A stretch of 37,134 nucleotides of DNA, taken from the NCBI GenBank assembly GCA_004292855.1, contig RDXN01000085.1, positions 1-37,134 of the forward strand, in the 5' to 3' direction. This document shows positions 1 through 37,134 of the stretch, one piece after another. Each line of letters opens with the position of its first letter. The stretch's first letter is position 1. This DNA is from Cytophagales bacterium (lineage in GTDB: Bacteria; Bacteroidota; Bacteroidia; Cytophagales; Spirosomataceae). A program made the position numbers and the translations under genes. Below the pieces are notes generated by a model. The model worked only from the letters and a program-made list of their open reading frames with translations, was not told the origin of the DNA and did not search any database.

Positions 1-99
1 AAAGCCGAGTGTTGATAAATAAGCCCGACGCAGCCAGTTGGCAGTTCTGGTCGGCTAGGGCGGCTTAACTAACCTAAACAACTGCTCGGACTATTGATT

Positions 100-2454
100 A
101 TGAGAGTTGTGCTGATTGTTTGTGTTATGATAAGTTCACAGCTTGTTTGGTCTCAAAATAAACCCGTAACACTCAACGGTCGTTTTGTGGAGGCCGAATC
201 GGGAGAGCCTATACCAACGGGAGCTATCGTCAATGGGGATCGAAAAGTAGGAGCTACGGCAAACAAGTACGGCTATTTTAGTGTCCGACTTAATTTGGGC
301 AACCATGCACTGACGATAACGGCGTTGGGTTACGAAACCCAGCTACTCAGAATGACAGTTAGGCAGGATACGAGCATTCTGATTCGATTAAAAAGCTCCA
401 CACTGCCTGAAGTCATTGTCCGTAAACAAGACATTCATAATCAGCCTATCGGAGTCGTCAGCATACCGGTTGCTAAATTAACCAGAGTTCCCATGTTGTT
501 GGGAGAAGCCGATATACTGAAAGCGTTGGCTCTTACTCCAGGCGTGACGAACGCACAGGAGGGCACGGCTGGGTTGATTGTGCGAGGTAGCGGAAGCGAC
601 CAAAATCTGATGTTGCTTGACGATGCTCCGGTCTACAATGCTACCCATGCGTTTGGCTTTCTGTCCGTGTTTAATCCCGATGCTGTCCGGCAGGTTGAAT
701 TGTACAAAGGCGGATTCCCGGCCCGGTATGGAGGGCGTCTGGCATCGGTTCTAAATGTAACGATGAAGGAAGGAAACAATCAGCGAAAGAACAGAGATCT
801 GAGCATTGGCGTGGTGAATTCGCGACTGCTGTGGGAAGGCCCCATTCGGAAGGGGGTTTCATCCTATATGGTGTCGGGAAGGTTAGCAAATACGTTCTTA
901 TTGGCTCTACCTACCTGGTTAAGAGGTTCGTTGGGTGGGAGCGTAGATTATACGTCTTTTGTTCTGTTTGATGTAAATGCTAAAGTCAATCACCAGTTTA
1001 AGGATAACAGTCAGTTGTTCCTGAGTTTTTACAAAGGTCAGGACTATTTAAGAACAGAGACCAGAACACCCTCCTATCAAACAGCTTCCAGACTAAATTG
1101 GGGCAACTCCACGGCTACACTGCGGTACAATAAACCACTCCGGTCGAACTTATTTGCCAGGGCACTGACAACCTTTACGCATTTCGCCAACACAACCACT
1201 GAAGTGACTGAAGATAGACGAGGAAGTCAGGGAGATCAGGCCAAAGAAGGGCAGTTTAAACTATCTAATACGATACGGGATTGGTCAGGCAGAGTTGATT
1301 TTGATTACATCCTAAGCCGAAATTACACCCTTCAGGCAGGGGTCGAGCATTTTTGGCACGCTTATGCGCCCGGCGTTGTACGAGTTAGTGGGAATGCTCT
1401 GATGGAGTTCGACACAATTAGTCGACAAGTCAACCAGACCACCCATACGCAAGAACAAGCGGTCTATCTTGAAAATCAATTACGTGGTAAAGGCTGGCAA
1501 CTTAACGCGGGTTTACGAGTATCGAGTTTGGCCGTAAAATCGACCAGATACTACGGCCAAGAGCCTCGTCTGTCTGCACAAATTCAATTATCATCGGCCT
1601 TATCCATAAAAGCTGGCTATTCAATTATGTACCAATATATGCATCAGCTTTCAACAAGTGGGGCTGGTTTACCGACCGATATTTGGGTGCCTTCAACGGA
1701 TCGAGTTAAACCTGCCAGCTCCAGACAAGCTGAGTTAGGCATTTACTGGACTATTGATCCGGCAGGAAACTACACAGCTTCTCTTGAAGGGTACTCCAAG
1801 AGAATGTCTAACCTAATTGATTACCAGGCAGGTGTCAATCTAATGACAGACCTTAATCGAAATTGGGAGGGGTTGATAGCCTTAAACGGTATCGGTCGAA
1901 GTTATGGTCTGGAAACTATGATTCAGAAAAAAGAGGGAAAGATAAGTGGTTGGTTATCATACGCATACGCTCGCAGTTTCAGGCGGTTCGATGAGATAAA
2001 CAATGGGCAGTGGTACCCGTACAGGTATGACCGGCCTCATGTTGCCTCGCTTGTACTGAATATGCAATTGAACAAGCGTTGGTCTTTCAATTTAAGTCAA
2101 CAGTATCAGACCGGCTACGCAGTGACCTTACCTACGGGAACCGGATTTGGCATCAACGGTGAGCCTGTCTTTTTCTACACAGGACGGAATCAGGAAAGGA
2201 TGCCCGATTTTCATCGAATGGATGTGGGAGCTACCTACGAATTCTTAAGTAAGCGTGAACGTGCGAAAGCCTGGACATTTGGTTTGTATAATGCTTACGG
2301 ACGTCAGAATCCTTTTTACATTTCAACCAATATTATTAGAACCCCAGTACCCGGAAATACGAACTTTTTAAGTTGGCCCTACGAACGCACCCAGTTGATC
2401 AAGCAAGCTGTGTTTCCTATTCTTCCTTACGTAACATATCGGGTCAAACTATGA
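100..2454 (+). CDS. TonB-dependent receptor with carboxypeptidase-regulatory-like N-terminal domain
   Basis: This is an outer-membrane, TonB-driven uptake receptor; its substrate cannot be read from sequence. A signal peptide covers about residues 1-19 (ending VWSQ). It is followed by a carboxypeptidase-regulatory-like beta-sandwich (about 22-105, with GRFVEAESGEPIPTGA) and a plug domain (about 110-225, with ILKALALTPGV and LIVRGSGSDQNLMLLDDAPVYN split over a plug loop). The rest is beta-barrel strands rich in alternating aromatics. The reading frame also allows a TTG at 94, but the ATG at 100 gives a normal signal peptide and I prefer it. The 784-residue length fits the Bacteroidota receptor class that lacks a SusC-type long plug. 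The stop overlaps the start of the next gene (ATGA), so the two are co-translated. Base composition is lower in G+C than the central part of the window. Confidence 0.93.
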   Translation: MRVVLIVCVMISSQLVWSQNKPVTLNGRFVEAESGEPIPTGAIVNGDRKVGATANKYGYFSVRLNLGNHALTITALGYETQLLRMTVRQDTSILIRLKSSTLPEVIVRKQDIHNQPIGVVSIPVAKLTRVPMLLGEADILKALALTPGVTNAQEGTAGLIVRGSGSDQNLMLLDDAPVYNATHAFGFLSVFNPDAVRQVELYKGGFPARYGGRLASVLNVTMKEGNNQRKNRDLSIGVVNSRLLWEGPIRKGVSSYMVSGRLANTFLLALPTWLRGSLGGSVDYTSFVLFDVNAKVNHQFKDNSQLFLSFYKGQDYLRTETRTPSYQTASRLNWGNSTATLRYNKPLRSNLFARALTTFTHFANTTTEVTEDRRGSQGDQAKEGQFKLSNTIRDWSGRVDFDYILSRNYTLQAGVEHFWHAYAPGVVRVSGNALMEFDTISRQVNQTTHTQEQAVYLENQLRGKGWQLNAGLRVSSLAVKSTRYYGQEPRLSAQIQLSSALSIKAGYSIMYQYMHQLSTSGAGLPTDIWVPSTDRVKPASSRQAELGIYWTIDPAGNYTASLEGYSKRMSNLIDYQAGVNLMTDLNRNWEGLIALNGIGRSYGLETMIQKKEGKISGWLSYAYARSFRRFDEINNGQWYPYRYDRPHVASLVLNMQLNKRWSFNLSQQYQTGYAVTLPTGTGFGINGEPVFFYTGRNQERMPDFHRMDVGATYEFLSKRERAKAWTFGLYNAYGRQNPFYISTNIIRTPVPGNTNFLSWPYERTQLIKQAVFPILPYVTYRVKL

Positions 2455-3401
2455 GAAGCACTGGTGGAGTTCTATTGATAAGTGCGTTGATATCTCTGAT
2501 CAGTTGTCAGTCGAAGGAATATGTTTTGCCTGCCCGAACGCCACTGTTGGTTGTTAATGGAATTCTACAGGCAGACCAGCCAGCCCGTATTTATGTGGGC
2601 AGAAGTTGGTCCCCAACAGAGTCTGTTCCAGTTCCTCATTTTGTTTCAAATGCAACGGTTATTCTGAGGAGCGAAGGGCGTATCATAGACACACTGAGAC
2701 ACGAAAATAGTGGCATTTATATAGGGCGAACGGGACGAAATCTCATTGCAGGTTCGTTGTATAGCCTACAGGTTAGTGCGCCAAACTACAATGTAGCTTC
2801 TAGTAACAGTGTTCGAATTCCTAATCCATTTCCACTAAATAAGGTCGTGCTTGATAAAAATACGCCTGTTTTAGGTTTGAATGGCACAAATGCTGATCCG
2901 GTGTTAGTACAGACTACATTAGGCAGTGTTCGGGTTTTAGACGAATACTATGGGATTTCAATAAGACCAATGTATCAGAAGTACCGTTTAGGAACGGCTG
3001 TAACAATTGCTGGTTTAGCTAATCAAAATTTTGATAATGAGTGCTTTGTCAACAGTAATCTTCCCCGTGACCCACAGTCTGCCTCGCCTTATCAATCAGC
3101 GTTCTTTTTTAAAACCAATTGTTTCACTAACCAACAGGGAGAACGAATATCGTTGGTGGCTGAAACTAAAGGGGGGGTGATTTTAGACAATGGCACTTTC
3201 CAGCAAGCTACAGCAGACCGTTTTGAAATAACATTAATAAATTCTACAAGAGATTATCCCCTTAACAGGCAATCACTACAAGGGCCAGAAGGTTTAGAGT
3301 CAGCCTTTATCGAGCCTCGCTTAACTTATAGTAATATAAATAATGGATTTGGTATTGTTAGCGGTTTTAATTCGCAAACGCTCGTTGTCATAAATCGTTA
3401 G
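2451..3401 (+). CDS. DUF4249 family lipoprotein, partner of the TonB-dependent receptor
   Basis: The open frame extends upstream inside the receptor gene, but the ATG at 2451 gives a classic lipoprotein signal (hydrophobic LLISALISLIS followed by Cys near residue 20). It also overlaps the receptor stop by four bases, so it is the credible start, giving 316 residues. After the Cys the chain reads like DUF4249: an early beta-strand motif (LLVVNGILQADQPARIYVGRSWSP), a strand with VILRSEGRIIDTL, and a GSLYSLQVSAPNY segment typical of its Ig-like fold. DUF4249 proteins are commonly encoded next to TonB-dependent receptors in Bacteroidota and are thought to be surface or periplasmic accessory lipoproteins; the exact role is unknown. 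Cys 216 and 233 (approximate) could form a disulfide. Family call is by recognition, not search. Confidence 0.85.
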   Translation: MRSTGGVLLISALISLISCQSKEYVLPARTPLLVVNGILQADQPARIYVGRSWSPTESVPVPHFVSNATVILRSEGRIIDTLRHENSGIYIGRTGRNLIAGSLYSLQVSAPNYNVASSNSVRIPNPFPLNKVVLDKNTPVLGLNGTNADPVLVQTTLGSVRVLDEYYGISIRPMYQKYRLGTAVTIAGLANQNFDNECFVNSNLPRDPQSASPYQSAFFFKTNCFTNQQGERISLVAETKGGVILDNGTFQQATADRFEITLINSTRDYPLNRQSLQGPEGLESAFIEPRLTYSNINNGFGIVSGFNSQTLVVINR

Positions 3402-3404
3402 TTC

Positions 3405-3570
3405 TTGAAAACTCAGTAATAGTCATTTGACGTAGGCGATTAGTTGCTGGACATCTTCTTGGGTCAGCCCCGCGTCTTCCACAAAAGTCTCGAACAAAAC
3501 ATGATTCGCTACGACAACCAACCTTTTCAAGAGAAAATGTAAGGTTACCTTGCCTTTACTGAGTTTTCAA
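3405..3570. repeat. 166-bp element bounded by perfect 15-bp inverted repeats
   Basis: TTGAAAACTCAGTAA at 3405-3419 is matched exactly in reverse complement at 3556-3570. The loop of 136 bases is too long for an intrinsic terminator. The right repeat ends five bases before the malate synthase stop and the left repeat begins three bases after the DUF4249 stop, so the element fills the gap between two convergent genes. I found no clear target duplication (left flank GTTC, right flank TATG). It could be a decayed miniature transposable element or an internally deleted IS. Confidence 0.5.
3423..3566 (-). pseudogene. Orphan C-terminal coding tail inside the inverted-repeat element
   Basis: On the minus strand a 47-codon open stretch ends with a very protein-like tail (VLFETFVEDAGLTQEDVQQ then LIAYVK and TGA). 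It has no ATG, GTG or convincing ribosome site, and an in-frame TGA lies just upstream, within the outer repeat. The composition (acidic helix, LTQEDVQQLI) looks like the end of a genuine soluble protein rather than a shadow frame. Its stop lies a few bases inside the left inverted repeat, the arrangement seen when a transposase gene ends next to an IS terminus. I do not recognise the parent family. Confidence 0.35.
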
Positions 3571-3575
3571 TATGT

Positions 3576-5456
3576 TCACGTAAAATCTAAATTCTGAGTG
3601 ATCCGGCGACCTTCCGATTTTAGGGTATTCATATACAGCGCGACCCGGCGTTGGGCCTCGGTCAGGTCGGTGTTGTTGAGGTTGATATTGAGCAGGTCGA
3701 TAAACCACGGGGCTTTGGTTTCACTCAGGACATAGACTGTCGCAATCTCGCGGGCAATGGGCAACGTCGTCGTCTTCGACTCATCGAACACATCTTTGTC
3801 TGATGCGTTCAGCAGTTTGGCATATTCTTCGTCGAGCAACCGCAGAAATAGCTCCTTGCTAAACAAATCGCCCGTTTTGACGCCTACCGACGGATCGTCG
3901 GCAGTGAACACAGCCCCTTTATGCAGCCACTCCCAGAGAATGCTTAGCCGGATTTCGCCCGTGGCCATGTCTTCCATCAAATACAAAATATCGTCGTTGC
4001 CAAAGAAGTCGGCGGGTTTCAGAGCTGCTGCCTGCATCCCCTGCCCGAAGGCGTTACCATATTGCAGGGCTACACTGAGCAGGTTGCGTGCTCCCCGGAT
4101 ATCGGTGGGGGCCGCTTCAAGCTGAATCAGGCTATCGGCATCGGCAGGCGTGTACGTGAGCCGGGGAAACGACCGGCCCAACTGATTGGCGTCGCCAATG
4201 CTTTCCCATACCGGCCTGACAATGTGAACCATTTTCCAGTGCGCTACCCATTTACCGCTTGCGCCTTCGCGCTGTTCGCGTTCGGCACCCGCCACGGCCT
4301 TCTGCATACTCGCCGACACACCTGCTTCGGAACCCACGGGGATATTTGGCTCCATGCCACCCTGCCACAACGCAACGTTGCCGTTGCGGTCGGGGGTGTT
4401 TACGGCCCGACGAACGCGGTCTTCGTAAGCCCGCATGTAGGCATACGTCATGGTGATGGCTTCGATATTGGGGTTCACAAAATCCGCGTCCCAGGCCATC
4501 GCGTCAGACACGCTGTTGATGTAATCCCACCGGCCCGTGTTGAACCCCACAAAGTGCCTGCCCAGCGCGGCCCGGATTTCCATGAGCTGATGCGTGGCTT
4601 CCAACTGCTCAATCAGTACATACACCTTCACTGTGCCAGCGGGTAAGCCGAGGTGCGTTTCGAGTGTGCTGAGCAACTCGTTCCACACACCGGCTTCTTC
4701 TGCGGTTTGAATTTTAGGCAGATACAGCACGACCGATGAGCCAGCCTCTTGCAAAGCCCGGTAATTGTTGACCACGTAGAGCGTCAGGTCAACGATGGAA
4801 GCGGCCATACCAACGCCGTCGGCAGCGCGGATGTGGCGGTCGTCGAGGTGCAGGCCACGCGCCCGGAAAATCTTGGTCGTAAAGTCGAGTTGGGTGCGCC
4901 AGTCGGTGATGGTGGCCCGGCCCAGAAACGATTTTGCCCAGCGATTCATCTCTTCGGCCACCTGCTCAGCCACCCGCAGAAACAGCGGATCTTTGTGAAT
5001 GGCCAATTTCAGGTTGCGCTGATTATCGAGCGACATGGTCGTGATCTGCCCCAGCGCGTCTTCTCCATCGAACATCCAGCCATCGGCTCCCGACAGCAGC
5101 GCGTAGGCTACATTGCGGATGCTGCTCTCAACCGGCGCGTTGGGCTTGGCAGCCGGGCCAGTTCCCTGAATCCACTGTCGCTGCAAATCCGGTGGAATCG
5201 CGGACCCGTCGAAGTTCCCCTCGCGGGCATCCCGTACCCGAATGTCGGTGCCGCCAATCAGGCTGTCGGGGTCGAGAAACGACAGGCGGGTTTTGGTCCG
5301 CTGCCGCTCGGTTCGCCGAGCTAGTCGGGTAGCCATTACGGCCTTAATGCGGTTGTTGAGCGGAGCCATCACGGCTAAGGCCGCCAGGGTTTCGGGCGTG
5401 AATACGTCGGGGTAGGTTTCGGTCAGATTGTCGTGGATGGTCATGACAGGCAACAT
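3576..5456 (-). CDS. aceB: Malate synthase (glyoxylate + acetyl-CoA to malate)
   Basis: Condenses glyoxylate with acetyl-CoA to make malate. Recognisable malate synthase A landmarks in order: the N-terminal active-site region with GWMFDGEDALGQ, LYLPKIQTAEEAGVWNELL, the Mg/glyoxylate-binding YVLIEQLEA, the signature VGFNTGRWDYINS, ITMTYAYMRAYEDRV, GGMEPNIPVG, and the C-terminal catalytic-Asp motif LMEDMATGEIRLSILWEW. At 626 residues it is longer than the roughly 530 of classical AceB, with extra sequence at the N-terminus and in the central region, so it belongs to a divergent branch. An internal Met four codons in (MTIHD) is an alternative start. It is the last gene of a minus-strand operon, 41 bases after the LctP permease. 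No isocitrate lyase is visible here, so the glyoxylate may come from another source than the glyoxylate bypass. Confidence 0.88.
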   Translation of the reverse strand: MLPVMTIHDNLTETYPDVFTPETLAALAVMAPLNNRIKAVMATRLARRTERQRTKTRLSFLDPDSLIGGTDIRVRDAREGNFDGSAIPPDLQRQWIQGTGPAAKPNAPVESSIRNVAYALLSGADGWMFDGEDALGQITTMSLDNQRNLKLAIHKDPLFLRVAEQVAEEMNRWAKSFLGRATITDWRTQLDFTTKIFRARGLHLDDRHIRAADGVGMAASIVDLTLYVVNNYRALQEAGSSVVLYLPKIQTAEEAGVWNELLSTLETHLGLPAGTVKVYVLIEQLEATHQLMEIRAALGRHFVGFNTGRWDYINSVSDAMAWDADFVNPNIEAITMTYAYMRAYEDRVRRAVNTPDRNGNVALWQGGMEPNIPVGSEAGVSASMQKAVAGAEREQREGASGKWVAHWKMVHIVRPVWESIGDANQLGRSFPRLTYTPADADSLIQLEAAPTDIRGARNLLSVALQYGNAFGQGMQAAALKPADFFGNDDILYLMEDMATGEIRLSILWEWLHKGAVFTADDPSVGVKTGDLFSKELFLRLLDEEYAKLLNASDKDVFDESKTTTLPIAREIATVYVLSETKAPWFIDLLNINLNNTDLTEAQRRVALYMNTLKSEGRRITQNLDFT

Positions 5457-5497
5457 AATGAGTAGTAAAATGGGGCCGTGGAGCGTTTGTCAGGCGT

Positions 5498-7264
5498 TCA
5501 AGATGGTAGGGTGGGGGCGGGTCGTTGGCGGTTCAGCCGCAGTACTACCCCGATCAGGACGGCAACGACAACGGCCAGCATCAGCAGGTAGCGAAAGCCC
5601 GTAGCTGCGTCTTTGGTCACCGTTTCCGTAGCGTCAAGCATGGTATAGTCCGGTATCCAGTTCGTGAGTACATACGCCTGAAGCATGGTCAATACGCAGA
5701 TTATGAGGAGCATAATAAAGCTGTGTTTGATCGTGAACCGAAGCAGATCGGCTTCTTTGCCAATCAGCCCAACCGAAGCGGTGCCGATAGCGATGGATTG
5801 CGGAGAGATCATTTTCCCGGTCACGCCCCCCGATGCATTGGCACTCACGGTAACGACGGGGTCAATACCGAGTGCGTCGGCAGACGTGTACTGAAGCTTG
5901 CAGAACAGGGCGTTCGACGATGTATCCGAGCCGGTCAGGAATACGCCCAACCAGCCCAGCACAGGCGAAAAAAACGGAAACAGTACACCCGTATTCGCCA
6001 GGGCAATGGCAATGGTGACAGACATGCCAGCGTTGTTAACCACGAAAGCAAAGCCCAGCACCGACGCGATAGTCAGGGCTGGAAACGCCAGTTGACGCAA
6101 CGTAGCCGTGAACGTGCTGATGCTCTTTTGCACCGACATGCCCACCAATGGAATCGCCAGCAGACAGGCCAGAAACACCGCCAGCCCGGAATTAGACAGG
6201 TAGTTGAACTCAAAAGGCTTGATGAGCAGGGGCGTTCCGTCGGCTTTCAGGATGCTGTCGGTCAGGCCGGGAATGCCAAACTTGACGATACCCAGCGAGT
6301 TGAGGGCATCTTTCACCGGCTGAAGTCCCCAGGCAATAATCATGACGGTCATAATCAGAAATGGCGACCATGCTCGAATAATCTGCCCCGTCGAATACCG
6401 CAGGGTCGTGTCGGTTGTTTGTGGCGGCTCTTCAGCAAACCGCCACGTAGTTGCGGGTTTCCAGAATCGTAACAGCAGCAACAGACCCACCAGCGAAGCC
6501 AGCCCTGCAATTACGTCGGGTAGCATGGGGCCGAGATAGTTGGCCGTAAGCCACTGAAAAAAGGCAAATACCACGCCCGATACCAGCAATGCGGGCCACA
6601 CTTCCACCGTTTTTTTGACGCCCGCCATAATCGCGACTAAGTAAAACGGCACCACGATTGACAGAATCGGCAGTGTGCGACCAATCATCTGCGAGATAGC
6701 CATCTCAGGAATGTCGGACATGTGCGAAGCCGTAAGAATGGGGACACCTACCGACCCGAACGCAACGGGGGCCGTGTTGGCAATCAGGCAAACGGCGGCT
6801 GCATACAACGGGTTGAACCCCAGCCCTACCAGCATGGCCGCAGTAATGGCTACCGGCGCACCCATACCAGCGGCTCCCTCCAGAAAGGCCCCAAACGAGA
6901 ACGCGATGATCAGTGCCTGCAAGCGTCGGTCGGGCGTGATGGAGGCCATGAAATTCTTGATGACCTCGAACTGCCCACTGCGCACCGTGATGTTGTACAG
7001 GAATACCGCCCCGAAAATGACCCAGCAAATAGGAAACAGACCGTATAAAGCTCCATGAAATGCCGACATCAGAGCCAGTTGAATGGGCATTCTGTAAACC
7101 AGTGCTACAAACACAATTGTCAGCAACAGGGTGAGCAAACTGGCCCGATAGCCTTTCATGCGCCGGATAATCAACGCCCAGAAAATGAATGCAATCGGAA
7201 TGCAGGCCACCCCTGCCGACAGCAGCAGGTTGCCCAGCGGATCGGTGCGCTGTAGCCAGGTCAT
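5498..7264 (-). CDS. LctP-family lactate/glycolate permease
   Basis: A 588-residue polytopic inner-membrane protein with about 13-14 hydrophobic segments. It carries hallmarks of the L-lactate permease family (LldP/GlcA): AFSFGAFLEGAAGMGAPVAI in the first half, FVVNNAGMSVTIA, FLTGSDTSSNALFCKLQ and SANASGGVTGKMISPQSIA in the second half. Characterised members import lactate or glycolate with protons. Its start overlaps the stop of the DUF4440 gene by four bases and malate synthase follows 41 bases downstream. By analogy with the E. coli glcB-glcA pairing (malate synthase G and glycolate permease), I infer glycolate or a related 2-hydroxyacid as substrate; the sequence alone does not prove that. 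Family assignment is firm, substrate is not. Confidence 0.88.
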   Translation of the reverse strand: MTWLQRTDPLGNLLLSAGVACIPIAFIFWALIIRRMKGYRASLLTLLLTIVFVALVYRMPIQLALMSAFHGALYGLFPICWVIFGAVFLYNITVRSGQFEVIKNFMASITPDRRLQALIIAFSFGAFLEGAAGMGAPVAITAAMLVGLGFNPLYAAAVCLIANTAPVAFGSVGVPILTASHMSDIPEMAISQMIGRTLPILSIVVPFYLVAIMAGVKKTVEVWPALLVSGVVFAFFQWLTANYLGPMLPDVIAGLASLVGLLLLLRFWKPATTWRFAEEPPQTTDTTLRYSTGQIIRAWSPFLIMTVMIIAWGLQPVKDALNSLGIVKFGIPGLTDSILKADGTPLLIKPFEFNYLSNSGLAVFLACLLAIPLVGMSVQKSISTFTATLRQLAFPALTIASVLGFAFVVNNAGMSVTIAIALANTGVLFPFFSPVLGWLGVFLTGSDTSSNALFCKLQYTSADALGIDPVVTVSANASGGVTGKMISPQSIAIGTASVGLIGKEADLLRFTIKHSFIMLLIICVLTMLQAYVLTNWIPDYTMLDATETVTKDAATGFRYLLMLAVVVAVLIGVVLRLNRQRPAPTLPS

Positions 7265-7695
7265 GGTAGCTTAAACGATTGCCACGTTACCATCTGCCAG
7301 CCGCCCTTGCGTTTCACCCACACGTCGGTATAGCGCAGGTGCAGGTTGTTGGGGGTGCCATCCTTGTCTTTGCGGTAATACATACATACGGCGTTGATAA
7401 TGGCCGTGTTCTCGTAGAGTCGCACCTTCGATTCTTCGATTTTAATATCGTCGTAGTTGCGCTTCCCGTCTTTGATACCCTGAATAAACGAGGCTTTCGT
7501 GTCAAGATCGCCGTTAGAATGTTGGTAATACAGATCGTCGCCGATGAGTTTGTCGAGCGCGGGGTAGTCTTTTTTTGCCTGGGCGGCAAAGCGGGCTTTC
7601 TCGGCGTTCAGCACCTCGGTTTCGGCGGCAGACGATTGAGCACGGGCCGTCAGCAGGGTACTGATCAGAGCAAGGCTAAGGAAAAGGAATTTCAT
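7261..7695 (-). CDS. Secreted NTF2-like / DUF4440 (SnoaL-like) protein
   Basis: A 144-residue protein with a clear Sec signal peptide (MKFLFLSLALISTLLTARAQ, cleavage likely after ARA), so it acts in the periplasm or outside. The mature part has the DUF4440 pattern: an N-terminal helix with LNAEKARFAAQAKKDYPALDK, then DDLYYQHSNGDLDTKASFI, then strands including AIINAVCMYYRK and a terminal WVKRKGGWQMVTWQSFKL. NTF2-like domains either bind small ligands or catalyse on them; no specific chemistry can be assigned. It lies 12 bases after the kinase gene and overlaps the permease start (ATGA), so it is an integral operon member. A periplasmic binding or lactone-processing role for the operon's substrate is only a guess. 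Confidence 0.8.
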   Translation of the reverse strand: MKFLFLSLALISTLLTARAQSSAAETEVLNAEKARFAAQAKKDYPALDKLIGDDLYYQHSNGDLDTKASFIQGIKDGKRNYDDIKIEESKVRLYENTAIINAVCMYYRKDKDGTPNNLHLRYTDVWVKRKGGWQMVTWQSFKLP

Positions 7696-7707
7696 GTATC
7701 CAGAGGT

Positions 7708-9036
7708 TTATCGGGTAAGTTCTTGCCAAATTGACGATAAATCGGATAGTTGCCCCGTATTTCCGGGAAAAATAATGTAGGGTAACTGCGGAAACCGGCT
7801 TTCTGCGTCTGTCAGCACAACGGGGATGCTGGGCCGTATCTGACCCAGGATCAAGGCCTTCTTCATGCCTAAAACCTGCGTGGCAACGTCGCTGGAGGTA
7901 ATGCCTCCTTTAGCGACGATAGCACGCGGACGTACCGGAAACGCCTGCACAACGGCCATGAGCGCGTTGGATACCCGCCGGGAAAACGCCAGCGCGTCGG
8001 TGGCAGACGCATCGGTGCCCTGCACCTGCCGACTGGTAAACAGCACCGGTTGCCGACCCGCTGTTACGGCATCCTGCATCTGCCGGATGGCATCGGCCAC
8101 TACGCTCGTGGCGTCGGTGTGCAGCCTGGTCACGTTCAGTTCGATGGCCTGAATGCCGGGTTGCGCCAGCAACTCACTCAGTTGCCGGGTGGTGTTGGCC
8201 GTATGCGACCCCACCACCGTCAGTACAGGGCCATTGGTTAGGTACGGGGTCAGATCGGCGCGGGTGAGTAGGGGGCGGTCTGGAATCTGGGCGTAGGCTT
8301 TGACAAACGCGGCTGCGGTGCGAAACACAAATCGTTTGCCCCGCGCTTCGGCCTGCCGAATGGCCTCGGCAGCTATAGCCAGGTGGTCGTAGGTAACCCC
8401 GTTGACTACCAGCGGTTGCCCGTTCTCCAGTGTCAGCAACGTAGGTATACAGGCGGCTACATCGCCCGTTTCGAGCCACGTAAGCGGAAGGCTGCGCACC
8501 GTCTCGGAGGGTATGCGCCCGCCCGTTTTTTCGGCCACATACGCGCTCAGGTCGGCACTGCGGTAGCCGAACGTAGCATCGCGGGCAAACTCCGTGTCGG
8601 CAACGGGCCGGAGCGTACCGTCGGGCTGACGGATGTAGTGAACGTTTCCCTGCGTCTGCCGACCGGCTTCGGGCAACACAAAGCACAAAATCACACCATC
8701 GATTGATTGCCCGGCATCGGCTTCCAGCACCTGCCGGATCGTGTCGGGTTCAGCAGGGAAATGACCCCGCAACGACGAATCGCTGCGGCTGATGACCCGA
8801 AATCCGCGGCCTGTTTTGTGGCTTTCGGCAAGAGCCAACTGCATAATTTGCCGGGTGATGCCGATGGCTTCGGCCTCGGGCAGCGAGCGGCTATTAGTCT
8901 GAATAAAAGCGAGTTGATCACGGGCAAAGATTGTCTGCATTACGGCTGCCGACCAACCATAATATACCCACACGTCGTGAACGGTCTGAACGCCCGTCGG
9001 GTCGTCGTCAAGAACCAGAATAAGTGGCTTTTTCAT
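7708..9036 (-). CDS. Four-carbon acid sugar kinase family protein (DUF1537, OtnK/DtnK-like)
   Basis: ATP-dependent kinase of the four-carbon acid sugar family, whose characterised members phosphorylate 3-oxo-tetronates, threonate or erythronate. The N-terminal domain opens with LVLDDDPTGVQTVHDV and holds TNSRSL, SRSDSSLRGHFP and DGVILCFVLPEAGR. The C-terminal nucleotide-binding domain shows LTVVGSHTANTTRQL and the Gly-rich AIVAKGGITSSDVA, close to the family's ending. Its 442 residues are normal for the family. It is the first complete gene of the operon with the DUF4440, LctP and malate synthase genes. Typical partners (oxidative decarboxylase, PdxA-like or aldolase genes) are absent here, so the pathway must be completed elsewhere or has been lost. 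An upstream gene remnant overlaps its ATG by four bases. Confidence 0.85.
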   Translation of the reverse strand: MKKPLILVLDDDPTGVQTVHDVWVYYGWSAAVMQTIFARDQLAFIQTNSRSLPEAEAIGITRQIMQLALAESHKTGRGFRVISRSDSSLRGHFPAEPDTIRQVLEADAGQSIDGVILCFVLPEAGRQTQGNVHYIRQPDGTLRPVADTEFARDATFGYRSADLSAYVAEKTGGRIPSETVRSLPLTWLETGDVAACIPTLLTLENGQPLVVNGVTYDHLAIAAEAIRQAEARGKRFVFRTAAAFVKAYAQIPDRPLLTRADLTPYLTNGPVLTVVGSHTANTTRQLSELLAQPGIQAIELNVTRLHTDATSVVADAIRQMQDAVTAGRQPVLFTSRQVQGTDASATDALAFSRRVSNALMAVVQAFPVRPRAIVAKGGITSSDVATQVLGMKKALILGQIRPSIPVVLTDAESRFPQLPYIIFPGNTGQLSDLSSIWQELTR

Positions 9037-9158
9037 GCGTTCAGTACGTCGCGCAATCGTTCCACACCGGAGCGGGGGCTGGTTAGAATGGGTTTTTGGA
9101 TATGATTCAGTTCATCGAGCAACAGGATGGTTATTTTTTTTGCATCGTATCTATTGAA
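9033..9158 (-). pseudogene. C-terminal remnant of a gene truncated upstream of the DUF1537 kinase
   Basis: A 41-codon open stretch without a start ends in a protein-like tail (LLLDELNHIQKPILTSP, then RSGVERLRDVLNA). Its TGA overlaps the kinase ATG as ATGA, the junction expected of a real upstream operon member. The tail resembles the end of Asp/Glu racemase-like proteins (a PVLTSP..GVERL type ending), which would suit this operon, but that is recollection rather than alignment. The frame is closed upstream by a TAA at about 9161 and crosses a run of eight T on the plus strand (9134-9141). This looks like a deletion or insertion scar that removed the rest of the gene. Confidence 0.4.
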
Positions 9159-9422
9159 TTAGAAGCTGTTTGAGTGGGATGTAGTCGTAGCTGCGGAATC
9201 ACAGGGGCCATCGGCATTATGCCTGCTATGGTGATCACGATGATTAACTACACGCAATTAGTTCACAAATACGACACCAATCAAATTCAAACCAGAACAG
9301 CCCGCGCATTGGCCCCGGCTGTTCTGGCTTATGGTTTTGGTAGCCGTTGGGCCTTGCTTCTGTCTGCACGAACTGCGGACTTTCCGGTCAGAAGTATTAA
9401 TTTCGTCCAACGATTACGTAAA
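9159..9422. other. Non-coding divergent gap with an 11-bp hairpin
   Basis: Between the broken operon head and the dioxygenase start I see no credible gene. It holds a perfect inverted repeat, CCAGAACAGCC at 9292-9302 and GGCTGTTCTGG at 9317-9327, with a 14-base loop. No T-run follows it on the plus strand, so it is a poor intrinsic terminator; it could lie in the dioxygenase leader or be an operator. The open frame that runs through this gap into the dioxygenase has no family-like sequence before 9423. Confidence 0.4.
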
Positions 9423-10379
9423 ATGGACAATCAACAACTATACGACGAAATTCCGTCGCTCGATCTGGCGAATTTCACCTCGGGCGATCCGGCCCGCAAA
9501 GCGGCCTTCGTGCAGGCATTGGGTGGGGCGTTCAATAACATCGGCTTTGTGGCGATCAAGAACCACGGCCTTACCGAGGAGCTAACCAAAAACCTGTACA
9601 GTTCGGTACAAACGTTTTTCCAGACCGACGACGCCACCAAAAAGAAATACGAAAAGCTCGAACTGAACGGTCAGCGGGGCTATGTGGGTAAAGGGCGCGA
9701 GAAAGCCAAAGGCTCGACCGTGGCCGATTTGAAGGAGTTTTACCACATTGGCCAACCCGAACCCGTGGGCGATATGCCCGCCAACGTGTTGCCAGACGAG
9801 TTCCCGGAGTTCGGCAAATACACCCTCGAAACGTACCGAACGTTGGAATATGCAGGGCGGCAATTGCTCCGGGCTATCGCGCTCTACCTCGAACTGCCCG
9901 AAGATTATTTTGAAGACAAAGTAGCCAACGGCGACAGCATCCTGCGCGCCCTGCACTACTTCCCGCTCAACCCCGACACCACGCCCGAAGGGGCCGTGCG
10001 GGCAGCCGCACACGGCGACATAAACCTCATTACGCTGCTCATGGGAGCTTCGGCAGATGGGCTGGAAGTGCTGCGTCGGGACGGGAAATGGATCGCCATT
10101 ACGGCCCTGCCCGACCAAGTGGTGGTGAACGTGGGCGATATGCTCGACCGGCTCACGAATCATAAGCTCAAGTCGACGATTCACCAGGTAGTAAACCCGC
10201 CCCGTGAGAAAATGGGTACCTCGCGCTATTCGATCCCGTTTTTCATGCACCCCCGTGGCGATATGAACCTGACCTGTCTTGAATCGTGCATCGACGCTCA
10301 ACACCCCAAGCTCTACGTCGACATGACCGCTGGGGAGTTTTTGAACGAGCGACTAATTGAATTAGGACTGAAGAAATAA
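9423..10379 (+). CDS. Isopenicillin N synthase-like 2-oxoglutarate/Fe(II) dioxygenase
   Basis: Non-haem iron oxygenase of the isopenicillin-N-synthase / 2OG-Fe(II) superfamily, cytoplasmic, 318 residues from the ATG at 9423. The N-terminal DIOX_N part reads IPSLDLANF, then ALGGAFNNIGFVAIKNHGL. The catalytic jelly roll has the iron triad H197-x-D199 (AAHGDINLITLLMG) and H254 (TIHQVVNP), and the co-substrate-binding R268-Y-S270. All key residues are present, so the enzyme should be active. The natural substrate is unknown; Bacteroidota members are usually annotated only at family level and need not make penicillins. The frame is open upstream to 9174 but the added residues are not family-like. 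Directly after the stop begins a low-complexity repeat that separates it from the chromate transporter gene. Confidence 0.88.
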   Translation: MDNQQLYDEIPSLDLANFTSGDPARKAAFVQALGGAFNNIGFVAIKNHGLTEELTKNLYSSVQTFFQTDDATKKKYEKLELNGQRGYVGKGREKAKGSTVADLKEFYHIGQPEPVGDMPANVLPDEFPEFGKYTLETYRTLEYAGRQLLRAIALYLELPEDYFEDKVANGDSILRALHYFPLNPDTTPEGAVRAAAHGDINLITLLMGASADGLEVLRRDGKWIAITALPDQVVVNVGDMLDRLTNHKLKSTIHQVVNPPREKMGTSRYSIPFFMHPRGDMNLTCLESCIDAQHPKLYVDMTAGEFLNERLIELGLKK

Positions 10380-10499
10380 GTAGCAGTGGGCAGTAGCAGT
10401 AGGCAGTGGCTGACGCAAGATTACTGCCCACTGCCACTGCCACTGCTACTGCTCACTGCTACTGCTCACTGCTACTGCTTACTGCAACTGCTTACTACT
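10378..10499. repeat. Inverted low-complexity (6-7-bp period) repeat with central core
   Basis: The left arm (10380-10410) repeats GCAGTGG/GCAGTA units. The right arm (10421-10499) repeats the complementary ACTGCC/ACTGCTC/ACTGCTT units about twelve times. They are separated by a non-repetitive core, CTGACGCAAGATTA, at about 10410-10423. The left arm starts in the dioxygenase stop codon and the right arm runs to the chromate transporter start, so the element occupies the whole junction. A similar core occurs in the repeat at 13039-13126. Confidence 0.8.
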
Positions 10500-11681
10500 T
10501 TGGCTCCCGTTCGCAAAATTCGCTACCTGATCTTTTTGAAAGATGTGGTGATTCTGGCGTTTACGACGTTCGGAGGGCCACAGGTACATCTGGCGATGAT
10601 GCTCGACCGTTTCGTGACGAAACGGGGCTACCTCACCGAAGCCGAACTGCTCGAACTCAACGCCTTGTGTCAGGTGTTGCCGGGGCCAACCTCCACGCAA
10701 ACCATCACGGCCCTGGGCTTTAAAATTGGTGGGCCAAATCTGGCTTATCTCACGTTGCTGGTCTGGTGTTTGCCCGCCGTGTCGATCATGACGGCGTTTG
10801 GCATGGCCGTGAATTACCTCGAAGCCCAACACCAGTCGTTGCGGTTTGCACGATTCATTCAACCAATGGCCGTGGGGTTTCTGATTGTGGCCGGGTATCG
10901 CATTGCCCGCAAGGTCATTCAGAACGAAAATGGGCTGTTACTGGCCACGTTGGCCGCGTTGACCGCCTATGCGTTCCGCTCGCCCTACGTGACGCCCGTG
11001 GTGATTCTGGCCGGGGGGCTTACCACCGCCCTGACCTACGAGAAACAGAAAGTGATGGAAAAGCAGCCGCTCCAGATCGAGTGGGCTAACTTTTTTTTGT
11101 GGCTGGGCGTGTTCATCGGGGCGGCTGTGTTGGGGGCCGTTACGCAGTCGTTGCCCGTTCGGTTATTCGAGAATTTTTACCGTAACGGCAGCCTGGTGTT
11201 TGGGGGCGGGCAGGTGCTCACGCCCATGCTCTACAACGAGTTTGTGGCCTTTAAACACTATCTGAGTCGGGAGGAATTTCTGTCGGGATTAGGGTTGGCG
11301 CAGGCCATTCCGGGGCCGGTATTTGCGTTTGCCTCGTACATTGGCGCGCTCTCCATGCGCGACGCCGGACCACAGGGGCAACTGTTGGGTAGTGTTGTGT
11401 CGACAGCCGGTGTTTTTCTGCCCGGTACATTTCTGATCTTCTTTGTGTACCGATTTTGGGCGCAACTCAAACGTTACCGGGCCGTGCGGGCCTCGCTCGA
11501 AGGCATCAATGCCGCCAGCACGGGCCTCACCGCAGCAGCAGCTATTGCCCTGTTCGAGCCAATGGCCCCGCAGTGGGACATGGTCGCCGTGGTACTGGGC
11601 ACCATTTTGGTTCTGGAGATCACCAAAATTCCCCCTTTCCTGCTGATCTTCGCCGGGCTTGGACTGGGGTTGTTATCCTGA
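10500..11681 (+). CDS. chrA: Chromate transporter (CHR family), full-length two-domain type
   Basis: Inner-membrane transporter of the CHR family, associated with chromate efflux in characterised members. Two homologous halves are visible: AFTTFGGPQVHLAMM with LCQVLPGPTSTQTITALGF in the first, and SLVFGGGQVLTPMLYNE with GLAQAIPGPVFAFASYIGA in the second, giving about 10-12 membrane segments. I place the start at the TTG at 10500 (LAPVRKIRYLIFLKDV), because everything upstream in frame is translated repeat with no family similarity; that gives 393 residues, normal for long-type ChrA. The next in-frame ATG is inside the first domain. No ribosome-binding site can be seen, as the repeat occupies the space. 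It converges with the downstream minus-strand gene, five bases apart. Confidence 0.87.
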   Translation: MAPVRKIRYLIFLKDVVILAFTTFGGPQVHLAMMLDRFVTKRGYLTEAELLELNALCQVLPGPTSTQTITALGFKIGGPNLAYLTLLVWCLPAVSIMTAFGMAVNYLEAQHQSLRFARFIQPMAVGFLIVAGYRIARKVIQNENGLLLATLAALTAYAFRSPYVTPVVILAGGLTTALTYEKQKVMEKQPLQIEWANFFLWLGVFIGAAVLGAVTQSLPVRLFENFYRNGSLVFGGGQVLTPMLYNEFVAFKHYLSREEFLSGLGLAQAIPGPVFAFASYIGALSMRDAGPQGQLLGSVVSTAGVFLPGTFLIFFVYRFWAQLKRYRAVRASLEGINAASTGLTAAAAIALFEPMAPQWDMVAVVLGTILVLEITKIPPFLLIFAGLGLGLLS

Positions 11682-11686
11682 ACTCT

Positions 11687-13030
11687 TTATAGGACCCCCA
11701 TTCCCTCGGCAATTGCCTTCCGAAGGGCCTCATATGGGCGCATGGGAGCGGGGGCCTTCGGGGTGCGGGGCAGACCCTGCGTGGGTAAATACCCCGTGCG
11801 AACCTGTTGCTGCTCAGCTTCGCTCAACGATTCGCGGGCTACGGTCCCTTTCTGAAAACCATCCGTAAAGTTGGCTGTGCGGCTGTCGATCTGCGCCAGG
11901 CGGCTCTCTTCCAGTAACATAGCCAACGTTTGCTCGGCCTGCCGGATTTGCTCGCGTAGGGCCACCGGGTCGGGCAGGAGGACGAGGTCGTGTTCGAGGA
12001 TGGCCTGCCGGGCGCGGTGTTCGGCCAGGGTGGTTTCGGCGGGCAAAAGGGCCTTTTCGATGCGCCGGAGCCTGCGCCGAATACCGCCCAGTTGCTGGTC
12101 GGTCTGAAGCCAGCGAAACCAGAAAGCCGCCAAAACGGGCAGACCAATGCCCAGGCAAACGGCCCCCGCCAGCGCGAACAACAACCCACTCAATACAAAC
12201 GACAGCAATGCCCACGGGCTGTTCACAAGCGTTAGGTTCAGGGCCGCAGACTCACTCAACTTAGCCTCAATTTGCGCCAGCAGGGCCGGGTCGGGTACGG
12301 TCGAAACGGCTTCACCGTCAGCGGGCAACGCATTTTGTTGCAATTGCCGAATCGACTTGTTGATGGCCGATTTGAGTTGATCGGTGCGGTAGGCCTCGTA
12401 TCGGAACCAGCCCAGCACCGCCAATGTCAACACGGCAAACACGCCCAATACGATCTTGAACCGCCCATACCGACGCCCGTGTTGAACCGGATCGCGCTGA
12501 TAAGGTTGCTCGATGAGCCGGTCGTAGGCGGGTTTGAGCAGGATCGAGACCATCGCTAAGCCCACTGCAAACGCCCAGGCCTCGGTGCTGTTGCGGATGT
12601 TGAGCGCGTAGGCCACAATCTCGTGCGAAATAATCAGGTCGCCGAGCAGAAACGAGAAGCCCGCCACCACAAACAGCAGCCCCGCCAGTAGCGAATAGTC
12701 GGGTTTGGCGTTGGCGCGTCGTTGGCGCAGGGCATCGGAATCGGCCAGCAGGTTGCGCCGGGCCGAATCGAGTTGTTCAACCTGTTTTTGAGCAACATTC
12801 ACCCCCAAAATATGCTCCTGCAAGGCCGAGAAGGCCGTTTTTCGGTCCGCAACGGCTTCGGGCAACTGGGTGTTCAGGCGGGCAATGTCGGCTTGTTTGT
12901 CGGCTACCCGTTCGGTGAGCCATTCCAAATTCACCTGGCTCGATAGATAACTTTCGTACGCATCGGGGGTGATGCCCTCCACGCCACTGCTGTAGCCGTG
13001 CTGAAAATCGGGTTGGTTCGTTGGTTCCAT
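11687..13030 (-). CDS. Uncharacterised membrane protein with flanking coiled coils (second of a pair)
   Basis: No family recognised. The 447-residue chain has no signal peptide. It has a predicted N-terminal coiled coil (about 28-110, with ERVADKQADIARLNTQL and QKQVEQLDSARRNLLADSDA). Hydrophobic segments follow near 114-134 (LLAGLLFVVAGFSFLLGDLI), 150-168, 190-209 (VLGVFAVLTLAVLGWF) and a long stretch about 270-305 (LLSFVLSGLLFALAGAVCL). A second coiled coil (about 307-390, RRRLRRIEKALLPAETTLAE) and a polar tail end it. A periplasmic loop with QLQQNALPADGE probably lies between the third and fourth segments. The layout mirrors the neighbouring gene at 13086-14039, only 55 bases upstream and on the same strand. 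A joint structural or scaffold role in the membrane is inference. Confidence 0.7.
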   Translation of the reverse strand: MEPTNQPDFQHGYSSGVEGITPDAYESYLSSQVNLEWLTERVADKQADIARLNTQLPEAVADRKTAFSALQEHILGVNVAQKQVEQLDSARRNLLADSDALRQRRANAKPDYSLLAGLLFVVAGFSFLLGDLIISHEIVAYALNIRNSTEAWAFAVGLAMVSILLKPAYDRLIEQPYQRDPVQHGRRYGRFKIVLGVFAVLTLAVLGWFRYEAYRTDQLKSAINKSIRQLQQNALPADGEAVSTVPDPALLAQIEAKLSESAALNLTLVNSPWALLSFVLSGLLFALAGAVCLGIGLPVLAAFWFRWLQTDQQLGGIRRRLRRIEKALLPAETTLAEHRARQAILEHDLVLLPDPVALREQIRQAEQTLAMLLEESRLAQIDSRTANFTDGFQKGTVARESLSEAEQQQVRTGYLPTQGLPRTPKAPAPMRPYEALRKAIAEGMGVL

Positions 13031-13038
13031 AGGTTTAT

Positions 13039-13126
13039 GAGTTAAAAGTGAAGAGTTAAAGACTGACGCACAATTAACCAGAAGCTCACTCGTAACTCTT
13101 AACTTTTAACTCTTCACTCTTAACTC
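13039..13126. repeat. Inverted heptad repeat (TTAACTC type) with central core
   Basis: The right arm at 13093-13126 is built of 7-bp units AACTCTT, AACTTTT, AACTCTT, CACTCTT. The left arm at 13039-13061 is the imperfect reverse complement (GAGTTAAAAGTGAAGAGTTA). The centre contains CTGACGCACAATTA at 13062-13075, 12 of 14 bases identical to the core of the unrelated-armed repeat at 10380-10499. The right arm lies inside the 3' end of the upstream gene and encodes its last residues. Heptamer repeats of this kind resemble the STRR sequences known from cyanobacteria. Confidence 0.78.
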
Positions 13127-14039
13127 TCCCCCGCACTGACCGGGCCAGGTTAAATTCACTCTCAAACAAACGCACGAGCATGTCGCGTCGGGCGAGCAGG
13201 CGGTCGCGGGAGGCTTCGGCACGCGAAAGATCGGGGAGGAGTTGCCATTTCTGGGTTCGGAACGTGTCGATTTCGCGCCGAAGGTCGGCTATTTCGGTGT
13301 TGTAGTGAGCGGTCAGGGTGCGTTGGTCGCGCTGGAGTTGACGGTTGTCGGTGTGGGCACGCAGGTCGTTGCGCAACACCGTGAGCAGGCCCAACAACAG
13401 TTTGCCGCCAAACAAAAACAAGCCCAGCATAAACAAGCCCAGGGCTGAAGCCGCCCCAGTCGACCCTGTTTTCAGAGCTGTAATCCACACAAAGCAGGCC
13501 GCCGAAACGGGAAGCGCGACCTCTTCCAAAACGCGCCGAACCGAGGGGCGGGTGGTAGGGTCATGAAACAGCGAAGTCCGGCTAAACAACCCAAACATAC
13601 CCGCCAGAAACACCCCCAGGGCCACCGCGTTTGTGTTGGTAGGGTAGGCCGGGCGCAGGGTGGTTTCGATCAGAAAATAATTGCCGATGCTCATGCCCAA
13701 CGCTAAGACCAAACCCACCACCGTGCGTGGCAACTGATGATCGGCAGGTTGGCGGGCGAGCAGGGTGGCGCGTCGGTGTTCAAGTTCGCTAATGTGATTT
13801 TCGCGCCCTTCGATAAACAGGTTCAGTTCAGTGAGCTTTTCGTTCTGATGCTCGATCTGCCGTTCCAGCGGGGCGGTCTGATGAGCGAAAAACAGACGAA
13901 TGACAGCGGTTTTTTCCTCCGCCCGCGCATCCGACAGGCCAAATACCACGCCCTCATCGCGTAGCAGCCGCTCGTCGGCCAGCCAGGGAGGGGTCGTGTC
14001 GGGGATATCGGGCTGTGTTGCGGGGTTGTCGGTAGTCAT
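13086..14039 (-). CDS. Uncharacterised membrane protein with flanking coiled coils (first of a pair)
   Basis: No family recognised. The chain has 317 residues and no signal peptide. A cytoplasmic-looking N-terminus leads to a coiled coil (about 50-92, LERQIEHQNEKLTELNLFIE). Four hydrophobic segments follow, near 103-125 (TVVGLVLALGMSIGNYFLIE), 136-155, 172-190 and 196-222 (LGLFMLGLFLFGGKLLLGLL). A long C-terminal coiled coil completes it (about 228-300, LTAHYNTEIADLRREIDTFR). The last dozen residues (VKSEELKVKSYE) are translated from a heptad DNA repeat that overlaps the 3' end, so the native C-terminus was probably shorter. Same strand and same architecture as the gene 55 bases downstream, so likely one operon. 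The broken small gene at 14094-14250 lies just upstream. Confidence 0.7.
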   Translation of the reverse strand: MTTDNPATQPDIPDTTPPWLADERLLRDEGVVFGLSDARAEEKTAVIRLFFAHQTAPLERQIEHQNEKLTELNLFIEGRENHISELEHRRATLLARQPADHQLPRTVVGLVLALGMSIGNYFLIETTLRPAYPTNTNAVALGVFLAGMFGLFSRTSLFHDPTTRPSVRRVLEEVALPVSAACFVWITALKTGSTGAASALGLFMLGLFLFGGKLLLGLLTVLRNDLRAHTDNRQLQRDQRTLTAHYNTEIADLRREIDTFRTQKWQLLPDLSRAEASRDRLLARRDMLVRLFESEFNLARSVRGRVKSEELKVKSYE

Positions 14040-14093
14040 CCCGCAAAGGAAAGGAAAAGGGTTGTTGAGATGGCGGGTGACCCCTGAAAATAT

Positions 14094-14250
14094 TTACGCA
14101 AGAAGCGTATTGACGCGCTCGGCTACCAGTCTCACCCGGCATCGTTAACCAGGAATCCAGTTCTGCCAGTGTGCGAGCCTGACGAGTTTTGAACTGTTTG
14201 TCGAGGTATCGGAGCGTGCAGGTTGCCAGGGTTTTTTCACCAGTTGCCAT
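14094..14250 (-). pseudogene. Broken small gene (frameshifted remnant)
   Basis: From the ATG at 14250 the first 35 or so codons read like a real protein (MATGEKTLATCTLRYLDKQF, then KTRQARTLAELDSWL). After that the frame becomes Pro/Arg-rich and runs into the next gene. A neighbouring frame instead gives a sensible tail (RLVAERVNTLLA and TAA at 14094-14096). A one-base shift near 14130-14140 would join the two parts. The opening reminds me of N-termini of larger Bacteroidota proteins with a LDKxF..LxELxxWL pattern, so this may be the leftover of a longer, mostly deleted gene. Low confidence. Confidence 0.33.
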
Positions 14251-14306
14251 TAGGATATAGAATTATATCGTAAAGATACGACGTGCAAGGCGAAAGAGTG
14301 AACGTA

Positions 14307-16610
14307 TTACGCTGGCAAATACACCCGAAACGTAGCCCCTTGGCCGGGTGTGCCGTGGGCCGTGATGGTGCCCCCGTGGTTTTCGGCCACCCGCCGACAA
14401 ATGGCCAACCCGATGCCCGAACCAGCATACTTATTTCTGCCGTGGAGCCGCTGAAACACCTGGAAAATACGCTCGGCATACTGGGTGTCGAACCCAATGC
14501 CATTGTCAGCTATTGAAATCTCAACCACAGACCCCCTTTTTGCAAAAGCCGGATGGACGTCGGCAGGAACCTGCCCCCACGATAGCGTTTGGCAATCTAC
14601 CCGAATTAGTGGCGAAGTGTTTGGGTGCCGGAATTTAATGGCATTACTTAACAAATTCTGGAACAACTGCCTCAACTGCGAGGCATCGCCCGTGGTGTCG
14701 GGTAGGGGGGCAATTTGGAGGTCGGCGTGGCTCTCCTGAACGGCTACAAACAGAGAATCGACAACGTCGGCAACTACCCGGTTTAACGATATTGTTTTGT
14801 GAGGTTCTCGCTGCGTACTCACCCGCGAATACGTTAGTAGATCTCTGATTAACAATGACATACGCTGAGAAGCCACCTGCATTCGGGTGAGCATGTCAAC
14901 CCCCTCAGGGTCGAGCGATTCGGCATGACGCTCCTTGAGCAAATCGCCAAACGACTGAATTTTGCGTAGAGGTTCCTGCAAATCGTGAGAAGCCACATAG
15001 GCAAACTGTTGCAGATTTTCGTTGGAGAGTTGCAGGTCACGGTTAGCGCGTTGCAGAATCTGATTCTGTTGTTCCTGAGCCAGTTCGGCTTCTTTACGCT
15101 TCGTAATGTCCGACGACGCAAACAGCACGCCATCGTCCTGTTTCAGAATGCGAATTTCATACCAGCCGTTTAGGTTGTCGAAGGTATAATGAAGTTCAAA
15201 TTCAACAGGTTGCCCTGTCTTTGTAACCGTAACACAAGTGTCGAAGAAACCCGATTCGACCGTGCCCGGGAGCAAGTTGAGCATGGTGGTATCCTTGCTC
15301 AGCATCGTCTCGACGGGTACGAGCGTAATGCGGGCATTGGCTTCGTTGGTCATTACAAACGCAAAGTCGACAATCGCACCGGTCTCGTCACGTATGGCCT
15401 GCATCAACCCAATACCTACCTGAACATTGTCGACAACCGACCGAAGCAATTCGCTCTGTTGCTGAAAGGCCAACTGCGCCTGCTTGAGGGGTGTGATATC
15501 GTTGAAGGCCGACAACACCCGGTCCTGACCCAGATAGGCCAGTTGAACATCTACCCAAATTGTTATACCCTGATGCACAACCCGCTGCTCGAATCGCTGT
15601 ATTTGTCGGTTCTGAACAGTGGCTACATATCGCTCAAAAACGCCGTTTTGCCGGTCATACGGAAACACCTCGGATGCTAACTTTCCAACCACTGCCGAAC
15701 GGTCGCTTCTGGTTTCGCGCAAGGCAGTTCCGTTGGCTTCAACCAGTCGAAAATCGATGATAACCCCCTCGGCGTCCCGAACGGCCTCCGACACAAACAC
15801 CCCCGACGGAATAGCGTCGAGCATGGCCCTGACTACTTCTGTCTGTTGCTGTTGGGCAAGTTCGGCCTGTTTGCGTTCGGTCGTTTTGTTGACGGTAACA
15901 AGGATGCTGGTATCGAAGGGGGCCACTGAAAACTCGTACCATTCCGCGCCTAAGTTCCGCTCAAAACGGGTCGACTCACCGGTTTCGGCCACACGCATGT
16001 ACGAGCGGAATGTTTCGGAGAGCAGGAAGCCCGGAATTAAGGCCGAAAGGGGGTTGATGTAGGCTTCGTCGGGTTTAATACGCAGCCAGTCGAAGGCGAG
16101 TTGATTGGCTTTAACAATCTGAAAATCTGCAATTTCTCCTGCCGAGTCATACACGGTTTTATGCAGGGCGATGGCACTTGGAGCGGTTCGGATAATCCGG
16201 TCGAGCAGGTCGGTCTGTTGCCGTAAATGGTTAGTTGTGTTGCTGTACGACACGATCACACCTCCCTCGTCGGCGCGGGCAACCAGGGCCTCGTAGAGTT
16301 GAACAGGCTGATTGCTGATCGGCTGAAACGGCATATCGAATCGCACGGACCGCCCGGTGTCGACAACGAGCGTGAACTGCCGAACCAGAAACTCGGCGTC
16401 GGCAGCAGCAAATAACGCACGGACCGTTTGCTGGATCACCTCGCCCGTAGGCTTGGCAAAATCGAGCAGGGCTTGCTCGTTCAGATTCGTCAGCCGGAAA
16501 TCGTCAATACCACCCTCGTCATTTCGGACAGCCTCGTAGGTAACCGTTCCATTGAGTGAAGCCTGTGAAAGAGATTCCTGTAAACCAGGCGAATCGGTAA
16601 CGGAGAGCAT
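14307..16610 (-). CDS. Multi-PAS sensor histidine kinase
   Basis: Soluble sensor kinase of 767 residues. No membrane segment is visible, so the sensing is probably cytoplasmic. Four PAS-like domains of a repeated subtype (AVRDEGGIIDF followed by N..A) lie near 15-130, 138-255, 275-390 and 398-520. A short coiled coil (EAELAQEQQNQILQRANRDL) follows, then HisKA with the phospho-acceptor His at about 542 (VASHDLQEPLRKIQSFGDLL), and a HATPase domain with N box (QNLLSNAIKF), G1 (DNGIGFD) and G2 (GSGIGLAICRR). No receiver or response regulator is adjacent, so it is an orphan kinase here. The frame is open to 16838, but the extra part overlaps the divergent sulfite dehydrogenase gene and lacks PAS character, so the ATG at 16610 is chosen. 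Signal unknown. Confidence 0.9.
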   Translation of the reverse strand: MLSVTDSPGLQESLSQASLNGTVTYEAVRNDEGGIDDFRLTNLNEQALLDFAKPTGEVIQQTVRALFAAADAEFLVRQFTLVVDTGRSVRFDMPFQPISNQPVQLYEALVARADEGGVIVSYSNTTNHLRQQTDLLDRIIRTAPSAIALHKTVYDSAGEIADFQIVKANQLAFDWLRIKPDEAYINPLSALIPGFLLSETFRSYMRVAETGESTRFERNLGAEWYEFSVAPFDTSILVTVNKTTERKQAELAQQQQTEVVRAMLDAIPSGVFVSEAVRDAEGVIIDFRLVEANGTALRETRSDRSAVVGKLASEVFPYDRQNGVFERYVATVQNRQIQRFEQRVVHQGITIWVDVQLAYLGQDRVLSAFNDITPLKQAQLAFQQQSELLRSVVDNVQVGIGLMQAIRDETGAIVDFAFVMTNEANARITLVPVETMLSKDTTMLNLLPGTVESGFFDTCVTVTKTGQPVEFELHYTFDNLNGWYEIRILKQDDGVLFASSDITKRKEAELAQEQQNQILQRANRDLQLSNENLQQFAYVASHDLQEPLRKIQSFGDLLKERHAESLDPEGVDMLTRMQVASQRMSLLIRDLLTYSRVSTQREPHKTISLNRVVADVVDSLFVAVQESHADLQIAPLPDTTGDASQLRQLFQNLLSNAIKFRHPNTSPLIRVDCQTLSWGQVPADVHPAFAKRGSVVEISIADNGIGFDTQYAERIFQVFQRLHGRNKYAGSGIGLAICRRVAENHGGTITAHGTPGQGATFRVYLPA

Positions 16611-16719
16611 AAATAGGGATGTTGAGTAACAGGCGTGTAGACCTTGAGCAGACACACAAACATACGAGTTAGTAACTATAAAAACGAGTCCGTGGAACGA
16701 CACACGATAATTTCTGCCG

Positions 16720-16727
16720 TATCTTTG
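16720..16727 (+). promoter_or_regulatory. Bacteroidota -7 box (TATCTTTG) for the sulfite dehydrogenase operon
   Basis: TATCTTTG matches the Bacteroidota TAnnTTTG -7 consensus and lies 31 bases before the ATG at 16759. It would place the transcription start around 16734 with a short leader. No TTTG -33 element is seen at the usual 19-21-base spacing, so the promoter may be weak or activator-dependent. Confidence 0.45.
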
Positions 16728-16758
16728 ATCCTTACTTTTCTGTCGATTTTCTGACCGT

Positions 16759-18012
16759 ATGCCTACCCGTAAACCGACAAACCGGCTCTTTGATCGTCGG
16801 GGTTTTCTGCGCCAAAGTACGCTAGCGACCCTGGGCACGATGCTCGGTACCGAACTCGTTTTTGCCGACCGCCTGCCCCCGAACTATCTGCCGTTGGCGT
16901 TCGACCGGACCGACCCGCTCGACCCAATGTCAAGCAAGCACAAAGACCTTATTGTGTTGAGCGACAAGCCCTGGAACATCGAAACACCTCCGCATCTGCT
17001 CGACGACCGCGTTACCCCCGCCGAGCGGATGTTTGTCCGCAACAACGGCCTCATTCCCGATGCCGTCGACCCCACCACCTGGACCTTGACGATCAACGGC
17101 GAGTCGGCGCGGGCAGCCAAAACCTATACCCTGGCCGACCTGAAAAAACGGTTTCGTACCCACACCTACCAACTCACGCTCGAATGTGCGGGCAACGGGC
17201 GGGCGGGATTCTTCCCAAAAACGGCGGGCAACCAATGGAGCGAGGGTGCCGTTAGCTGCGCCGAGTGGACGGGTGTCCGGCTGAAGGATATTCTGGCCGA
17301 TGTGGGCCTCAAACCCGATGCCGCTTACATTGGCTACTACGGGCGTGATTTGCATTTGAGTCAGGACCCCAAAAAAGAGGTGATCTCGCGCGGGGTGCCC
17401 ATGTTCAAGGCCTTTGAAGACGAAACGCTCGTGGCCTGGGCTATGAACGGGCAGGATATTCCGCTCGCGCATGGTGCCCCCCTGCGGTTGGTGATTGGCG
17501 GATGGCCCGCGTCGGTGTCGGGCAAGTGGTTGCATACGATTAGCGTACGCAACAAGATTCACGACGGGGCCAAAATGACCGGCAAGAGTTATAAAGTGCC
17601 CATCGACCCCGTGGAGCCTGGCCAAGACCCACCCGAAAATCGATTCAAAATCATTGAGTCGATGCCGGTAAAATCGGTCATTACGTTCCCCAAAACGGGT
17701 ATTACATCGCCTAATGGACGCCCCATTGCTTTGCGCGGCCATGCTTGGGCGGGCGACCGGGTCGTGCGGTCGGTAGAGGTGTCGATGGACTTTGGGGCCA
17801 CCTGGCAACCCGCCAAGCTCGAACCCCCGCGCAACCGGCTTGCCTGGCAACACTGGTCGGCGGAGGTACGGCCCCCGCGCCCCGGCTACTACGAACTGTG
17901 GGCACGCGCCACCGACGAAACGGGCGTTTCGCAACCGATGGTGATGCCCCAATGGAACCCCGAAGGCTATTGCAACAATGCCTGCCACCGGGTAGCAGTG
18001 AAGGTGGTATAG
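16759..18012 (+). CDS. Sulfite dehydrogenase molybdopterin subunit (SorA-like, Tat-exported)
   Basis: Periplasmic molybdenum enzyme of the sulfite oxidase family, 417 residues. A twin-arginine signal (DRRGFLRQSTLATLG) shows export of the folded cofactor-loaded protein. The Mo-pterin domain has the Mo-ligating Cys at about 143 in LTLECAGNGR, plus FVRNNGLIPD, AEWTGVRLKDIL, YYGRDLHLSQD and LAHGAPLRLVIGGWPASVSGKWL. The C-terminal Mo-co dimerisation domain has LRGHAWAGDRVVRSVEVSMDFGATW split over two strands and ends QWNPEGYCNNACHRV. A monohaem cytochrome gene follows, as in SorAB sulfite:cytochrome c oxidoreductases that oxidise sulfite to sulfate. Methionine-sulfoxide-reductase MsrP and nitrate reductase relatives share the fold, but the cytochrome partner and dimer domain favour sulfite. 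Confidence 0.88.
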   Translation: MPTRKPTNRLFDRRGFLRQSTLATLGTMLGTELVFADRLPPNYLPLAFDRTDPLDPMSSKHKDLIVLSDKPWNIETPPHLLDDRVTPAERMFVRNNGLIPDAVDPTTWTLTINGESARAAKTYTLADLKKRFRTHTYQLTLECAGNGRAGFFPKTAGNQWSEGAVSCAEWTGVRLKDILADVGLKPDAAYIGYYGRDLHLSQDPKKEVISRGVPMFKAFEDETLVAWAMNGQDIPLAHGAPLRLVIGGWPASVSGKWLHTISVRNKIHDGAKMTGKSYKVPIDPVEPGQDPPENRFKIIESMPVKSVITFPKTGITSPNGRPIALRGHAWAGDRVVRSVEVSMDFGATWQPAKLEPPRNRLAWQHWSAEVRPPRPGYYELWARATDETGVSQPMVMPQWNPEGYCNNACHRVAVKVV

Positions 18013-18055
18013 AAGGAGGAAAGGGGGGAATGGAGAAAGGAGGAAAGGGATATAG
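18013..18055. repeat. Purine-rich GGAGGAAAGG low-complexity spacer
   Basis: The 43-base gap between the SorA-like and SorB-like genes is almost all purine on the plus strand (AGAAGGAGGAAAGG and GGAGAAAGGAGGAAAGGG units). It resembles the other low-complexity junction repeats in this window but lacks an inverted arm and the CTGACGCA core. It contains several Shine-Dalgarno-like GGAGG stretches upstream of the cytochrome ATG. Confidence 0.5.
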
Positions 18056-18469
18056 ATGGAGAAGATAGTTTTTTTGGGAATGATGCTGGTGGCGGGGGTA
18101 TCACTCCAGCAGATCAGCCCGTTTGGTCGGTCGGAATCGGTTGGTCTTGCGGCCGTGCCGGTTGATAACCGGCACAACGGGATTGATACGCTCAAACTCG
18201 ACCGCGAGACCAATCTCGTGATCGATGAGCGATTGAATCTGGTGAAGGCGCATTGCACGGCCTGCCACTCGACTAAACTTATTACGCAGAGCCAACTAAC
18301 GCGCGATGGCTGGCGGCAGAAAATTCGCTGGATGCAGCGCACTCAAAAACTCTGGGACTTGGGCGAGTCGGAACCGATTGTGCTCGATTACCTGACCAAA
18401 TACTACGGCCCCAGCGACCGTGCCTTCGACGGACGTCGACTGCCCCTGCCCAAACAAACATGGCATTAG
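18056..18469 (+). CDS. Monohaem cytochrome c, sulfite dehydrogenase subunit (SorB-like)
   Basis: A 137-residue exported cytochrome c. An N-terminal hydrophobic segment (IVFLGMMLVAGVSLQQI) serves as signal or anchor. A single haem-binding CTACH lies at about residues 67-71, followed by STKLITQSQLTRDGW and KIRWMQRTQKLWDL, where a Met could be the distal ligand, then VLDYLTKYYGP. The pattern of LVKAHCTACHSTKLI..DGW is typical of the small cytochrome partners of SorA-type enzymes. It would take electrons from the molybdenum subunit encoded 43 bases upstream. The 3' end overlaps the next gene by ten bases. Confidence 0.85.
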   Translation: MEKIVFLGMMLVAGVSLQQISPFGRSESVGLAAVPVDNRHNGIDTLKLDRETNLVIDERLNLVKAHCTACHSTKLITQSQLTRDGWRQKIRWMQRTQKLWDLGESEPIVLDYLTKYYGPSDRAFDGRRLPLPKQTWH

Positions 18470-19218
18470 CCGGAATTTCTGAACCTGTGTCGACAAAAGC
18501 TTTATACCAAACGCTCTACCAGTCGGAACACCTGTTCCGGGTACCCACCGAAACCCCCGCCGATTGGGGGCAGGCTGTCATGCAACCCGTAGAGGCCGTT
18601 TTGGCCGCGCCCGTGCCGAAGGTGCCCGCCGTTCGCGAACCTCAATTGCCCGTTGTTGCCCTTATTCCTGAGCCGATTATCGAACCAGTTTCTGTTGATT
18701 TACAGTCCGTTATCGAACCGGAGCCGGTTGTCGAAACTGTTGCTCCAATTGAAGTCATACCGGAGCCTGAACCGGTCGTAGAATTGGTTGTGGAATTGCC
18801 GCCCGTTGCCGACACGCGCCCCTCGGACCGTACGGCGCAGCCACAAAAACCGGCCTTGTTGCAACACAAAGTCCTGTTGTTGGCCGATGAAGACCTGTCG
18901 CCCAGCGACATTTTGTTTCTTGAGAAAATATTGAAAGCCGTCAACCTCGATATTAATGGCGTTGATCTCTTAAATTTGTACGGCGTTTCCGACGTCGACT
19001 TCGCGTCGGTACTGCGCCACAAGTACATCAACCACTTCATCACGTTTGGCGTGCCGTTCCGGCGTATCAACCTCGACATCATGATGGACCGTTATCAGCC
19101 CATCCGATTCGATGGCATTACGTTCCTGATGGCCGACTCGCTACCCGTGATCGAAGCGAACCAAACCCTCAAACGATTCCTCTGGAATTCATTAAAACGT
19201 GTTTTTGAACTAGGATAG
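18460..19218 (+). CDS. Pro/Glu-rich linker protein with DNA polymerase III psi-like C-terminal domain
   Basis: The 252-residue product has three parts. A short N-terminal segment (ALYQTLYQSEHLFRV) comes first, then a low-complexity Pro/Glu/Val linker (about 45-125, with repeated EPEPVVE-type units). A compact C-terminal domain (about 134-252) follows, with KVLLLADEDLSPSDILFLEK, ILKAVNLDINGVDLLNL, HFITFGVPFRRINL, FLMADSLPVIEANQ and LKRFLWNSLKRVF. Order and spacing resemble E. coli HolD (psi): a VMVANDLP strand, a helix ending VLRALTVSPDQVLQLT, and a final helix ANPTARAALWQQI. I therefore suggest a psi-like clamp-loader accessory protein; this is by-eye similarity and unproven. It overlaps the cytochrome gene by ten bases and sits three bases before the permease, so it is co-transcribed with sulfite oxidation genes for no evident functional reason. 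Confidence 0.6.
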   Translation: MALAGISEPVSTKALYQTLYQSEHLFRVPTETPADWGQAVMQPVEAVLAAPVPKVPAVREPQLPVVALIPEPIIEPVSVDLQSVIEPEPVVETVAPIEVIPEPEPVVELVVELPPVADTRPSDRTAQPQKPALLQHKVLLLADEDLSPSDILFLEKILKAVNLDINGVDLLNLYGVSDVDFASVLRHKYINHFITFGVPFRRINLDIMMDRYQPIRFDGITFLMADSLPVIEANQTLKRFLWNSLKRVFELG

Positions 19219-19221
19219 AAT

Positions 19222-20529
19222 TTGGAGCCTCCTGCGCTTAGAAAAGTAATCAACACCACCCAACTCTGGGGCATCGCCGTCGGGATGGTGATTTCGGGTG
19301 AGTATTTTGGCTGGAACTACGGCTGGGCTGTGGCCGGAACCCTCGGTTTTATCGTTGCCACGCTCTTGGTCACGGTGTTTTACGTGGCCTTTATTTTTAG
19401 CTATACCGAACTCACCACGAGTATGCCCGATGCGGGTGGCCCCTTCACCTATGCGTCGCGGGCGTTTGGCCCAACGGGAGGCTTCGTGGCTGGTTTCGCT
19501 ACCCTTGTCGATTTTCTGATGGCTCCGCCCGCTATTGCTGCCGCGCTGGGAGCCTACGCTCATTTTCTGCATCCGAGTATCCCCGCGCTCTGGGTATCGG
19601 TGGGGGCGTACGTGGTGTTTATTGCCATCAATATCTTGGGAATCAAAGAGTCGGCTAATTTTTCGGTGGTTGTTACGGTGCTGTCGGTAGCAGAGCTACT
19701 CGTGTTTATGGGGCTGGTTGCGCCAGCCTACAAAACCGAGAATCTGCTGGCGCACAACAACGGAATCGACATGGCGGGCGTGTTTGCGGCTTTGCCCTTC
19801 GCCATGTGGTTTTACATCGCCATTGAAGGTGTGGCGATGGTAGCCGAAGAAGTCCGCGACCCCCGCCGAACCATCCCACGGGGGTATCTGCTCTCCATCG
19901 GCACCCTGGTAGTGTTGGCTCTGGGTACTATGGTTCTCTCGGCGGGCGTGGGCGACTGGCGGCAACTCACTAAGATTGATTACCCCCTGCCCGAAACCCT
20001 CGCGATGGTGCTGGGGCGCGAGAGCGTATGGTCGCGGTTGTTTGCGGGACTGGGACTGTTCGGGCTTATTGCTTCCTTTCACTGCAATACCCTGGGCTAT
20101 TCCCGGCAGATCTACGCGATGGCCCGTAACGGGTATCTGCCCCGCCCGTTGGCCGAGGTGAACAATCGTTTCCGAACGCCCCACTATGCTCTGATTGCCG
20201 GGGGGGCGGTGGGTTTGCTCGCCCTATTTTCGGGTACGACCGACAAGATTATTATCCTCTCCGTGCTGGGCGCGGTGGTCATGTACATCACGAGTTTGTT
20301 AAGCCTGTTCGTGTTGCGTCGGCGCGAACCCGAACTAGACCGCCCCTTTCGGGCACCACTCTATCCATACCTGCCGGGGCTGGCGTTGGGGTTGGCCGTG
20401 CTTTGCCTAATTGCCATCGTTTATTTCAATCCCCTCCTGACGTTCTTGTTTGTAGGCCTGCTAGCGATTAGTTACGGCCTGTTTGTTTGGGTCCGGCCAC
20501 GAGTTTTGTCCTCTACAACGCCTTCATAA
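19222..20529 (+). CDS. APC-family amine/amino acid permease, ethanolamine permease-like
   Basis: Inner-membrane transporter of 435 residues and about 12 hydrophobic segments. The opening LWGIAVGMVISGEYFGWNYG is the signature region of the ethanolamine permease (Eat) branch of the APC superfamily. Other features are PDAGGPFTYASRAFGP in the substrate region, FYIAIEGVAMVAEEVRDPRR, and IYAMARNGYLP. The only usable start in frame is a TTG at 19222, preceded by AGGA at 19212-19215. The gene begins three bases after the psi-like stop. Its 3' end overlaps the convergent peroxidase gene by 17 bases. Substrate could be ethanolamine or a neutral amino acid; no ethanolamine ammonia-lyase genes are nearby. 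Confidence 0.85.
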   Translation: MEPPALRKVINTTQLWGIAVGMVISGEYFGWNYGWAVAGTLGFIVATLLVTVFYVAFIFSYTELTTSMPDAGGPFTYASRAFGPTGGFVAGFATLVDFLMAPPAIAAALGAYAHFLHPSIPALWVSVGAYVVFIAINILGIKESANFSVVVTVLSVAELLVFMGLVAPAYKTENLLAHNNGIDMAGVFAALPFAMWFYIAIEGVAMVAEEVRDPRRTIPRGYLLSIGTLVVLALGTMVLSAGVGDWRQLTKIDYPLPETLAMVLGRESVWSRLFAGLGLFGLIASFHCNTLGYSRQIYAMARNGYLPRPLAEVNNRFRTPHYALIAGGAVGLLALFSGTTDKIIILSVLGAVVMYITSLLSLFVLRRREPELDRPFRAPLYPYLPGLALGLAVLCLIAIVYFNPLLTFLFVGLLAISYGLFVWVRPRVLSSTTPS

Positions 20530-22327
20530 ATGCTACCAACGCCTGTTTTTCGTCGGTGTTGAGGTTAAGTTTATCGCCGGGTAGTGTCTGATTGTCCAGT
20601 GCAAAACCCAGTCCGGTGCCACCACCCCGGTTGTAAAAGTCGACCACTTCGTTGAGTGTACGGTATACGCCGTTGTGCATGTACGGGGCCGTTTGGCCAA
20701 TGTTGCGGAGGGTGGGGGTTTTAAACGCATATTTCAACGGATCTAGTTTAGTATGAACGTAGCGGCCCATGTCGGGGTCGATGCTTGTGCCCTTCGCCGT
20801 GGCCGGTACGCCAATTACTTCCGATTCGCTCTTGGCGTAGGCGGGTGGCACCGTGCCGTTAAAGAGCGGCACAAAATGACAAATGCCGCACTTAGCCTTA
20901 CCCATAAACAGGTTAAAACCAGCCACTTCTTCCTCGTTTAGGGCCGCTTTTTGGCCACGCATATATTGGTCGAAGCGTGAGTCGAAATCGATCAGCGTTC
21001 GTTCGTAGGCTGCCAACGCGTTCTGAATTTGAACGGGTTCGATACGGCCTTTGGCATCGGGGAAAGCCTGCGCAAACTGACGGACCCAGTCCGCGCTTTT
21101 TTGAAGCGTACGGGCGGCTTCGGAGAGGGAACCGTGCATCTCATCGACATTGTGGATCACGCTAAACGCCTGACTCTCGAGCGATTGCGCCCGCAGATCG
21201 TAGAATTGCCCCCGTTGCAGGGCCGCGTTGAGCAGGGTGGGGGTGTTTCGGGTAAACTGCCCACGCCCGCCGAGGGTGGCTGCTTTGGCAAGTCCATCCG
21301 AAAAGGCTTTGTCGGGTTGGTGGCAGCTCGCACAGGAACGCCCGTTTCCGCCTGACAATACCGGATCGAAGAAGAGTTGTTTACCCAGGGCAATTTTGGC
21401 CGGGTTCTGTCGGGCTTCAACTGTCTGCGCGAGCGCGTCGGGGTCGAACGCATTCCGGGCAAACAGGGTGGGCGCATCGGCCCGCAACATACGCACTTCA
21501 TCGAACGGCTGAATGTCTAATCGCTTACCGTAACTTAACAACCGTTCGCTCAGCGGGTTGGCGTAAGTCAGGATAAAATGCGCCCGGTCGAATTGCTCGA
21601 AATTGGGTAGTTCGCGGCAGTAGGTTTCGGCCCCACGGGCCAGATTAAGCAGCCCCAGCGACTCCTGCGAATCGTCGGCGTAACGTTGCAAAACGGTTTG
21701 TAAAGTAGCAAATGTTTCGCCCGCTTCGGGCATGGCAGTTTGGCAAAGGGGCGTATCGAACCCACTGATACCGAGCGCGATAACCCGAAACACCTGGAGC
21801 CGCAACACATCAAACACGTGGGCGTCGGTGAGTTCGGTAACGTCCCAAAGGGTTTTTGTCCGGCGAATTTCGCCCGTCAGTTTACCAATCTCGGTCTGGA
21901 GATCTTCACGATTGGCCGGGTCATAGGCCGGGTAAATAAGTTCTTCGATCACCTGCAAGCCACCCGGTTCAAACTGCTTGGTTTCTTCTACCTCTACTTC
22001 GGGCAGGGGTGGGCCATTCACGAGCCGCGAGGTTGCCGGAAAGTAATATTCTGTAAAGGGTTCTACCTGTTTGTAGGCCATCCGACAGGCCACAAAAGCC
22101 CGTTGCAGAGAGTCGCTCAGGGCCGCTGTTGGCGTTTGTTTGACGAGGGGCAACAGCCGAGTGATGAGCAGGTGGTCGAGCGAGTCGAGGTCGTGACGCA
22201 CCTGCGCATGAAGCTGAGCCAACGGCGTTGACCGGGGGGTGTTCAGGCGAGAAACGGTGCCTAACAAGAACACCATGAGCAGCGTAGTGGCTGCGAAATA
22301 GGCCAGAAAACGAGGAGAACGGCGCAT
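20513..22327 (-). CDS. Di-haem cytochrome c peroxidase with imelysin-like N-terminal domain
   Basis: Periplasmic or membrane-anchored MauG/CcpA-type enzyme of 604 residues. An N-terminal hydrophobic segment (AYFAATTLLMVFLLGTV) anchors or exports it. Residues about 35-265 are helical and resemble imelysin/EfeO-like domains (KQVEPFTEYYFPATS, FEPGGLQVIEELIYPA). The peroxidase module follows, with NPAKIALGKQLFFDP, the first haem site CASCH at about 331-335, RNTPTLLNAALQ, and the second haem site CGICH near 478-482, then FKTPTLRNIGQTAPYMHNG and VVDFYNRGGG. Family members reduce hydrogen peroxide or oxidise partner proteins. The fused imelysin-like part suggests coupling to metal or surface chemistry, but its function is unknown. 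A terminator separates it from the phosphatase gene upstream, so it has its own promoter. Confidence 0.85.
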   Translation of the reverse strand: MRRSPRFLAYFAATTLLMVFLLGTVSRLNTPRSTPLAQLHAQVRHDLDSLDHLLITRLLPLVKQTPTAALSDSLQRAFVACRMAYKQVEPFTEYYFPATSRLVNGPPLPEVEVEETKQFEPGGLQVIEELIYPAYDPANREDLQTEIGKLTGEIRRTKTLWDVTELTDAHVFDVLRLQVFRVIALGISGFDTPLCQTAMPEAGETFATLQTVLQRYADDSQESLGLLNLARGAETYCRELPNFEQFDRAHFILTYANPLSERLLSYGKRLDIQPFDEVRMLRADAPTLFARNAFDPDALAQTVEARQNPAKIALGKQLFFDPVLSGGNGRSCASCHQPDKAFSDGLAKAATLGGRGQFTRNTPTLLNAALQRGQFYDLRAQSLESQAFSVIHNVDEMHGSLSEAARTLQKSADWVRQFAQAFPDAKGRIEPVQIQNALAAYERTLIDFDSRFDQYMRGQKAALNEEEVAGFNLFMGKAKCGICHFVPLFNGTVPPAYAKSESEVIGVPATAKGTSIDPDMGRYVHTKLDPLKYAFKTPTLRNIGQTAPYMHNGVYRTLNEVVDFYNRGGGTGLGFALDNQTLPGDKLNLNTDEKQALVAFMKAL

Positions 22328-22341
22328 GTGTGTGAAATGAA

Positions 22342-22374
22342 AAACCTGCGGGACTTCGTTGGCCCCGCAGGTTT
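22342..22374 (-). terminator. Intrinsic terminator of the PhoX-like gene
   Basis: AAACCTGCGGG at 22342-22352 pairs perfectly with CCCGCAGGTTT at 22364-22374, an 11-bp GC-rich stem with an 11-base loop. On the minus strand the stem is followed by a T-run (GGTTTTTC). It lies just after the stop of the gene at 22392-23876 and just before the peroxidase start. Confidence 0.85.
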
Positions 22375-22391
22375 ACGTATTTGCTTATTAA

Positions 22392-23876
22392 TCACTTGGC
22401 AATACCACGTACGATCACAACCTGACCACCTTCTGCAAAAGAACCATTCGAGGCCATAATCGACGTTGCTTTCGAGCCATCACCACCATCGGCGTTGCTG
22501 TATTTCATGTCGCGCCAGGTGTGAGGGTGTAGGTTTACGAGGAACGTGTTGGGTGTGCCGGTCAGGTCCGAAATGTCGTACATCGCGCCGTATTCCCACG
22601 AACTGAGCAACTGCGTGTTGGTCGTGTTGTATTTGGCGTTGAAGGTTGGCTCGTTCCGGCGGTGATTCATTTCCATCATCGGCTTCAACTCGCGTGTGCC
22701 CAGATTGTACTGCCAAATCCGACCGTCGTGCCGGTTGTCGAGGTAAAATGAGTCGCCGTCTTCCTGAATGTACACGTAGTTTTCGGTCACGCACAGGTTG
22801 TCGGGGTTCACGATGTTGTCGCCGGGCGAAACAGCACCGTCGGCAATAATCGAAAGTTTACCCTTGAGTGGATCGTTGGCGTCCATCTGCAAATGGTACA
22901 CCCGGCCCCACATGGTATAGCCAGCCACGGGCGTACGCTTGTCGGCCTGACTGATACCCGTTGCTGTAAAGAATACACTGCGGTTGTTGGCCGCGCTGCC
23001 CCGGCGGTAGTCCATATCTTCGACGCGGGCAAACTGAATCGCTTTCTTCGCAACCGACTGAGCGGCAATCTGCGCACCAGTCTGCGTCGACGCGTTATCA
23101 ACCTCCACAAACTCTACGTCGTAGGTTTGACCCGTCGTCATGTTCGTCTCGATGGGGTCGCTGTTGGTACGCTTCAGGAAATACAGTTTGCCGTTGGTGA
23201 GGTCGCCAACGGTGTTCGATACGTACGCCAACAACTGCCCTTCACCGTTATCTTCGCCAACGATAATCACTGTTTTGCCAGGATAAGCCGCTTTTGGGAG
23301 GGGAACGGCGTTTTCCATGCTGGCCCTACCAAGAGCGGGCAATACGCGGTCGCGGTTTTTCTTGTCGGCGGGGGCCGTTGGGTTAATCAAATGCACCATC
23401 GACTCCGGGCCACTCTCGCCAGCCGTCAGGAAGCCGCCGAAGCCGTGTTCTTCGACCGTTGCCAGTGTAGCCGAGCAAAGCCGCCACCGGCCACCTTCAT
23501 AATCAACAATATATTCGCCCTTTACCGGCTTGAACGTTTTGTCGAGATACACCCGCGACACCGCCTGCATGTATTCGTGATTGTTTAACATAATAAAGCC
23601 GCCGTTCCCGCTTGGGTCTTTCAACAGACCGGCCCCGTCGGGTTGTCCCGCAAACACAAACTCGGGCGATTGCTCCAGTTTGTCGTCGGAGCTAATCAAG
23701 GGCATGATCTCCAGATTTTCGAAGCCGGGCATTGCCCGAACCAACGACGGATTCACCGAGCGGGCGGCCAACTGGACGTTGTTGGTGGGGTTTTGCAGTG
23801 CGTGGTCGCTACAACTGGCGGCAAACAAGGCCGACAATACGACCGAAGAAACAAGTACAGATTTGTTAAGCATCAT
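22392..23876 (-). CDS. PhoX-like phosphatase / DUF839 lipoprotein
   Basis: A 494-residue lipoprotein: the hydrophobic signal ends FAASC with the lipidated Cys near 22. The body is a beta-propeller of the PhoX (DUF839) type, with FIMLNNHEYMQAVSR, ESGPESMVHLINP, LGRASMENAVPLP, IIVGEDNGEGQLLAYVSN, KAIQFARVEDMDYRRG and NPDNLCVTENYVYIQED. The Glu-rich E-x-M/E-D motifs would bind the Ca/Fe cluster in true PhoX phosphatases, which release phosphate from monoesters in the periplasm. Catalysis is plausible but not certain, as PhoX-like propellers without proven activity are common. Two adjacent ATG codons at the start are both usable. Transcribed alone, with its own terminator; divergent from dprA across a 229-base gap in which I see no clear promoter box. 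Confidence 0.8.
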   Translation of the reverse strand: MMLNKSVLVSSVVLSALFAASCSDHALQNPTNNVQLAARSVNPSLVRAMPGFENLEIMPLISSDDKLEQSPEFVFAGQPDGAGLLKDPSGNGGFIMLNNHEYMQAVSRVYLDKTFKPVKGEYIVDYEGGRWRLCSATLATVEEHGFGGFLTAGESGPESMVHLINPTAPADKKNRDRVLPALGRASMENAVPLPKAAYPGKTVIIVGEDNGEGQLLAYVSNTVGDLTNGKLYFLKRTNSDPIETNMTTGQTYDVEFVEVDNASTQTGAQIAAQSVAKKAIQFARVEDMDYRRGSAANNRSVFFTATGISQADKRTPVAGYTMWGRVYHLQMDANDPLKGKLSIIADGAVSPGDNIVNPDNLCVTENYVYIQEDGDSFYLDNRHDGRIWQYNLGTRELKPMMEMNHRRNEPTFNAKYNTTNTQLLSSWEYGAMYDISDLTGTPNTFLVNLHPHTWRDMKYSNADGGDGSKATSIMASNGSFAEGGQVVIVRGIAK

Positions 23877-24105
23877 GATGATTGCTAGGAGCGGTTTGTA
23901 TCCTGCAAAACAAGTCTCGCACTGTTACCTCAGCGTGTCCCAATCGTTATGCGTTTGCAAAATCGACGCAACGACGCGTAACAAACAGGTGATGATTTCG
24001 TAACGTATTCGTCATAGAGGCAAGAGGCCGTAAACAGGCAACGCCGTTTTTGCGTAAGTTGCGGTCTATCCGAGCAATGTCTTTGTCGGTCCCTACGAAC
24101 CCACT

Positions 24106-25206
24106 ATGTCTCTTTATAAAATTGCGTTAACGCTGGTGCCGGGTGTTGGCGATGTGCTGATTCGGCAACTCGTGAGCTACTGCGGAAGCCCCGAAGCGGT
24201 GTTCAACGCACCCCCGGCCAAACTGCTCAAGATTCCGGGTATCGGCGAAGTAACGGCGCGGGCCGTCCGTCAGCCAACCGTACTGACCGAGGCCGAGCGC
24301 GTACTGAAACAGGTCGAAAAGCTGAACGCCCGCATCTTTTTCTACACCGACCCCGATTACCCTTCGCGACTGCGGGGCCTGTACGATGCCCCCGCCCTGA
24401 TGTATTACGCAGGCACCGCCGACCTGAACGCCCCACGAATGATTGGCCTAGTAGGCACCCGGCAAGCTACCGATTACGGTCGGCGGGTTACGGAAGAGAT
24501 CGTGCAGGCCATGCAGCCCTACGGAGCTACGGTTGTGAGCGGTTTGGCTTACGGCATCGACATTGCCGCACACCGGGCAAGCCTCGCCTGTGGGTTGCCG
24601 ACCATCGCGGTTATGGCGAGTGGTGTCGATGTGATCTATCCGTCGCAGCACCAAAAAACGGCGAACGAGATTGGCGCATTGGGTGGACTGCTCACCGAGA
24701 GTCGTCCGGGCGTGAAACCGGATGCTCGTCTGTTTCCGGCGCGCAACCGCATTATTGCGGGCCTGAGCGACGTGGTGGTCGTGGTGGAAGCTGCCGCGAA
24801 AGGGGGTGCCCTCATCACCGCTGAGTATGCGAACAATTACCACCGCGAGGTGTTTGCGGTGCCTGGCCAACTGAATCAGGCGTTTTCGCTCGGTTGCAAC
24901 AAGCTCATCCGTGAGAACCGCGCCCAGATTTACACCCGTCCCCAGGACCTGATCGAGGCCGTCCGCTGGGACAAACCTACCGACGCGCCCCTGCACCCCC
25001 GCACGGCGGCCCCCTCGTTACCCCTCGACGTGACGGAAGAGGAGAGTCAAATTCTCTCGCTCCTCCGCCAAACCGGCGACTGCCACATCGACGACCTCAG
25101 TTGGAAAAGCACCATTCCGATGGGCCAATTAGCCGCTCTGTTGCTTAACCTGGAGTTCCGAGGCTTTGTCCGTTCTCTGCCGGGGAAGAAGTATCAGTTG
25201 GTGTAA
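24106..25206 (+). CDS. dprA: DNA-processing protein DprA
   Basis: Cytoplasmic single-strand DNA-binding protein that loads RecA on incoming DNA during natural transformation. The 366-residue chain shows the usual three parts. An N-terminal helix-hairpin-helix region carries LVPGVGDVLIRQLVSYCGSP and LLKIPGIGEVTARAV. The Rossmann-like core carries IGLVGTRQATDYGRRV, VVSGLAYGIDIAAHRASL, VMASGVDVIYPSQH, FPARNRIIAGLSDVVVVVEA and ALITAEYANNYHREVFAVPG. A C-terminal winged helix (EEESQILSLLRQTGDCHIDD to the end) completes it. All core motifs are intact. It converges with the hydroxylase gene, five bases apart. Confidence 0.95.
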   Translation: MSLYKIALTLVPGVGDVLIRQLVSYCGSPEAVFNAPPAKLLKIPGIGEVTARAVRQPTVLTEAERVLKQVEKLNARIFFYTDPDYPSRLRGLYDAPALMYYAGTADLNAPRMIGLVGTRQATDYGRRVTEEIVQAMQPYGATVVSGLAYGIDIAAHRASLACGLPTIAVMASGVDVIYPSQHQKTANEIGALGGLLTESRPGVKPDARLFPARNRIIAGLSDVVVVVEAAAKGGALITAEYANNYHREVFAVPGQLNQAFSLGCNKLIRENRAQIYTRPQDLIEAVRWDKPTDAPLHPRTAAPSLPLDVTEEESQILSLLRQTGDCHIDDLSWKSTIPMGQLAALLLNLEFRGFVRSLPGKKYQLV

Positions 25207-25211
25207 GCAGC

Positions 25212-26525
25212 TTATTCGGTCAACGACTGCGAAGCCAGGATGGGCGTAGCCGAAGCGGTTGATTCGGGGTGGGGTTTTGCCTGCCGAATCTCGAACCAGA
25301 CGAACCAGGCGGTTACTAGGGTCGACAGTACAAAGTAAACTGCAATAAATGTAGTGGCCCAGGGCAGGGAGTCATTGATGGTAAACCAACCGCCCATCTG
25401 GTAAATCAGCCCCAGCCCAACCAGATTTTTCAGTGCCTCGAACCAAAAAGCGTGGGGGTTACGGTCCATGAGTTCGGTGTAGCTGAATACACATAGATAG
25501 ATGAACGCACCACACACAAACATATTAGGCGTACCGAGTTTGGCAATATGGCCGTAGAAATAGAGCACCAAAAAGAACGTGAAGAAAAACTGCACCCAAC
25601 TCCAGCCAATCAGCCACGGCGAATTTTTTGGGGCATATCGCTCATACTGATAAGGGTCTTCAATTTTATACACCGGGAACCGCTCGGCTACATCGGCGGG
25701 CCGCCAGCCGGTGGGCATAAACCAGATGCGGAGTTTGTCGGGCCAGTTTTGAGCATACCAGGCATCTTTCAGCATCAGCCACAGATGTTGAAAATTTATC
25801 TTGATGGGATTCCACGTGCGGACCGGGCGGGAGATGCCAAAAACAGGCGGCACATGAGGCAGCTCTTCCTGAAAAGAGCCGAATAACTTATCCCAGATAA
25901 TGAAAATCTGCCCGTGATTTTTATCCATATACTCCGGGTTAAGCGCGTGGTGAACCCGGTGATGTGAGGGCGTAACGATGATTTTTTCTAAGAAACCCAG
26001 TTTTCCAATATACGTAGTATGATACCAAAATTGGGCGAATAAATGCAACGGGGCCACAACCGCGATTACCTGCGCCGGAACGCCCAACAAAGCCGCAGGC
26101 AGCAGAAAGATGGTGAACAGGCTGACAAACGAGGAAATACTTTGCCGGAGCGCACAGGCCAGATTGAACTCCTCGCTGCTATGGTGAATGGCGTGTTTGT
26201 TCCAGAAAAAATTGATTTCATGCGACATCCGATGCACCAGATAGCCCGTCAGATCGAGCGAAACAAAGGCAATCACATACAACCAAATGCTCGACTCGAC
26301 CCGGTAGATTGTCCAGTGGTCTACCATCCATTTGTAGGTCAGGAGCGTAATGCTCAGACCGAGTATGTCTTTAACCGAGTTGGTATAGCCCGAACTCATA
26401 CTCGAAATAGCATCCATATTACGGAATGCCTTTTTCTTTACAAACCACCCGTAGGCGGTTTCTAACATGACCAGGGCCAGAAAGATTGGGGTAACAATAA
26501 TCAGGATTTTGCCGTAGATTTCCAT
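25212..26525 (-). CDS. Sterol desaturase / fatty acid hydroxylase family, alkylglycerol monooxygenase-like
   Basis: Integral-membrane di-iron oxygenase of 437 residues. The histidine ligand boxes are visible: HRMSHE (about 118-123), HAIHHSSEE (about 130-138), HLFAQFWYH in the next segment and PSHHRVHHALN. A catalytic-domain ending NHGQIFIIWDKLFGSF is followed by a C-terminal part with about four more membrane segments, which matches alkylglycerol monooxygenase (TMEM195/AGMO) rather than short sterol desaturases. Likely reaction: oxygen insertion into a lipid or ether-lipid substrate. The frame extends upstream to 26648 across the folP end, but a promoter box at 26565-26572 favours the ATG at 26525. 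A small hairpin (AGTATG/CATACT, 26538-26553) lies in the leader. Confidence 0.86.
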   Translation of the reverse strand: MEIYGKILIIVTPIFLALVMLETAYGWFVKKKAFRNMDAISSMSSGYTNSVKDILGLSITLLTYKWMVDHWTIYRVESSIWLYVIAFVSLDLTGYLVHRMSHEINFFWNKHAIHHSSEEFNLACALRQSISSFVSLFTIFLLPAALLGVPAQVIAVVAPLHLFAQFWYHTTYIGKLGFLEKIIVTPSHHRVHHALNPEYMDKNHGQIFIIWDKLFGSFQEELPHVPPVFGISRPVRTWNPIKINFQHLWLMLKDAWYAQNWPDKLRIWFMPTGWRPADVAERFPVYKIEDPYQYERYAPKNSPWLIGWSWVQFFFTFFLVLYFYGHIAKLGTPNMFVCGAFIYLCVFSYTELMDRNPHAFWFEALKNLVGLGLIYQMGGWFTINDSLPWATTFIAVYFVLSTLVTAWFVWFEIRQAKPHPESTASATPILASQSLTE

Positions 26526-26564
26526 AGAACAAAAATTAGTATGCAGACATACTATTATTAGTAA

Positions 26565-26572
26565 CAAATATA
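26565..26572 (-). promoter_or_regulatory. Bacteroidota -7 box (TATATTTG) for the hydroxylase gene
   Basis: The minus strand reads TATATTTG here, a perfect TAnnTTTG box, 40 bases before the ATG at 26525. The predicted transcription start is about 26558. No exact TTTG -33 element was found upstream, where the sequence is A/T-rich (TTTACAAAGAAATTTTTTC). Confidence 0.55.
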
Positions 26573-26622
26573 TAAGATTTCCCAGAAAAAATTTCTTTGT
26601 AAACATTCTATACACCCCACAA

Positions 26623-27477
26623 TCATCCGTTTCTTGTGAGGTGCCCAACCAGTGTTACGGCCTCAACAGCCTCGCGCACGTCATGAACCCGCAGAATCGA
26701 CGCACCTTTCATAAGGGCAACTGTGTTCAGGACGGTGGTGCCGTTGAGGGCTTGGTCGGGGGTGGTGCCGAGCGTGCGCCAAATGGTCGATTTGCGGGAA
26801 AGCCCCACCAGCAGCGGTTCATCGAACAGGTTGAACGTTTCGAGTTGATTTAGCAGCGTAAAATTGTGAGCAGGCGTTTTGGCAAACCCAAAGCCGGGGT
26901 CCAGCATCACGTCGACTTGCCCCAACGCCCGCAATCGGGCTAGTTGCCGGCCCATCTCGTCGATTACCTCCAAGACCACATTATTGTATTTGGCCAGCGA
27001 CTGCATCGTTTGGGGGGTGCCGCGCAGATGCATCAGCACATACGGCACCCGCAACGCGGCCACCGTCTCGAACATGGCGGGGTCGAGTGTACCCCCGGCC
27101 ACGTCATTCACCAGACAAGCCCCGGCCTCGACCGCCTGCCGCGCCACCGACGCCCGGAACGTGTCGACCGACAGCAGGGCGTCGGGCCACGCCCGCCGGA
27201 TGGTTTCGATGGCGGGCAACACTCGGTCGGTTTCTTCGGCGGGGCTGATGTCGGGGGCGCCGGGGCGGGTCGAGTAGCCGCCGATGTCCAGAAACGTGGC
27301 TCCATCGCGGAGCATTTGCCCGGCCCGGTCGACTAATTCACTATCGGAAGATGCTACCCGACTACCCGCGAAAAACGAGTCGGGCGTCACGTTCAGGATG
27401 CCCATCACGGCGGGTCCATGACTCAGGTCAACCAATCGACCCCGGCAATTCAGCGTTTTTTTCGTATTTTGCGCCAT
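26623..27477 (-). CDS. folP: Dihydropteroate synthase
   Basis: Folate biosynthesis: joins 6-hydroxymethyl-dihydropterin diphosphate with p-aminobenzoate to give dihydropteroate; target of sulfonamides. The 284-residue TIM barrel has all family signatures: VMGILNVTPDSFFAGS, FLDIGGYSTRPGA, LLSVDTFRASVARQAVEAGA, LVNDVAGGTLDP, YVLMHLRGTPQTMQ, VMLDPGFGFAKTPAHNFTLL, LLVGLSRKSTI and ILRVHDVREAVEAV. The start (MAQNTKKTLNCRG) is typical. Its ATG is only five bases from the divergent DUF1599 ATG, so its promoter and ribosome contact must lie inside that neighbour. Confidence 0.95.
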   Translation of the reverse strand: MAQNTKKTLNCRGRLVDLSHGPAVMGILNVTPDSFFAGSRVASSDSELVDRAGQMLRDGATFLDIGGYSTRPGAPDISPAEETDRVLPAIETIRRAWPDALLSVDTFRASVARQAVEAGACLVNDVAGGTLDPAMFETVAALRVPYVLMHLRGTPQTMQSLAKYNNVVLEVIDEMGRQLARLRALGQVDVMLDPGFGFAKTPAHNFTLLNQLETFNLFDEPLLVGLSRKSTIWRTLGTTPDQALNGTTVLNTVALMKGASILRVHDVREAVEAVTLVGHLTRNG

Positions 27478-27482
27478 TAATT

Positions 27483-28022
27483 ATGAATACAGAACAGCAA
27501 TATCGGCAGGTTGTGGAGCGATGCAAGTCGCTGTTCCTGAAAAAAAATACGGACTACGGTACGGCGTGGCGTATTCTGCGGCTTCCGAGCATCACCGACC
27601 AGATTTTTATCAAGGCCCAGCGCATCCGAACGTTGCAGGAAAAGGGCGTCTCGAAGGTAGGGGAGGGCATTGAGCCCGAGTTTGTTGGCATCATCAATTA
27701 CTGTGTGATGGCCCTGATTCAGATGGGCTTACACAATGATACAAGGACCGACATCCCGACCGCTGAACTCGAACAACTGTACGATGCGGAGATCGGTGCC
27801 GTGACGCAACTCCTGTTCGCCAAAAACCACGATTACGGCGAGGCTTGGCGCGATATGCGGGTCAGTTCGATGACCGATATTATTCTAATGAAACTACTCC
27901 GTACCAAACAAATCGAAGACAATGCCGGAGCGACACTAGTTTCGGAAGGGGTCGATGCCAACTATATGGACATGATTAACTACGCCGTGTTTTGCCTTAT
28001 AAAAATGAGTGAACAAAATTAA
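27483..28022 (+). CDS. DUF1599 (nucleotide-modification-associated domain) protein
   Basis: A 179-residue cytoplasmic protein made of two tandem copies of the same unit. The first (about 10-80) has LFLKKNTDYGTAWRILRLPS, ITDQIFIKAQRI, EGIEPEFVGIINY; the second (about 103-175) has LLFAKNHDYGEAWRDMRVSS, MTDIILMKLLRT, EGVDANYMDMINY. This is the DUF1599 duplication, related to domains linked with modified nucleotide metabolism; biochemical function is unknown. In Bacteroidota it is often found close to folP and BT_3928-type genes, as here. The upstream frame (from 27351) is antisense folP, so the ATG at 27483 is the start. The plus strand carries TATTTTG at 27465-27471, a near match to a -7 box, so the mRNA may be almost leaderless. 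Its stop codon lies inside the MITE target duplication. Confidence 0.9.
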   Translation: MNTEQQYRQVVERCKSLFLKKNTDYGTAWRILRLPSITDQIFIKAQRIRTLQEKGVSKVGEGIEPEFVGIINYCVMALIQMGLHNDTRTDIPTAELEQLYDAEIGAVTQLLFAKNHDYGEAWRDMRVSSMTDIILMKLLRTKQIEDNAGATLVSEGVDANYMDMINYAVFCLIKMSEQN

Positions 28023-28024
28023 AC

Positions 28025-28212
28025 GGGTGCATTTCAATCTTGTGTTTTGCCCAACCGTCGCTACTTAGATCAACCTCTATTGGCCTTGCGGCCATGCCGG
28101 AAAATATCCGGCATTACATGGAGAAGCGACTTTTGTAATGCCGGCGGTCCGTCGCTACGGTACCTTCCGGCATGGCCGTAAGGCCAACAACGCACAAGAT
28201 TGAAATGCACCC
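28025..28212. mobile_element. 188-bp MITE with perfect 20-bp TIRs and 8-bp target duplication
   Basis: GGGTGCATTTCAATCTTGTG at 28025-28044 is matched exactly in reverse complement at 28193-28212. The element is flanked on both sides by AATTAAAC (28017-28024 and 28213-28220), a perfect 8-bp target-site duplication. Inside are a second pair of inverted arms (28080-28102 with 28165-28187, one mismatch) and a central hairpin (CCGGCATTACA at 28108-28118 with its complement at 28134-28144). There is no open reading frame. TIRs beginning GGG and an 8-bp duplication are compatible with passengers of IS1595, ISL3 or IS256-type transposases; which one cannot be told here. Confidence 0.9.
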
Positions 28213-28296
28213 AATTAAACTACTTTTTGTAGTCTTTAAGTTACCTACCTATTGAATTTTAAAGCGATTTGAGCGTCGCAACTTGCCAACAACTAA

Positions 28297-29454
28297 ATGG
28301 AAACCAGCGTACAAACTCCCAAAATTAAAACCGGCACTCCCGGAATGCTTATTGTTGCCCGAATCGCGCGTTATCTGGTCGGCACGATCTTTATCATTTC
28401 GGGCCTCATCAAACTCAACGACCCGGTCGGGACGCAGATCAAACTGGAAGAATATTTTGAAGTATTTGCTCAGGATTTGCCCGCTCTACACGGTTTTTTT
28501 GAGGCACTCATTCCGGCCGCCTTGCTCATTTCGGTGGTCATGTGCGTACTCGAAGTCGTGTTGGGCGTAGCCTTGCTGGCATCGTATAAACCTAAGCTAA
28601 CCACCTGGATCTTGTTGGCACTGGTGAGTTATTTTACCATTCTGACGTTCTATTCGGCTTATTTTAACAAAGTGACCGACTGCGGTTGCTTTGGCGATGC
28701 CTTGAAACTCAAACCCTGGACCTCGTTCACCAAAGACGTGGTTCTGATGGTGCTGATTCTGTTCATCATCGGCCACCGCAACCGGATGCCCTCGCGCAAA
28801 ACGGGCTGGATTGTCGGATTAGCCACCATTCTATCCATTGGTTTAGGCATCTACGCCATCGAGTTTTTACCCCCGCTCGATTTGTTGCCGTATGCCGTAG
28901 GGAAGAATATTCCGACCCTCATGAAGCCTTCGGAAGAGCTTCGATATAAGTATATAATGACCAAAGACGGGCAAGAGTTTGAATTCGATAAGTACCCCAC
29001 CGAGGGCGGCTACACGTTCAAGGAGATGGTGTTGCTGAACGAAAACGCGAAGCAAAAAATCACCGACTACCGCGTTTGGAACGATGCCGACGGCGATTTT
29101 ACGCAGGAGACGTTCAAAGGCAACAAACTGTTTGTGATCATTAAAAACGTGAAAGAGTTCGACGCCGGTAGTATGCCTGCCATCCGGTCGTTGCTCAAGG
29201 GCCTGCAAGGATCTGCGGTAACCCCCTATATTCTGACCTCGGTGAGTAATGACGAGATTACGGCGTTTATGAAGGAATATCAACTCGAAGCTTCTGTTTA
29301 TCAGGCCGATGCAACCGTTCTGAAAACCATCATGCGCTCGAACCCCGGTACATGGCTTCTTAGCAACGGCACCGTTAAAGGCAAATGGCACGTGAATACC
29401 ACACCCACGGTGGAAGAAATTTTAGGAGCAGTAGGCAGTGGCAGTAAGCAGTAA
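28297..29454 (+). CDS. BT_3928-type protein: DoxX/MauE-like membrane domain plus thioredoxin-like domain
   Basis: A 385-residue inner-membrane protein. The first half has four to five membrane segments in DoxX/MauE style (RYLVGTIFIISGLIKLNDPV, EALIPAALLISVVMCVLEVV) and the conserved redox-type loop VTDCGCFGDALKLKPWTSF. The second half (about 200-378) is a periplasmic domain that reads like a degenerate thioredoxin fold (NKLFVIIKNVKEFD, ALRSLL-type helix, WLLSNGTVKGKWH) with no CXXC. The family occurs next to DUF1599 in many Bacteroidota; function is unknown, perhaps envelope redox. The last eight residues (AVGSGSKQ) are encoded by the low-complexity DNA repeat at 29424-29502 and are probably not part of the ancestral protein. 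A MITE separates it from DUF1599. Confidence 0.88.
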   Translation: METSVQTPKIKTGTPGMLIVARIARYLVGTIFIISGLIKLNDPVGTQIKLEEYFEVFAQDLPALHGFFEALIPAALLISVVMCVLEVVLGVALLASYKPKLTTWILLALVSYFTILTFYSAYFNKVTDCGCFGDALKLKPWTSFTKDVVLMVLILFIIGHRNRMPSRKTGWIVGLATILSIGLGIYAIEFLPPLDLLPYAVGKNIPTLMKPSEELRYKYIMTKDGQEFEFDKYPTEGGYTFKEMVLLNENAKQKITDYRVWNDADGDFTQETFKGNKLFVIIKNVKEFDAGSMPAIRSLLKGLQGSAVTPYILTSVSNDEITAFMKEYQLEASVYQADATVLKTIMRSNPGTWLLSNGTVKGKWHVNTTPTVEEILGAVGSGSKQ

Positions 29455-29502
29455 GTCGTTAGGGGAGCAGTTTACTGCCAACTGCTCCTGCCGACTGCTC
29501 CT
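29424..29502. repeat. Inverted GCAGTAG/ACTGCTCC low-complexity repeat
   Basis: The left arm at 29424-29455 (GGAGCAGTAGGCAGTGGCAG and continuing) and the right arm at 29468-29502 (TTACTGCCAACTGCTCC and continuing) are imperfect reverse complements with 6-7-bp periodicity. Between them on the minus strand is CTAACGAC followed by TTACTGC, a weaker version of the core seen at 10410-10423. The left arm contains the stop codon of the BT_3928-type gene, and the right arm ends exactly at the aroK ATG. Confidence 0.78.
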
Positions 29503-30009
29503 ATGAAAAACATCTACCTAATCGGGATGCCCTCGTCGGGCAAAAGCACGCTTGGGCGCAAGTTGGCAAACGAACTGCACTATCGGTTTGTGGATACCGA
29601 CAAGATCATTACGCGTGAAGAGAACCGGGCAATAGCCCTGATTTTTGAGCAATCGGGGGAGGGCTATTTTCGGGAGGCAGAGGCCCGTGTATTGCGCACC
29701 ATTCGCGCTGGCGGTGCCCTTGTCGTAGCTACCGGGGGGGGGATGCCGTGTTTCCACGACAACATGGCCTACATCAAAGCCACGGGTGTATCTATCTTTC
29801 TGGATGTTTCCCCCGAGATGCTCGCCGAACGTATGGCCGCCCACACTCTTCGCGACCGCCCCATGTTCGACAATCACGACCCCGAACTGGCTCAAAAACT
29901 CCGCCTTCGATACGAACAACGCCTGCCCATTTATGCGCAGGCCGATATTACTATCCACGGCCCCGCTAATGAGCAGGCGTTATTACGAGAGCTTGGAAAT
30001 TGGCTCTAA
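29503..30009 (+). CDS. aroK: Shikimate kinase
   Basis: Cytoplasmic enzyme that phosphorylates shikimate to shikimate 3-phosphate in aromatic amino acid synthesis. All functional motifs are present in 168 residues: Walker A GMPSSGKST (8-16), the shikimate-binding DTD and GYFREAEARVL, the ATGGGMP loop, the lid RDRPMF, and the adenine-contact RLRYEQRLPIYAQAD. The whole 48-base space before its ATG is the low-complexity inverted repeat, so no normal ribosome site exists; a stem ending beside the ATG may shape translation. Its stop overlaps the convergent FadL-type gene by four bases. Confidence 0.95.
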   Translation: MKNIYLIGMPSSGKSTLGRKLANELHYRFVDTDKIITREENRAIALIFEQSGEGYFREAEARVLRTIRAGGALVVATGGGMPCFHDNMAYIKATGVSIFLDVSPEMLAERMAAHTLRDRPMFDNHDPELAQKLRLRYEQRLPIYAQADITIHGPANEQALLRELGNWL

Positions 30010-31580
30010 AAGAACGTCCCAACCGACAAAGTTATGTTTGTGCGGTTGTTATTGATCTGTGCTGAGCCGTAGTCGTTCTGATTAGGGAGCGTGTAGGGCG
30101 TGAAGGCCGACTTGAACGTGTTGTACGTACCCGCTACGTCGGCAAAGAACCGGGCGTTGCGGTAGCCCAAACCACCCGATAGCAACAGGCGTGTACGATC
30201 AATGTTATCGAGTTTGTCGATGTAAGCGTCGGGCAGGTAGGCCGCTCCCCCGCGAATTCTGAACTGCCCCGCCCGAATCTCGGCCCCGGCGCGGAAGTTA
30301 ATGACGTTCTGATACGTGTTTTGTACCGCTGTCCGTACCTCACTCCGTACGTCGTTGTTAGTCTGTGCATCATACGCAGTCGTATTTACGCGCATGCCTG
30401 CATAGCCTACATATTCTGCCGAGGCTGTCAGAAAGCCAATTTTTCCACCCGATCCCAGGAACACAGTGGCTCCACCTGACGCCCGCAACGGACCCGTAAC
30501 GCGGTACTCGAAATCATTAGGGTCTACATCGACATTGTCGGTGGTGAGCAAAGCCGAGAGTTTCGGGTCGACTGTGGTAACCCGAATGTTCTGACTGAAC
30601 GTTTCGGCCACGCGCAGGAACGTGGGCGATGCAAGGGTAGCACCAATTTGTAACTGGGGTGAGAGCTTGTAAATGGCTCCCAACGAGACGTTAATACCGT
30701 TTCCTGTTACGTTCAGACGGTCGCGCAGAATAGTACTGCCGAACGAGGCACCACCCTGAATCTGTTCGGTCAACACGTTGTCGCTGTTGTAACGCAGGCG
30801 GTTCAGGCCCACGTTGGCACCGATGTACAGTTTATCGTCGAGGTTGCCTGCGTAGGCAAACGTCCACTGCGATTGTGACCCCGACGACTCAAACGTGTTA
30901 ATCTGATTCCGTGCCCGGTTCATATCATACCCAAAAAAAGGTGCCCGGCTATCTTCCTGATTTTGCCCATTCACAAAAGCCGTACCATTGACCAGATAAA
31001 GTTGGTAAGCAGCAGCTAAGAGGTCGGCGGCCTGGTTGGTTCCAGGCGTGTAAGCCCCGTCGATCTGCCCACCCGTCAGGTTATTACGGCTGTTGGCGTC
31101 GTTGATGATGCCATTCACAAACGAACTTCGACGGTTTAAGCCCTCAAAAGCGAATCGGTTGCTGAAGTTTATGTTCTGGTTGTAGGTAACGCCCAGAGCC
31201 GTCCGCTTCCAGCGTCGGTTGCTATTGCCATTATCGCCCGCCAAAATCAAGCCCAACTGACCAATGCTTGCTTTGCTGTTGATATCGGTTCGGGTGTTAC
31301 CCAGATAAGTCGATTGGGCAGAGTTGTTCAAGAACGTTGGGCTGATGCTTAACTCCGAGCGGTTGTAAAAAGCAAGGCCCGCAGGATTGCCAAATACCGA
31401 ACTGGCATCGCCCCCCAAAGCCGCGTGATTACCGCCTAATGCCCTAAAACGGGCCGTGCCGGTTTGCTGAACGTCGTTATACTGAAATGCCGCTCCGGCA
31501 TAGATATCGCCGGTTTGTGCAAACGCTGCCCCCGTGCTCAGGAGCAGTGCTGTAGTTATAAACAGTCGTGAGGTCGTCAT
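30006..31580 (-). CDS. FadL/OmpP1/TodX-type outer membrane transport protein
   Basis: A 524-residue outer-membrane beta-barrel with Sec signal (FITTALLLSTGAAFAQ, cleavage after AFA). The FadL-family N-terminal hatch pattern is clear: FRALGGNHAALGGDASSVFGNPAGLAFYNRSELSI split over the plug, followed by alternating strands (WTFAYAGNLDDKLYIGANVGL, INVSLGAIYKLSPQLQIGA) and a C-terminal aromatic (GTFF). Family members let hydrophobic compounds cross the outer membrane. The Asn-rich loops (YNQNINFSNRFAF, INDANSRNNLTGG) are usual in this phylum. It is transcribed alone; its leader (31581-31648) holds a compact three-way-junction fold. Confidence 0.87.
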   Translation of the reverse strand: MTTSRLFITTALLLSTGAAFAQTGDIYAGAAFQYNDVQQTGTARFRALGGNHAALGGDASSVFGNPAGLAFYNRSELSISPTFLNNSAQSTYLGNTRTDINSKASIGQLGLILAGDNGNSNRRWKRTALGVTYNQNINFSNRFAFEGLNRRSSFVNGIINDANSRNNLTGGQIDGAYTPGTNQAADLLAAAYQLYLVNGTAFVNGQNQEDSRAPFFGYDMNRARNQINTFESSGSQSQWTFAYAGNLDDKLYIGANVGLNRLRYNSDNVLTEQIQGGASFGSTILRDRLNVTGNGINVSLGAIYKLSPQLQIGATLASPTFLRVAETFSQNIRVTTVDPKLSALLTTDNVDVDPNDFEYRVTGPLRASGGATVFLGSGGKIGFLTASAEYVGYAGMRVNTTAYDAQTNNDVRSEVRTAVQNTYQNVINFRAGAEIRAGQFRIRGGAAYLPDAYIDKLDNIDRTRLLLSGGLGYRNARFFADVAGTYNTFKSAFTPYTLPNQNDYGSAQINNNRTNITLSVGTFF

Positions 31581-31599
31581 GTGTGTAGTTGTTCTAAGG

Positions 31600-31648
31600 G
31601 TGCAATCTGACCATCAGACAACGCTCCAAGTCGAGCGTTTAATTGCAC
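31600..31648 (-). promoter_or_regulatory. Three-way-junction RNA leader upstream of the FadL-type gene
   Basis: On the minus strand three helices nest exactly. The closing stem is GTGCAAT at 31648-31642 with ATTGCAC at 31606-31600. Inside are a 7-bp hairpin (AACGCTC at 31639-31633, GAGCGTT at 31626-31620, six-base loop) and a 5-bp hairpin (TCTGA at 31618-31614, TCAGA at 31610-31606, three-base loop). Only three or so bases are unpaired at the junction; the last A/T is shared between two stems. It ends 19 bases before the ATG at 31580. It could be a cis-acting RNA control element or an mRNA stability fold. Confidence 0.5.
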
Positions 31649-31659
31649 TGTATAATAAA

Positions 31660-31700
31660 CGAAAAACCCCGTCAATTGTAGCCAACGACGGGGTTTTTCG
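31660..31700 (-). terminator. Strong intrinsic terminator of the Gly/Ser-rich lipoprotein gene
   Basis: CGAAAAACCCCGTC at 31660-31673 pairs perfectly with GACGGGGTTTTTCG at 31687-31700 (14-bp stem, 13-base loop). On the minus strand the stem leads into TTTTTCGTTTATT. It lies 24 bases after the lipoprotein stop and upstream of the FadL-type leader, so it isolates the two genes. Flanking A and T runs make it potentially bidirectional. Confidence 0.9.
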
Positions 31701-31724
31701 GCATAAAAATTTTACGAGCGGCAA

Positions 31725-33167
31725 TTAGCGCGGACCACGTGAGCCACCGCCACCACCACCGCCGTAGCTGCCACCGCCACCGCCACTGCTGCTTCCGCTG
31801 CTGCTCGGTGCCGAGTAACTTGGGCTAGACGACTGGTAGCTTGGTTGGCTCGATTGCTGGCTTGGCTGATAGCTAGGCCGACTTTCGTAGGTAGACCGTG
31901 ATTGACTTTCATACGAGGATGACCGTTGCGGAGCCTGATAACTTGGCTGACTCTGCTGCTGATAACCACTCCGGCTACCGCCCGAGTTGTTTCCGCTGCT
32001 GTAGCTGCTGTTGTCGCTCGGTGGCGTGTAGCTGCCCCGTCCGTTCTGACGTGGTGTCGAATAATAACCCCCGTTGCTGCCTGAGTTGTTGCTGTACGTG
32101 CTGGCGGGTGCGCTGCTCCGAGAGCTGTTGCCCGTTGGAGCCGACGACCCTTCGTTGCCGTAATAATAGCCACCACCACGCGAATTCTGCCGGGGCCGTG
32201 CGTAGTAACCATCGCTTGAGCCGGTGTTGGTCGACCCTGTGTTGTTGTTGCCGTAAGCTGGCGACGAATTGCCATATGCCCGACGTCCACCCGCCCCATT
32301 TGGATCACGAGGTGTGTTGGTAAAGTTATCGTTGTACCGGTTGTTCGAGGCTGTGCCGCGTGGCCCAACCGAACGTGAGCGATACGGGTCGGCTCCGGTG
32401 ACTATCGTGTTATTCACGATAACTGTGTTGCCCCAGCCGCCACCGCCACCCCAACTGTTCCAGCCATTGCCCCAACCGCCACCAAAGCGGTTAAAGCCAC
32501 CGCCCCAGAATGGGTCGTAACCCCATGCGTTGAAGCCATTACCCCAACCCCAAGGGTTGTAAGCAAGCGAATTAAGGCCACTACCCCAGAACGGATCGTA
32601 GCCCCAGAAGTTAGAGCCACCACCCCAACCAAACCGGTTCGAGTGCCAGGGATTACCCCAGGCGGCTGAGCCAAGACCAAGACCAAGTGAGAAGCCACTG
32701 TTAAAGCCCAGTCCGTTGTTCATACCCCATGGGTTCCAGCGCATACTGTTGAAGGACGGATTACCCATACCCGCATAATACCCGTCGGTGAAACCGTCGT
32801 TATAATTACTGTTGTTCCAGCCTGGATCGGCCGAAAGGCCCCGCTTTAAATTCCGGGTGCTTAGCTCTGAGTAGTACTCATCGCGATTCGGATCGTAGCC
32901 CCGTTGCTCGTCGTTCTCGGCGAAGTCGGGGTTTGTGTTGCGCTGATACCGTTCGCGCTCGCGTTGGCGGGTGGTTACCCGCGACTCGGTGCGCTCGGTG
33001 GGTTGTGTGGCGGGGCGGGTGCCCTCGTACACAACCGCGTTGGCTGAACTCGCGTAGAGATCATCCATTTCGCCAGCAGTCTGAGCCGTTTGACGGCTGG
33101 TTGAGCAGCCTGCCAAACCCATCAGGGCGGTCAGCGAAAGTATTGGCCAGGTGCGTTGCGTTTTCAT
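31725..33167 (-). CDS. Gly/Ser/Tyr-rich low-complexity lipoprotein
   Basis: A 480-residue lipoprotein: signal peptide LSLTALMGLAGC with Cys at about 21. A charged region (about 45-110, TERTESRVTTRQRERERYQR, then ERYQRNTNPDFAENDEQ) precedes a Gly/Trp/Asn-rich part (about 125-260) with the near-repeat GYDPFWGSG / GYDPFWGGG and several NPWG units. A Ser/Tyr/Gln-rich tail follows, with SRSSYES and SYQPSQQS motifs, and a poly-Gly end. I recognise no enzyme or binding domain. Similar low-complexity lipoproteins are widespread in Cytophagales and are often misnamed after vitellogenin; a surface or matrix role is a guess. The extreme composition creates a long false frame on the same strand (31712-32368). 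Promoter at 33246-33253. Confidence 0.8.
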   Translation of the reverse strand: MKTQRTWPILSLTALMGLAGCSTSRQTAQTAGEMDDLYASSANAVVYEGTRPATQPTERTESRVTTRQRERERYQRNTNPDFAENDEQRGYDPNRDEYYSELSTRNLKRGLSADPGWNNSNYNDGFTDGYYAGMGNPSFNSMRWNPWGMNNGLGFNSGFSLGLGLGSAAWGNPWHSNRFGWGGGSNFWGYDPFWGSGLNSLAYNPWGWGNGFNAWGYDPFWGGGFNRFGGGWGNGWNSWGGGGGWGNTVIVNNTIVTGADPYRSRSVGPRGTASNNRYNDNFTNTPRDPNGAGGRRAYGNSSPAYGNNNTGSTNTGSSDGYYARPRQNSRGGGYYYGNEGSSAPTGNSSRSSAPASTYSNNSGSNGGYYSTPRQNGRGSYTPPSDNSSYSSGNNSGGSRSGYQQQSQPSYQAPQRSSSYESQSRSTYESRPSYQPSQQSSQPSYQSSSPSYSAPSSSGSSSGGGGGSYGGGGGGGSRGPR

Positions 33168-33237
33168 CTGACGTAGAGGGTTTTATACAGTTGTCGAATA
33201 CCGATCCTGTTGGTGATATAACAAGCAGAAGGGGTAC

Positions 33238-33272
33238 TTTGATTACAAATATAGGACAAAAAACTATATTTG
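33238..33272. promoter_or_regulatory. Face-to-face Bacteroidota promoters for the lipoprotein gene and proS
   Basis: CAAATATA at 33246-33253 reads TATATTTG on the minus strand, and TATATTTG stands at 33265-33272 on the plus strand, so the two -7 boxes form an inverted repeat 11 bases apart. The minus promoter has a TTG 19 bases upstream of its box (within GGGGTTGC). The plus promoter has TTTG at 33238-33241, 23 bases upstream, slightly too far. Polymerase bound for one gene would cover the other gene's box. Confidence 0.55.
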
Positions 33273-33348
33273 CAACCCCTTCGACAACTTAGACTCGTTC
33301 TGGGATCGAAAGGTTTAAATGGTCTCTAAAAAAGCTTAGGGTGTGGGA

Positions 33349-33380
33349 GGTGGGGCATGGTGTTTACTTCATGCCCCACC
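33349..33380 (+). promoter_or_regulatory. 11-bp GC-rich hairpin in the proS leader
   Basis: GGTGGGGCATG at 33349-33359 pairs perfectly with CATGCCCCACC at 33370-33380 around a ten-base loop, 23 bases before the proS ATG. No T-run follows, so it is not a terminator in this direction. It may slow translation or stabilise the message. T-box regulation is not supported, as no specifier loop or T-box sequence is seen. Confidence 0.5.
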
Positions 33381-33403
33381 CACCACGCCCCAGGCCAATA
33401 CAC

Positions 33404-34876
33404 ATGGCAAAAGCACTTCCGTCGCGTAGCGAAAATTATTCTGAGTGGTATAACGAACTCATCAAACGGGCCGATTTGGCCGAAAACTCCGCCGTTCGCG
33501 GCTGCATGGTCATTAAGCCCTATGGCTTTTCGATCTGGGAAAAAATGCAGCGTGCCCTCGACGATATGTTCAAGGAAACGGGCCACTCCAATGCCTATTT
33601 CCCTTTGTTTATTCCCAAGTCGTTTCTGAGCAAAGAGGCTTCCCATGTAGCGGGGTTCGCGAAAGAGTGCGCCGTTGTGACGCATTACCGCCTGAAAAAC
33701 GCTGAAGATGGCTCCGGTGTTATTGTGGACCCCGAAGCAAAACTGGAAGAGGAACTGATCGTTCGGCCAACGTCGGAGACGGTGATCTGGAGTACCTACA
33801 AAAACTGGATTCAGAGTTACCGCGACCTGCCGCTGCTCATCAACCAATGGGCCAACGTAGTACGTTGGGAAATGAGGACCCGCATCTTTTTGCGCACCAC
33901 CGAATTTCTCTGGCAGGAGGGCCACACCGCCCACGCCACCGCCGACGAAGCGATGGACGAAACCAAACAAATGCTGGAGGTATATGCCCGTTTTGCTGAG
34001 GAGTGGATGGCCGTGCCGGTGGTGAAGGGAGCCAAAACCGCCAACGAACGTTTTGCCGGTGCCGAAGAAACGTTATGTATCGAGGCTATGATGCAGGACG
34101 GAAAAGCTCTACAGGCCGGTACGTCGCACTTTTTGGGGCAAAACTTCGCCAAGGCGTTCGATGTGCAGTTTTTGAACAAGCAGAACCAACTCGAATACGT
34201 GTGGGGAACCTCGTGGGGCGCATCGACCCGACTGATGGGTGCCCTCATCATGGCCCACTCCGACGACAGCGGGCTGGTGTTGCCCCCCAAACTCGCACCC
34301 ATCCAGGTCGTGATTGTGCCCATCTACCGGAGCGATGAGCAACTGGAGCAACTTACGGCCACATTGAAACCGCTGGTTGCCGAACTCCGCAAGGCCGGAA
34401 TCTCGGTCAAGTACGACGATTCGGACGCCAACAAGCCGGGTTGGAAATTCGCCGAGTACGAGTTGCGGGGGGTGCCCGTTCGCCTGGCAATGGGTGGCCG
34501 CGACCTCGAAAACGGCACCATCGAGATGGCCCGGCGCGACCTCAAAACGAAAGAAACGGTTCCGTTCGAGGGATTGGTGGAGCGCATCAAAACCCTCCTC
34601 GATGATATCCAGCAGACGATCTACAATAAGGCGATGGCGTTTCGGCAAGAAAATACCTTCCGGGTCGATACAATGGATGAATTTAAGGAGCAGCTCGAAA
34701 AAGGTGGTTTCCTGATGGCTCACTGGGATGGCACTTCCGAAACCGAAGACGCCATTAAAGACGCCACCAAAGCCACAATCCGGTGTATTCCGCTGGATCA
34801 GGAGGCTGAAGAAGGCACTTGCATCTTCTCTGGCAAACCCTCGAAAGGCCGGGTTGTGTTTGCGCGGGCGTATTAG
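33404..34876 (+). CDS. proS: Prolyl-tRNA synthetase, archaeal/eukaryotic-like (type 3)
   Basis: Charges tRNA-Pro. The 490-residue length without an editing insertion marks the type 3 form common in Bacteroidota. The class II motifs are present: motif 1 region [39 protein letters not shown] and [15 protein letters not shown], motif 2 [17 protein letters not shown], and motif 3 [20 protein letters not shown]. The anticodon-binding domain follows ([17 protein letters not shown]) and then a C-terminal domain ([20 protein letters not shown]). An upstream GTG frame (33341) would add residues translated from the leader hairpin; the ATG at 33404 ([16 protein letters not shown]) is the family start. 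Confidence 0.95.
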
Positions 34877-34885
34877 AAAATAGAC

Positions 34886-34932
34886 AACTCCTTTAGATAC
34901 TGATGCTTTGAATATCAGTACCTAAAGGAGTT
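34886..34932 (+). terminator. Bidirectional terminator between proS and the barrel gene
   Basis: AACTCCTTTAGATACTGAT (34886-34904) pairs with ATCAGTACCTAAAGGAGTT (34914-34932) with one mismatch, a 19-bp stem with a nine-base loop, followed by TTTTGGTT on the plus strand. It stands between the convergent ends of proS and the minus-strand barrel gene and should serve both. Confidence 0.8.
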
Positions 34933-34939
34933 TTGGTTA

Positions 34940-35677
34940 TTACTCCGGTGAGTAAAATGATTTTGCGCGAGTGAGTGTAATCGGTACGTGGATCTTAATA
35001 CCGCTCATCAGATTGCCCTGGTGCATACCATACGTTCTGCGGATGCCCACGGTGGCAAATATGGAGGGAGCCTCGAAGGCTAAAAACGGTTCGACACCAA
35101 TGCCCAAATGTTTCCCCGTTTTAGTATATAGAATACCTAAGTAAAACGTACCAAAACGGGGAAGTACGCTATCCGTACCCCGATATCCTAGCTCTTGGGT
35201 TTCGATCACTTTCCCAGTTCTAATACTGCGGCCAACCACGCCCCCATTCACTAAAAAGCCAATATTCACCCCTGTACGTAGCGATAGAGTACGTTTGTAC
35301 AAAGGGATGTTGAGGTGAATAGGAAAATCAAGATACTGGTGAGTTATAGTAAATGTTAATGTATCGCTGACACGAATCAATTGGCCGTTAACTATGATTC
35401 GACTTACAACCCCAGAAATATCTACGTATGACTTCTGAACATAATTTACACCTACTGTCCAGTTTCTTTTTCCATCATATTTTTCCCTTCCCACCATTAC
35501 CCCGAACGAGTAATACGGTTTGTTTCGAGGTATTTCATCTCGACTATAGATTGTGCTACTATGGAGCGGAGATGTAATACCATATCCAAATTGAGGGCTA
35601 ATAACCCAATCCCCACGCTGACTAAAGGCCAGCGTGGGGATTACAAACAAAAAGAGTATTGACTGAAGTAACTTCAT
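34940..35677 (-). CDS. Outer membrane beta-barrel (porin-like) protein
   Basis: A 245-residue protein with a Sec signal peptide (LLQSILFLFVIPTLAFSQ, cleavage near AFS) and alternating amphipathic strands (WVISPQFGYGITSPLH, YYSFGVMVGREKYDGKRNW, TFTITHQYLDFPIHLNIPLY, FGTFYLGILYTKTGKHLGIG), fitting the small Bacteroidota outer-membrane barrel (PorT/OmpW-like) class. The QYLDFPIHL.IPLYKR motif is typical of that class. No function can be assigned. The frame opens at 35713, but the ATG at 35677 starts the signal peptide and avoids overlap with the upstream lipoprotein gene, which ends ten bases before it. Probably one operon with that gene. Confidence 0.82.
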   Translation of the reverse strand: MKLLQSILFLFVIPTLAFSQRGDWVISPQFGYGITSPLHSSTIYSRDEIPRNKPYYSFGVMVGREKYDGKRNWTVGVNYVQKSYVDISGVVSRIIVNGQLIRVSDTLTFTITHQYLDFPIHLNIPLYKRTLSLRTGVNIGFLVNGGVVGRSIRTGKVIETQELGYRGTDSVLPRFGTFYLGILYTKTGKHLGIGVEPFLAFEAPSIFATVGIRRTYGMHQGNLMSGIKIHVPITLTRAKSFYSPE

Positions 35678-35687
35678 GGCAAAGAGT

Positions 35688-36716
35688 TTATGGCTGGCAA
35701 CCAGCATCAACAACCTCGGCGGTAAGGATCTCAGGTGTCGGACTTGGATTTTGTTTCGTGTTAATACTATATCGCGTCAATGCCCGAAGACATTTTAGAC
35801 CTCTTGTGCCTTGATACAGCCGATGCCGCATGAAATCATATCCATCCTGGTCATCCCCTGATGAGTGATCACTCTCGTCTAACGGGAGAACAGTGTTGTT
35901 AAGGTTGCAGCTAAACTCCCAGTAGTTTCTACAATTTGTTCGGCAATACGCATCACAAGTGTACCGTACATCGAACGTATTGTTGATCTGTGGGAAAGGC
36001 GTCCAAGAATACTTGTTTTCTAGATGAAAATCACACTCGAAATAAATGCCATATTTGGCATAAATTATTTTTCCTATGAAAACGATTGTTGTGCTTTTGG
36101 GGTCGTCGTTACCGTCAACATATTGATGAACGTAACTTTGGCTCTCGTTACCAGGTCTCCGGTCACCAATTCCTCCTCCGCAGAATAAAGCGATCTTACC
36201 ATTAGGTGGGGTATTCGGCACGCTGGTATACCCCTCTTTCAACAGATCGAGAACATCGTAGTTGTCTGCAAACGTGTATACCAACGGATTGGCAACTTTG
36301 TCGATCATCTGACGATAGAGGTTCTCAGAATAGTTTTTGGCAAGAATAACCCGGCATTGGCTGTTCTTGGGGTCTACCTTGATAATCCACTTGTCAATCT
36401 GCACGGCCCCGTCTTTGTTCAGGATTCGACGTAAAAAACCGCTCTTGATGTCCTCGTTCACGTTTTTTCTGGCCCCGCTCATCGTCGTATTCATCTGCGT
36501 GTAACCCTCAGTTTGTGACAGTGCTACATCAAACGCTTTCATGTCACGTTGCGCGTGTAAGGAGATCAAATTCTCATAGGCTTTGACATCCCTGAAATGA
36601 AGTAAGCCCACTTCGGTTGCGGCATTTACCGCTGTCTCATTCAAACTCGGCGTCGTGTCTTTACAAGATAAAACAAACGAGCCTATTGCCACCAGGCAGA
36701 AGCCGGACAGGAACAA
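35688..36716 (-). CDS. Uncharacterised Cys-containing lipoprotein (start disrupted by in-frame TGA)
   Basis: The product is a lipoprotein by its signal (GFCLVAIGSFVLSC). I recognise no family. The mature chain has an N-terminal helical stretch (AYENLISLHAQRDMKAFDVA) and a Cys-rich central part (YTCDAYCRTNCRNYW, FECDF, EFSCNL) suggesting disulfides, and ends DAGCQP. The frame opens at a TTG (36716), which lacks a positively charged n-region. The natural start is an ATG at 36758 (MKKRFLP), preceded by AAGGG and perfectly in frame, but codon 8 (36737-36735) is TGA. One C-to-T change in CGA would explain it. Either the gene is freshly inactivated, re-initiates at the TTG, reads through, or the base is a sequencing error. 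Co-transcribed with the barrel gene downstream. Confidence 0.62.
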   Translation of the reverse strand: MFLSGFCLVAIGSFVLSCKDTTPSLNETAVNAATEVGLLHFRDVKAYENLISLHAQRDMKAFDVALSQTEGYTQMNTTMSGARKNVNEDIKSGFLRRILNKDGAVQIDKWIIKVDPKNSQCRVILAKNYSENLYRQMIDKVANPLVYTFADNYDVLDLLKEGYTSVPNTPPNGKIALFCGGGIGDRRPGNESQSYVHQYVDGNDDPKSTTIVFIGKIIYAKYGIYFECDFHLENKYSWTPFPQINNTFDVRYTCDAYCRTNCRNYWEFSCNLNNTVLPLDESDHSSGDDQDGYDFMRHRLYQGTRGLKCLRALTRYSINTKQNPSPTPEILTAEVVDAGCQP

Positions 36717-36758
36717 CGACCAAAGTTGCGTTGTTCACGGTAGAAATCTTTTCTTCAT

Positions 36759-37050
36759 AACCCTTGACAGATTTGATTGTTGAACATGATTTAAAGTAGT
36801 TTACTGATTCTAGTGAAAACGCCTATTTTGATAGTCGACCTCTATCAGTTTGACCGATGCAAAGTTGCCTGGTGAAGCCTCTCACTACATCAGCAGACCT
36901 CTTCATTTTGTGTCAATATACCTCCTCATTTTGCCTGGGTGTACGTACCCAAACCTGCCTATACGTTTAACAATCGCTCCAGAAGAGATCTGTTTTGGAT
37001 GACAAATGCCATAAGTGAACCTTGACCTCCTGTAATACAGGGGGATTGCA
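36759..37050. other. Right-end gap without a recognisable gene; contains spaced direct repeats
   Basis: I see no credible gene. CCTCTTCATTTTG (36898-36910) and CCTCCTCATTTTG (36921-36933) are direct repeats 23 bases apart, with TGTCAATATA between them. A short minus-strand tail (NRSLLERLLNV and TAG, 36959-37012) looks protein-like but is only 17 codons from its ATG. CCTGTAATACAGG (37028-37040) is a palindrome around one base. The features would fit the worn end of an insertion sequence (IS21-type ends carry such spaced repeats) but do not prove one. Confidence 0.3.
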
Positions 37051-37134
37051 TCAAACGTTAAGTTGGCCCAAGAGCGTTTTTAGATAAACATCATCACGGG
37101 CCGCTTTTTTTCGTTTGCGCTTTAAACTCATCTT
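37051..37134 (-). CDS. Possible partial gene entering from the right edge
   Basis: A minus-strand frame open to the window edge ends at 37051 with a basic, helical tail (KRKRKKAARDDVYLKTLLGQ then LNV). There is an ATG four bases from the edge, so it is either a 26-residue peptide or, more likely, the last codons of a gene that starts beyond the window. The family is not recognisable from so little sequence. Confidence 0.3.
   Translation of the reverse strand, partial: KMSLKRKRKKAARDDVYLKTLLGQLNV

Follow-up and report, generated by a model that had tools for sequence, protein, structure and literature searches.

A probable ISKra4-type miniature element carrying a REP dimer on the stop codon of a DUF1599 gene in a Cytophagales genome

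The ISKra4 superfamily of insertion sequences (ISs), as described in PMC3942029, has inverted repeats of 18-39 bp with a terminal C and target duplications of 8 or 9 bp. Members of its ISMich2 group are described in the same paper with a transposase in two ORFs and a -1 frameshift. GTAG-tagged REP repeats are a separate class of small repeat. The 2013 survey in PMC3733652 lists their carriers as Proteobacteria, Cyanobacteria, Chloroflexi and the PVC group, and names Bacteroidetes only for CGTC repeats. The element presented here was found in the draft genome of a Cytophagales bacterium (Spirosomataceae). It is probably, at roughly 85%, a MITE of ISKra4 type that is mobilised in trans and carries a REP dimer as a passenger.

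The window, the whole stretch of 37,134 nucleotides that was analysed, contains a gene-less element of 188 bp at 28025-28212. It is bounded by perfect terminal inverted repeats (TIRs) of 20 bp, GGGTGCATTTCAATCTTGTG at 28025-28044 on the forward strand and its exact reverse complement at 28193-28212 on the reverse strand. An exact 8-bp target duplication, AATTAAAC, lies outside these ends at 28017-28024 and 28213-28220. The first-pass annotation had claimed identical 20-bp repeats and an exact duplication on both sides; this held, and its coordinates of 28017-28220 are exact with both duplicates included. With up to three mismatches allowed, the window has two matches to the first 18 bases of the TIR, against 0.04 expected. 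The ORF list of the window holds no frame of 60 or more amino acids within the element.

Both neighbouring genes are on the forward strand. The upstream DUF1599 gene (PF07659, E 4.9e-63) is intact at 27483-28022, the start being a chosen one within a frame that the ORF list opens at 27351. Its TAA, at 28020-28022, is within the left duplicate and the protein is unchanged, as the sequence had first been read. The downstream gene, at 28297-29454, encodes a BT_3928-family, MauE-DoxX-like protein. Stretches of 25-33 bp that match the last ~30 bases of this gene (29424-29454) are numerous in genomes G001 and G002, and G010 has one. Inverted pairs occur among these matches, which belong to another small repeat family, overlapping the gene end.

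The interior consists of two REP units between two arms. The left arm (28045-28079, forward strand) is common to the REP-cored copies of the element, and the short right arm occupies 28188-28192 (forward strand). The first REP unit (28080-28117, reverse strand) has two hairpins and a GTAG-like tag, here GTAA, at its inner end. A 17-bp asymmetric spacer at 28118-28134 precedes the second unit (28135-28187, forward strand), a long form with a 15-bp extra stretch at about 28144-28158. Within this arrangement, 28080-28102 and 28165-28187 form an internal inverted repeat (23 nt, 96%). The predicted fold of 28025-28211 has an energy of -65.7 kcal/mol as DNA (z -12.8) and -107.1 kcal/mol as RNA (z -14.2), with 0/200 shuffles as good in either case, in agreement with the strong folding that had been ascribed to internal arms and a central hairpin. 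These arms and hairpin are a tail-to-tail dimer of GTAG-tagged REP repeats with the tags inside.

Most of the MITE-borne REP units carry GTAA as the tag and some carry GTAG. Free-standing relatives of these units occur in the genome in the form GTAGTGCCGG...CCGGCATGGCC....GGCCAA. Both tags were found by pattern at 10 of 27 free-standing loci, on the outside of the dimer in all 10, while the other 17 loci have one tag or none by pattern. In the terms of PMC3733652, the free-standing dimers of this genome are head-to-head, whereas the MITE-borne dimer is tail-to-tail. The strict REP pattern occurs 36 times in this genome, four of these in MITE-type dimers by position, and once, never and once in G001, G002 and G003; a control pattern occurs once in G001 and in none of the rest. 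The long REP form of this element, with its ~15 extra bases, is also present in free-standing REPs, and the two pools are therefore related.

Variation among the copies is found in both the spacer and the core. Relative to the arms, the asymmetric spacer has one orientation in 8 of 12 copies and is inverted in the remaining four (C39, C53, C23 and C18). Common arm variants are found in C18, which is turned, and C2, which is not, and this hints at more than one turning event. Two short copies have no core and retain a single hairpin; they may have lost the core by deletion or represent an earlier form. We infer that the REP dimer was taken up by the MITE and not the other way round.

Copies were sought in the draft assembly of this genome (G000; 6.25 Mb, 108 contigs). 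The 20-bp TIR has 35 sites at up to three mismatches, 16 of them exact, and the reversed-pattern control has none. These sites are at unrelated loci with different duplications, the outcome for which a genome-wide TIR search had been proposed. A search with the whole element returned at least 76 matching pieces, some overlapping on both strands as the element is palindromic. Among the 40 of 88 candidates that were scored, there are at least 11 further near-full copies of 74-98% identity, the closest being C71 (98%) and C55 (96%); identities as high as these two suggest recent spread. The genomic context was examined for 18 copies: 13 lie outside any ORF of 80 or more codons, and five have a spanning candidate ORF of 243-561 nt. 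An autonomous copy at a contig end was also considered; at the solo TIRs C26:53680, C94 and C82, the neighbouring DNA resembles, by eye, host sequence or remnants of palindromes.

The census of target duplications covered 25 places. Fourteen were counted as two-ended, with both TIRs present and the partner at up to four mismatches: C1, C39, C46, C47, C55, C71, C78, C85, C23, C26:31627, C53:63432, C98:12247, C2 and C83. The remaining 11 were left out as having solo, truncated, contig-edge or more diverged ends. An exact duplication of 8-9 bp within one base of the ends flanks 8/14 two-ended copies (C39, C47, C55, C71, C85, C53, C83 and C2). The duplication of C1 has one mismatch in eight bases; that of C46 has one in nine, and one end of this copy is displaced by two bases. 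In the last four copies the duplications are 7 bp long, imperfect or absent. Two of the places left out, C30 and C70, have exact 9-bp repeats with right ends 7 and 10 bases off the TIR. The chance of an exact 8-bp match at comparable spacing is 3.75e-5 per random position pair, as estimated from 63 kb of genome DNA; the trial of 25 end-offset pairs and three lengths raises the chance per place, which is still far below 8/14.

Relatives provide the corresponding site without the element. Both flanking genes were placed at 20 of 24 loci in relatives, representing 17 distinct places, and are adjacent there with a gap of -4 to 178 bp between their aligned parts. No TIR-like 20-mer with fewer than six mismatches is present in the stretches fetched at the 17 places. 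The claim that the element had wedged itself between genes that are usually neighbours is upheld by this comparison. As the intergenic DNA of the relatives is too diverged for the exact empty-site string AATTAAACTAC to be read, the age of the insertion is bounded only by the point at which this genome separated from the other three of the genus, which it postdates. With no gene, perfect TIRs, a target duplication, multiple copies and absence from the orthologous site, the element at 28025-28212 is a MITE.

The same TIRs also enclose other interiors. A giant palindrome lies between them at C26:31627, and likewise at C53:98937 up to the point where the contig ends; a different palindrome lies at C90, where the right end is degenerate. 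At C83:3833-3897 (L067), a close variant of the TIR bounds a 65-bp element that folds as a single end-to-end hairpin (-34.7 kcal/mol) and has an exact flanking duplication. Another TIR-flanked element with a different interior is broken between contigs C98 and C24. The giant palindrome of C26:31627 has a partial relative in a large free-standing palindrome, C14:1297-1390 (L240), around which no TIR-like 20-mer with fewer than seven mismatches occurs in 700 bases. Together with the free-standing REPs, this relative means that at least two types of interior have relatives outside MITEs. In sister species, single elements with a similar TIR head and, by eye, different interiors were observed at L072 (G001) and at L148 and L145 (G003).

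Beyond the genus, the TIR was traced through two genome sets. Of the 222 family genomes, seven, this one among them, contain it at up to two mismatches. For the matches in G030, G121, G129, G159 and G190, no inverted partner was found within 1.5 kb at up to six mismatches. A scan of a named genome collection with the TIR 18-mer gave 11 stretches, none of which has an inverted partner at up to five mismatches in the fetched DNA. Eight of these (L079, L081-L085, L088 and L089) are, judged from their flanks by eye, one conserved Proteobacterial coding stretch. These 11 stretches, standing without an inverted partner, were read as gene or chance matches.

An IS with related ends was found by a TIR scan of the genus. 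In the sister species G003, a 1265-bp IS at C731:635-1899 has perfect 21-bp TIRs, GGGTGCATTTCAAATTGTCGC. Pieces of its transposase match the ISKra4 model NF033572 (NCBIfam) with E values of 1.2e-28 and 2.6e-19, below the curated cut-off, and have no match in Pfam. The transposase frame of this IS holds a stop, and there is no target duplication at its ends (8/8 bases differ).

An independent test was made by running the transposase profile over the 222 genomes of the family. There was a match in 37, nine of them above the cut-off, and 30 loci were fetched. A GG-starting TIR pair was found at 14/30 loci, the other 16, some of which are cut by contig ends, having none. The TIRs begin GGGYG at 11/30 (L213, L214, L216, L218, L219, L221, L222, L223, L228, L230 and L232), one of them being read one base inside, and L223 being the G003 IS again. 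Both ends of L219 and L223 carry GGGTGCATTTCAAATTGTCG, and further examples are GGGTGTATTTCAAATTTACG at L218 and GGGTGCATTTCAAAA at L230. The outer TIR head GGGTGCATTTCAA is common to the MITE, the G003 IS on C731, L219, L230 and one end of L232, with close variants in other ISs. The ISs that share ends with the MITE are 1.1-1.35 kb long and were found in relatives through the ISKra4-type transposase. The MITE TIR agrees with the IS ends in roughly its outer 13 bases alone and differs from them in the inner seven. A full-length IS sharing the TIR had been sought as a check; one exists in the sister species and shares the outer bases, but the inner part of the TIR does not correspond.

Several properties of these ISs bear on the assignment. 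The duplication is exact over 8 bp at L213, TATAAAGG, and has one mismatch at L232. At the nine remaining GGGYG loci, among them the G003 IS, there are 3-8 mismatches where a duplication is expected. All GGGYG loci score below the curated cut-off of NF033572, the highest at 197 of 205 bits. GGGYG ends are absent from the nine fetched loci that exceed the cut-off (L204-L212), so the family link runs through shorter transposases, which the ISKra4 model matches only in part. The transposase is split over two frames, ORF1 and ORF2, in all nine related ISs that were translated. The offset is -1 in four (L218, L230, L228 and L214) and +1 in five (L213, L219, L216, L232 and L143, from G003), the latter including the ISs with the most similar TIRs. 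The ISMich2 signature of a -1 frameshift is seen only in part, in those 4/9 ISs, and the MITE itself has no gene. The frame offsets are often near runs of A, and either programmed frameshifting or indel variation is possible there.

The MITE is very probably a derivative of the ISKra4 family (Mutator-like, 'p-MULT 4'), nearest to short two-ORF elements resembling ISMich2. Its 20-bp TIR falls in the 18-39 range with the terminal C (5' G), its copies have 8-9 bp duplications (exact in 8/14), and its outer TIR bases are common to transposase-encoding ISs whose transposases score below the cut-off.

An active transposase somewhere in the genome had also been predicted, and this is not supported by the draft assembly. 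Neither the family profile nor the sister protein of G003 detected an ISKra4-type transposase in the 6.25-Mb, 108-contig assembly. This search covered the ISKra4 type, and the draft state leaves room for an unassembled copy. The end of C98 (L062) and the start of C24 (L061) have a common duplication, GGATCTAGT, together with MITE ends, and both run into GGGGTGAGGTTTACCCACAAGTC in opposite orientation. They appear to be the two parts of one MITE broken by another, unassembled IS. If that is correct, ISs do fall into assembly gaps in this genome, and a missing copy of the transposase is possible.

Three other explanations were weighed against an ISKra4-type MITE with a REP passenger. If the intergenic sequence were a conserved structured RNA or an attenuator and not a mobile element, folding as strong as that predicted here would be expected; the stems are kept in most of the 12 copies, and 4/63 predicted pairs have changes on both sides. 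The covariation term is nonetheless close to zero (0.25 kcal/mol), and correction between palindrome arms would explain the paired changes equally. The window has no Rfam match, none of the four terminator-like sites scanned is inside the element, and the copies are spread over unrelated loci where the duplications differ. The same insertion at the orthologous locus had been named as the finding that would favour an RNA, and the 17 places in relatives do not have it, which leaves this explanation extremely improbable. A second possibility is a REP/BIME element that a RAYT tyrosine transposase has spread and whose REP array includes the outer TIR; this would account for a core made of GTAG REPs that also stand free, in a genome with eight matches to the RAYT-type family PF01797. 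Against it, the 8-9 bp duplications flank the TIR-bearing unit, and the same TIRs also enclose interiors in which this REP is absent. A search of the flanks, over as much as 1.5 kb, at the 18 PF01797 loci in the genus returned neither GTA(A/G)TGCCGG nor its reverse, and the PF01797 gene of L183 has a different REP, GTAGCGCGGTTTTCC. A RAYT origin is accordingly very unlikely.

Other DDE families also duplicate 8 bp, for example IS256 and IS1595. A MITE of such a family, with a TIR that resembles ISKra4 ends by convergence, would fit an assembly in which the search covered the ISKra4 type and found no such transposase, and it would fit the seven inner TIR bases that differ from known ISs. The 13 identical outer bases shared with ISs that were found through their transposase in G003, G212 and G084 speak against convergence, and this origin is improbable.

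The ISKra4-type reading implies the following sequence of events. The GGGTGCATTTCAA ends would be recognised by an ISKra4-type transposase supplied in trans, and insertion would follow through a staggered cut of 8-9 bp, which at this locus would have fallen on the DUF1599 stop codon. The REP dimer in the interior would be carried along whenever the MITE moves. We infer that the source transposase has been lost or is missing from the assembly. Three copies of another GTAG repeat, GTAGCGCGGTTTTCC(G/A)AAACCGCGC, accompany the PF01797 (RAYT-type) gene at L183 (G000:C101:81835-85077), and gene and repeat together resemble a true RAYT/REP pair.

Overall, the element belongs to an ordinary class of mobile DNA; what is unusual is its palindromic interior, which varies and which it would have acquired. 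As at least two types of interior have relatives outside MITEs, one could speculate further that Mutator-type miniature elements behave as tiny Pack-MULEs. Their constant ends would pick up dispersed palindromes, turn a REP dimer inside out, allow the core to invert, and spread; this extension is rather unlikely. If REP hairpins do ride in MITEs of DDE transposons, REPs could spread without a RAYT, and tail-to-tail REP dimers would be readily explained. Among titles and the starts of abstracts in the open-licence literature, no title was found on an ISKra4-type MITE or on REP dimers inside MITEs.

The element resembles several described systems in part. With ISKra4 / p-MULT 4 and the ISMich2 group, as presented in PMC3942029, it shares a 20-bp TIR starting with G, 8-9 bp duplications and, with the ISs of some relatives, the outer 13 bases. 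It differs in its size of 188 bp against 1.1-1.35 kb, in having no transposase gene and in the inner seven bases of the TIR; the related ISs are below the model cut-off, and the -1 offset of ISMich2 is found in only 4/9. GTAG-tagged REPs and their dimers (PMC3733652) and REPINs (PMC3116915) likewise have units with GTAG-like tags in inverted dimers, and long and short loop forms as in the free-standing copies. The dimer here is tail-to-tail inside a MITE, the free-standing ones are head-to-head, and no cognate RAYT was found adjacent. Plant Pack-MULEs, again from PMC3942029, similarly have Mutator-type ends around varying interiors, whereas the interiors here are short palindromes in which no gene fragments were seen, and capture is a proposal. 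Chunjie, Nezha, Correia/NEMIS and MITEAba12, bacterial MITEs named in PMC10969869 and PMC3733652, are, like this element, short, gene-less and mostly intergenic, with TIRs, a target duplication and a strong hairpin. What sets the present element apart from these is its interior, a GTAG-REP dimer here and other palindromes in other copies with the same TIRs.
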